40,101 bases of DNA from Chloroflexota bacterium (GTDB lineage: Bacteria; Chloroflexota; Anaerolineae; Anaerolineales; Villigracilaceae). The position numbers and the translations under genes were made by a program. Below, in pieces: positions 1 through 40,101 of the stretch (positions within the stretch are counted from its first letter, which is position 1; each line of letters starts with the position of its first letter). The stretch is taken from assembly GCA_019873655.1 (NCBI GenBank), contig JAIOAU010000024.1, positions 1 to 40,101 of the forward strand, written 5' to 3'. The notes below the pieces were generated by a model. That model was not told the origin of the DNA. It ran no database searches and saw nothing but the letters and a program-made list of their open reading frames with translations.

Positions 1-1
1 C

Positions 2-385
2 GAGCAGGAACGCTGGGCAGCGCGGCGGCAGGCCATGCTGGAGGAGGACATCCAACGCGTCCGCGACGCCCACCGCCGGGCCGAGGCCGCTCAGCCCGAA
101 CCGCAGGGACAACCTTCTGTAGGTACATTGGTTGCCATCGGGATTTTGATCACATTAGCAATTGTTGTCACAGAAATACTTCTTATTTGGGCCGAAGTTA
201 ACATGGCTGCCGCTGCCGCAGTTGCTCCTGTGGTCGGTATTCCGCTAGAGATTGTGCTAATAAGTGCAAGCGTATTCTTGATTGACTTTGAGATTGCATA
301 TTGGGCTTACGTTTATAATGTGAGTAACAATCCTTTCGTGGAACAGCGCCTCGATCTACTACCGCCTTGGGGATTGGATGATTAA
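2..385 (+). CDS. 3' end of a larger protein with a membrane-embedded C-terminal tip
   Basis: The frame is open to the left edge, so the true start lies outside the window; the first internal ATG is at 35. The first ~38 residues are charged and Arg/Ala/Glu-rich, probably helical, and encoded by very GC-rich DNA. Just after a Gln-Pro-Ser-Val at about 110-121 the base composition drops sharply, and the rest encodes two hydrophobic segments (about residues 40-65 and 75-105 of the visible part) and a short polar tail. The abrupt change suggests that a foreign C-terminal module was joined to a native protein. A small membrane-protein gene follows 29 nt later. The function is not recognised; a polymorphic-toxin-like tip is only a hypothesis. 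Confidence 0.6.
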   Translation, partial: EQERWAARRQAMLEEDIQRVRDAHRRAEAAQPEPQGQPSVGTLVAIGILITLAIVVTEILLIWAEVNMAAAAAVAPVVGIPLEIVLISASVFLIDFEIAYWAYVYNVSNNPFVEQRLDLLPPWGLDD

Positions 386-414
386 AACTTTTTGAAACAG
401 AAGGAGAATCTTCG

Positions 415-714
415 ATGCCAATCATTGCTTTTGTGTTGGTCACAATTATTGGAATATCTGCAACCGGTTTAGCGCTTCATTCCTTAAAGAAAGACAAATT
501 CGTTTCTCATCATCGTCTTGCTCTAACTTTGACAATTGGATTAGGGCTTACCTGGGCGGTTGCTTTTTTTGTGCCGCTTGCGATAGCACAGCATACTCTA
601 TTGCTAGATTGGCATCTTGTTTTATTTGGTGTTGGGCATTCGCTTTTTATAACGCTGCTCATTTACATTGTGGCACGTATTCTATACAAAATCAAAATTT
701 ACTCTCGTAAGTAA
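415..714 (+). CDS. Small three-helix membrane protein, unknown function
   Basis: This 99-residue protein has three predicted transmembrane segments (about residues 2-22, 35-60 and 67-92) and a basic C-terminus. A good Shine-Dalgarno sequence (AAGGAG) lies about 10 nt before the ATG. The DNA is AT-rich compared with the rest of the window, like the tip of the upstream gene, so the two probably arrived together. Placement straight after a variable C-terminal tip would suit an immunity or partner protein, but nothing in the sequence proves that. No family recognised. Confidence 0.6.
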   Translation: MPIIAFVLVTIIGISATGLALHSLKKDKFVSHHRLALTLTIGLGLTWAVAFFVPLAIAQHTLLLDWHLVLFGVGHSLFITLLIYIVARILYKIKIYSRK

Positions 715-846
715 TCCGTCCCGTCGCTCGGAGGATCGTCGATCCTACAGCCTGGGAACGGGGCGTCGCCGCCGGGCGCGATTCTCACACCGCCAGACTG
801 GCTGACTAACCCGCTGCAGATCCTCCTCCCCGGCCAGCCGCCGACC
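715..846 (+). pseudogene. High-GC in-frame front end of the M23 gene, likely a displaced protein fragment
   Basis: These 44 codons run without a stop from the codon after the TAA at 712-714 into the M23 reading frame. They start Ser-Val-Pro-Ser and include the readable string PPDWLTNPLQILLPGQPP. Third codon positions are mostly G or C, as in the native genes here, whereas the neighbours on both sides are AT-richer. There is no ATG and no ribosome binding site. It is best read as a remnant of a coding region whose upstream part was replaced. Confidence 0.45.
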
Positions 847-1785
847 GTGCTGCGGGCAGATCCCGCCCCGGCGGGTCTGTGGACGAGTCAGCCATCCGGG
901 TTGATGGTACCAAACAGCAGCAGTCTCGGCCTGGTCAGGACGGGTGGGGTCACAGTGCCAGCGGTCACGATGCCGGGGCAAGGAGTAAGTTTCGGGACTT
1001 TTCCCAGTAACTCGACCGCATCTGGTTGGAGATGCGGACCAGATGGAATGTACTGTGATAATGATCCACACAATACGATAGAGGTGACTCTTGGAGAAAA
1101 TATTGACAGCGCAGATAATGAAAGGTTAACAACACTTCCCGACCATCCAAGAATTACAGCCTTGCCCGTCGCATCAGACTATCTTCAGGGAGTGCAATGG
1201 TTTGGAGGCACTTATAACGCGTGGCTATTATGGAACCAGGGTAGTGATGTTTATCAATACTGTCATTATTTTCATTGCGGCTTGGATTTACTGGCCCCTT
1301 GGGGAACTCCTGTAATTGCAGGCACTTCAGGAATTGTCATATACTCAGGTTGTTCCCCTAACAATTACGAAGGGCCTTGCAAAGTCCAAGTGGAGGTGGA
1401 AACTAATACGGGTGTATATGTGATCACGTATGGACATTTGGGAGGCGAACCGGCTGTTCGCGCTGGGGAATATGTACATCCGAACACTGTAATTGGTGTG
1501 GTTGGAAACAATAGCAGGCCCCTTGTTCCAGATGGCGCTTTTAACCACCTTCACTTTGAGATCAGAGGTCCGGGCGGCTGGGGAGGAAATAGTCTAAATC
1601 CCATTCTTTATATGAGCGATGAAGATGTGACTACTTTGATCAAAATAACTCATAGTCAGACCGTTGAACCGGCTATGGCTGTTTATTATGATGATGGCAT
1701 TGTATACACTTTCCCACCGCCTGATTACTTGATGCCCAATAGCATAAACCGCTATACCACCGATCCTTACTTTACTCACCATTAG
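847..1785 (+). CDS. M23-family (LytM-type) metallopeptidase domain protein
   Basis: This is probably a zinc peptidoglycan endopeptidase. From the GTG at 847 the Zn-site motifs are H143-C-G-L-D147 and H234-L-H236-F-E, with a Tyr-Gly-His-Leu between them, all in the order expected for M23. The frame is open back to 715, directly after the stop of the preceding gene. That high-GC stretch is Pro/Gly-rich and has no convincing Shine-Dalgarno site or signal peptide, so the start at 847 is arbitrary. From about 985 onward the DNA becomes AT-richer and the catalytic domain begins. The gene may therefore be the displaced 3' portion of a larger secreted protein and may no longer be expressed. A lipoprotein gene follows 27 nt downstream. 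Confidence 0.7.
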   Translation: MLRADPAPAGLWTSQPSGLMVPNSSSLGLVRTGGVTVPAVTMPGQGVSFGTFPSNSTASGWRCGPDGMYCDNDPHNTIEVTLGENIDSADNERLTTLPDHPRITALPVASDYLQGVQWFGGTYNAWLLWNQGSDVYQYCHYFHCGLDLLAPWGTPVIAGTSGIVIYSGCSPNNYEGPCKVQVEVETNTGVYVITYGHLGGEPAVRAGEYVHPNTVIGVVGNNSRPLVPDGAFNHLHFEIRGPGGWGGNSLNPILYMSDEDVTTLIKITHSQTVEPAMAVYYDDGIVYTFPPPDYLMPNSINRYTTDPYFTHH

Positions 1786-1812
1786 GATGGGAGCCTATAA
1801 AAGGAGTTCAGC

Positions 1813-2388
1813 ATGATTAACAAGTTCTTCTCTCTTATACTTTTGTGTTTTCTTCTGTCGGCCTGTACCAGAATAAACGCCGTGGATTTTGTCTCTATCG
1901 AAGAAAGATCGACCCATGAACAACATTTCTCGGCGCCTACTTTCTCTAGAGAGATCCAGGATTATGTCGGGTTGATCGTTCCTCCTTACCCAGACAACTT
2001 GCACGCGGTCGCCGGAATGGTCTTGCCGGACTCTTCTGGTCAATGGGCCTTGTTTGTAGTGAAAAACAACGAAACTTTCATGCTGTGGTTGATCAAGTTA
2101 GATCATCGGGACAACGAAGGCAATCCGTTTTGGATGGTTACCAATGGGCTCATACTCCCTCCCTTGGCAGAATTTCAAGTGATAATCCCTTTTCAGTGTA
2201 GAATTTGGGGCGAGTTTGATTATGATCTTGTAGTTCTGGCAACGTTAGAGCCCGAAAACGCTAATTCGAGATATATAGACGAAAGCCATATTCAATTTGC
2301 ATGGACGGTAAATCGTGACACCGGAACACTTGAATCAATAGACAACGAAGGCATAGATTGTTATGCTGAGACAGTTCTGTTTCCCTGA
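1813..2388 (+). CDS. Lipoprotein of unknown function in the low-GC patch
   Basis: The 191-residue product begins with a type II signal peptide: a Lys near the N-terminus, a hydrophobic Leu-rich stretch and a Leu-Ser-Ala-Cys lipobox with Cys at residue 18. It is therefore expected on the outer face of the cytoplasmic membrane. A strong AAAAGGAG lies 9 nt before the ATG. The rest is a mixed soluble domain with no motif I recognise. It follows the M23 gene by 27 nt and shares its AT-rich composition, so they probably moved together. If the peptidase is an effector, this could be its protective partner, but that is inference. Confidence 0.65.
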   Translation: MINKFFSLILLCFLLSACTRINAVDFVSIEERSTHEQHFSAPTFSREIQDYVGLIVPPYPDNLHAVAGMVLPDSSGQWALFVVKNNETFMLWLIKLDHRDNEGNPFWMVTNGLILPPLAEFQVIIPFQCRIWGEFDYDLVVLATLEPENANSRYIDESHIQFAWTVNRDTGTLESIDNEGIDCYAETVLFP

Positions 2389-2550
2389 TCTGTCAACCCT
2401 GCCTTCGCCGCCCCGCCGCCCGGCCTCCCGCCTGATGATTACTGGACCTGGCGCGCAGGCGTGGGGCGAGGAACGACAGAAAAAGAGTTCAAAATCAACC
2501 CCCTCCCGCCCTCGAAAACCGATCCGTTCCCGGTCCGAACCCGCAATTGA
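2389..2550 (+). pseudogene. Orphan high-GC protein tail (53 codons plus stop)
   Basis: The lipoprotein stop codon (2386-2388) is followed in the same frame by 53 sense codons and a TGA at 2548-2550. The translation starts SVNPAFAAPPPGLPPDDYWT and ends in PFPVRTRN. Third positions are strongly G/C-biased as in real genes of this genome, but there is no start codon or ribosome binding site. It looks like the 3' end of a gene cut off from its 5' part, possibly the original C-terminus of the protein whose body lies left of the window. Confidence 0.45.
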
Positions 2551-2553
2551 CTT

Positions 2554-2582
2554 TTGCAATCGGCCTGAGTTGGCGCGATAAT
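2554..2582 (+). promoter_or_regulatory. Promoter for the lipoprotein gene at 2695
   Basis: TTGCAA at 2554-2559 and GATAAT at 2577-2582 are separated by 17 nt, matching a housekeeping sigma promoter. The predicted transcript would start near 2589 and carry a leader of about 105 nt before the ATG at 2695. No clear terminator or riboswitch fold was seen in that leader. Confidence 0.5.
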
Positions 2583-2694
2583 GAGATGTCTTTCCTCAGC
2601 CATCGCGGCCACTCATCGCCATTGCGCCTTCCGCAGAGAATGGGCAGTTCCAAGTCGGCGCAACTTTCCCCCGTTTTCTTGAAAGGAGCATCAC

Positions 2695-3258
2695 ATGTTT
2701 TCCTGTAAACGAAGTCGTCCGTTGGTATTTTTGCCGATATTGGCTGTCCTGCTCATCGTGATGCTGGCCTGCGGGACCTCAACGCCGCCCGCGCCCACCT
2801 CGGAGAGCACCCCCGACGCAACCATCCCCGAAATCACCGTCCTGCCAGAGCCGGGCGAGGTGCCAGGCGACTACCTGTGGGTGGGAAGCAGCGACCGCAT
2901 CGACGATTTGCTCATCTCCTTCTGCGTCTACCAGAACCAGGTGGATCTGGTCCATATTGCCACGGAGATCTTCTGCCAGGACAAGCAGACCGGCGAAAAC
3001 TACAGTTACTGGGTGGATTTCACGACCGAGGAGGGCGTTTGGTTTGCTCTGGATCAAGATGGATTTTTCAACAGCGCCGGATATGAAATGCCGGAGGGAG
3101 TATACGGCGGACTGATTGTCGGCCTGGACGGTTACCTCAGCGGCAACACGGGCAATGTCCAGGTCATATTGCATTCGGAAAACGATGTGGCCCGGTGCGA
3201 GGCTGCCCCGCCCAGCATCAACGTAAGGCGCACCCAGAATTTGTGTGTGCGTTATTGA
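2695..3258 (+). CDS. Lipoprotein of unknown function
   Basis: The 187-residue product has a basic N-terminus, a long hydrophobic helix and a Met-Leu-Ala-Cys lipobox with the lipidated Cys at residue 26. A Pro/Thr/Ser-rich linker (about residues 30-60) leads to a compact domain with four Cys that could form disulfides. GAAAGGAG lies before the ATG. The gene is GC-rich like the chromosome, unlike the lipoprotein just upstream. Its last 7 nt overlap the end of the convergent sirtuin gene. The function is unknown; an exported binding or scaffold role is only a guess. Confidence 0.75.
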   Translation: MFSCKRSRPLVFLPILAVLLIVMLACGTSTPPAPTSESTPDATIPEITVLPEPGEVPGDYLWVGSSDRIDDLLISFCVYQNQVDLVHIATEIFCQDKQTGENYSYWVDFTTEEGVWFALDQDGFFNSAGYEMPEGVYGGLIVGLDGYLSGNTGNVQVILHSENDVARCEAAPPSINVRRTQNLCVRY

Positions 3259-4013
3259 GTCTGCCCCCACACCGCCGCGACCAGCGCCGGCAAAATCTCG
3301 CCGGATTTGCCTCGTAGAAAGAAATCGGCCTGGGCCGTCAGCGGCGTCGGCTCCAGGTTGATTTCCACCACCGCCGCCCCGCCGCCCCTGGCCGCATACG
3401 CCAGCGAGGCCGCCGGCTGGACCAGGCCCGAGGTCCCGATCGAAAAGAAGACCTGACAGGCGCGCGCCGCCGCCCAGGCCGCATCCAGCGCCTCGGACGG
3501 CAGCATCTCCCCGAACCAGACCACGTCCGGGCGCAGCAGCCCGCCGCAGGCCGCGCACCGGGGGACGGTCTCCCCGTCCTCGCGCCAGGTCGCGGCGGGT
3601 TGTCCGCATTCGAAACACTTGACCCGCCGGATGTTGCCGTGCAGTTCGATGACCTTTGGGCTGCCGGCCCTGGCGTGCAGGCCGTCCACGTTCTGCGTGA
3701 TGAGCGTGAAATCTTCGATGCAGCGGGCCATCTCGACCAGGGCGTAGTGACCGGGGTTCGGCGCGACCGAGTCCGCCCGGGCGCGGCGCATGGCGTACCA
3801 ATCCCAGACCAGTTTGGGGTTGCGCCGGAAGGCTTCGGGCGTCGCCAGGTCTTCGGGGCGATACTGCGCCCACAGGCCGCTCTGGGCGTCGCGGAAGGTC
3901 GGCACCCCCGACTCCTGCGAGACGCCCGCCCCGGTCAAGGCCGCGGCGCGCCGACAGGCGCGCAGCAGGCTGATGAGTTCGGGAGGAAAGTTCGTCTCCA
4001 TCTGCTCACACAT
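3252..4013 (-). CDS. cobB: Sir2-family NAD-dependent protein deacylase
   Basis: Sirtuins remove acyl groups from lysines while consuming NAD+, giving nicotinamide and O-acyl-ADP-ribose. The sequence shows the NAD-binding Gly-Ala-Gly-Val (residues 28-31), Pro-Thr-Phe-Arg (38-41), TQNVDGLH (106-113), catalytic His125-Gly, and a zinc site of two CxxC pairs (C133/C136, C153/C156). Length (253) is normal. Tyr73-x-x-Arg76 matches the class III signature linked to succinyl/malonyl removal, so it may be a desuccinylase as well as a deacetylase. The ATG overlaps the end of the exonuclease III gene by 8 nt, implying translational coupling; a second Met at residue 5 is an alternative start. Confidence 0.93.
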   Translation of the reverse strand: MCEQMETNFPPELISLLRACRRAAALTGAGVSQESGVPTFRDAQSGLWAQYRPEDLATPEAFRRNPKLVWDWYAMRRARADSVAPNPGHYALVEMARCIEDFTLITQNVDGLHARAGSPKVIELHGNIRRVKCFECGQPAATWREDGETVPRCAACGGLLRPDVVWFGEMLPSEALDAAWAAARACQVFFSIGTSGLVQPAASLAYAARGGGAAVVEINLEPTPLTAQADFFLRGKSGEILPALVAAVWGQTQ

Positions 4014-4776
4014 CGAGCGTCAGGCTGATCGGACAATGGTCGGAGCCCATCACCTCGTCATGGATTTCGGCGGCGAGGATACGTTCCCGTAAATCGGGCG
4101 AGACCATGAAATAATCTATCCGCCAGCCGACGTTGCGCTCGCGGGCGCGCGTGACCATGTCCCACCAGGTGTACTTGACCGTATCGGGATGCAGATAGCG
4201 GAAGGTATCCACCAGCCCGGCCGCGAAGAATTCGCCCAGGCCGGCGCGCTCCTCGGGCAGAAAACCGCTGGTCTTGGCGTTTTCCTTCGGGCGGGCGAGA
4301 TCGATCTCGGCGTACGCCGTGTTGAAATCGCCCGCCACGACAAGCAGCCGCCCGGCCTCGATATACCCCTGCGCCACTTCCAGGAAGCGCTTGTAGAAAG
4401 CCAGTTTGTGCGCCACCCATTCCGGGCCGCGCCCGCCGTTGGGGAAGTAGATGTTGAAAAAGACGAAGGGCTCGAACTCATGGATGAGCGTGCGGCCCTC
4501 GACATCGAAGCGCGCTTCGCCCAGCCCTTCGATCACCCGCTGCGGAGCGCGGCGCGAAAAGGTCGCCACGCCGCTGTAGCCCTTGCGCTCGGCCGCGCTC
4601 CAGGCCGCCTGGTAACCGGGCGGATTGCGCAGCGCCGCCGAGAGTTGCTCCGGGTGCGCCTTCGTCTCCTGGACGGCGACCACGTCCGCGCCGCAGTTGG
4701 CCAGCCAATCGAGGAAGCCTTTTTTCTCCGCCGCGCGGATGCCGTTGACGTTCCACGAAATCAATTTCCAGGTCAT
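4006..4776 (-). CDS. xth: Exodeoxyribonuclease III (AP endonuclease)
   Basis: The 256-residue product belongs to the endonuclease/exonuclease/phosphatase family and would cut DNA at abasic sites and trim 3' ends in base-excision repair. Visible motifs are SWNVNGIRA at the N-terminus, the metal-binding QETK, the IYFPNGGRG segment, GDFNTA, the W-R-I-D-Y-F block and the terminal catalytic GSDHCPI. The frame is open far upstream, but the ATG at 4776 begins exactly at the family's usual MTWKLISWN start, so the longer form is rejected. The spacing is 26 nt from the preceding 75-aa gene, and the end overlaps the sirtuin start. It is part of a four-gene minus-strand operon. Confidence 0.95.
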   Translation of the reverse strand: MTWKLISWNVNGIRAAEKKGFLDWLANCGADVVAVQETKAHPEQLSAALRNPPGYQAAWSAAERKGYSGVATFSRRAPQRVIEGLGEARFDVEGRTLIHEFEPFVFFNIYFPNGGRGPEWVAHKLAFYKRFLEVAQGYIEAGRLLVVAGDFNTAYAEIDLARPKENAKTSGFLPEERAGLGEFFAAGLVDTFRYLHPDTVKYTWWDMVTRARERNVGWRIDYFMVSPDLRERILAAEIHDEVMGSDHCPISLTLDV

Positions 4777-4802
4777 GCTCGCGCCGTCCTGGTCGCCGCG
4801 TT

Positions 4803-5030
4803 TCAATGCCAGCCGCCGGTCTGCATGCGGTTCCGAATCTCCTCCTGCAAGGCAGAGAGCATTTCCAGATAGGACTCGCGGTTGGCCGGGCTGCCCAAGG
4901 TGGCCTGTTCCTCGAGACGGGCCAGGAAATAGACCACCCAAGAGAGCCAGGTGCGCGGGTTGCTTTGCAGACGGGCAATTTGCTTGACGATCTCGAGCAG
5001 GTCATCACGCAGCATGCTTTCCTTGCTCAT
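4803..5030 (-). CDS. 75-residue helical protein, unknown function
   Basis: This short gene is supported by a strong AAGGAGGA about 6 nt before its ATG and by an ATGA overlap with the stop of the SAM hydrolase gene. The product is rich in Leu, Glu and Arg, predicted mostly helical and soluble, without Cys pairs or a signal peptide. No family is recognised. Its position between SAM hydrolase and exonuclease III in a tightly packed operon suggests co-expression, but gives no specific function. Confidence 0.7.
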   Translation of the reverse strand: MSKESMLRDDLLEIVKQIARLQSNPRTWLSWVVYFLARLEEQATLGSPANRESYLEMLSALQEEIRNRMQTGGWH

Positions 5031-5899
5031 GGTTCATCCTCCTTACTGGTTTCGGTCGTTGGACTCTTCTCGTTCGAGAAAACACTTTCCGAGGGCGAAC
5101 TGCTTAATTGTATCACCGCCGCCGCGTCCCCCAGACGCGCCCCCGTCCGGGCGGCCGCCGAACCCTCGACCACGGCGATCTCCAGCCGTCCCTGGCTGTC
5201 GAACAGCGCGATCAGGCTGCCGGGAGGCTGTTCGCCGTAGGCGGCCTGGATTCCGGCGATCTCGAAATCGCCCAGACGAATGAGCACGTTTCGGGCATCG
5301 GCCAGCAACTCGGCTGTCAGATCGGTGGTCAGGTTGCCGAAGTGGTCGATCGCAATGATGTGGGCGCGCCAGCCGTCGGGGACGCGCTCCGGCCTGGGGA
5401 GGCAAATCCGCGCCGGGTCGCGGAGAGCAGGCCCGAGGTCCGCGAGTGGGACGCCGGCGGCGAGGTGGGCGGCGACGGGGGCGAAGAGGTCGCGTCCGTG
5501 GAAGGTGCGGCTGACCTTCGGCAAAAAGTAGCGTTCGTTCGTCAAATGGACGAATTCCATCGGCCAGCCGTTCTTCTCGGCCTCTTCGTAGATGGGCGTG
5601 AAGAGGCCGTTGTCGGGCCCGACGAAGAAATAATCGCCGAGCCGCGCCGCCAGCGGACGGCGCGCCGTCCCGACGCCGGGATCGACGATGGCTAGATGAA
5701 TCGTCCCGGCCGGGAAGAAGCGAAAGACGCCTGCCAGGGTCAGCGCGCCGGCCCGGATGTCCTGCGGCGGGACCTGGTGGGTGATGTCCACGAGTTGGGC
5801 GGCGGGGCAGATTTCCAGGATGACGCCCTTCATCGCGCCGACGAAGCCGTCCTGCAGGCCGAAATCGGTGGTCAAGGTGATCAGCGGGAGGGGTTTCAT
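5027..5899 (-). CDS. S-adenosyl-L-methionine hydroxide adenosyltransferase (DUF62, SAM hydrolase)
   Basis: DUF62 enzymes split SAM with water-derived hydroxide, giving adenosine and methionine; fluorinase and chlorinase are relatives. The N-terminal TLTTDFGLQDGFVGAMKG, a Asp-Ile-Thr-His, VDPGVG, GPDNG and TFHGRD are all present. Asp73, Arg80 and His134 fit the family's Asp-Arg-His triad. The C-terminal domain carries DHFGNLTTD. Length is 290; the last ~20 residues are a polar, probably disordered tail. A TATAAT sits exactly 6 nt before the ATG, so the mRNA is probably leaderless. It heads the operon with the 75-aa gene, xth and the sirtuin. It is unlikely to be a halogenase, as those are rare and no specific halide-site signature was recognised. 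Confidence 0.9.
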   Translation of the reverse strand: MKPLPLITLTTDFGLQDGFVGAMKGVILEICPAAQLVDITHQVPPQDIRAGALTLAGVFRFFPAGTIHLAIVDPGVGTARRPLAARLGDYFFVGPDNGLFTPIYEEAEKNGWPMEFVHLTNERYFLPKVSRTFHGRDLFAPVAAHLAAGVPLADLGPALRDPARICLPRPERVPDGWRAHIIAIDHFGNLTTDLTAELLADARNVLIRLGDFEIAGIQAAYGEQPPGSLIALFDSQGRLEIAVVEGSAAARTGARLGDAAAVIQLSSSPSESVFSNEKSPTTETSKEDEP

Positions 5900-5911
5900 G
5901 ACCCCATTATA
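5900..5911 (-). promoter_or_regulatory. -10 element giving a leaderless SAM hydrolase transcript
   Basis: TATAAT on the minus strand (plus-strand 5906-5911) is followed by 6 nt and then the ATG. Initiation 6-7 nt after the -10 would place the first nucleotide at the start codon. The -35 region is weak. Confidence 0.55.
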
Positions 5912-5981
5912 CGCGCGGACGGGCGTTTTCTTCCTCGCGAGAACATGAGACTTGTCACGCTCAAAAAGAGACGCTTGGTCT

Positions 5982-6010
5982 TTGACGCCGGCCCTGCCAT
6001 TTGCTATACT
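5982..6010 (+). promoter_or_regulatory. Strong promoter of the P5C dehydrogenase gene
   Basis: TTGACG (5982-5987) and TATACT (6005-6010) are 17 nt apart, close to the housekeeping consensus. A start near 6017 would leave a leader of about 28 nt with the Shine-Dalgarno CAGGAGG before the ATG at 6045. Confidence 0.8.
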
Positions 6011-6044
6011 AACAGCATCCCCACATTTCTCAGGAGGTTACCCA

Positions 6045-7619
6045 ATGGCAGGCTTCAAGTTAACGTACGCGACCATGTTCAACCCGCCCGAGGAACTGCA
6101 TACCCAGTTCGACGCGGCGCTGGCCAAAGTCAAGGCGAATCTCGGCAAAGAACACGCCATGATCATCGCCAACAAAGACGTGTATGCGGATGAGAAGTTC
6201 GAGGACCGCTCGCCCATCAACACCGACTGGGTGCTGGCGGTCATGCAAAAGGGCAACGAAAAACACGCCGCCGAGGCGCTGGCGGCGGCCCGCAAGGCCT
6301 TCCCGGCCTGGAGCCGCACGCCCTGGCAGAAGCGCGTCGAATTGCTGCGCAAGGCGGCTTCCCTGATCGAGGAGCGGCTGTTCGAAATCGGCGCCAGCAT
6401 GGCGCTGGAGGTCGGCAAGAACCGCATGGAGTCGCTCGGCGACGTGCAGGAGACCGCCGACCTGATCTACTACGCCTGCAGTCAGATGGAAGCCAACGAC
6501 GGCTTCATCAAGCCGATGGGCAAGGACCCGCTGGTCGGCTACGACGCCACCAACATTTCCGTCCTGCGCCCCTACGGCGTCTGGCTGGTGGTCAGCCCCT
6601 TCAACTTCCCCTTCGCCCTGACCGGCGGCCCGGCCGGCGCGGCGCTGGTGGCCGGCAACACGGTCGTCATCAAGCCCGCCACCGACACGCCCTGGATCGT
6701 GCGCCTGCTGGCCGAATGCTTCCGCGACGCCGGCCTGCCGGAGGGCGTCTGCAACTTCGTCACCGGCCCGGGCCGCACCCTCGGCCAGGCGCTGGTCGAA
6801 AGCCCCGAGGTGGACGGCGTGACCTTCACCGGCTCCTACGACGTCGGCATGAAGATGTTCCGCGACTTCGCCAACGGCAAATACGTCCGCCCGATCATCC
6901 TCGAACTGGGCGGCAAGAACCCGTGCATCGTCTCGCGTCACGCCGACCTGGAGCGCGCCGCGGTCGGCATCATCCGCTCTTCCTTCGGCCTGCAGGGACA
7001 GAAATGCTCGGCCTCCTCGCGCGTTTACATCGAGGAGCCGGTCTATGACGAACTGGTCGCCCGGCTGAAGGACATGGCCGAAAAACTGACCATCGGCGAC
7101 CCGACCGAACGCGCCAACTGGATGGGCCCGGTCATCAACAAGAACGCCTATCAAGACTTCCAGGCCTTCGTCAAGGAGGCGCTGGAGGGCGGCGGCAAAC
7201 TGCTGACCGGCGGCAAAGTCCTGACCGAGGGCGCTCTGGCCAAGGGCTACTTCTGCCAGCCGACCTTCATCGTGGACCTTCCGCTCAACCACCGCCTGTG
7301 GAAGTACGAAATGTTCCTGCCCATCACCACCATCGCCAAGGTCAAGAACCTGGACGAGGCCATGCGCGAGGCCAACGACGTCAACTACGGCCTGACGGCT
7401 GGCTTCTACGGCACCGAGGAGGAGGCCCAGTGGTTCTTCGACAACATCGAGGCGGGCGTCACCTACGCCAACCGCCCGCAGGGCGCCACCACCGGCGCCT
7501 GGCCCGGCTTCCAGCCCTTCGGCGGCTGGAAAGGCTCCGGCTCGAGCGGCAAGAACGCCGGCGGCTACTACTACCTGCAACTCTACATGCACGAGCAAAT
7601 CCGCACACTGATTCGCTAA
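6045..7619 (+). CDS. pruA: L-glutamate gamma-semialdehyde (1-pyrroline-5-carboxylate) dehydrogenase
   Basis: This enzyme would oxidise glutamate semialdehyde, formed from proline or arginine, to glutamate with NAD+. The 524-residue protein has the aldehyde dehydrogenase fold signatures: PFNFP, the NAD-binding FTGS segment, general base E287 in LELGGKNP, and catalytic C321 in GQKCSA. The extended N-terminus and overall length match the P5C dehydrogenase subfamily better than generic aldehyde dehydrogenases. The frame extends upstream to 5952, but CAGGAGG sits 8 nt before the ATG at 6045 and a promoter overlaps the longer form, so 6045 is chosen. No proline dehydrogenase gene lies next to it. 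A terminator follows at 7644. Confidence 0.93.
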   Translation: MAGFKLTYATMFNPPEELHTQFDAALAKVKANLGKEHAMIIANKDVYADEKFEDRSPINTDWVLAVMQKGNEKHAAEALAAARKAFPAWSRTPWQKRVELLRKAASLIEERLFEIGASMALEVGKNRMESLGDVQETADLIYYACSQMEANDGFIKPMGKDPLVGYDATNISVLRPYGVWLVVSPFNFPFALTGGPAGAALVAGNTVVIKPATDTPWIVRLLAECFRDAGLPEGVCNFVTGPGRTLGQALVESPEVDGVTFTGSYDVGMKMFRDFANGKYVRPIILELGGKNPCIVSRHADLERAAVGIIRSSFGLQGQKCSASSRVYIEEPVYDELVARLKDMAEKLTIGDPTERANWMGPVINKNAYQDFQAFVKEALEGGGKLLTGGKVLTEGALAKGYFCQPTFIVDLPLNHRLWKYEMFLPITTIAKVKNLDEAMREANDVNYGLTAGFYGTEEEAQWFFDNIEAGVTYANRPQGATTGAWPGFQPFGGWKGSGSSGKNAGGYYYLQLYMHEQIRTLIR

Positions 7620-7643
7620 TTCCGGTTAAAATTACTCCCGGAT

Positions 7644-7676
7644 GGGGAGGATGCGAACCATCCTCCCCTTTCGATT
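7644..7676 (+). terminator. Rho-independent terminator after pruA
   Basis: A perfect 10-bp stem (7644-7653 with 7659-7668, GGGGAGGATG and its complement) with a 5-nt loop is followed by a T-rich stretch. It separates pruA from the next operon. Confidence 0.75.
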
Positions 7677-7679
7677 TCT

Positions 7680-7958
7680 ATGGAAGACAACTCGTCGCTG
7701 ACCCCGCGCGTCGCCGCTTTCTTTCTGCTCCTCGCCATCGGCCTGATGGTGCTGTTCATCGGCTCGGTGATGGCCGATCAGGCCCAGTGCGTCTATTTCC
7801 TCCTTAGCCTGATTTCCGGTTTTCTCAGCGTCTTCTTCTACCGGCGCTCCCCCAAACCGCCTCCCAGCCAACGCTTCAGCGGCCTGCGGAAGATGCGCGA
7901 ACGCCGCAAACAGCGATTGGAAGAAAAGCGGAAAAAGCAGCAACAAAAGAAGAAATAG
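7680..7958 (+). CDS. Small two-helix membrane protein with a basic tail
   Basis: The 92-residue product has two hydrophobic helices (about residues 12-33 and 38-55) and a strongly basic, Lys/Arg/Gln-rich C-terminus expected in the cytoplasm, which could touch nucleic acid or acidic lipid. No clear ribosome binding site lies before the ATG, so the start is uncertain. Only 2 nt separate it from the CoA-transferase gene, which suggests it is the first gene of that operon. No family recognised. Confidence 0.55.
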   Translation: MEDNSSLTPRVAAFFLLLAIGLMVLFIGSVMADQAQCVYFLLSLISGFLSVFFYRRSPKPPPSQRFSGLRKMRERRKQRLEEKRKKQQQKKK

Positions 7959-7960
7959 GC

Positions 7961-8863
7961 ATGTCCAAACTGCTCTCCCTTGCCGAAGCGATTGCCAAAT
8001 ACGTCCACGACGGCGACCTGGTCTACGCCGCCGGATTCACGCACCTGATTCCCTTTGCCGCCGGGCACGAGATCATCCGCCAGCGCAAACGCGACCTCGT
8101 CCTGGCGCGCGCCACCCCCGACCTGATCTACGACCAGATGGTCGCGGCTGGCTGCGCCCGCAAAGTGATTTTCTCCTACATGGGCAACCCCGGCGTCGGC
8201 TCGCTGCGCATCCTGCGCGCCGCCATCGAAGCGGGGCGTCTGGAATGGGAAGAATACTCGCACTTCGGCATGATCTCGCGCCTGCAGGCTGGCGCGGCCG
8301 GGTTGCCCTTCATGCCCATGAACCCCACCGGCGCGGCCGACCTGGAGCGCGCCAACCCGCTCATCCGGCGCGTCGCCGACCCCTATTCGGGCCGCGAAGT
8401 GATCGTCGTCCCGGCCCTCCAACCCGACGTCGCCATCGTCCACGTCCAGCGCGCCGACGCCCAGGGCAACGCCCATCTGTGGGGCATCATCGGCGAACAA
8501 AAAGAGGCCGCTTTCGCCGCCCGCCGCGTCATCCTGACCGCCGAGGAAATAGTGGACGAAGCCGTCATCCGCTCCGACCCCAACCGGACCCTGATTCCGG
8601 GGCTGCGGGTGGACGCGGTTTGTCACGTCCCCTACGCCGCCCATCCTTCCTACGCGCAAGGCTATTACGACCGCGACAACGAATTCTATCTCGAATGGGA
8701 ACGCATCAGCCAATCCGAACAAGCGGTGCAGGCCTGGCTCGAGGAATGGGTGTACGGCGTCGAAGACCGTCAAGAATATTGGGCTCGTCTCGGGCCGCAA
8801 GTTCACGCCCGCCTGCAGGTGACTCCTCGCCCCAGCGCGCCCGTGAACTACGGACAGTACTGA
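7961..8863 (+). CDS. CoA-transferase subunit A (glutaconate CoA-transferase alpha family)
   Basis: Family I CoA-transferases move CoA between carboxylic acids using an alpha and a beta subunit. This 300-residue protein has the alpha-subunit layout: an N-terminal DGDLVYAAGF, the Gly-Asn-Pro-Gly-Val-Gly segment (about residues 73-78), and VPALQPDVAIVHVQRAD-A-GN typical of this family. The catalytic Glu is not expected here but in the beta subunit, encoded 2.7 kb downstream at 11596. The substrate cannot be read from sequence; dicarboxylate, 3-oxoacid or steroid-ring-cleavage (IpdA-type) acids are all possible. It sits inside a seven-gene same-strand run. Confidence 0.85.
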   Translation: MSKLLSLAEAIAKYVHDGDLVYAAGFTHLIPFAAGHEIIRQRKRDLVLARATPDLIYDQMVAAGCARKVIFSYMGNPGVGSLRILRAAIEAGRLEWEEYSHFGMISRLQAGAAGLPFMPMNPTGAADLERANPLIRRVADPYSGREVIVVPALQPDVAIVHVQRADAQGNAHLWGIIGEQKEAAFAARRVILTAEEIVDEAVIRSDPNRTLIPGLRVDAVCHVPYAAHPSYAQGYYDRDNEFYLEWERISQSEQAVQAWLEEWVYGVEDRQEYWARLGPQVHARLQVTPRPSAPVNYGQY

Positions 8864-8897
8864 CGCCGCCTCTGCTTTGGGCAGAAGGAAGGTGCCT

Positions 8898-9854
8898 ATG
8901 CCCACATTTTTTCGCCAGGCAGAAGAAAGCCAACTCGTTGGCTCTCCTGCGTATCTCCAGTCCGTTGTGCAGACCTACCAGAAAGACCGGCTCTCCGGCA
9001 TCATCCAGGTCAGCGCGGCGGCCGACCAGGAGATCATCCTGCTCTTCGACCGCGGGACGCGCGTCCGCGCCTATCGCGTCGGGGCGCAGACTTGTCGTCC
9101 GCTGAGCGCCGAGGAAATCAGCGCCGGCTGGAGCGCCCACGAAGTCCCCATCCGAACCGTCATCCTGCCCGATGCGGCGGTGTGGGTCGTCTGGCTGGCC
9201 CTGGAATGTTACCCGCCCTCCGCCCAGGAGGCCAAAGAGGGACGGCTCTTGAGCGACTATTTTGCCGCCCGGCAGGCCGAGAAACAGAACGTCCTGGTGC
9301 ATTTGATGGCGGAAGAAAGCGACGGCTTCGTGCTGTTGTGGGAGGGGGAGCCGGTGCACACCGACGTCGTCTTCTCGACCGCCAACGGTTTCGTCAACAG
9401 CCTGCCTTTCCGCCGCCTGCGCGACGAGAATTCCACCGCCCCGTGGGGCGTTCAACGCTACGAGATTCCGCCCCAGTTGCCGGTTCACTCCCGCCTGCGG
9501 CTACGGGCCGACGTCAGCGCCTGGGTGCGTGAGACTTTCCGACAGTATCAGGACCTGGTAGGGATGCGGCTGCTGGCGGGCCTGATTCATAACATCAACC
9601 AATCCAGCCAGTCCCAGCAATGGCACATCGGCCTCGACAGCGCCGGCCTGGTGGACCGACATATTTTCTCGAAAGCCGAAACCTGTCAGATGGCCTACCG
9701 GGCCATCTTGCAAAGCATGCGGCAACAAATCAGCGTGGTCATCGGCGGCCTGCTCGCCCAGCGCCTCCTGACCGAGACTTTCGAGACTCTGACCCCGGCG
9801 CAGCGACAACTCCTCACAGAGCAATCGCTGACGCCGGCGGCTTTGAACCCATGA
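8898..9854 (+). CDS. Conserved soluble protein of unknown function
   Basis: The ATG at 8898 is preceded by AGAAGGAAGG and is preferred over an upstream in-frame start at 8877. The 318-residue protein has no membrane segments or signal peptide. Its N-terminal ~100 residues read as a beta-rich domain (SGIIQVSAAADQEIILLFDR) reminiscent of the DUF4388 type of small-molecule or signalling module, but this is weak. The C-terminal third is helical. It lies 34 nt after the CoA-transferase alpha subunit and 12 nt before a membrane protein gene, so it should be co-transcribed with both. Function unknown. Confidence 0.65.
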   Translation: MPTFFRQAEESQLVGSPAYLQSVVQTYQKDRLSGIIQVSAAADQEIILLFDRGTRVRAYRVGAQTCRPLSAEEISAGWSAHEVPIRTVILPDAAVWVVWLALECYPPSAQEAKEGRLLSDYFAARQAEKQNVLVHLMAEESDGFVLLWEGEPVHTDVVFSTANGFVNSLPFRRLRDENSTAPWGVQRYEIPPQLPVHSRLRLRADVSAWVRETFRQYQDLVGMRLLAGLIHNINQSSQSQQWHIGLDSAGLVDRHIFSKAETCQMAYRAILQSMRQQISVVIGGLLAQRLLTETFETLTPAQRQLLTEQSLTPAALNP

Positions 9855-9866
9855 GAGGAGGGGGAC

Positions 9867-10748
9867 ATGTTGCCATCCACGAATAACCAATCCGTAAAGA
9901 ACAAGCCATCCTCGGCCCGCCTCATGACAACGGCATGGACGCTGACGGCCCTCTGGCTTGCCGTCTACATTGTGCTCGACATGGCCTCTTATGAGTACAT
10001 CGAAGCGCTTCTGCCCCTTTCCCAGCCGTGGACGAATCCGGTCATCTATACGATGATTCTGATCGCCTCGCTCTTTGCCGCCGGCGCGAGCCTCCTGCTG
10101 ACCCGACAGTTCGAGCCGCAAGAGCCGCCGCGCCGCGTCTGGCTGTTCTTTTCGCTGGGATGGTGCTGCTGGGTTCTCGGAGAAATCGGCGGTTTCGTTT
10201 ATCGCGCCGTCTTCGAACAAAAACCGCAACTTACTTTCATGGACTTATGTTGGGTGACCGGTTACACCTTCTTCGCCGTGGCGTTCTTTCTGCAATTCCG
10301 GCTGATCTACGGCCGCGGTCGCAGAATCGGGCGCTACCATTTCGCGGCCATCTTCGCGGGCATCCTTGCCTTGGCGGCGGTCATCGCCTTCCTGGCCCGG
10401 CTGGGCGGCTTCGGCAAAGACAAAATCTGGCTAAACCTGTATCTGATCGTGCTTTACCCCACATGTGACCTGGTCATCGGCGCGGCGGCCGTCTGGCTGT
10501 CGCTGCTCTTTGCCCGCGGACGCTGGTCGCGCCCCTGGTGGGGGCTGATCGCCTTCTTCTTTGCCGATGGCATTTACTCCTGGTACGGCCTGGGAGGCTA
10601 CCAAATCCTCACCCCCGCCGCCGACGCCTGGCTGAGCCTCGTCACCGACACGTTCTACATCGGCGGCTATCTCATCGTCGGTCTGGCCAGCCTTTCGCTG
10701 TTCGTCATGCAACGACACGGCGCGCCCGCCTTGGAGAGTCAATCATGA
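9867..10748 (+). CDS. Eight-helix membrane protein, first of a tandem paralogous pair
   Basis: The 293-residue protein has about eight transmembrane helices. Short motifs shared with the next gene are EPPRRVWLFF-LGW--W-LGE, FRLIYGRG, a Tyr-Pro-x-Cys-Asp-Leu, and RWSRPWWGLI followed by ADGI. The topology recalls the membrane sensor regions found in front of GGDEF domains, yet no output domain follows. GAGGAGGGGG precedes the ATG. It overlaps the next gene by 4 nt (ATGA). A sensor, partner or transporter role is possible; none is proven. Confidence 0.7.
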   Translation: MLPSTNNQSVKNKPSSARLMTTAWTLTALWLAVYIVLDMASYEYIEALLPLSQPWTNPVIYTMILIASLFAAGASLLLTRQFEPQEPPRRVWLFFSLGWCCWVLGEIGGFVYRAVFEQKPQLTFMDLCWVTGYTFFAVAFFLQFRLIYGRGRRIGRYHFAAIFAGILALAAVIAFLARLGGFGKDKIWLNLYLIVLYPTCDLVIGAAAVWLSLLFARGRWSRPWWGLIAFFFADGIYSWYGLGGYQILTPAADAWLSLVTDTFYIGGYLIVGLASLSLFVMQRHGAPALESQS

Positions 10749-11599
10749 ACCCATCTCCCTCTCTCCGTCCCGCAACCCGCAAAATCATTTTGTGGCTATC
10801 CAGCGGATTCGTCCTGTTGATGCTGGCGGCCTTTGTCTGGATTTACCACTTCGATCCGTTCCCCGACCCCGGCTGGAATGATCAGGTCACCTATCTCTTC
10901 TTCCTCCTGGGCGCTGTGACGGCCGCCGTCAGCGGAACGCTGCTCACCCTCCAGTTCGAGAAGGGAGAACCGCCGCGCCGCGTCTGGTTGATGTTTACCC
11001 TGGGCTGGTGGGCCTGGGCGCTGGGCGAACTGACCGACATCGTCTATGAATTCTTCTATCCGCAAGGGTATCCAGAATTCACCCTCATCGACGCCTTCTG
11101 GGTGCTGGGATACCTTTTCTTTGGCCTGTCGCTCTACTACCAATTCCGCTTAATCTACAGACGCGGCAAGAAATCCAGCCCCCTCTTCAACTTTTTGGTC
11201 GTCGCGGCTATCCTGCTCATCACGGCTGGATTGACCCAACTTGCCATTTGGCAAGGGCTGGGCGAACCATGGTCCTGGCTGGGAGTCTATCTGGCTGTTT
11301 TCTATCCGGTCTGCGATCTGATTCAGGGAATCGCCGCGCTATGGCTCTCGCTGCTCTTCCGAGGCGGGCGCTGGGGCCGTCCCTGGTGGGCGTTGATCTG
11401 TTTCGCCGTCGCCGACGGCATCGCGACCTGGTTCTGGATCGGCGGCGGAGCCGATCTCCCTGCCCTGACCAAAAACCTGATCTACCTGTTCGGCGACACC
11501 GTTTACCTGGGAGGCTACTTCCTGGCAGCCCTCGCCTTCCTGTCCAACTACTTGGTTTACAAACTGCCCCTTAAAACAGAGAGTTTAAACGCGCCATGA
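10745..11599 (+). CDS. Eight-helix membrane protein, second of the paralogous pair
   Basis: The 284-residue product is a paralogue of the preceding gene, with the same order of helices and motifs (EPPRRVWLMFTLGWWAWALGE, FRLIYRRG, CDL-QGIAALWLSLLF, RPWWALI, ADGIATW). The ATG at 10745 overlaps the previous stop as ATGA; longer forms in the same frame run through the upstream gene and are rejected. Its own stop overlaps the CoA-transferase beta start in the same way, so the three are tightly coupled. Tandem duplication is the simplest origin. Function unknown. Confidence 0.7.
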   Translation: MNPSPSLRPATRKIILWLSSGFVLLMLAAFVWIYHFDPFPDPGWNDQVTYLFFLLGAVTAAVSGTLLTLQFEKGEPPRRVWLMFTLGWWAWALGELTDIVYEFFYPQGYPEFTLIDAFWVLGYLFFGLSLYYQFRLIYRRGKKSSPLFNFLVVAAILLITAGLTQLAIWQGLGEPWSWLGVYLAVFYPVCDLIQGIAALWLSLLFRGGRWGRPWWALICFAVADGIATWFWIGGGADLPALTKNLIYLFGDTVYLGGYFLAALAFLSNYLVYKLPLKTESLNAP

Positions 11600-12372
11600 C
11601 CGAACCGCCTGCTTGCTCCTCCAGCGAACTCATGATCATCAACGCCGCCCGTCTGCTGCGCGACGGAGACATCGTCTTCGTCGGCGTGGGACAGCCCAAC
11701 CTGGCCTGCAACCTCGCCAAGCGCACTCACGCCCCTCACTTGGTCATGATTTACGAGGCCGGCGTCATCGGCGCGCAGCCCAACCGCCTGCCTCTCTCGA
11801 TCGGCGACCCCACCCTGGTCAGCGGGGCGCTTTCGGTGGTCAGCATGTACGACATCTTCGCCCTCTACCTGCAACGCGGCAACGTGGACGTCGGCTTCCT
11901 GGGCGGGGCGCAGATCGACCGTTACGGCAACATCAACGCCACCATGATTGGCGATGACTATGCGCATCCCAAGGTGCGCCTGCCCGGCTCCGGCGGCGCA
12001 CAGGAAATCGCCGCTTGGGCGCGCCGCTGCTACATCATGACCCCTCACCAGAAACGCCGCTTCCCCGAAAGAGTGGACTTCCTGACCTCGGCAGGATTCC
12101 TCGGCGGACGGGGCGAGCGCCAAAGCCTCGGCCTGCCCGGCCAGGGACCGGTAGGCGTCGTCACCGACATCGGTTACCTCGAACCCGACGAAACGGGCGA
12201 ACTCGTCCTGACGGCCCTGCATCCTGGGAAAACGGTCGAAATGGCGCGCCAAAACACCGGCTGGGATTTGAAAGTCGCCCCCGCCTTGCGCGTCACCGAG
12301 CCGGTCACCGAAACCGAATTGCGCATCCTGCGCGAAGAACTCGACCCCTCCGGAATCTACCTCGGCGGATAA
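11596..12372 (+). CDS. CoA-transferase subunit B (glutaconate CoA-transferase beta family)
   Basis: The 258-residue product has the family I beta-subunit signatures: DGDIVFVGVGQPNLA, E54-A-G-V-I-G-A with the presumed catalytic glutamate that forms the acyl-CoA thioester intermediate, and FLGGAQIDRYGN. It would pair with the alpha subunit encoded at 7961. Normally the two genes are adjacent; here three genes intervene. The ATG overlaps the previous stop (ATGA), and the DMT transporter gene starts 9 nt downstream. Substrate not determinable from sequence. Confidence 0.87.
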   Translation: MTEPPACSSSELMIINAARLLRDGDIVFVGVGQPNLACNLAKRTHAPHLVMIYEAGVIGAQPNRLPLSIGDPTLVSGALSVVSMYDIFALYLQRGNVDVGFLGGAQIDRYGNINATMIGDDYAHPKVRLPGSGGAQEIAAWARRCYIMTPHQKRRFPERVDFLTSAGFLGGRGERQSLGLPGQGPVGVVTDIGYLEPDETGELVLTALHPGKTVEMARQNTGWDLKVAPALRVTEPVTETELRILREELDPSGIYLGG

Positions 12373-12381
12373 TTCCCGTCC

Positions 12382-13293
12382 ATGTCCCAACCTCGCCCTC
12401 GCATCGCCGCCCTGCCCTATCTCGCTCTCGGCTCAGGCATCATCTGCCTGAGTTTTTCGGCTTTCTTCGTGCGCTGGTCGCAGGCCGCCGGCCCGGTCGC
12501 CGCCTTCTATCGCATGCTCTTCGCCAGCCTGCTGCTGACCCCCATCGTCCTGCCCCGCCTGTCCGCCCAATCGGCCAGCCTGGGGCGCAGATGGGCGCTT
12601 TTCCCCATCGTGGGCGGACTTTTCTCGGCTCTGGATTTCACCTTCTGGTCCATCGCCGTGACGCTCACCACCGCCGCCAACGCCACCTTGTTGGGCAACG
12701 CCTCCCCCTTATGGGTCGCCCTCTTTGCCCTGCTCGTCTTCCGGGAAAAACTCGGGCGCATGTTCTGGTTCGGCCTGGGATTGACTCTGAGCGGAGCGGT
12801 TCTGGTGGTGGGCAGCGATTTTCTGCTCCATCCCGCCTTCGGGACCGGCGACTCGTTCGCCCTGATTTCGAGCCTGTTCTACGCCGGCGTCTTCCTGGCA
12901 ATGCAGCGCGGCCGCGAGACCCTCGACCCGCTCACCTACACCTGGATCGCCGTCTGCACCACTACCCTCGGCCTGCTTCTCGTCAACTTGGCGCTGAACA
13001 ACCCCCTGACCGGCTACCCGCTCCGCGTCTGGCTCATCTTTCTCGCCTCGGCGGTGTTCTCGCAGATCTTGGGATACCTCTCCATGTCCTACGCCCTCGG
13101 TCACCTGCCCGCCTCGGTCGTCGCCCCGACAATGATCGGCCAGCCGGTGCTGACCACCATCCTGGCCATCCCCTTGCTGGCCGAAATCCCCACCCTCTGG
13201 CAGGCGGCGGGCGGGGTGCTCGTCCTGGCAGGCGTCTATTTGATCCATCAAGCCCACAACCGCCAAAAGGCATCCTCTCAACGCGCGGCCTAA
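12382..13293 (+). CDS. EamA/RhaT-type DMT-superfamily transporter
   Basis: The 303-residue protein has about ten transmembrane helices arranged as two EamA-like halves. Typical features are FFVRWSQAAGPVAAFYRMLFA in the first half, the Ala-Asn-Ala-Thr-Leu region near helix 4, and SVVAPTMIGQPVLT near the end. Members export amino acids, metabolites or drugs, or import sugars; the substrate cannot be predicted. It is the last gene of the CoA-transferase operon, so export of an organic acid or derivative would fit the context, but this is inference. Confidence 0.85.
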   Translation: MSQPRPRIAALPYLALGSGIICLSFSAFFVRWSQAAGPVAAFYRMLFASLLLTPIVLPRLSAQSASLGRRWALFPIVGGLFSALDFTFWSIAVTLTTAANATLLGNASPLWVALFALLVFREKLGRMFWFGLGLTLSGAVLVVGSDFLLHPAFGTGDSFALISSLFYAGVFLAMQRGRETLDPLTYTWIAVCTTTLGLLLVNLALNNPLTGYPLRVWLIFLASAVFSQILGYLSMSYALGHLPASVVAPTMIGQPVLTTILAIPLLAEIPTLWQAAGGVLVLAGVYLIHQAHNRQKASSQRAA

Positions 13294-13311
13294 AAGAAAC
13301 GGGCAGATCCC

Positions 13312-13340
13312 TTGCCGTCCGGCGCTTTTTTCTATATACT
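13312..13340 (+). promoter_or_regulatory. Promoter of the 440-aa membrane protein gene
   Basis: TTGCCG (13312-13317) and TATACT (13335-13340) are separated by 17 nt. The predicted leader is about 30 nt and includes the strong AAAGGAGG before the ATG at 13376. Confidence 0.7.
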
Positions 13341-13375
13341 GATACTGTCGCCGCCGAAATCCAAAGGAGGAAAGC

Positions 13376-14698
13376 ATGTACCTGCAAGAAATTCTGGAAG
13401 TCGCCATCGGCCTGGTCTTCATGTGGCTGGTGATGAGCATCGCCGACATGCAACTGCAAGACTGGCTGGCTACCATCTTCAACTGGCGCGCCAAAGCCCT
13501 CGAACGCACCATCCGCGAAATGCTCGGCGGCAGCCAAACCCTTGCCGCTCAAATCTACAATCATCCTCTGATTGCCAGTTTGTATCGCGGCCAGCAAAAA
13601 GGGCGCAGAATCCGTCTGCCCTCCTACCTGCCCCCCGACAAGTTCGTCATGGCGCTCTTCGACCTGGCCATGACTGCCGGCACCGAGGCCTCGCCCCTGA
13701 GGAGAATCTTCAAAGACGTCCACGCCCAACTTGACCAATTGCAAAGCGATCCCGAAAAATTCAAGATGGCGCAGGAAGACTGGGTCGCCATTCTCGGCGC
13801 GGCCCGGCAGATTGCCTCATCCCAAATCACCCAGCCCGCCATCGACAGCCTCAAACTGCAAATCCAGATTTACGCCGAAAAATACCCCGAACTCCAGGAG
13901 GCCATCGACCTGGCCCTTCCCCAGCTGGACTCCTACTTCCAGACCCTGATCGCCGATCAGCGCGCCGCCGAGGCAGCCGGACAAACCGATCAAACCCTGC
14001 GCCTCATCCGTCTGGGCGTTCTCGCCATCCAAGACGCCTCCCCCGAACTCAAGACCACCCTGACCACCCTCCTCCAGAACGCCGAGGCGGCCGTCGAAAG
14101 AGGCGAACAGGCTGTCGCCGCGGCGCGCGCCAACGTCGAGACCTGGTTCAACAACGCCATGGAGCGCCTTTCGGCCGCCTACAAACGCCGCGCCCAGCTG
14201 ATCGCCTTCATCATCGGCGTCATTCTGGCCGCCATCTTCAACGTCGACTCAATTTACATGGCCAGCAGCCTGTGGCGCGAACCCACCCTGCGCCACGCCA
14301 TCGTCGCCCAGGCCGAAGCATACGGCGCTTCGATGACCCCCGCCGTCAATGAAGACGGCGCGCCCACCCCGCGCGAAACGATCGCCGAGTTGCAAGAACA
14401 GCTCTCCGTCCTGTCCTTCCCCTTCGGCTGGCGGACCGATGCCTTCGACACGGGCGGGCGGCAATGCACCCTCCTGCCGCTCAACGAAAACCAGGTCTTC
14501 GGCTTTCCCAGCCAGGATGCCCGCGGCGCGCCCATCTGCAAGCGGGTCAGCAACTTCCCCATCGACCTGCCGGGTTGGGCGAGCAAAATCCTGGGCATCC
14601 TGATCAGCGGCGCGGCCGCCGCCCAGGGCGCGCCCTTCTGGTTCGACATCCTGCGCAAAATGGTTCAGGCGCGCGAAGTGGTGACCAAAAAGGAGTGA
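13376..14698 (+). CDS. Conserved membrane protein of unknown function
   Basis: The 440-residue product has an N-terminal membrane segment (about residues 3-22), a long helical soluble part, a second membrane segment in RRAQLIAFIIGVILAAIF near residue 275, and a third hydrophobic stretch close to the C-terminus. Recognisable conserved strings are IYNHPLIASLYRG and LPSYLPPDKFVMALFD, which recur in a widespread uncharacterised bacterial family, followed by a NVDSI after the second helix. No catalytic motif is evident. It has its own promoter and a strong Shine-Dalgarno site, and a terminator directly after it, so it is monocistronic. Confidence 0.8.
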   Translation: MYLQEILEVAIGLVFMWLVMSIADMQLQDWLATIFNWRAKALERTIREMLGGSQTLAAQIYNHPLIASLYRGQQKGRRIRLPSYLPPDKFVMALFDLAMTAGTEASPLRRIFKDVHAQLDQLQSDPEKFKMAQEDWVAILGAARQIASSQITQPAIDSLKLQIQIYAEKYPELQEAIDLALPQLDSYFQTLIADQRAAEAAGQTDQTLRLIRLGVLAIQDASPELKTTLTTLLQNAEAAVERGEQAVAAARANVETWFNNAMERLSAAYKRRAQLIAFIIGVILAAIFNVDSIYMASSLWREPTLRHAIVAQAEAYGASMTPAVNEDGAPTPRETIAELQEQLSVLSFPFGWRTDAFDTGGRQCTLLPLNENQVFGFPSQDARGAPICKRVSNFPIDLPGWASKILGILISGAAAAQGAPFWFDILRKMVQAREVVTKKE

Positions 14699-14725
14699 GA
14701 ACGTCCAAGAAGTCGAACAAAACCA

Positions 14726-14760
14726 CCGGGGCTGCGTTGCGGCAGCCCCGGCTTCTTTAT
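14726..14760. terminator. Terminator between the convergent genes at 13376 and 14776
   Basis: A perfect 10-bp GC-rich stem (14726-14735 with 14742-14751) with a 6-nt loop is followed by CTTCTTTAT on the plus strand; the minus side is less T-rich (TGGTTTTGTT). It probably ends the plus-strand transcript and may also serve the minus-strand cytochrome gene. Confidence 0.75.
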
Positions 14761-14775
14761 TCATCCAACAGGCGG

Positions 14776-15312
14776 TCAATTGTTCGGCGCGCCCGCGTTG
14801 ACCCAATCCACAATCAACTGAATCTCTGCATCCGGGAGACGGCCGCCAGGGGGCATGCGCCCCGACCGGACGTATTGCACCAGGCGGCTGGATTCGGCGT
14901 CGCCCGGAACAATCGCCGCCCCGCGCCGGCCGCCGGCCATCAGAGTCTCATAGGACGCAAGGTTCAAACCGCCCGAATTGCCGTGACAACCGCTGCAATT
15001 GGCCTGAAAGATCGGCAAGACATCGCTGGCAAAACTGACCGGGCGGGAAGCAGCCCCTTCTGCTGTTTCGGTCGCCTCTTCGGTTTCCGCTTCTTCGGTT
15101 TCCGCTTCCTCGGTCTCCGTTTCTTCGGTCTCGGTCGCCTCCGTTGCAGCCTGAGTCTCCGTTTCGGTCGCGGCCTCCGCGGCGGCGGTTTGCGCAGCGG
15201 CGGTTTCAGTCCGTTCCTCGGTCGGCGCGCCGCCCGCGGCAGGACCGCTGCAGGCCGCCAGAATCAGAACCGCCAGACCCAAAACGAACCACCCGTAAAA
15301 ATGCTTGGACAT
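14776..15312 (-). CDS. Lipid-anchored mono-haem c-type cytochrome
   Basis: A type II signal peptide with Leu-Ala-Ala-Cys (Cys at residue 21) anchors this 178-residue protein outside the cytoplasmic membrane. A low-complexity Thr/Glu/Ala linker (about residues 30-88) leads to a small cytochrome domain starting SFASDVLPIFQANC. C107-S-G-C110-H111 binds haem covalently and Met153 in the MPPGG segment is the likely distal ligand. The domain resembles the single-haem modules found with planctomycete-type cytochromes. It would carry electrons at the cell surface. Its ATG is preceded by AAGGAGAAAAT. No redox partner lies next to it. Confidence 0.9.
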   Translation of the reverse strand: MSKHFYGWFVLGLAVLILAACSGPAAGGAPTEERTETAAAQTAAAEAATETETQAATEATETEETETEEAETEEAETEEATETAEGAASRPVSFASDVLPIFQANCSGCHGNSGGLNLASYETLMAGGRRGAAIVPGDAESSRLVQYVRSGRMPPGGRLPDAEIQLIVDWVNAGAPNN

Positions 15313-15473
15313 ATTTTCTCCTTATATGAACGCCTGAATTTATACAACTATAAACAGCCAACATAAGAAATAGATTAACTTTTTCGACCAATTTTATCTT
15401 CTTTTCTTCCTCGCACCCCATCTAACAAACAAGCGGGCGAGCGACCACCAAGACCCCGATTCAGCCTTCTTAG

Positions 15474-15495
15474 CGTAATTCGAGTCATTCGATGC
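15474..15495. repeat. Second copy of the intergenic repeat (22 nt)
   Basis: CGTAATTCG-AGTC-ATTCGATGC is 19/22 identical to 28975-28996. A 12-nt part (GTCATTCGATGC) also occurs at 18732-18743 just after a terminator. Confidence 0.5.
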
Positions 15496-15525
15496 GTAAA
15501 AACCAGTTTCTCACAAACTCTGGGC

Positions 15526-15537
15526 TATAATCAAGGC
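15526..15537 (+). promoter_or_regulatory. -10 element giving a leaderless rarA transcript
   Basis: A perfect TATAAT at 15526-15531 is followed by 6 nt and the ATG at 15538, with no Shine-Dalgarno sequence. Initiation at the A of the ATG is expected. The -35 is poor. Confidence 0.6.
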
Positions 15538-16944
15538 ATGAGCGACCTCTTCGATCACGCTCTCCAAGAACGCATGAAGAACGAAGCCCCGCTGGCGGCC
15601 CGCATGCGGCCGCGCACCCTGGAAGAATTCGTCGGCCAGGAACACATCATCGGGCCGGGCCGTCTGCTGCGCCGGGCCATCGAAACCGACAAACTCTTCT
15701 CCTCCATCATCCTGTGGGGGCCGCCTGGCACTGGCAAGACCACCCTGGCCCAGATCATCGCCAACCGCACCCAGAGTCACTTCGAGACCATCTCGGCCGT
15801 CCTGGCCGGCATCCCCGAATTGCGCCAGGTCATCCACGAAGCGCAAGAACGCAGCCGCCTCTACCGCCGACGCACCATCCTCTTCGTAGACGAAGTCCAC
15901 CGCTGGAACAAAGCCCAGCAGGACGCCCTCCTGCCCCACGTCGAGAACGGCACGGTCGTCTTGATTGGGGCGACGACCGAAAACCCCTACTTCGAAGTCA
16001 TCGGAGCGCTCGTTTCCCGCAGCCGCATCTTCCAATTGCGCCCCCTGAGCGAAGAAGAAATCGGACGAATCCTGGACTCCGCCCTCGCCGACGCCGAGCG
16101 CGGCTACGGGACCCGCCGCGTGATTCTCGACCCCGAGGCGCGCGCCCACCTCATCGACGTCGCCGGCGGCGACGCCCGCAACGCCCTCAACGCCCTCGAA
16201 CTGGCCGTCGAGTCGACCCCTCCCGCCGCGGACGGCGCGATTCACATCACGCTCGAGGTGGCCCAGGAGTCGATCCAGCGCCGGGCCGTCCTGTACGACA
16301 AGGATGGCGACGCCCACTACGACACCATCTCGGCCTTCATCAAGTCGGTGCGCGGCTCGGACCCCGACGCCGCTCTCTACTGGCTGGCCAAGATGCTCTA
16401 TGCCGGCGAGCATCCGCGCTTCATCCTGCGTCGTCTCATCATCCTGGCTGGCGAAGACATCGGCCTGGCCGACCCGATGGGGCTGGTGGTCGCCAACGCC
16501 GCCGCCCAGGCCTTCGAATACATCGGCCTGCCGGAGGGCATCTACCCCATCGTCGAGGCGACTCTCTACCTGGCCACCGCCCCCAAATCGAACAGCGCCG
16601 TCGCTTACTTCAAAGCCTTCGAGCGCATCGAGCAGGAGGGCGTCGGCGAGGTGCCAGACCACCTCAAAGACTCCAGCCGCGATGCGGCCGCCCTCGGGCA
16701 TGGGAAGGGTTATGTCTATCCGCATATGGCCGAAGGTCACTTCACGCCCCAACAATACCTCCCCGCCCACCTGCTCGGCACCTATTTCTACACCCCATCC
16801 GACCAGGGCTACGAGGCACAGGCCAAAGCCCGCCTGGAAAAATGGCGCGCCGCTCAACGCGCCGCCCTCGGCATCGAACGCCGCGAGGACGTCCCCGACC
16901 TGACCCAGGAAAAGATCGACCAGATCAAACGGAAAATGAAATGA
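15538..16944 (+). CDS. rarA: Replication-associated recombination protein A (AAA+ ATPase)
   Basis: RarA/MgsA is a clamp-loader-like AAA+ ATPase that acts at stalled forks. The 468-residue protein has the family N-terminus with [16 protein letters not shown], Walker A GPPGTGKT at 61-68, Walker B with D118-E119, the sensor-like GATTENP segment, and the C-terminal oligomerisation domain containing [16 protein letters not shown] and AVAYFKAFE. Length is slightly above the usual ~440. The last 4 nt overlap the start of the phosphatase gene. Transcription is probably leaderless. Confidence 0.95.
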
Positions 16945-17555
16945 CCACCCTCCTGCTCATCCGCCACGGAGAGAACGACTTCCTGAGCAAAAACCGCCTG
17001 CCTGGTCATCTGCCCGGCATCCACCTGAACGAACGCGGCCGCCAGCAGGCCGCCGCCCTGGCCGATTTTCTGAAGGACGTCCCTTTAGCCGCCGTCTACG
17101 CCAGCCCCCTCGAGCGCGCCGTCGAGACCGCCGAACCGCTGGCGCGCGCCAAGGGCCTGGAAATCCAAACCGTTCCCGCCCTGGCGGATACCGATGTGGG
17201 GGAATGGCAGGGCCGTTCCTGGAAAATGTTGCGCCGCACGCGCGCCTGGAAAACGATTCAAGAGTCGCCGTCCCAATTCCGCTTCCCGGGCGGCGAAAGT
17301 TTCCTCGAATGCCAGCAACGCGTCGTCGCCGCCCTGGAACAAATCGCCGCCGCCCACCGGCCGGAGGAGATCGTCGCCGTCGTCTTCCACGCCGATCCCA
17401 TCCGGCTGGCGGTTGCCTACTTCCTCGGCATGCCGCTCGACGCCTTCCAGCGCCTCCAGATAGATCCTGCCTCGCTGAGCGAGTTGAGACTCGGCAAAAG
17501 CGGTCCCAGTCTCGTGCGCTTAAACGACAAACCGTCCCCTCCCGCTGGAAAGTAA
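16941..17555 (+). CDS. Histidine phosphatase family protein (phosphoglycerate-mutase-like)
   Basis: The 204-residue protein begins [12 protein letters not shown], the phosphohistidine RHG motif with His9, and contains the later ASPLERAVETAEPLA and a second catalytic His in VVFHADPIR. It is expected to hydrolyse a phosphate monoester; cofactor-dependent mutase activity is unlikely given its short length. The SPLERAxETA pattern is shared with CobC-type and related phosphatases, so the substrate is open. The ATG overlaps the rarA stop (ATGA), implying coupling. The last ~15 residues are Pro/Lys-rich and probably disordered. Confidence 0.88.
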   Translation: MTTLLLIRHGENDFLSKNRLPGHLPGIHLNERGRQQAAALADFLKDVPLAAVYASPLERAVETAEPLARAKGLEIQTVPALADTDVGEWQGRSWKMLRRTRAWKTIQESPSQFRFPGGESFLECQQRVVAALEQIAAAHRPEEIVAVVFHADPIRLAVAYFLGMPLDAFQRLQIDPASLSELRLGKSGPSLVRLNDKPSPPAGK

Positions 17556-17649
17556 AAAACGTTTCTCTTCCATCTCTCTTGCCTTCCCGCCGTCGCTCGG
17601 AGCCGGGCTGGGCCCGGCGAATTTGCACAAACCAACTTTCCATGGAATT

Positions 17650-17696
17650 TTGGTAAAAATATACCAATTGCCTAGAATGGCAATTGTCTTTATAAT
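17650..17696 (+). promoter_or_regulatory. Promoter with two overlapping inverted repeats (possible operators)
   Basis: TTGCCT (17668-17673) and TATAAT (17691-17696) are 17 nt apart. CAATTGCC (17665-17672) and GGCAATTG (17679-17686) form a perfect 8-bp inverted repeat across the -35 and spacer; TTGGTA (17650-17655) and TACCAA (17662-17667) form a second one just upstream. The first overlaps the polymerase site, so a repressor is plausible. Confidence 0.6.
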
Positions 17697-17740
17697 CAAG
17701 AGTAATGTTGTCCAAAATCCAATTGAAAGGAAGAGAAGAA

Positions 17741-18679
17741 ATGAAACGTAAATTCTGGCTTGTTCTTGCTTTGGCTGCCATTATCGGAGCCACCCTAGCA
17801 TGCGGGGCCCCCACCCCAACGCCGACGCCCACCCCCGTTCCCCCCACCCCCACCCCCTCGACTGCCACGCTCATCCTCGTCAACAACTCGGGAGTGGATC
17901 TCTGGTATGTCTTTATCTCGCCAAGCACCGAATCCACCTGGGGCAGCAACTGGCTAGGGAACGACATCATCCCCGCCGGCGGCACCTACACCTTCTCGAA
18001 CATTCAGCCCGGCATGTATGATCTGCTGGCTGCCGACTCGAACCAGAATCCGATCGCCAACCAAATGGGCGTTTCCCTCACCGGGCAGTACACCTGGACC
18101 GTAACGGCCCAGAGCGGCGGGGGCGGCGCGATTGGAGGCGGCGATGCCACCCTGACCATCATCAACAATTCGGGCGTCACCATCTTCTACGCCTACATTT
18201 CTCCTTCGGACAGCCCCGACTGGGGAGATGACGTCCTGGGCGCATACACAATTGCCGACGGCGGCAACTATGTCATCAGCGGCATTGTTCCTGGCACCTA
18301 TGACCTGAAAGTCGAGGACAGCAACCATAACGTCATCGAAACGGCCATGGGCGTCAACATCAGCGGCAACATAGAATGGACCGTCACCGGCCAGGGCGGC
18401 GGAGCGTCGGGCGGCGGTCAACCGGGCACTGTCACCCTCACCATCGTCAATAACTCCGGGCGCGAGATCGTCCAACTCTATCTTGTCCGCCAGAACAGCG
18501 CCAACTGGGGCCCAGACCAACTGGGCGGCCAAACCATCCCCAACGGCAGTGAGTTCCGCATCACCGATATTCCCCCTGGCTACTATGATTTCCGGGCGGT
18601 GGATGCAAACGGCCAAAATATCGCCATCGTTGAGGCCATCAATTTGAATAGCAATTTCACGCTGACCATCAACCCATAG
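17741..18679 (+). CDS. Lipoprotein with three tandem ~95-residue beta repeats
   Basis: The 312-residue product has a type II signal peptide with a Thr-Leu-Ala-Cys lipobox (Cys21) and a Pro-Thr linker (about 24-40). Three repeats start near residues 43, 137 and 232, each beginning TL-I-NNSG and running through Trp-Gly, LG, an Ile-x-x-Gly and a Pro-Gly-x-Tyr-Asp segment. Gly/Ser-rich spacers separate them. This looks like an extracellular beta-sandwich array for adhesion or binding. The ATG at 17741 is preceded by AAAGGAAGAG, and upstream in-frame Met codons are too close to the -10 element. A strong terminator follows. Function unknown. Confidence 0.8.
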   Translation: MKRKFWLVLALAAIIGATLACGAPTPTPTPTPVPPTPTPSTATLILVNNSGVDLWYVFISPSTESTWGSNWLGNDIIPAGGTYTFSNIQPGMYDLLAADSNQNPIANQMGVSLTGQYTWTVTAQSGGGGAIGGGDATLTIINNSGVTIFYAYISPSDSPDWGDDVLGAYTIADGGNYVISGIVPGTYDLKVEDSNHNVIETAMGVNISGNIEWTVTGQGGGASGGGQPGTVTLTIVNNSGREIVQLYLVRQNSANWGPDQLGGQTIPNGSEFRITDIPPGYYDFRAVDANGQNIAIVEAINLNSNFTLTINP

Positions 18680-18697
18680 AAAGCCCCTTTCCACGAC

Positions 18698-18733
18698 AAG
18701 AGGCTTCTGGCCAAGACCAGAAGCCTCTTTTGT
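18698..18733 (+). terminator. Rho-independent terminator after the triple-repeat lipoprotein
   Basis: A perfect 13-bp stem (18698-18710 with 18717-18729) and 6-nt loop is followed by TTGTC; the adjoining GACA/TGTC could extend it. It lies between two convergent genes and may act on both. Confidence 0.75.
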
Positions 18734-18758
18734 CATTCGATGCCAATAACGGGACAAA

Positions 18759-19607
18759 TCAATCCAGGAGAAGATCCCGCCGCGCCTTTTCCTTCCCTTC
18801 TACCGGCGGAAAAGCCCGCATAAACGCCTCATACTCTCCCAAGAGGCGGGCGAGGACCCGGAGCGGGCCGCGGCGCAATCTCCCTCCGCCCTGGGAACTG
18901 TGGCAAGCGCTGGCGCGGTCCTTCTTGTCCAGCGCCGAGCGGACGTCGATGCGGGCATGAACCGGGAAATCCACCTCGGCAATTGCAACCAGATCGATAT
19001 CGCCGTTCTTGCCCCAGCGGCGCGGATCTCTGCCCAGCAAACGCGATCCCCAGATGGCAAACCGGATGAACCCGCGCGGCATGATGTGAAAATAGAGCGC
19101 CCCCGGCCGGAACGGCGCTCCGGCCTCCGGATAGAAATTCGGGTCATCGGCCTTCTCGAAGGCCAACACCGTGGCCCGATGAATGTGGATATGATCCGGG
19201 TGACGATAGCCGCCGATCGGGTCGAAGGTCAGGACAACATCCGGCTTCAACTCGCGGATGTACTTCACCACCCGCCCGGCCACTTCCTCGACCGGATGAT
19301 TGATCTGCGCCTGCGGGTGCCGGTTCGCCTCCGATCCCGGCATGCCCGAATCCCGATAGCCCAGAAAGAAAACGCCCTTCAAGCCAAGAATCCCAGCCGC
19401 GCAGCGCAACTCGGCTTCGCGCATCTCGCCCGCCGAAGCAAAGCCCCTCAGGTGTTCCGCGTCGGCTTCGCCTGCCTCGCCGCGCGTCGCGCAGACCAAA
19501 TAAACGTCTGCCCCGCGGCTGGCGTAGAGCGCCAACGTGCCTCCCATGCCAAAGGATTCGTCGTCGGGATGGGCCAGAACGGCCAAAAGGACAGGTTTTC
19601 GGCTCAT
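18759..19607 (-). CDS. PIG-L/LmbE-family N-acetylglucosaminyl deacetylase
   Basis: This family contains zinc deacetylases acting on GlcNAc-linked small molecules or lipids (as in mycothiol, bacillithiol and GPI pathways). The 282-residue protein shows the N-terminal AHPDDESFGMGG zinc motif (His13, Asp16), the CATRGEAGE segment and the later Pro-Asp-His-Ile-His-Ile-His cluster. The ATG at 19607 gives the usual family N-terminus; a longer form from 19643 runs over the promoter and is rejected. The upstream TTGTCG-17-TATAAT promoter predicts a leaderless message. Substrate not determinable; no thiol-biosynthesis partner gene is adjacent. Confidence 0.88.
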   Translation of the reverse strand: MSRKPVLLAVLAHPDDESFGMGGTLALYASRGADVYLVCATRGEAGEADAEHLRGFASAGEMREAELRCAAGILGLKGVFFLGYRDSGMPGSEANRHPQAQINHPVEEVAGRVVKYIRELKPDVVLTFDPIGGYRHPDHIHIHRATVLAFEKADDPNFYPEAGAPFRPGALYFHIMPRGFIRFAIWGSRLLGRDPRRWGKNGDIDLVAIAEVDFPVHARIDVRSALDKKDRASACHSSQGGGRLRRGPLRVLARLLGEYEAFMRAFPPVEGKEKARRDLLLD

Positions 19608-19643
19608 GGGGGTAATTATAGAACGGTCGGCGGCTACCGACAA
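19608..19643 (-). promoter_or_regulatory. Promoter of the PIG-L deacetylase gene, leaderless
   Basis: On the minus strand TTGTCG (plus coordinates 19638-19643) and TATAAT (19615-19620) are 17 nt apart; the ATG begins 7 nt after the -10. It lies across the 3' end of the upstream membrane-protein gene. Confidence 0.7.
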
Positions 19644-21373
19644 TCGCGAACGCGATAGATGACCTCATCCCCCCGCGCATAGACGGGCTGATACCAGTCC
19701 CCCCTCGCCAGACGTTCCCGCAAAAAACTATAGGGCTGATTGTCCAAATAAATGTATCCCGCGCCCAAAGTGCAGATCTCGGCGTGGGCATCCGCCTCAT
19801 CCCAGGCATAGTAGTATGGCAAAAGAACCACCGGGCGGCCGGTCAGCGCCCCGCCCCAGACGCCGGCGTCGGTCGCCATGATGGATTTTGGGATGGGCAA
19901 ACCGGCCGCGATCAGGTTCGCTCCTTCCGGCAGATTCTGGTCGATCCACTCAACCGCCCGCAAGTCGCTTTCCTGAACGTAATTGCAACATGCATTTGGA
20001 GAAAGCGTTCCCCCTCTCCAAAGACTGCCTACAGCCATCGCAATCATCAATAAAGCCAGCATCGCCTGCAAGAACTTCCGGCGCGCCAGAATACGCCACA
20101 AACCGGCCGCCCCCAACCCTGCCAAGGCGGAGAGCGGCAGATAAAAACACAAGTTCAAGAAAGGTTCGTCGAGCCAGGTGGCAGCGCCATAGAACTGCAG
20201 ACGTTCTGGGACCGGCAGCCGCAGAGCCAGGATGAGGCCAATCGCAAACAGGGCCACGCCTGTCGTCAGGCGCGGGAAACGCAACACAGCAAAGGGCAGC
20301 AGAAGCGCGGTCAGCGCCAGCGGGAAGAAGACGCCGCCCCCATACACCCAGAGCAGGTTGGTCTGGAAAACAAACAGGAGCACCGCGCCCGCCACGAAAA
20401 CGCCCGCCAACCACGGACGCGCCCCCGCGCCAGGCCAGCGGTCCAAACCGCAGACGATGAGCAGGCCCAATCCTGCCAGCCCCAGCAGGACGGCGAGCCG
20501 GGCGTGCAAGAGCAGCGTCCCGCCGATCAAAAGAACCGCCCCCAGCAAAGACCACCGCCTCCTTTGGACAGGAATCGGCGAACCAAGCAAGGCCAGGACG
20601 GCCGGGAAGACAGCCAAGCCGCTCAGGGCCGGGTATTTGGCCCAATTGGCGGCAAAAGCCGGCATTTTCCAGGCCAGCGCCGCCCACAAGGCGGCAAACA
20701 GACTGGCCGGCCAGTCTTCGCTGGCGCGAGTCAAGAAGCACAAAACCGCCAGCATCGGCAAACAAACGAACCACTGCCCCAACAGGGGCAGCAGTTCCTC
20801 GGGAGAATGACCGGTCGGCCAGACCAGCCAGGCCGTCAGGCTGTGAAAACCAAAGTGATAATACTGTCGGAGGATGTTGCCCAGAGAATGCGTCAACGCC
20901 GGCGCGCTGCCGGCCTGCAATAGATCCCGGACCACCAGGTAGTGCGCCGCTCCGTCGCTGTAGGGAGGCAGGAGGAGCCCCCGCAAAAACGCCAACCGGA
21001 CGATCAACAAGAGAAGAAAGAACGCGCCTCCTCCGACAAGCGGCAGCCACTCCGAACGTGTCTTCGGCCACGGCCGGTCCACCCCCAGCCAGAGAAGAAA
21101 CCCGCCTGCCCCCAGCAGGGTCACGACGGTCATGCCGGCGGACAACGTCCCGGGCAGGAGACGCCCAACGATCACCGCGGCCATAGCCAGCGAGGCCAAA
21201 GGGACTGTTCCAACACACAGGCTGAGCGCCAGGAACAACCCCAAACGCCGATCCACCGCGCCGCCCATCCAGCGCGCCGCCCAAACGCCCATCCCCAGAC
21301 TGCTCACCGCCAAAAGGAAGAGAGCGTCAGCATATCTTCCCAGCATGACCCAGCCGTCGAGAAATACTTGCAC
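19634..21373 (-). CDS. Polytopic membrane protein, GT-C glycosyltransferase-like
   Basis: The protein (about 579 residues) has roughly a dozen transmembrane helices and a soluble C-terminal domain of ~110 residues. The first long external loop holds PPYSDGAAHYLVVRDLLQ, which resembles the acidic loop of GT-C (lipid-linked sugar) transferases, and the C-terminal region starting LRAVEWIDQNLPEGANLI is typical of such proteins. The chosen start is GTG at 21373, 4 nt after GAGGAGG; a TTG further upstream overlaps the -10 element. A minus-strand TATAAT lies 15 nt before the start. The substrate is unknown; an uncharacterised membrane protein is the alternative. Confidence 0.7.
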   Translation of the reverse strand: MQVFLDGWVMLGRYADALFLLAVSSLGMGVWAARWMGGAVDRRLGLFLALSLCVGTVPLASLAMAAVIVGRLLPGTLSAGMTVVTLLGAGGFLLWLGVDRPWPKTRSEWLPLVGGGAFFLLLLIVRLAFLRGLLLPPYSDGAAHYLVVRDLLQAGSAPALTHSLGNILRQYYHFGFHSLTAWLVWPTGHSPEELLPLLGQWFVCLPMLAVLCFLTRASEDWPASLFAALWAALAWKMPAFAANWAKYPALSGLAVFPAVLALLGSPIPVQRRRWSLLGAVLLIGGTLLLHARLAVLLGLAGLGLLIVCGLDRWPGAGARPWLAGVFVAGAVLLFVFQTNLLWVYGGGVFFPLALTALLLPFAVLRFPRLTTGVALFAIGLILALRLPVPERLQFYGAATWLDEPFLNLCFYLPLSALAGLGAAGLWRILARRKFLQAMLALLMIAMAVGSLWRGGTLSPNACCNYVQESDLRAVEWIDQNLPEGANLIAAGLPIPKSIMATDAGVWGGALTGRPVVLLPYYYAWDEADAHAEICTLGAGYIYLDNQPYSFLRERLARGDWYQPVYARGDEVIYRVRDCR

Positions 21374-21544
21374 AAACCCTCCTCGGGAATTATACAATCA
21401 TCCATCATTCTATGACCAATCCCCCCCGAACAGCAGCGCCCCAAAGAAGCGACAGGAGAAGGAAGCCATCATTCCCCAAAAAGTCTATCCCAAAAGCCTT
21501 TTCGAAAACACGACTCCCCCAAAACCGCCGCCCAAACTATCCGT

Positions 21545-22312
21545 TCAGTCTTCCGCCGCCGGCCCACAGACTTCGCAGCGGGGGTTCTTCCGCAGCGTCA
21601 CATACTCAAAAGAAGCGTTCAAGGCGTCATAAACCAGCAGCCGCCCCGTCAGCGGCGAGCCAATTCCCAGCAGCAATTTGAGAGTCTCGCTGGCCTGAAT
21701 CGTCCCAATCGTGCCGGGCAGCGCGCTTGCCACCCCCGCCTCCGCCGGATCGAGCACAGCCCTCGGCGGAGGCGGAGCGGGATGCACACACTGGTAGCAC
21801 GGCCCGCGGCGGGCATCGAAAACGCTCACCCGCCCTTCGAAGCGGATGACCGCCCCGTAAACGAACGGTTTGCCGGCGCGCACACACGCCGCGTTGACCA
21901 GGCTGCGGGTCGGGAGATTGTCGCTCCCGTCCACGATGACCTGGTAAGGGGCGACGAGGGCGGCGGCGTTGGCGGCCGTCAGCCGTTCTTCATAGACATC
22001 CACGCGGACGCCAGGGTTGAGGTCGAGCAGACGCCGGCGGGCCGCCTCCACCTTGGGCTGGCCCAGCGCTCCGCCGCCGTAAAGTATCTGACGCTGAAGG
22101 TTGGAGAGCGTGACCACGTCGCCGTCCACCAGACCGAGCCTCCCGACGCCGGCCGCCGCCAGGTACAGCGCCGCCGCCGATCCCAGCCCGCCCGCCCCCA
22201 CGATCAGAACGGCCGACTCCTTGAGCCGCCGCTGCCCTTCGACGCCGATCTCAGGGATGACCAGATGACGAGCATAACGCTCCAACTCTTCCGAAGAAAG
22301 GCTGGCAGACAT
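21545..22312 (-). CDS. ThiF/MoeB/HesA-family E1-like adenylyltransferase
   Basis: E1-like enzymes adenylate the C-terminus of a ubiquitin-like sulfur carrier (ThiS, MoaD or CysO type). The 255-residue protein starts with RYARHLVIPEIGVEGQRRL, then the nucleotide-binding GAGGLGSA, the metal/ATP-site DGDVVTLSNLQRQ and a DGSDN segment. Two CxxC pairs (CYQC, CEVC) form the structural zinc site. The Cys usually found before AEAGV in many members is replaced (DPAEAGV). It lies 33 nt behind cysE but has its own leaderless-type -10 element. Its carrier protein is not in the window; a role in cysteine or cofactor sulfur transfer is inferred from the neighbours. Confidence 0.88.
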   Translation of the reverse strand: MSASLSSEELERYARHLVIPEIGVEGQRRLKESAVLIVGAGGLGSAAALYLAAAGVGRLGLVDGDVVTLSNLQRQILYGGGALGQPKVEAARRRLLDLNPGVRVDVYEERLTAANAAALVAPYQVIVDGSDNLPTRSLVNAACVRAGKPFVYGAVIRFEGRVSVFDARRGPCYQCVHPAPPPPRAVLDPAEAGVASALPGTIGTIQASETLKLLLGIGSPLTGRLLVYDALNASFEYVTLRKNPRCEVCGPAAED

Positions 22313-22324
22313 GCCTATATTGTA
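22313..22324 (-). promoter_or_regulatory. -10 element giving a leaderless thiF-like transcript
   Basis: TACAAT on the minus strand (plus 22319-22324) is separated from the ATG by 6 nt (ATAGGC). The -35 is weak, and read-through from cysE is also possible. Confidence 0.5.
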
Positions 22325-22345
22325 TCGCCCTTTGCCTCGGCCGGG

Positions 22346-23107
22346 CTAAATCGAAAAATCCTGCCCATCCCAGATATCCGCCCGCGGCGGGTGGATGTGC
22401 GCCTGCCCGGCGGCGTGTCCGTCCAGGCGGGACTCGAGCGCCTCGACGCGCGAAAGCAACTGCCTGAGCGTGACGCCGACCACATCGGGCAGGGACGTAT
22501 GATTCAGGTCCGGGGCGTCGCTCGGACGGTGCGGCTGGGCGCGTCGGACGATTTGTCCCGGCACGCCGACGACGACCGAGTTGGGCGGCACCGACTTGAC
22601 GACGACGGCGTTGGCCCCGATGCGGCTGTCATTGCCGATGGTGATGGCGCCCAGCACCTTGGCCCCCGCGCCGATCACCACCCGGTCGCCGATGGTCGGA
22701 TGACGTTTGCCCTTCTCGAGGCTGGTGCCGCCGAGCGTGACGCCGTGGTACATCGTCACATCGGCGCCGATCTCGGCCGTCTCGCCGATGACCACGCCCA
22801 TGCCGTGGTCGATGAAAAAGCCGGGGCCGATTTGCGCGCCGGGGTGAATTTCGATGCCGGTCAGGCCGCGCGTCACCTGCGAGAGCCAACGGGCCAGGAG
22901 TTTGAAGCCGCGCCTCCACAGCCAATGGGCAATCCGGTGCATCCAGACGGCGTGCAGGCCAGAGTACACCAGGAACACCTCCAGCCGCGAACGGGCCGCC
23001 GGATCGCGTTCGAGGACAGAATCGAGGTCGCGCCGAAGCGCAGAGAACAGACCGGGGCGGCGTCGCCGCTGCTCGGTCAGAGAGGAAGCGATCAAATCAA
23101 TGTCCAT
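22346..23107 (-). CDS. cysE: Serine O-acetyltransferase
   Basis: CysE makes O-acetylserine from serine and acetyl-CoA, the first step of cysteine synthesis. The 253-residue protein has an N-terminal helical domain with HRIAHWLW and a left-handed beta-helix of hexapeptide repeats containing [16 protein letters not shown] and [10 protein letters not shown] with the catalytic His residues. The end carries a ~40-residue extension with a [10 protein letters not shown] tail; a terminal Ile like this is what cysteine synthase binds in the CysE-CysK complex, so complex formation is plausible. It starts 12 nt after cysK and should share its attenuated transcript. Confidence 0.94.
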
Positions 23108-23119
23108 AAGAGGCCTCCG

Positions 23120-24055
<936 letters not shown>

Positions 24056-24072
24056 GTCATCACCTTTGGCCT

Positions 24073-24172
24073 AAAAATAAACGGCCAGCAGACAAACGAA
24101 AAGACGGCGCGCTGCGCCTGCGAACGGATTGCTGCTCGCGGGGACTCGCGGCCGTCTCTCGGACTGCTGGCC
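24073..24172 (-). terminator. Attenuator terminator hairpin in the cysK leader
   Basis: On the minus strand GGCCAGCAG (plus 24172 down to 24164) pairs perfectly with CTGCTGGCC (24091 to 24083), and inside it AGACGGC (24157-24151) pairs with GCCGTCT (24108-24102). The outer stem is followed at once by a U-rich tract (GTTTATTTTT, 24082-24073). It is unusually long and branched, about 90 nt, for an intrinsic terminator. Confidence 0.6.
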
Positions 24173-24210
24173 TGACTCTACAGAGAGGCGGCGGCTACGA
24201 GCCCCGCCTC
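24151..24210 (-). promoter_or_regulatory. Alternative pairing segments of the cysteine attenuator
   Basis: Segment 1 GAGGCGG (24210-24204) lies in leader codons 7-9 and pairs with CCGCCTC (24191-24185). Segment 2 GCCGCCTCTC (24192-24183) can instead pair with segment 3 GAGAGACGGC (24160-24151), with one mismatch in 10, forming an antiterminator. Segment 3 includes the 5' arm of the inner terminator stem, so the folds exclude each other. The leader stop codon lies between segments 1 and 2, as in trp-type attenuators. Confidence 0.6.
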
Positions 24211-24230
24211 AGACACATGCATGCGTACAT
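24195..24230 (-). CDS. Cysteine leader peptide of the cysK-cysE operon
   Basis: A short open frame begins with ATG (24230-24228) after GAGGG with 8-nt spacing and reads MYACMCLRRGS then TAG. Two of its eleven codons are Cys (UGC at codon 4, UGU at codon 6), a rare density for such a common-codon-poor amino acid. The next regulatory stem begins 3 nt after the second Cys codon, and the stop codon lies just before the segment that would be covered by a terminating ribosome. This fits a leader peptide that senses charged Cys-tRNA and sets cysK transcription. It shows no other recognisable function. Confidence 0.65.
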   Translation of the reverse strand: MYACMCLRRGS

Positions 24231-24267
24231 AACCGATGCCCTCGAATATTGTTCAAATTCTTGATAG

Positions 24268-24296
24268 ATATTATCCGAATTGCGCCATCTTGTCAA
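24268..24296 (-). promoter_or_regulatory. Promoter of the cysK leader
   Basis: On the minus strand TTGACA (plus 24291-24296) and TAATAT (24268-24273) are 17 nt apart. A start near 24261 gives a leader of about 205 nt to cysK and 30 nt to the leader-peptide ATG. Confidence 0.75.
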
Positions 24297-24340
24297 GAGC
24301 AGGTCTGAGGTACAGACATGAGTTCGGACAACAGCCCGTA

Positions 24341-24383
24341 CACAAAACTTGTAGGACAACCCTTGAAGAGTTGTCCTACAAGT
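24341..24383 (-). terminator. Terminator after the Thr-Pro-linker protein gene
   Basis: A perfect 14-bp inverted repeat (24347-24360 with 24370-24383) with a 9-nt loop is followed on the minus strand by a TTTT run. It ends the transcript of the gene at 24421-25044 just upstream of the cysK promoter. Confidence 0.75.
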
Positions 24384-24420
24384 CGCTCCTGCAACAAGAT
24401 TCACGTGCGCGCGCTTGCGC

Positions 24421-25044
24421 TTAAGGTATGTAGGTGTTGGAGATGGTAAAACTGCTTGCTGCGCCGGTATAGGACACCACCTGAATGTAATACCGTCCAC
24501 TCGGATTATAGATGACCACGCGTTCGGGCGTTGTGCCGCCGGCGCGCGAGTACCACTCGCCGAAGCCGCTGGGCGACATTAACTCGTCATAGGAGCGGGA
24601 AACGTAGATGTCCAGGTCGGCGGTGAAATTCGTCAGGTTGATTTCCAGGCGCGATCCGCTCGGCGGCACCCACAGGCAGTACATGACAATCACGTCATAG
24701 AAACTGCTGCCCGCATTGACGCGTCCAGACAGGCTCTGATTCATCCCCAGCCGCTGCGTGCCCGAATGACAATCGCCCGCCGCGAAGGTGGGAGTGATGG
24801 TCGGCGTGGGCGTACGCGTAGGCGTCAGCGTAGCCGTGGGGGTGGGGGTACGAGTAGGAGTCGGTGTATTGGTGGGAGTCGGGGTTGCCGTGGGAGTGGC
24901 GGTATAGAACAGATTCCCAATCGCAGGCACCCGGTCGCGCAGCAAGAGGCCGCCAGCAGCAACGACGACGCAACAGCAACAAGCGGCGGCGGCGACGGCC
25001 AAAATGATCCAGGGCCATCGACCAGACCGTTTCGTGCTTTCCAT
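24421..25044 (-). CDS. Membrane-anchored protein with Thr-Pro linker and a PPC-like domain
   Basis: The 207-residue protein has an N-terminal membrane anchor containing four consecutive Cys (about residues 22-25), a long Thr-Pro linker (about 50-88) and a ~110-residue C-terminal beta domain starting GDCHSGTQRLGMNQ. That domain has MYCLWVP, LDIYVSRSYDELMSP and GRYYIQVVSY, and is clearly paralogous to the next gene upstream. It resembles pre-peptidase C-terminal (PPC-type) beta sandwiches, without an attached peptidase. AAGGAG precedes the ATG and a terminator follows. The surface role is unknown. Confidence 0.75.
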   Translation of the reverse strand: MESTKRSGRWPWIILAVAAAACCCCVVVAAGGLLLRDRVPAIGNLFYTATPTATPTPTNTPTPTRTPTPTATLTPTRTPTPTITPTFAAGDCHSGTQRLGMNQSLSGRVNAGSSFYDVIVMYCLWVPPSGSRLEINLTNFTADLDIYVSRSYDELMSPSGFGEWYSRAGGTTPERVVIYNPSGRYYIQVVSYTGAASSFTISNTYIP

Positions 25045-25087
25045 CTCCGGACTCCTTTATCGCCTCTAGCAACTGTGACGCAAAGCG

Positions 25088-25588
25088 TTACGGCGTGAAC
25101 TGATTCCAGATGGTGAAGCTGCCTGACGTATTGAATTCATAGGCTACTATCTGAATGTAATAGCGCCCGCCAGGGTTGGGGATGGTGACCTGCTCCGGTT
25201 CGCCGGGCCCGCCATCGCGGTCATAGTACTGGCCCATACCGGTCGGCGACATCAGTTCCTCATAGGAAGAGGACACATAGATATCGAAATCAATATTGAA
25301 GTCCCGGATGCCAATGACCAATTGCGAGCCTCCCTCTGGCACCCACAGGCAGTACATGGCGATGGTCTCGAGAAACTCATCGCCGCCGGCAATGTAACCG
25401 GTCAGGCTGCTGTTCATCGGCAGCGGCGTCGTGTTGGGATTGCAGTCTCCGCCAACGAAGACTGTCGGCTGAGGGGGAGATGTCGGCTGAGCCGGGGGAA
25501 CGACCTCCACCGGCACCTGACATTGACAGGCCAGCAGCAAGGCGAAGACGACCAACACAGTGATCCAGACGATTCTCTTCTTTTGCAT
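25088..25588 (-). CDS. Lipoprotein with a PPC-like domain, paralogue of the neighbouring gene
   Basis: The 166-residue protein has a lipobox Leu-Leu-Ala-Cys (Cys21), a short Pro/Thr/Gln linker and a C-terminal domain starting GDCNPNTTPLPMN. The domain aligns along its whole length with that of the next gene (MYCLWVP, FDIYVSSSYEELMSP, GRYYIQIVAY). The two proteins differ in anchor and linker length, so the domain is a shared module. AAGGAG lies before the ATG. The upstream promoter predicts a two-gene transcript. Function unknown. Confidence 0.75.
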   Translation of the reverse strand: MQKKRIVWITVLVVFALLLACQCQVPVEVVPPAQPTSPPQPTVFVGGDCNPNTTPLPMNSSLTGYIAGGDEFLETIAMYCLWVPEGGSQLVIGIRDFNIDFDIYVSSSYEELMSPTGMGQYYDRDGGPGEPEQVTIPNPGGRYYIQIVAYEFNTSGSFTIWNQFTP

Positions 25589-25637
25589 ATTTCACTCTCC
25601 TTATAGAAGTTGTAAATTGGCAAACGTTATTGACATC

Positions 25638-25666
25638 AGTATAGAGCAAACCCAAAAAATCCACAA
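25638..25666 (-). promoter_or_regulatory. Promoter of the PPC-like gene pair
   Basis: On the minus strand TTGTGG (plus 25661-25666) and TATACT (25638-25643) are 17 nt apart, with a leader of about 40-45 nt before the ATG at 25588. Confidence 0.6.
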
Positions 25667-25689
25667 TAGGAACAACGTTGGAATTTTAA

Positions 25690-25719
25690 ATCGATCGGGC
25701 GGTCTCTCGACCGCCCGAT
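25690..25719 (-). terminator. Terminator after the EF-G-like gene
   Basis: A perfect 11-bp GC-rich stem (25694-25704 with 25709-25719) with a 4-nt loop lies 9 nt after the gene and is followed on the minus strand by CGATTTAAAATT, a modest T tract. Confidence 0.6.
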
Positions 25720-25727
25720 GACGTTGC

Positions 25728-27800
25728 TCACTCTTCCTTCTTGCCTTCCAGTTCCTTCTGGTGGGCCGCGATGATCTCCTGCGCCAAATGCGCCGGGACG
25801 ATGTCGTAATGATCGAACTCCATGCTGAAGACGCCGCGCCCGGCCGTAATTGAGCGCAAGGTGGTCGTATAGCGCAGCATCTCGGCCAGCGGCACCTGCG
25901 CCAAGACGACCGTCCGGCCGCGCTCGGACTCGGTGCCCATCACGCGTCCGCGGCGGGTGTTCAGGTCGCTCATCACATCGCCCATGTTGGCGTCCGGCAC
26001 GGTGACGCGCACGTTCATGATCGGCTCGAACAACACCGGCCCGGCCTGCTGAACCGCCAGTTTGAAGGCCTCGCGTCCGGCAATCTCGAAAGCGACCGGC
26101 TTCGAATCGACCGGGTGTTCCTTGCCATCGTACACAATCACGCGCACGTTGCTCATCGGATAACCGGCAATGACGCCCTGCGCCATGGTGGCCTGGATGC
26201 CCTTCTGAATCGCCGGCAGATAGGAGCGCGACAGGTTCATGCCGACCAGTTCGTCGGTGAAATCGAACTCGCCCTCCATGTACGGCTCGATGCGCAGCCA
26301 GACCTCGCCAAACTGCCCGGCGCCGCCGGTCTGTTTCTTGTGCCGGTACATGGCGTCGCCCTTCTTGGTGATGCCCTCCCGGTAAGGGACCTTTGGCTCG
26401 GAAATGTTCAAGCCGACCTGCAACTTGGTCTGCGCCCGGCGAATGGCGACGTCAATGTGCTGATCGCCCATGCCTTCCAAGACCGTCTGCTTGGTGGCGG
26501 GTTCCTGATACCACTTGAGGGTCATGTCCTCTTCGCACAGACGGGTCAGCGAGGAACTGATCTTGGCGGCGTCGGCCTGGGTCTTGGGAGAAATCGCCAC
26601 GCGGTAGAGCGGCGAGGGGTAGGTCGGCACCGGTAGAGTCAGCGGATGAGCCTTGTCGCACAGCGTGTCGCCGGTCGCGGTGACCGAGAGTTTCGCCACC
26701 GTGCCAATGTCGCCGGTGTGCAACACCTTCTGAGGAATGGACTCTTTGCCGCGCGGGCAGGCCAGCGAAGCCATGCGTTCCTCGGCCCCTTTGACGTTGT
26801 TCCAAATGCGCGCATCGGCCTGCAAGATCCCCGAATAGACCCGGAAGTAGGTCAATTTGCCGACGAACGGATCGGCAGTCGTCTTCCAGACATAGACAGC
26901 CAGCGGGCCGGAGTCGGAGGGCGGCAACTTTTCCTCGCCGTTCGCGCCCTGCGCGACCGCATCCCCCACCTCGGCCGGCGAGGGGAAGAGGGCCAAGATC
27001 GCGTCCAGCAGAGGGATGATCCCGATTTCGTGCGCCCCAGCGGCGACAAAGACCGGGATGAACGAGCCGGCGCGGACGACCGCTTTCAGCCCGCGCAGCA
27101 ACTCCTCCGACGAAAGAGAGCCGCTTTCCAGGTATTTCTCCAGCAGGGCGTCCTCACCCTCGGCGGCCGCCTCGATCAAAGCGACGCGGGCCTCCTCGGC
27201 GGCCGGCTTGAGGTCCGCCGGAATCTCCTCCGCCGTGCGCCCCTCTTTCGGATAGGCTTTCATCGTAATCAGGTCGATCACGCCTTTGAAGTCGGCCTTC
27301 TCGCCCCACGGCAACTGGACCGGAATCAGGCGCGTCGAGGAGAATTCCTGCACCGAGGCCAGCGCCTTGCGGTAATCGGCGTTCTCGCGGTCCATCTTGT
27401 TGATGACCACGAAGCGCGGCAGGTGGAACGTATCGCAGTACCCCCAGGCGATCTCGGTGCCGACCTCCACCCCGGCAACCGAATCGACCAGCACAATCGC
27501 CCCGTCCGAGACGCGCAGCGCCGAGATCACCTCGCCGATGAAATCGGTGTAGCCGGGCGTGTCGAACACGTTGATCTTGTGATCCTTGTACTCGACCGGC
27601 AGCACGCTGGTCGAAAGCGACAACTTGCGGCGAATCTCTTCCTCGTCATAGTCCGAAACCGTCGTCCCGTCTTCGATTCGGCCCAGGCGGGTGGTGGCGC
27701 CCGTCACATGCAGGAACGCCTCCCCCAGCATTGTCTTCCCGCCCGAGCCATGTGAAACCAGGGCGACATTCCGGATAAAGTCAGTGGTATACTCTTTCAT
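25728..27800 (-). CDS. Elongation factor G-like GTPase (EF-G2 type)
   Basis: The 690-residue protein has the domain order of EF-G: GTPase domain with VFDTPGYTDF and NKMD, then domain II, III, an IV with the GGAGQFGEVWLRIEP and the C-terminal domain V with TERGRTVVLAQVPL-EMLRY. The P-loop reads SHGSGGKT (16-23) in place of the usual AHxDxGKT, as in the EF-G2/FusA2-like subgroup, so it is likely an accessory factor rather than the main translocase. The ATG at 27800 matches the family start; a longer frame is rejected because it crosses the promoter. The precise role of EF-G2 proteins is uncertain; ribosome rescue or stress translation are options. Confidence 0.88.
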   Translation of the reverse strand: MKEYTTDFIRNVALVSHGSGGKTMLGEAFLHVTGATTRLGRIEDGTTVSDYDEEEIRRKLSLSTSVLPVEYKDHKINVFDTPGYTDFIGEVISALRVSDGAIVLVDSVAGVEVGTEIAWGYCDTFHLPRFVVINKMDRENADYRKALASVQEFSSTRLIPVQLPWGEKADFKGVIDLITMKAYPKEGRTAEEIPADLKPAAEEARVALIEAAAEGEDALLEKYLESGSLSSEELLRGLKAVVRAGSFIPVFVAAGAHEIGIIPLLDAILALFPSPAEVGDAVAQGANGEEKLPPSDSGPLAVYVWKTTADPFVGKLTYFRVYSGILQADARIWNNVKGAEERMASLACPRGKESIPQKVLHTGDIGTVAKLSVTATGDTLCDKAHPLTLPVPTYPSPLYRVAISPKTQADAAKISSSLTRLCEEDMTLKWYQEPATKQTVLEGMGDQHIDVAIRRAQTKLQVGLNISEPKVPYREGITKKGDAMYRHKKQTGGAGQFGEVWLRIEPYMEGEFDFTDELVGMNLSRSYLPAIQKGIQATMAQGVIAGYPMSNVRVIVYDGKEHPVDSKPVAFEIAGREAFKLAVQQAGPVLFEPIMNVRVTVPDANMGDVMSDLNTRRGRVMGTESERGRTVVLAQVPLAEMLRYTTTLRSITAGRGVFSMEFDHYDIVPAHLAQEIIAAHQKELEGKKEE

Positions 27801-27823
27801 GGAAAACCTCGTGTAAGATATAT

Positions 27824-27874
27824 TTGGGATGATTCCAGCCGCCTGATTATACTGCCTATTGCCAAAAACCGTAA
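27824..27874. promoter_or_regulatory. Overlapping divergent promoters of the EF-G-like and thioredoxin genes
   Basis: The minus-strand TATAAT (plus 27846-27851, with TTACGG 17 nt upstream) and the plus-strand TATACT (27848-27853, with TTGGGA 18 nt upstream) share four bases. RNA polymerase cannot occupy both at once, so the two genes may compete for initiation. Confidence 0.5.
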
Positions 27875-27880
27875 ACACCC

Positions 27881-28363
27881 ATGAGCATTCTCAATCAATA
27901 TTCTTTCCTGTGGCTTGCTTTCGCAGTGACCATCATCGCCGCGCTGATCTTCCTGCGCAAGAAACCCCGCCTGCCCGATTTCATCGCCGTCGGCGTCATC
28001 CTGCTGGCGCTCTTGACCGCCTGGCTGCTGTTGCGCCCGCGCCAGACCCTGTTGAGCGGCGAGGCGGCCGAGGTCCAGGCCCGCATCGGCCAGGGGACGC
28101 CCGTCCTGCTCGAATTCCAGTCCCCCTACTGCCTGGGCTGCACCGCCATCAAGCCGCTGGTGGACAACGTCGAAGCGCAATACGCCGGCCGGCTGATCGT
28201 GCTGCGGGTGGACGTCCAATCCCCGGCCGGACGCGAACTGGCCGCCGTGTACGGCTTTCAATACACGCCCACGTTCATCTTCTTCGACGCCGCCGGCCGC
28301 GAGGTCTGGCGCGAAGTCGGCGGGTTGACTCTCGAGCGCCTGGAACAATCGCTCTCGCCATGA
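27881..28363 (+). CDS. Membrane-anchored thioredoxin-fold protein
   Basis: The 160-residue protein has two N-terminal membrane helices (about 9-25 and 34-51) and a thioredoxin domain. The active site is C84-L-G-C87, followed by TPTFIFFD with the cis-proline of the fold. The domain should face outside if the helices form a hairpin with the N-terminus out, suggesting disulfide reduction or transfer. The next gene overlaps its stop by 4 nt. A VKOR disulfide-forming protein is encoded elsewhere in this window at 39532, but not in the same operon. Confidence 0.85.
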   Translation: MSILNQYSFLWLAFAVTIIAALIFLRKKPRLPDFIAVGVILLALLTAWLLLRPRQTLLSGEAAEVQARIGQGTPVLLEFQSPYCLGCTAIKPLVDNVEAQYAGRLIVLRVDVQSPAGRELAAVYGFQYTPTFIFFDAAGREVWREVGGLTLERLEQSLSP

Positions 28364-28935
28364 GCCTGCTGAAACGCCTTTCGTTTGCCCTGGCCTATTA
28401 CCGCCGCCCGCCCTGGGACACCGGCATCGCGCCGCCCGAAGTAGAGGCGTTCATCGCCGAGCGCCCGCCCGGCCGCGCCCTCGACCTGGGCTGCGGCACC
28501 GGCGCCTCCAGCCTGGCGCTGGCCAAGGCCGGCTGGCAGGTGACGGGGATCGACTTCGTCCCGCGCGCCATCGCCATCGCCAGGCAAAGAGCCGCAAGAG
28601 AAAACCTGGCGGTAGACTTCCGGGTGGGAAATGTGGTCCATCTGCCCCCAGCCCTGTTCGCCCTCCCGCATGATCTGATTCTGGATATTGGCTGTTTCCA
28701 CTCCCTCAGCACGGGAGAACGGGTCCACTACCTGCACAACCTCGACCGCCTGCTCGCGCCCGGCGGGACCTGGCTGCTGTACGCCTTCCTCCAGACCGAC
28801 GACCGCCGTCAGCCCGGCATCCATCCTGCCGACCTGGAAATTGCCGCCCTCCACCTCAGCCTCGTCCGCCGTCAGGATGGGATCGATCGCAAGGAGCGCC
28901 CCAGCGCCTGGTTCTGGTTCGAAAAGAAAAACTGA
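28360..28935 (+). CDS. Class I SAM-dependent methyltransferase
   Basis: The 191-residue product has the SAM-binding LDLGCGTGASS motif near residue 44, the acidic strand end GIDFVP, and the later LDIGCFHSLS and LAPGGTWLLY blocks of the Rossmann fold. It resembles small tellurite-resistance/thiopurine-type methyltransferases, with no additional domain. The acceptor is unknown. The ATG at 28360 overlaps the thioredoxin stop (ATGA); longer frames run through that gene and are rejected. Confidence 0.87.
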   Translation: MSLLKRLSFALAYYRRPPWDTGIAPPEVEAFIAERPPGRALDLGCGTGASSLALAKAGWQVTGIDFVPRAIAIARQRAARENLAVDFRVGNVVHLPPALFALPHDLILDIGCFHSLSTGERVHYLHNLDRLLAPGGTWLLYAFLQTDDRRQPGIHPADLEIAALHLSLVRRQDGIDRKERPSAWFWFEKKN

Positions 28936-29004
28936 AGTTGAAGCATCGAATTTCGCAAACGACGCAAACCTTTTCGTAATTCGTGCAATTCGATGCAGTC
29001 AACT
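28936..29004. repeat. Imperfect inverted repeat, member of a dispersed intergenic family
   Basis: AGTTGA plus GCATCGAATT (28936-28952) pairs with AATTCGATGC plus TCAACT (28987-29004) around a 34-nt spacer. The 22-nt string at 28975-28996 matches 15474-15495 at 19 of 22 positions. It lies between the methyltransferase and the nuclease gene. Confidence 0.6.
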
Positions 29005-29063
29005 AGCAGACAATGCTGAGAACCGGCGCTTTTCTGCATCAGTTATCCAACCCCAATCGCGTG

Positions 29064-29075
29064 TAAAATAAAGAT
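29064..29075 (+). promoter_or_regulatory. -10 element giving a leaderless nuclease-recJ transcript
   Basis: TAAAAT at 29064-29069 is followed by 6 nt and the ATG at 29076, without a Shine-Dalgarno sequence. No good -35 was seen. Confidence 0.5.
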
Positions 29076-29888
29076 ATGGTCCGCCTGCCTGCCGGTTTTA
29101 CCTTCTCTCAGTCCTCTCTGCAGGATTACGCCGACTGCCCGCGCCGCTTCGAATTGCGCTATCTCCGTCAATTGCAATGGCCGGCCGTCGAAAGCGAACC
29201 GGCGCTGGAAAACGAACGCCGCCAACAGGAAGGGCAACTCTTTCACCGCCTCATCCAACAGCACCTCATCGGAATCCCCGAAGAACATTTGACGCGCCTG
29301 GCTTCAACCCCCGATCTGCGCCGCTGGTGGGAGAATTATCGCGCCCACCCGCTCTCCCTTGATGGCTACGCGAAATATACGGAACTGACGCTTTCCGCGC
29401 CCCTAGCAGACTTCCGTCTGCTCGCCAAATACGACCTGATCGCCATTCGGCCCGGCGACCAGGCCCTCATCTACGACTGGAAAACCTACGCCAGGCGGCC
29501 GCGCAACGAGTGGATGGCCGCCCGCCTGCAAACGCGCGTCTACCGCGCCCTGCTCGTCCGCGCCGGGACGCGCCTGAACGGCGGCGCGCCCATCCTGCCG
29601 CAGCAGGTCGAGATGATCTACTGGTACGCCGATTACCCCGCCGAACCGGCGCGCTTTGCCTACACGGCCGCCCAGTATGAGCGCGATTGGGCTGGACTGG
29701 AAAAACTGGCCGCAGAAATTGCATCGTCGGTAGACTTCCCCCCCACAGACGATGAAAAACGCTGCGCTTTCTGCGCCTACCGCTCCTATTGCGAGCGGGG
29801 CGACCGCGCCGGCGAAAGCGACGAGGTCGAAAGCGAACTCTCCGAGCCGGAACTCAACCTGGAGCAAATCCAGGAGATTGCTTTCTGA
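29076..29888 (+). CDS. PD-(D/E)XK nuclease, RecB/Cas4-like, with a Cys cluster
   Basis: The 270-residue protein opens with SSLQDYADCPRRFELRYL and GQLFHRLIQQH, then the metal-binding strand IYDWKTYARRPR and a QTRVYRALL motif, the usual order in RecB-type nucleases. One Cys near the N-terminus (DCPRR) and three in the C-terminal CAFCAYRSYC are spaced as in Cas4/AddB [4Fe-4S] clusters. The C-terminal ~25 residues are acidic. No CRISPR array or cas genes lie nearby, so a DNA-repair role with RecJ, whose gene starts 1 nt after the stop, is more likely. Transcription is probably leaderless. Confidence 0.88.
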   Translation: MVRLPAGFTFSQSSLQDYADCPRRFELRYLRQLQWPAVESEPALENERRQQEGQLFHRLIQQHLIGIPEEHLTRLASTPDLRRWWENYRAHPLSLDGYAKYTELTLSAPLADFRLLAKYDLIAIRPGDQALIYDWKTYARRPRNEWMAARLQTRVYRALLVRAGTRLNGGAPILPQQVEMIYWYADYPAEPARFAYTAAQYERDWAGLEKLAAEIASSVDFPPTDDEKRCAFCAYRSYCERGDRAGESDEVESELSEPELNLEQIQEIAF

Positions 29889-29889
29889 T

Positions 29890-32166
29890 ATGCGCTGGAT
29901 CGAAGCGCCCCCGCCCCCCAATCTCTCCCCCCTGCCAGACTTGCACCCCCTGGTCGTCCACCTGCTGGCGCAGCGGGGGCTGACCACGCCCGACGCCGTC
30001 CACGCCTTCCTCGACCCTCGCCGCTACCGGCCCGCCCCGCCCGAGGCGCTGCCGGGCCTGCCCATGGCAGTCGAACGAATCACCGACGCTGTCCGGCGGA
30101 AAGAATCCATCGGCGTCTGGGGCGACTTCGACGTGGACGGCCAGACGGCCACCACCATCCTGGTCGAGGCCCTGCGCCGCCTCGGCGCAGACGTCATCCA
30201 TTACATCCCCATCCGCTCCATCGAAAGCCACGGCATCCATCTGCCGCGGCTGGCGCAGATGATAGACCAGGGCGTCCGGCTGATCGTCACCTGCGACACC
30301 GGCATCAGCGCCCACGACGCCGCCGATTTCGCCCGCGCCCGCGGCGTGGACATGGTCATCAGCGACCATCACGACCTCCCCCCGCGCCTCCCGCACGCCT
30401 GCGCCGTCATCAATCCCAAAATGCTGCCGGCCGATCACCCTCTCGGAACGCTTTCGGGGGCCGGTGTGGCCTACAAACTGGCCGAGGCGCTGTTGGCTCA
30501 AAATCCGGCCGAATCCGACGCCTTGCTCGACCTGACCGCCCTTGGTTTGGTCGCCGACCTGGCCATCCTGCGCGACGAAGCCCGCAACCTCGTCCAGCGT
30601 GGATTGGCCGCTCTGCGCACAACGCCGCGGCTCGGCCTGCAAAAAATGTACGAATTGGCCGAAATCGTCCCTGCCAGCCTGAACGAGGAGCACATTGGCT
30701 TTGTGCTGGGACCGCGCCTGAACGCCCTCGGCCGGCTGGGCGACGCCAACCCCGTCGTCGAATTGTTCACCACCCGCGACCCCGTCCGAGCGCGGGTGCT
30801 AGCCGCCCAAATGGAAAACTACAACGCTCAGCGCCAACTATTGAGCAGCCAGGTCACCCAGGCCGCCGAAGCCAAACTGCGCGCCGATCCCTCCCTGCTG
30901 ACCGAACCGGTGATCATCCTCGACCATCCTTCCTGGCCGGGCGGCGTGGTAGGTATTGTCGCCAGCCGGCTGGCAGAACGCTACCACAAACCGACCATCA
31001 TCTTCTTTACGCCGCCAGGGGAGCCGGCGCGCGGCTCGGCGCGTTCCATCGAGGGAATCAACATCACCGCCGCCATCGCCGAACACCAGGACTTGCTGCT
31101 CAAATTCGGCGGCCACCCCATGGCCGCCGGCCTGGCCCTCGAACAGGAGAAATTGCCGGAATTCCGCAAGCGCCTGAACCAGACGGTCGCTCAGATGATG
31201 AAAGACATAGACATCGAACCTTCGATTCAAATCGACGCCTGGCTCGACCTTTCGGCGATCACCCTCGAGTTGGCCCAGGCTCTGGAAGCGCTCGCTCCCT
31301 TCGGCCCCGGCAATGCCAAGCCGATCCTGGCCAGCCGCAACGTGAAATTGCGCAGCGCCGCCTCGATTGGCCGCAACCAGGAACACCGCCGGCTGGTGGT
31401 GGAGGACGAAGCCGGAAACACGCAAACCGTCCTGTGGTGGGATTCGGCCGACCTGGACTTGCCGCAGGGCGTGTTCGACCTGGCCTACACCGTCCGCGCC
31501 GCTCAATGGCAAGGGGAAATCGGCGTGCAATTGACCCTGATCGCCTTCCGCCAGACGGCCGAGACTCCGCCCGAGATTCGTCGCCCCCCCATCCAAATCG
31601 TGGATTACCGCGCCGACCCCGAGCCGCTTCGCCGCCTTGCCGAACTCCCCCCGGGGACGCTCGTCTGGGCCGAGGGCGCGGACCGCGAACAGGTTCAGGG
31701 TCTGGACCGCTACGAACTGGCCGCCGCTCCCGGTCTGGCCATCTGGACGCCGCCGCCCGGGCCGGATGTGCTGGCAGCCGTCCTCGAAAAAGTCGCGCCG
31801 CAAACGGTTTACCTCTTTGCCCCTCCGGACAGCCAGGAGGCGACGGAGGCCTTCATGGCGCGCCTGGCCGGGCTGGTCAAATTTGCTCTCAACCAGCGCA
31901 ACGGACGGGTCAACTACGCCGCCCTAGCCGCCGCCACCGCCCAGCGCGAGGTGGTCGTGCGCAAGGGCCTGACCTGGATGGTCGAGCGGGGCAAAATTCG
32001 AGTCCTCAGCGAAAGCGGCAAGTCGCTGACTCTGGCAGCGGGCGGCGAAGTCAACGATCCGGCGGGAGCGGCCCAACTGTGGGTCGAAATCCAATCCCTC
32101 TTGGCCGAGACGAGCGCCTATCGGGACTACTTCCGCCGGGCGCCCGCCGAATCGCTCCTGGGTTGA
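29890..32166 (+). CDS. recJ: Single-stranded-DNA-specific exonuclease RecJ
   Basis: RecJ degrades single-stranded DNA 5'-3' in recombination and mismatch repair. The 758-residue protein has DHH motif I in GDFDVDG (78-84), then CDTG and SDHH, followed by the DHHA1 region with GRLGDANP and a GGHPMAAGL block, and an OB-like domain. About 180 C-terminal residues form an extra, less conserved extension seen in some RecJ proteins. The ATG at 29890 is chosen because the longer frame overlaps the nuclease gene and family start spacing fits. It would be co-transcribed with the Cas4-like nuclease. Confidence 0.94.
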   Translation: MRWIEAPPPPNLSPLPDLHPLVVHLLAQRGLTTPDAVHAFLDPRRYRPAPPEALPGLPMAVERITDAVRRKESIGVWGDFDVDGQTATTILVEALRRLGADVIHYIPIRSIESHGIHLPRLAQMIDQGVRLIVTCDTGISAHDAADFARARGVDMVISDHHDLPPRLPHACAVINPKMLPADHPLGTLSGAGVAYKLAEALLAQNPAESDALLDLTALGLVADLAILRDEARNLVQRGLAALRTTPRLGLQKMYELAEIVPASLNEEHIGFVLGPRLNALGRLGDANPVVELFTTRDPVRARVLAAQMENYNAQRQLLSSQVTQAAEAKLRADPSLLTEPVIILDHPSWPGGVVGIVASRLAERYHKPTIIFFTPPGEPARGSARSIEGINITAAIAEHQDLLLKFGGHPMAAGLALEQEKLPEFRKRLNQTVAQMMKDIDIEPSIQIDAWLDLSAITLELAQALEALAPFGPGNAKPILASRNVKLRSAASIGRNQEHRRLVVEDEAGNTQTVLWWDSADLDLPQGVFDLAYTVRAAQWQGEIGVQLTLIAFRQTAETPPEIRRPPIQIVDYRADPEPLRRLAELPPGTLVWAEGADREQVQGLDRYELAAAPGLAIWTPPPGPDVLAAVLEKVAPQTVYLFAPPDSQEATEAFMARLAGLVKFALNQRNGRVNYAALAAATAQREVVVRKGLTWMVERGKIRVLSESGKSLTLAAGGEVNDPAGAAQLWVEIQSLLAETSAYRDYFRRAPAESLLG

Positions 32167-32206
32167 GCAGCGTTCCGGCAAGGATTGCAGGGGGAAAGAA
32201 AGCGGG

Positions 32207-32218
32207 TACAATAAAGTT
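32207..32218 (+). promoter_or_regulatory. -10 element giving a leaderless archease transcript
   Basis: TACAAT at 32207-32212, then 6 nt, then the ATG at 32219. It lies 40 nt past the recJ stop, so archease-rtcB may be uncoupled from recJ. Confidence 0.5.
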
Positions 32219-32617
32219 ATGCCGTTCGAAGAAATCGCTCACACCGCCGATTGGTCGTTGCGCGTCTGGGCCGCGGACCTCGAGGGCCTGTTCGCCGAGG
32301 CCGGACGCGGCATGTACGCCCTGGCCGGGGCGCGCCCGGCCGAGGGTCCGCGCCGCCGACGCGTCTTCGAGACGAGCGCCCCCGACCCGGAAGCGCTCCT
32401 GGTCGCCTTCCTGTCCGAATTGGTCTACGCGCTTGAGCAAGAGGGGACGATCTTCGAGAATTTCCGCGTCGAAATCGAAGACAGCGCCCTGAGAGTCGAG
32501 ATGGACGGCGCTCCACTCGAGGCGGTCAACAAAATCATCAAGGCGGTCACATATCATAACCTGCACATCCGCCGCACAGAGCGCGGCTACGAAGTCGAGA
32601 TTGTCTTCGACGTTTGA
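32219..32617 (+). CDS. Archease, RtcB activator
   Basis: Archease promotes guanylylation and turnover of the RNA ligase RtcB. The 132-residue protein has the typical N-terminal IAHTADWSLRVWA, an acidic Asp in the Asp-Leu-Glu segment, LLVAFLSELVYALEQEG, and the C-terminal AVTYHNLHI with IVFDV. Length matches the family. It precedes rtcB by 42 nt on the same strand, a well-known pairing that strongly supports both assignments. Transcription from its own -10 is probably leaderless. Confidence 0.94.
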   Translation: MPFEEIAHTADWSLRVWAADLEGLFAEAGRGMYALAGARPAEGPRRRRVFETSAPDPEALLVAFLSELVYALEQEGTIFENFRVEIEDSALRVEMDGAPLEAVNKIIKAVTYHNLHIRRTERGYEVEIVFDV

Positions 32618-32659
32618 CCCCCTTCCGCCGGGCCGATGGTTCCGCTCAAGGAGGCAAAG

Positions 32660-35635
32660 ATGATTGGTATCCACAACCTGGTCAAGATTTCTGATTATGA
32701 ATGGGAAATCCCGCAGAGTTTTCGCCCGGATATGCGCGTGCCGGTGCGGCTGTTTGCAACCCGCGAACTGCTCGAACAGATCGTGGACGATAAGTCGCTG
32801 GAGCAGGCAGTCAACACGGCCACATTGCCGGGGCTGGTGGGGCATGTCGTCGTCATGCCCGACATGCATCAGGGCTACGGCTTCCCCATCGGCGGGGTGG
32901 CGGCCAGCCTGTTTCCGCAAGGGGTGGTCTCGCCGGGCGGGATCGGGTATGACATTAACTGCCTGACAGGAGACGCCCTAATTTTGCATGCGCACGGCTA
33001 CACTCGCCGCATAGACGATTTGGTGCGAGAAAAGTCGAACGCCCCGCTGAGTTGTCTCAACGTAAGCGCAGAACTGCAAGATGAAACCCGGCCCGTCTGC
33101 TGGATCAGTCAGACGCCGCGCGCCGCCCTGCTGCGCGTTTCGACCGCCGCAGGGCATACCCTCACAGCCACCGCCGACCATCCATTTTGGACGCCAGACG
33201 GCATGGTCGCCCTGGGACGGTTACAAGAAAATGATGAAATTGCAATTTCGCCTTTCAAGGGCGTCCCCTATGAAGAGCCAACCGATGAGGAGATTGCGTC
33301 CGTAGAGGCCTTCGCAAAGTATCTAAAAACGCTGGGAAAAGACTCGAACGGTGGCGCCAGCGGCCAAGTCATAACCTTCTTGAGGGCTCGCAACCTCCTT
33401 CCGCTGCGCTATAACTCTCCCGCCGTTCCTTACTTGTCCAAAATCATCGGCTTCCTTTTTGGAGATGGCACAGTTCGCTTCGACCGAAAAACCGGCAAGG
33501 GCGTCGTCTCGTTTTTTGGGACGGCCGACAACCTGAAGGACATTTGCCGCGATCTGGCCGCGCTGGGAATCAAACCAAGCCGTATCTGGACGCGGCCCAG
33601 GAAACATAAAATCCAAACAACGTACAACGAATATGAATTCGAGCATACCGAGCATTGGTTTAACGTAAACAGCACGGCCTTTGCCGCCCTGCTCGGTTTC
33701 CTGGGCGTTCCGCTGGGCAACAAGGCAAAGCAGAACTTCGACATCCCGTCCTGGCTGGATCGGGCGCCGTTATGGCAAAAACGTCTCTTCCTGGCAGCAT
33801 TCTTCGGGGCCGAAATGACCGCGCCCAAGACCGTGACCGGACACGGAAGCAATTTCGGAGCGCCGACGGTCAGCGTCAACAAGCGTCAGGATTATGTCGA
33901 AAGTGGAAAACGATTCTTGGAACACATTGCAAAGTGGCTGGAAGAATTCGGAATCGCCGCCCGCCCCATTGCTGAGCGCCCCGAACAACTCAACCAGGAT
34001 GGCAACCGCTCCATCCGCTTGCGCTTGAGCGTAGAAGCCGATACCGACAACCTGCTCAGACTCTGGAGCACAATCGGTTTCGAATACAACCGCTCGCGCC
34101 GGGCAAGAGCCGCAGCAGCCATACAGTACCTGCACAGCAAACAGCGGCGCATCCAGGCGCGTCAATCTATCGCGGAGCAGGCGCTGAGCCTGGCGGCCGT
34201 CGGCGTGAAGCGAGGCCAAATTTACGAGCAGTTGGCAGGCGCAGAAGCGAACCCGCGATTCATCGAGCGCTCCCTCTACGAAGGCCGCCGCACGCCGCCG
34301 AGAATAGACCAGCAGTTTCCCACGTTCGAGGAATTCGCCCGGAATTTGCTCATCGGAGAAAGCGGTTTCGTCTGGGACCGAATCGCATCCATCGAACGTT
34401 TGGAGCAAAACGAGACGGTCTATGACTTTACGGTCGATCACCCCGATCATAACTTCATCGCCAATGGTTTTGTCGTTTCCAACTGCGGCGTGCGTCTGCT
34501 GGCCTCGTCCATGGAGGCGGAGGCGGCCGCGCCTCACATGAACACCCTGGCGACGCTCATCAATCAATATTGTCCATCGGGCGTGGGGCGGGAAGGAGTC
34601 GTGCGCGTCAATATGCCCGAACTGGAGCGGGTGATGCGCGAAGGGGCGCGCTGGGCGCTCAAGAACGGATTCGCCAGCGAACAAGACCTGGCGCGCACCG
34701 AGGAAGGCGGCTGTATCGAGGGCGCTAACCCCGACAAGGTCAGTCCGCGCGCCAAGCAACGCGGCCGCGAGCAGATTGGCTCGGTGGGCGCGGGCAATCA
34801 CTTCGTCGAGGTGGATGTGGTCGAGGAGGTCTTCGACGCCGAAACGGCGGCGGTCTTCGGCCTGCAAGAGGGCTGCCTGGCCGTGCAGATTCACTGCGGC
34901 TCGCGCGGCCTCGGCCACCAGGTCTGCACCGACTACGTGCAGGAATTCCAGGGCGCGGTGCGGCGCTATGGCATCGAACTGCCCGACCGGGAACTGGTCT
35001 GCGCGCCGATGGACAGCCCGGAGGGACAGGCCTATCTGGGCGCGATGCGCGCCGCCGCCAACTTCGCCTTTGCCAACCGGCAGATTCTGGCGCATTCCAT
35101 CCGCCGCGCCTTCGAGGAAACGTTCGCCGGCAAGGAAAAGGGCTGGCAACTGACGCAGGTATACGACATCTGTCACAACATCGGCAAGATCGAAACGCAC
35201 GAAGTGGACGGCAAACGGGTCAAGGTTTGCGTTCACCGCAAGGGGGCGACGCGCGCCTTCGGCCCCGGTCATCCGGCCCTGCCGCCCGAATACCAGCAGA
35301 CCGGCCAACCCGTGCTCGTCCCCGGTTCGATGGGCACCGCCTCCTGGGTGCTGGCCGGGACGGAGGCGTCCATGGCGCGCTCGTTCGGCTCGTCCTGTCA
35401 CGGGGCGGGGCGGACGATGAGCCGCGCCAAAGCCAAGCACGAGGTGCGCGGCGAAGACCTGCGCCGCGAACTGGAAGGCCGCGGCATCCGCGTCCGCGCC
35501 GGCAGCATGTCGGGCCTGGCGGAGGAAGCGCCCCAGGCCTACAAGGACGTGGACGCGGTCGTGGAGACCGTCTGCGCGGCGGGAATCGCCCGCAAGGTGG
35601 CGCGCCTGCGTCCGCTGGCGGTCATCAAAGGATAG
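32660..35635 (+). CDS. rtcB: RNA-splicing ligase RtcB precursor with an intein
   Basis: RtcB joins 2',3'-cyclic-phosphate or 3'-phosphate RNA ends to 5'-OH ends using GTP and Mn2+. The extein parts total 483 residues, the usual length: residues 1-100 with [14 protein letters not shown] and GGIGYDIN, then residues 609-991 with [26 protein letters not shown], the catalytic HNIGKIE region and [12 protein letters not shown]. Between them lies a 508-residue intein, inserted right after the Asn of GYDIN, so splicing restores the metal-binding Cys as residue 101. AAGGAGG precedes the ATG at 32660; an upstream start at 32636 is less likely. Only the spliced form should ligate RNA. Confidence 0.95.
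32960..34483 (+). mobile_element. Intein within rtcB, with LAGLIDADG-type endonuclease
   Basis: The 508-residue element begins with Cys (residue 101, CLTGDALI) and ends in FVVSN before the +1 Cys. The splicing blocks are visible: block A at the start, block B around [11 protein letters not shown] with His166 and His174, block F in [17 protein letters not shown] and block G in FVVSN. The penultimate residue is Ser in place of the common His. Two LAGLIDADG-like helices occur: IIGFLFGDG with D269 and LAAFFGAE with E385, so homing activity is possible. Codon use and base composition look slightly lower in GC than the exteins. Cleavage activity cannot be judged from sequence. Confidence 0.9.
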
Positions 35636-35711
35636 AATTCACAGCCTCGAAGCGTTTCATGAAACATCCCCGGCTTGGCGTCGGGGATGTTTCCGAAAAG
35701 ACGGCCCGCTC

Positions 35712-36470
35712 TCACTTTTCGAGGATTTGCGAGAGGAACAACTTCGTGCGCGCTTCGCGCGGATTGGAGAAAATTTCCTGCGGCGTGCCCGTCTCGACAA
35801 TCACGCCCTGATCGAAGAAATACATGCGATCGGCGACCGCCTTGGCGAAGCCCATCTCGTGGGTGACCACCAGCATGGTCATGCCGCTCTTGGCCAGTTC
35901 GATCATCACGTCCAGCACTTCCTTGATCATTTCGGGATCGAGGGCCGAGGTCGGCTCGTCGAAGAGCATGATTTTGGGCTGCATGGCCAGGGCGCGGGCG
36001 ATGGCGACGCGCTGCTGCTGGCCGCCGGAAAGTTGACCGGGATACTTGTTGGCCTGTTCGGGGATGCCCACCCGCGCCAGCAACTGTTTGGCCACCTCTT
36101 CGGCCTTTTCGCGCGGCCACTTGCGCACCTGGATGGGGGCCAGGGTGATGTTCTGCATCACGGTCAGGTGCGGGAAAAGATTGAACTGCTGAAAGACCAT
36201 ACCGGTTTCCATGCGAATGGCCTCGACGTTGCGCATGTTGTTGTTCAACTCGATGCCGTCAATGATGATCTGCCCTTTCTGATGGTCTTCCAGACGATTC
36301 AAACAGCGAATGAAGGTGGACTTGCCCGAGCCGGACGGCCCGAAAATGACAATCACCTCCCCCTTGTGCACTTCCATGTCGATGCCTTTCAGGGCGTGAA
36401 AGTCGCCGTACCATTTTTCTACGCCACGGCAAATGATAATTGGTTCGCTGGTTCGGTTCTCTGTGCTCAT
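35712..36470 (-). CDS. glnQ: ATP-binding protein of a polar amino acid ABC transporter (GlnQ type)
   Basis: The 252-residue protein has the ABC ATPase order: Walker [10 protein letters not shown], the Q-loop [11 protein letters not shown], the signature LSGGQQQR, Walker [12 protein letters not shown] and the switch His in VVTHEMGFA. The [17 protein letters not shown] and [11 protein letters not shown] regions are typical of GlnQ/HisP/ArtP. It would power uptake of glutamine or another polar amino acid, but no permease or binding-protein gene is adjacent. The ATG at 36470 follows AGGAG; the upstream frame covers the promoter and is rejected. Confidence 0.92.
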
Positions 36471-36507
36471 CGCAATCTCCTGGCCCGAGAGTCGGTAGAT
36501 TTGTCTA

Positions 36508-36537
36508 ATTATAGGCGAAAATGTTCGAGACGGGCAA
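36508..36537 (-). promoter_or_regulatory. Promoter of the GlnQ-type gene
   Basis: On the minus strand TTGCCC (plus 36532-36537) and TATAAT (36508-36513) are 18 nt apart; the leader before the ATG would be about 30 nt. It lies immediately upstream of the GlnQ gene and behind the YbaK gene. Confidence 0.55.
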
Positions 36538-36542
36538 CTCAA

Positions 36543-37040
36543 TCAATCGAGATTTTCGCCTTCTTCGAGGACACTGATGGCCGCGAAACGGGCGCGGGTC
36601 AACTCGGCCAGGGCGCGCACCGGCAGGCGGATGTTCAGGCCGCGCTCGCCGCCGCTGACGTGAATCTCGGACAGGGTCTGCGCCAGCGAGTCGATGACCA
36701 CCTGGAAGCCGCGCTGCATCAACGCCAGCGGCGAAATTCCCCCCGCTTGTAAGCCGGTCAACTGTTCGGCCTCCCGTTCGGTGGGTAGACTCATCTTCTT
36801 CTCGCCGAGGGCGGCCGCCAGCAGTTTCAAGTCGACGCGGTGCGGGCCAGGAATGACCGCCAGCACCGGCTTGCCGGGCCTGGGCCGCAAGACGACGATC
36901 GTCTTGTAGACCAGAAAAGGGTCCACGCCGAGCAATTCCGCCGTTCGGCGAGCGCTGAGTTTCTCGGCCGGCAATTCGAAGGCCTGGTAAGGCACTTTAC
37001 GGGCATCCAGAAGACGGGTGACATTGTTGACAGGACTCAT
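36543..37040 (-). CDS. ybaK: Cys-tRNA(Pro)/aminoacyl-tRNA deacylase, YbaK/EbsC family
   Basis: YbaK removes Cys mistakenly loaded on tRNA-Pro. The 165-residue protein has the usual YbaK layout: YQAFELP near the N-terminus, the ATEL-type segment (here TAELLGVDPFLVYKTIVV) with the conserved Lys, AVIPGPHRVDLKLLA, KKMSLPTEREAEQLTG and the GGISPLAL loop. Length is typical. The next gene on the strand (GlnQ) has its own promoter. It is divergent from rel at 37187. No clear promoter was recognised for it. Confidence 0.93.
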   Translation of the reverse strand: MSPVNNVTRLLDARKVPYQAFELPAEKLSARRTAELLGVDPFLVYKTIVVLRPRPGKPVLAVIPGPHRVDLKLLAAALGEKKMSLPTEREAEQLTGLQAGGISPLALMQRGFQVVIDSLAQTLSEIHVSGGERGLNIRLPVRALAELTRARFAAISVLEEGENLD

Positions 37041-37149
37041 CTCTTATCTTTTCGACCTTTCAGGTGTGCTATACTGAAATCGAACCGACAAAGCCGCCTC
37101 TCGAAATTTTACCCGCTTTTTATCCGTAAGAAGGACTCCTCGGCCCGAT

Positions 37150-37186
37150 TTGACAATTTGGCCGTCCGGAATAGAATCGAAAGGCT
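37150..37186 (+). promoter_or_regulatory. Promoter of the rel gene
   Basis: TTGACA (37150-37155) and TAGAAT (37172-37177) are 16 nt apart. The ATG starts 9 nt after the -10, so the message is leaderless or nearly so; AAGG within this stretch is too close to serve as a leader element. Confidence 0.65.
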
Positions 37187-39409
37187 ATGAAAACCTCTTC
37201 GCCCCGCAGCATTCAGGAACTTCTGGAGCAACTCCCCGACATCTACACCCCCGCCGACCGGGACCTGATCGTGCGCGCCCACCGCCTGGCCGAGGAGGCC
37301 CACGAGGGTCAGAAACGCGCCTCGGGCGACCCCTACATCAACCACTGTCTGGCGGTCGCCGCCATGCTGGCCGAATTGCATCTGCCGGGCGAGGCGATCG
37401 CCGCCGGTTTGCTGCACGATACCGTCGAGGATACGCCCGTCACCGTCGAAGACCTGCGACGCGAATTCGGCGAGGAGGTCGCTCGTCTGGTCCAGGGGGT
37501 CACCAAACTGACCCAACTGCCGCGCGTCTCGCGGGGCGAACATCACGAGGAGGCGCTGCGCAACGCTTCCGGCGAAGCGGCCGAATCCCAGGAGATTCCT
37601 GCCCGCGAGCGCCGCAAAGAACTGGCCAACGAAACCCTGCGCAAGACCTTCCTGGCCATGGACGACGACGTGCGCGTCGTCTTGATCAAACTGGCCGACC
37701 GGCTGCACAACATGCGCACCCTGAGTTTCTTCCCGGAGGCCAAACGCCGCCGCATCGCCCAGGAGACGCTGGATATTTTCGCCCCTCTCGCCAACCGGCT
37801 GGGCATGTGGCAGATCAAATGGGAACTGGAAGACCTGGCCTTCCGCTACACCAACCCTGAAAAGTACAAGGAAATCGCCGAACAACTCAACGAACGCCGC
37901 GAGGCGCGCGAGCAACAGATCGCCGCCATCATCGAACGGTTCGGCCGCCTGCTCAAAGAAGCCGGCATCCAGGCCGAAATTACCGGCCGCCCCAAGCACA
38001 TCTACTCCATCTATCGCAAGATGACCGAGAAGGGCAAACCCTTCGAACTGGTGCGCGACATCCGCGCCGTCCGGCTGATCGTCCCCGACATCCCGGCCTG
38101 CTACGCCGCCCTGGGCGTGATTCACACCCACTGGCGGCCGATCCCCAACGAATTCGACGACTACATCGCCGCCCCCAAAGATAACTTCTACCAGTCCCTG
38201 CACACCGCCGTCATCTACGATGACGGCAAGCCGGTAGAAGTCCAAATCCGCACTCCCGAAATGGACGCCAACGCCGAGTACGGCATCGCCGCTCATTGGC
38301 GTTACAAAGAAGGCGGCCAGCGCGACAAGTACGACGAGCGCATCAACTATCTGCGCAAAATGATGGAATGGCGTCAGGACGTCGAAGACGCCCAGGAATT
38401 CGTGGACAGCCTCAAGACCGACGTCTTCAAGGACCGCGTCTATGTCTTCACCCCGCGCGGCGACATCATCGACCTGCCCGCCGGCTCGACCCCGATCGAC
38501 TTCGCCTACCACGTCCACACATCCATCGGCGACCGCTGCCGCGGCGCCAAAGTCAACGGCAAACTCGTCCCGCTCGATTACGAACTCAAGACCGGCGAAC
38601 AGGTCGAAATCCTGACCGCCAACAAAGGCGGACCCAGCCGCGACTGGCTCAACCCCAGCCTCGGCCTGGTCCGCACCCAGCGCGCCCGCGCCAAAATCCG
38701 CGCCTGGTTCAAACGCCAGGACCGCGAACAAAACCTGATTCAGGGAAAGAATCTGCTCGAGCGCGAAATCGTCCGCCTCGGCCTGCCCGAACTGGATCAG
38801 AAAACCCTGGAAGACCTGGCCCGCCGCTACGATCGCAGCGTGGACGAATTCTACGTTGCCCTGGGCTGCGGCGACATCTCCATCGGGCGGGTGGTCAATC
38901 ACCTGCTCGAATCCAAACAGGCCGACGACATCCTGGTTGTCGTCCCGGCGACCAGCGAACCCTCCCCCTCCGACGCGGTCACCGTCCTGGGCATCAAGGA
39001 CGCCCTCAGCACCATGGCGCGTTGCTGCAACCCCACCCCCGGCGATGAAATCATCGGCTACATCACGCGCGGGCGCGGCGCGACCATCCACCGCCAGGAT
39101 TGCCCCAACATCCTGCGCATCCGCGACCGCGAACGGCTGGTCAAGGTAAGTTGGGGCGAAAAAGTCCGCACCTACCCCGTCCCCATTCGCATCTCGGCCT
39201 ACGATCGGCAAGGCTTGATGAGCGATGTCACCAACCTGCTCAACAGCGAAAACATCTACATCCGAGACGCCAGCGCCCGCACCAGCAAACATCTGGCCGA
39301 ATTGCGGCTGGTCATCGAAGTCAAGGACATCGCCCAACTGAGCCGCATCCTGACCCGGCTCGAAAATTTGCCCAATGTACTCGAGGCCGTGCGCGTCAAA
39401 GCCGGTTAA
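37187..39409 (+). CDS. rel: Bifunctional (p)ppGpp synthetase/hydrolase, Rel/SpoT family
   Basis: The protein (740 residues) makes and degrades the stringent-response alarmone. Domain order: hydrolase with H53, H77-D78 and E81-D82 of the HD site and a later LADRLHNMRTL; synthetase with VRDIRAVRLIV, E322-F-D-D325 and SLHTAV...VEVQIRT; then TGS (VFTPRGDIIDLPAGSTPIDFAY), a zinc/CC domain (ARCCNPTPGDEIIGYITRGR) and an ACT domain at the end. The HD residues are intact, so hydrolysis is expected. The synthetase loop reads ExDD, as in synthesis-only RelA, not the RxKD usual for bifunctional Rel. An insertion rich in Ala/Glu lies around residues 122-145. Confidence 0.95.
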   Translation: MKTSSPRSIQELLEQLPDIYTPADRDLIVRAHRLAEEAHEGQKRASGDPYINHCLAVAAMLAELHLPGEAIAAGLLHDTVEDTPVTVEDLRREFGEEVARLVQGVTKLTQLPRVSRGEHHEEALRNASGEAAESQEIPARERRKELANETLRKTFLAMDDDVRVVLIKLADRLHNMRTLSFFPEAKRRRIAQETLDIFAPLANRLGMWQIKWELEDLAFRYTNPEKYKEIAEQLNERREAREQQIAAIIERFGRLLKEAGIQAEITGRPKHIYSIYRKMTEKGKPFELVRDIRAVRLIVPDIPACYAALGVIHTHWRPIPNEFDDYIAAPKDNFYQSLHTAVIYDDGKPVEVQIRTPEMDANAEYGIAAHWRYKEGGQRDKYDERINYLRKMMEWRQDVEDAQEFVDSLKTDVFKDRVYVFTPRGDIIDLPAGSTPIDFAYHVHTSIGDRCRGAKVNGKLVPLDYELKTGEQVEILTANKGGPSRDWLNPSLGLVRTQRARAKIRAWFKRQDREQNLIQGKNLLEREIVRLGLPELDQKTLEDLARRYDRSVDEFYVALGCGDISIGRVVNHLLESKQADDILVVVPATSEPSPSDAVTVLGIKDALSTMARCCNPTPGDEIIGYITRGRGATIHRQDCPNILRIRDRERLVKVSWGEKVRTYPVPIRISAYDRQGLMSDVTNLLNSENIYIRDASARTSKHLAELRLVIEVKDIAQLSRILTRLENLPNVLEAVRVKAG

Positions 39410-39475
39410 TTCGTGTGGTATAATGTCGCCGCTTTTCCTGGCGGCAGGCTGACTTTCCCGGCTTTCGGACCACGC

Positions 39476-39504
39476 TTTACGGATTGCCTGCTCTAGGGTA
39501 AAAT
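39476..39504 (+). promoter_or_regulatory. Possible promoter of the VKOR gene
   Basis: TTTACG (39476-39481) and TAAAAT (39499-39504) are 17 nt apart; the leader to the ATG at 39532 is about 20 nt and contains GGAG. The -35 is a weak match. A further TATAAT occurs at 39419-39424, right after the rel stop, without a clear -35. Confidence 0.4.
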
Positions 39505-39531
39505 CGCGGCCTGCCACGCGGAGACCCAACC

Positions 39532-40002
39532 ATGACGCCTCGCGCCAAACGCTCCCCTACCCCTCGCGCCAACCGCCAGCCTCTCTACTGGGCTTCTGTC
39601 GCCGTCGCCTTGCTTGGCGCGGCCGATTCGCTCTATCTGCTGATTTTGAAATTGAGCGGGGCGGCCAGCATGTGCCTGGGCAGCGGCGGCTGCGCGACGG
39701 TCAACGCCAGCCCCTATTCGCGCATCGGCGCTGTGCCGGTCTCGCTGATCGGCTTGCTGGGGTATCTCGCCATTCTCGGCGTCCACTTTCTCGAACGGCG
39801 CACGCTCTTCTTCAGCGAAAACGGCCCGCTGCTGATCTTCGGCATGGCCCTGACCGGCGTCATTTTCTCGGCCTACCTGACCTGGGTCGAATTTGCCATC
39901 ATCGGCTCTTTTTGCCCCTTCTGCGTCGCCTCCGCCATTTTCATCACCATCAATTTTGTCATTGCCATCATCCGGCTCGCCAAACAATTCGGCTCATCTT
40001 GA
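39532..40002 (+). CDS. Vitamin K epoxide reductase family (VKOR) membrane protein
   Basis: Bacterial VKOR homologues reoxidise disulfide-introducing partners such as DsbA with quinone as acceptor. The 156-residue protein has four or five membrane helices, the loop Cys pair C48 and C54 (CLGSGGC), a conserved Ser-Arg-like Ile-Gly segment and the active-site C128-P-F-C131. Length fits the membrane domain alone, without the thioredoxin fusion seen in some relatives. A separate membrane thioredoxin is encoded at 27881, which could be functionally linked, but there is no operon evidence for this. Confidence 0.9.
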   Translation: MTPRAKRSPTPRANRQPLYWASVAVALLGAADSLYLLILKLSGAASMCLGSGGCATVNASPYSRIGAVPVSLIGLLGYLAILGVHFLERRTLFFSENGPLLIFGMALTGVIFSAYLTWVEFAIIGSFCPFCVASAIFITINFVIAIIRLAKQFGSS

Positions 40003-40015
40003 GAAAGAGTGATGG

Positions 40016-40027
40016 TACACTATAGGC
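40016..40027 (+). promoter_or_regulatory. -10 element giving a leaderless transcript of the last gene
   Basis: TACACT (40016-40021), then 6 nt (ATAGGC), then the ATG at 40028. The 6-nt spacer is identical to that before the thiF-like gene. Confidence 0.45.
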
Positions 40028-40101
40028 ATGGAATTTCCGATCACCGACCTCCTGAGCGCAGAAGAAAGTGAACGCTGGATTTTGGAACACTTTCATCCTG
40101 A
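40028..40101 (+). CDS. 5' end of a gene cut by the window edge
   Basis: Only 24 full codons are visible: MEFPITDLLSAEESERWILE then HFHP. There is no stop before the edge. The start is supported by the -10 element 6 nt upstream. The short N-terminus resembles, from memory, that of zinc-ribbon transposase-like proteins, but this cannot be tested here. Function otherwise unknown. Confidence 0.45.
   Translation, partial: MEFPITDLLSAEESERWILEHFHP

Follow-up and report, generated by a model that had tools for sequence, protein, structure and literature searches.

A candidate cysteine-codon transcription attenuator before cysK-cysE and related leaders in Anaerolineae

The cysK-cysE genes on the minus strand of a Villigracilaceae contig (JAIOAU010000024.1 of assembly GCA_019873655.1; the whole 40,101-nt stretch analysed is called the window) are preceded by a leader that is probably a ribosome-mediated transcription attenuator sensing charged Cys-tRNA and controlling both genes, a reading to which we assign a probability of about 0.9. 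Three mutually exclusive helices in this leader, i.e. P1 (segments 1:2), an antiterminator and a terminator, covary among related leaders. Nearly all matches examined precede sulfur genes (cysK, cysE, rhodanese, TusA/DsrE2, a sulfur transporter or metY-metA). The finding is real, and the comparisons support its reading as a ribosome-mediated attenuator of a new family, the scaffold of which would be common to a sulfur regulon and re-coded for Met.

Leader anatomy and alternative helices

Features of the leader are listed in Table 1. The TTGACA-17-TAATAT promoter proposed in the first-pass annotation was found, with both boxes and the 17-nt spacer in place, and TTGAC-N17..19-TANNNT occurs within 110 nt 5' of the Cys codons in 86 of 99 leaders versus 0.8% after mononucleotide shuffling. 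Judging by the -10 box, transcription likely starts near 24261, which would give a leader of 189 nt (to 24073) and not the ~205 nt given earlier. The peptide MYACMCLRRGS, its GAGGG site and Cys codons 4 and 6 are all present as annotated. The last U-tract is 17 nt from the cysK start.

Table 1. Coordinates of the leader elements and of the genes that follow them in the window
Feature	Coordinates	Strand	Basis
-35 box TTGACA	24291..24296	-	window sequence; promoter pattern in relatives
-10 box TAATAT, 17-nt spacer to -35	24268..24273	-	window sequence; pattern in relatives
Shine-Dalgarno GAGGG of leader ORF, 8 nt 5' of ATG 24230	24239..24243	-	window sequence
Leader ORF MYACMCLRRGS and stop (24197-24195)	24195..24230	-	window sequence; similar ORFs in relatives
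First regulatory Cys codon TGC (codon 4)	24219..24221	-	TGC..TGT pattern in relatives
Second regulatory Cys codon TGT (codon 6)	24213..24215	-	TGC..TGT pattern in relatives
P1 5' arm (segment 1), GAGGCGG	24204..24210	-	P1 covariation, swap test
P1 3' arm CCGCCTC, inside segment 2	24185..24191	-	P1 covariation, swap test
Strand A (segment 1, loop with stop codon, segment 2); antiterminator 5' strand	24179..24212	-	
Strand B (terminator 5' half and antiterminator 3' strand; contains segment 3, 24160-24151)	24131..24168	-	duplex, covariation
Conserved CCCCGC, complement of GCGGGG 24207-24202	24138..24143	-	A4 pairing, some two-sided changes
Inner terminator stem, 5' arm	24151..24156	-	covariation
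Inner terminator stem, 3' arm, then U-tract 24102-24094	24103..24108	-	covariation
Outer terminator stem, 5' arm GGCCAGCAG	24164..24172	-	9/9 pairs changed on both sides
Outer terminator stem, 3' arm CTGCTGGCC	24083..24091	-	covariation
Terminal U-rich tract	24073..24081	-	window sequence
cysK, cysteine synthase A	23120..24055	-	TIGR01139 above cut-off
cysE, serine O-acetyltransferase	22346..23107	-	TIGR01172 above cut-off

Segments 1 and 2 pair perfectly over the two P1 arms, as had been described. The segment 2:3 pairing described with them (24192-24183 with 24160-24151) was confirmed with one mismatch, and the antiterminator is longer than this pairing: segment 2:3 forms the core of a helix in which segment 1 pairs as well, and the extension missed earlier joins 24207-24199 with 24147-24138. 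The terminator stem to which segment 3 had been assigned is also present, in the form of one long rod with two U-tracts.

Covariation was examined in an alignment of 68 leaders (A4). P1 showed 25 cells with double changes, as compared with 9.6 in shuffles, the antiterminator 36 as compared with 17.1, and the terminator 79 as compared with 26.7; none of 500 shuffles reached the observed value for any of these helices. Over the 12 pairs of the antiterminator, 88.9% of cells are paired, against at most 57% when the strands are slid. The GCGGGG:CCCCGC part is paired in 97.8% of cells, and its departures are compensated, with GCGAGG:CCTCGC in L275, L287 and L295, CAGGGACG:CGTCCCTG in L273 and GCGGGAATAG:CTATTCTCGC in L300. 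When pairs with any two-sided change were counted on A4, P1 (reached by 90 of 500 shuffles) and the terminator (173 of 500) did not stand out. In the alignment of 25 leaders, P1 and the terminator jointly gave 17 such pairs, a number reached in 0 of 500 shuffles, and all nine pairs of the outer terminator stem were changed on both sides. Swap tests on 99 leaders agreed, with z of -20.3 for the antiterminator, -13.1 for P1 and -17.9 for the terminator; neither shuffles nor swaps keep phylogeny or shared ancestry, and these and the covariation figures are not probabilities. Covariation in relatives, which had been put forward as a check of the annotated attenuator, is thus found for all three alternative helices.

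Elsewhere in the window, a ThiF-family gene (21545-22312) lies directly 3' of cysK-cysE, possibly in the same operon and with a role in sulfur-carrier chemistry. On the minus strand, the inverted repeat ACTTGTAGGACAAC..GTTGTCCTACAAGTTTT (24383-24344) is a likely terminator of the upstream gene 24421-25044, the product of which resembles that of 25088-25588, each having a hydrophobic N-terminus and a similar C-terminal stretch.

Distribution, downstream genes and regulatory codons

A covariance model with 22 pairs (R1) was built from 25 cysK leaders, which had been picked for their Cys codons; these codons are part of the model. Homologues of cysK, paralogues included, were found in all 61 related genomes, and 80 named cysK loci were taken for comparison. 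Of the relatives' loci, 26 include upstream DNA, and R1 matched 22 of these on the sense strand; L020, L023, L024 and L025 gave no match, and L020 and L024 still show Cys-rich ORFs. A further 26 loci carry Chloroflexota or Anaerolineae in their titles, and 16 of them matched, as compared with none of 54 cysK loci of other phyla (mostly Proteobacteria and Actinomycetota). In the genome of origin only the window copy is strong (E 1e-32), followed by its antisense (0.016) and another match (0.17). R1 was further searched for in 201 genomes of the order, of which 118 gave a match at E≤0.01 (good-quality genomes, 73 of 109; genera, 60 of 84). At class level 298 genomes were screened at E≤0.001; 47 matched, 30 of these lying beyond the order. 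A phylum draw of 301 genomes gave 22 with a match, all within the class. The filters used on such large sets miss weak matches, and these counts do not show absence elsewhere.

Two of the 145 order-level R1 rows were false, one being the antisense of a real element (G116:C67) and the other a plain terminator (G219:C365). The pattern TGYNNNTGYNNNNNGCGGGG gave six matches in the genome of origin, the same number as its backward control, and only the window match was strong by the covariance model. Pattern searches in relatives and for Met codons returned many chance matches beside real ones, and a Met-pattern match in G041 was not leader-like. With a codon-free model (R2), six of 15 matches inspected were real, G208:C12 being already a partial R1 match; the other nine (E about 0.003–0.03) were chance-like or ordinary hairpins.

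Flanking DNA covered all 145 order-level rows and 29 of the 30 class-level matches (G437 left out); for one order-level row (L215) the contig end was reached before any gene. In one set of 145 elements from the loci scanned, 125 have a cysK homologue in the downstream DNA available, and the rest have rhodanese, cysE, metY-type or Sulf_transp genes or lie on cut contigs. Merging with the class-level and R2 matches gave 180 elements, 172 of them unique. By pattern, 156 of the unique elements are Cys-x-Cys (CxC), eight Met-x-Met (MxM) and eight other. On inspection by eye, seven of the eight others proved to be CxC and one (L340) has a single Cys; among the loci inspected, only this cysK leader, which reads Cys-x-Tyr, departed from Cys or Met as the codons of the scaffold. 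The 156 CxC elements precede cysK (124), DUF4395-thioredoxin-cysK (9), cysE (4), rhodanese (13), Sulf_transp (1) and, outside the order, metY-type genes (5).

The last 30 order-level rows, 28 of them with CxC, include 24 cysK leaders, three leaders of TusA-DsrE2 operons and one metY leader, the others being followed by a peptide-type transporter gene or representing a plain terminator. The three sulfur-carrier operons of TusA and DsrE2 are those at L363, L369 and L375, one of which has a Sulf_transp gene; the Pfam identity of the TusA, DsrE2 and transporter proteins was taken from one or two loci only. At L382, a Cys-x-Cys leader on the scaffold stands before a gene for a peptide-type ABC transporter binding protein (SBP_bac_5), and the transporter is perhaps one for a cysteine-containing peptide.

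A short Cys-x-Cys ORF lies upstream of many Anaerolineae cysK genes, and Cys-x-Cys is present in nearly all related leaders examined, as the annotated attenuator had led one to expect. The encoded peptides include MMSMCMCLRRGS, MYACLCLRRGS, MLTCVCLRRG and, in Levilinea saccharolytica, MLTCMCLGRDL. Three antisense rows of alignment A3 and two leaders lacking CxC were dropped before counting. Among the 101 leaders aligned, Cys-x-Cys shares a frame with a start codon in 97; the other four are Met-type, and two of these show CxC letters too, but in a closed frame. An in-frame start was accordingly found for 97 of 99 Cys-x-Cys leaders, both exceptions being Met-type. When read in frame, 93 of 99 leaders have a stop within 34 nt of the second Cys codon, as compared with 45 and 32 for the two other frames, and in 76 of 99 it lies exactly 15 nt (five codons) past that codon; the stop letters are also part of an RNA loop, and this conservation may partly reflect the RNA. 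A few relatives (L365, L366 and L380) have three Cys in a row. Although a single tRNA should read both Cys codons, TGC comes first and TGT second in 88 of 99 leaders, with fixed wobble bases.

Within the order, all nine metY leaders found have Met codons in place of Cys-x-Cys. Eight unique leaders read Met-x-Met (L187, L189, L197, L199, L209, L339, L341 and L345), and the ninth (L378) reads M-M-M and has its start codon beyond the DNA examined. In all eight Met-type loci checked downstream metA follows metY, the ninth (L197) being at a contig end, and NCBIfam confirmed the identity of both genes for one such metY-metA pair. No Met-x-Met leader before any gene other than metY was found among the 172 unique elements scored. 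Met for Cys before metY-metA in the order is a natural codon swap.

Outside the order, metY-metA leaders of one family keep Cys codons (4 of 4 checked), and codon and pathway therefore do not match everywhere. The outside-order metY-metA operon is 69–80% identical to that of G226. The Cys-type metY genes from outside the order are 77–80% identical to metY of G226 and thus nearer to it than the other Met-type ones (72–75%); swaps may therefore have gone in either direction, and once or several times. A fifth case outside the order that was scored as metY is only distantly related (35%), and the gene after it is cysK-like. It is fairly probable that the element is a portable, codon-programmable attenuator, i.e. 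one scaffold spread over Anaerolineae sulfur operons as a Cys-read regulon and re-coded to Met at orthologous metY-metA, the sensed amino acid being changed by a two-codon swap and the switch itself unchanged.

An arrest peptide, in which the nascent Cys-x-Cys-Leu-Arg-Arg-Gly and not the supply of tRNA at the codons would stall the ribosome, could account for CTGAGGCGGGG (L-R-R-G) often coming after Cys-x-Cys and for Leu as the next residue in 51 of 99 leaders. However, the L-R-R-G stretch has two pairing partners and is thereby fixed at the RNA level too, the codon that separates the two Cys is variable (M 32, L 20, S 16, I 14, T 9 and others), and in most Met-type variants segment 1 is read in a different frame and yields other residues. 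This explanation is considered very unlikely.

Folding of the window RNA and proposed mechanism

None of 200 shuffles folded as well as the stretch 24285-24060 (z -3.5). The duplex energy of strands A and B in the window was reached by 43 of 500 dinucleotide shuffles and is not unusual for its composition; therefore the window alone is not proof of the antiterminator, which is supported by the comparison with relatives. When the prefix through strand A was folded, P1 formed except with a ribosome on the Cys6 codon or the stop codon. The prefix through CCCCGC gave 18 A:B pairs both without a ribosome and when Cys4 occupied the A site, 10 when Cys6 did so, and 0.4 for the stop codon at that site. 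A mask laid from the second Cys codon onward removed some A:B pairs, as compared with the free RNA, in 86 of 99 leaders, and with the same mask at least six A:B pairs were kept in the duplex in 96 of 99.

The prefix folds agree with a switch set by ribosome position. In the full-length window RNA, the equilibrium favours the terminator wherever the ribosome is placed, and the switch would therefore have to be kinetic; the outcome is decided in time in other attenuators as well. Since A:B forms at equilibrium also in ribosome-free RNA, repression would need translation or fast folding of P1.

The following course of events is proposed. With ample Cys-tRNA, the ribosome would clear both Cys codons and arrive at the stop codon, which sits midway in strand A. 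It would cover this strand while at the stop, and after its departure strand A would fold on itself as P1. Strand B would then be free to form the terminator rod, and transcription would end before cysK. When Cys-tRNA is scarce, the ribosome would pause at a Cys codon, its leading edge just reaching strand A or covering the beginning of it, and strand A (at least segment 2) could pair with strand B once B is transcribed. The terminator would then not form in time, and cysK-cysE would be transcribed. The earlier suggestion of a trp-type logic applied to cysteine is supported by the Cys codons of relatives, the covariation, the sulfur context and the Met swap.

The long conserved structure with exclusive terminator and antiterminator, and formation of A:B without a ribosome, would also suit a metabolite-binding riboswitch (for cysteine, O-acetylserine or sulfide) with its expression platform, the short ORF being incidental. 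The conserved in-frame start and stop, the conserved Cys codons around a varying codon and the replacement of Cys by Met before metY-metA in the order argue against such a riboswitch, as does the absence of an Rfam match at the gathering score, and we regard it as highly improbable. T-box, SAM and other Rfam riboswitch families gave no gathering-score match in the window or in 20 related loci, and these known identities were set aside; up to E 10, only two microRNA families and NsiR9, upstream of the leader, were matched around it. A constitutive terminator with a non-functional ORF, conserved by common descent of the cysK promoter region, agrees with the terminator being the most stable structure, but is hardly credible given that the element precedes unrelated genes of the same metabolism and that P1 and the antiterminator covary as well.

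Comparison with described attenuators

Attenuators of the trp type (trp, his, leu, thr and ilv) have a leader ORF with regulatory codons, segments pairing as 1:2, 2:3 and 3:4, and an intrinsic terminator ahead of the first gene. The window element likewise has an ORF with start, stop and regulatory codons, exclusive 1:2, 2:3 and 3:4 helices and, between this ORF and the first gene, an intrinsic terminator recognised by sequence and covariation; its codons match the pathway, the four Cys-coded metY-metA leaders outside the order being the exception within the family. Unlike the trp type, it uses Cys (or Met) codons, both strands of P1 take part in the antiterminator, and one scaffold serves many sulfur operons, in Anaerolineae.

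Polycysteine leaderless ORFs of mycobacteria were reportedly described by Canestrari in 2020. The window leader does not belong with them, as its ORF has a 5' leader with GAGGG and its Cys-x-Cys is not a run. Cys leaders before cys genes, with Cys runs near the stop, are described for Mycobacterium, P. acnes and B. longum, and the available sections of that article state that conserved terminator hairpins were not found (PMC1262725). These actinobacterial leaders are similar to the present ones in having Cys-codon ORFs before cys genes, whereas the window type has an intrinsic terminator and a covarying antiterminator.

In uORFC-8-2, found before cysS of Rhodobacterales, a short ORF has two Cys codons and is followed by a U-run terminator, and attenuation by Cys-tRNA was predicted (PMC8632094). 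According to the available part of the description, the tandem Cys are usually at positions 14–15, the element is exclusive to cysS, and two stems are prominent; Cys-x-Cys and GCGGGG:CCCCGC do not figure in that part (PMC8632094). The window leader, with Cys-x-Cys before cysK in Anaerolineae, falls outside this group. A Met-dependent leader peptide of 29 residues (metL) was proposed before metNIQ of Streptomyces lividans, for which the available sections report a typical intrinsic terminator as missing (PMC8079986). In contrast to this actinobacterial case, the metY leaders of Anaerolineae belong to a terminator-bearing scaffold.

In the accessible portion of one survey, the usable Rfam attenuators were those for His, Leu, Thr and Trp (PMC3766115). 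Attenuators with Cys codons had been called little described in the first-pass annotation, a view not upheld by the mycobacterial and Rhodobacterales reports. No Cys attenuator of Chloroflexi or Anaerolineae was found in the literature searched on attenuators, leader peptides, uORFs and cysteine.

If the proposed mechanism is true, a large bacterial class with mostly uncultured members would have in this element one of its main controls of cysteine, and a single attenuator scaffold would, unusually, make up a regulon across many operons. The Cys-to-Met swap is in effect an experiment made by nature and suggests that the identity of the codons by itself determines which amino acid is sensed, and the scaffold could offer a testable part for synthetic amino-acid sensors. 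It may also mark sulfur genes, e.g. the DUF4395 protein and the TusA/DsrE2 operons. At L005, L150 and other loci, a DUF4395 membrane protein and a thioredoxin-like protein are encoded between the leader and cysK, a placement that suggests a role of DUF4395 in sulfur metabolism.
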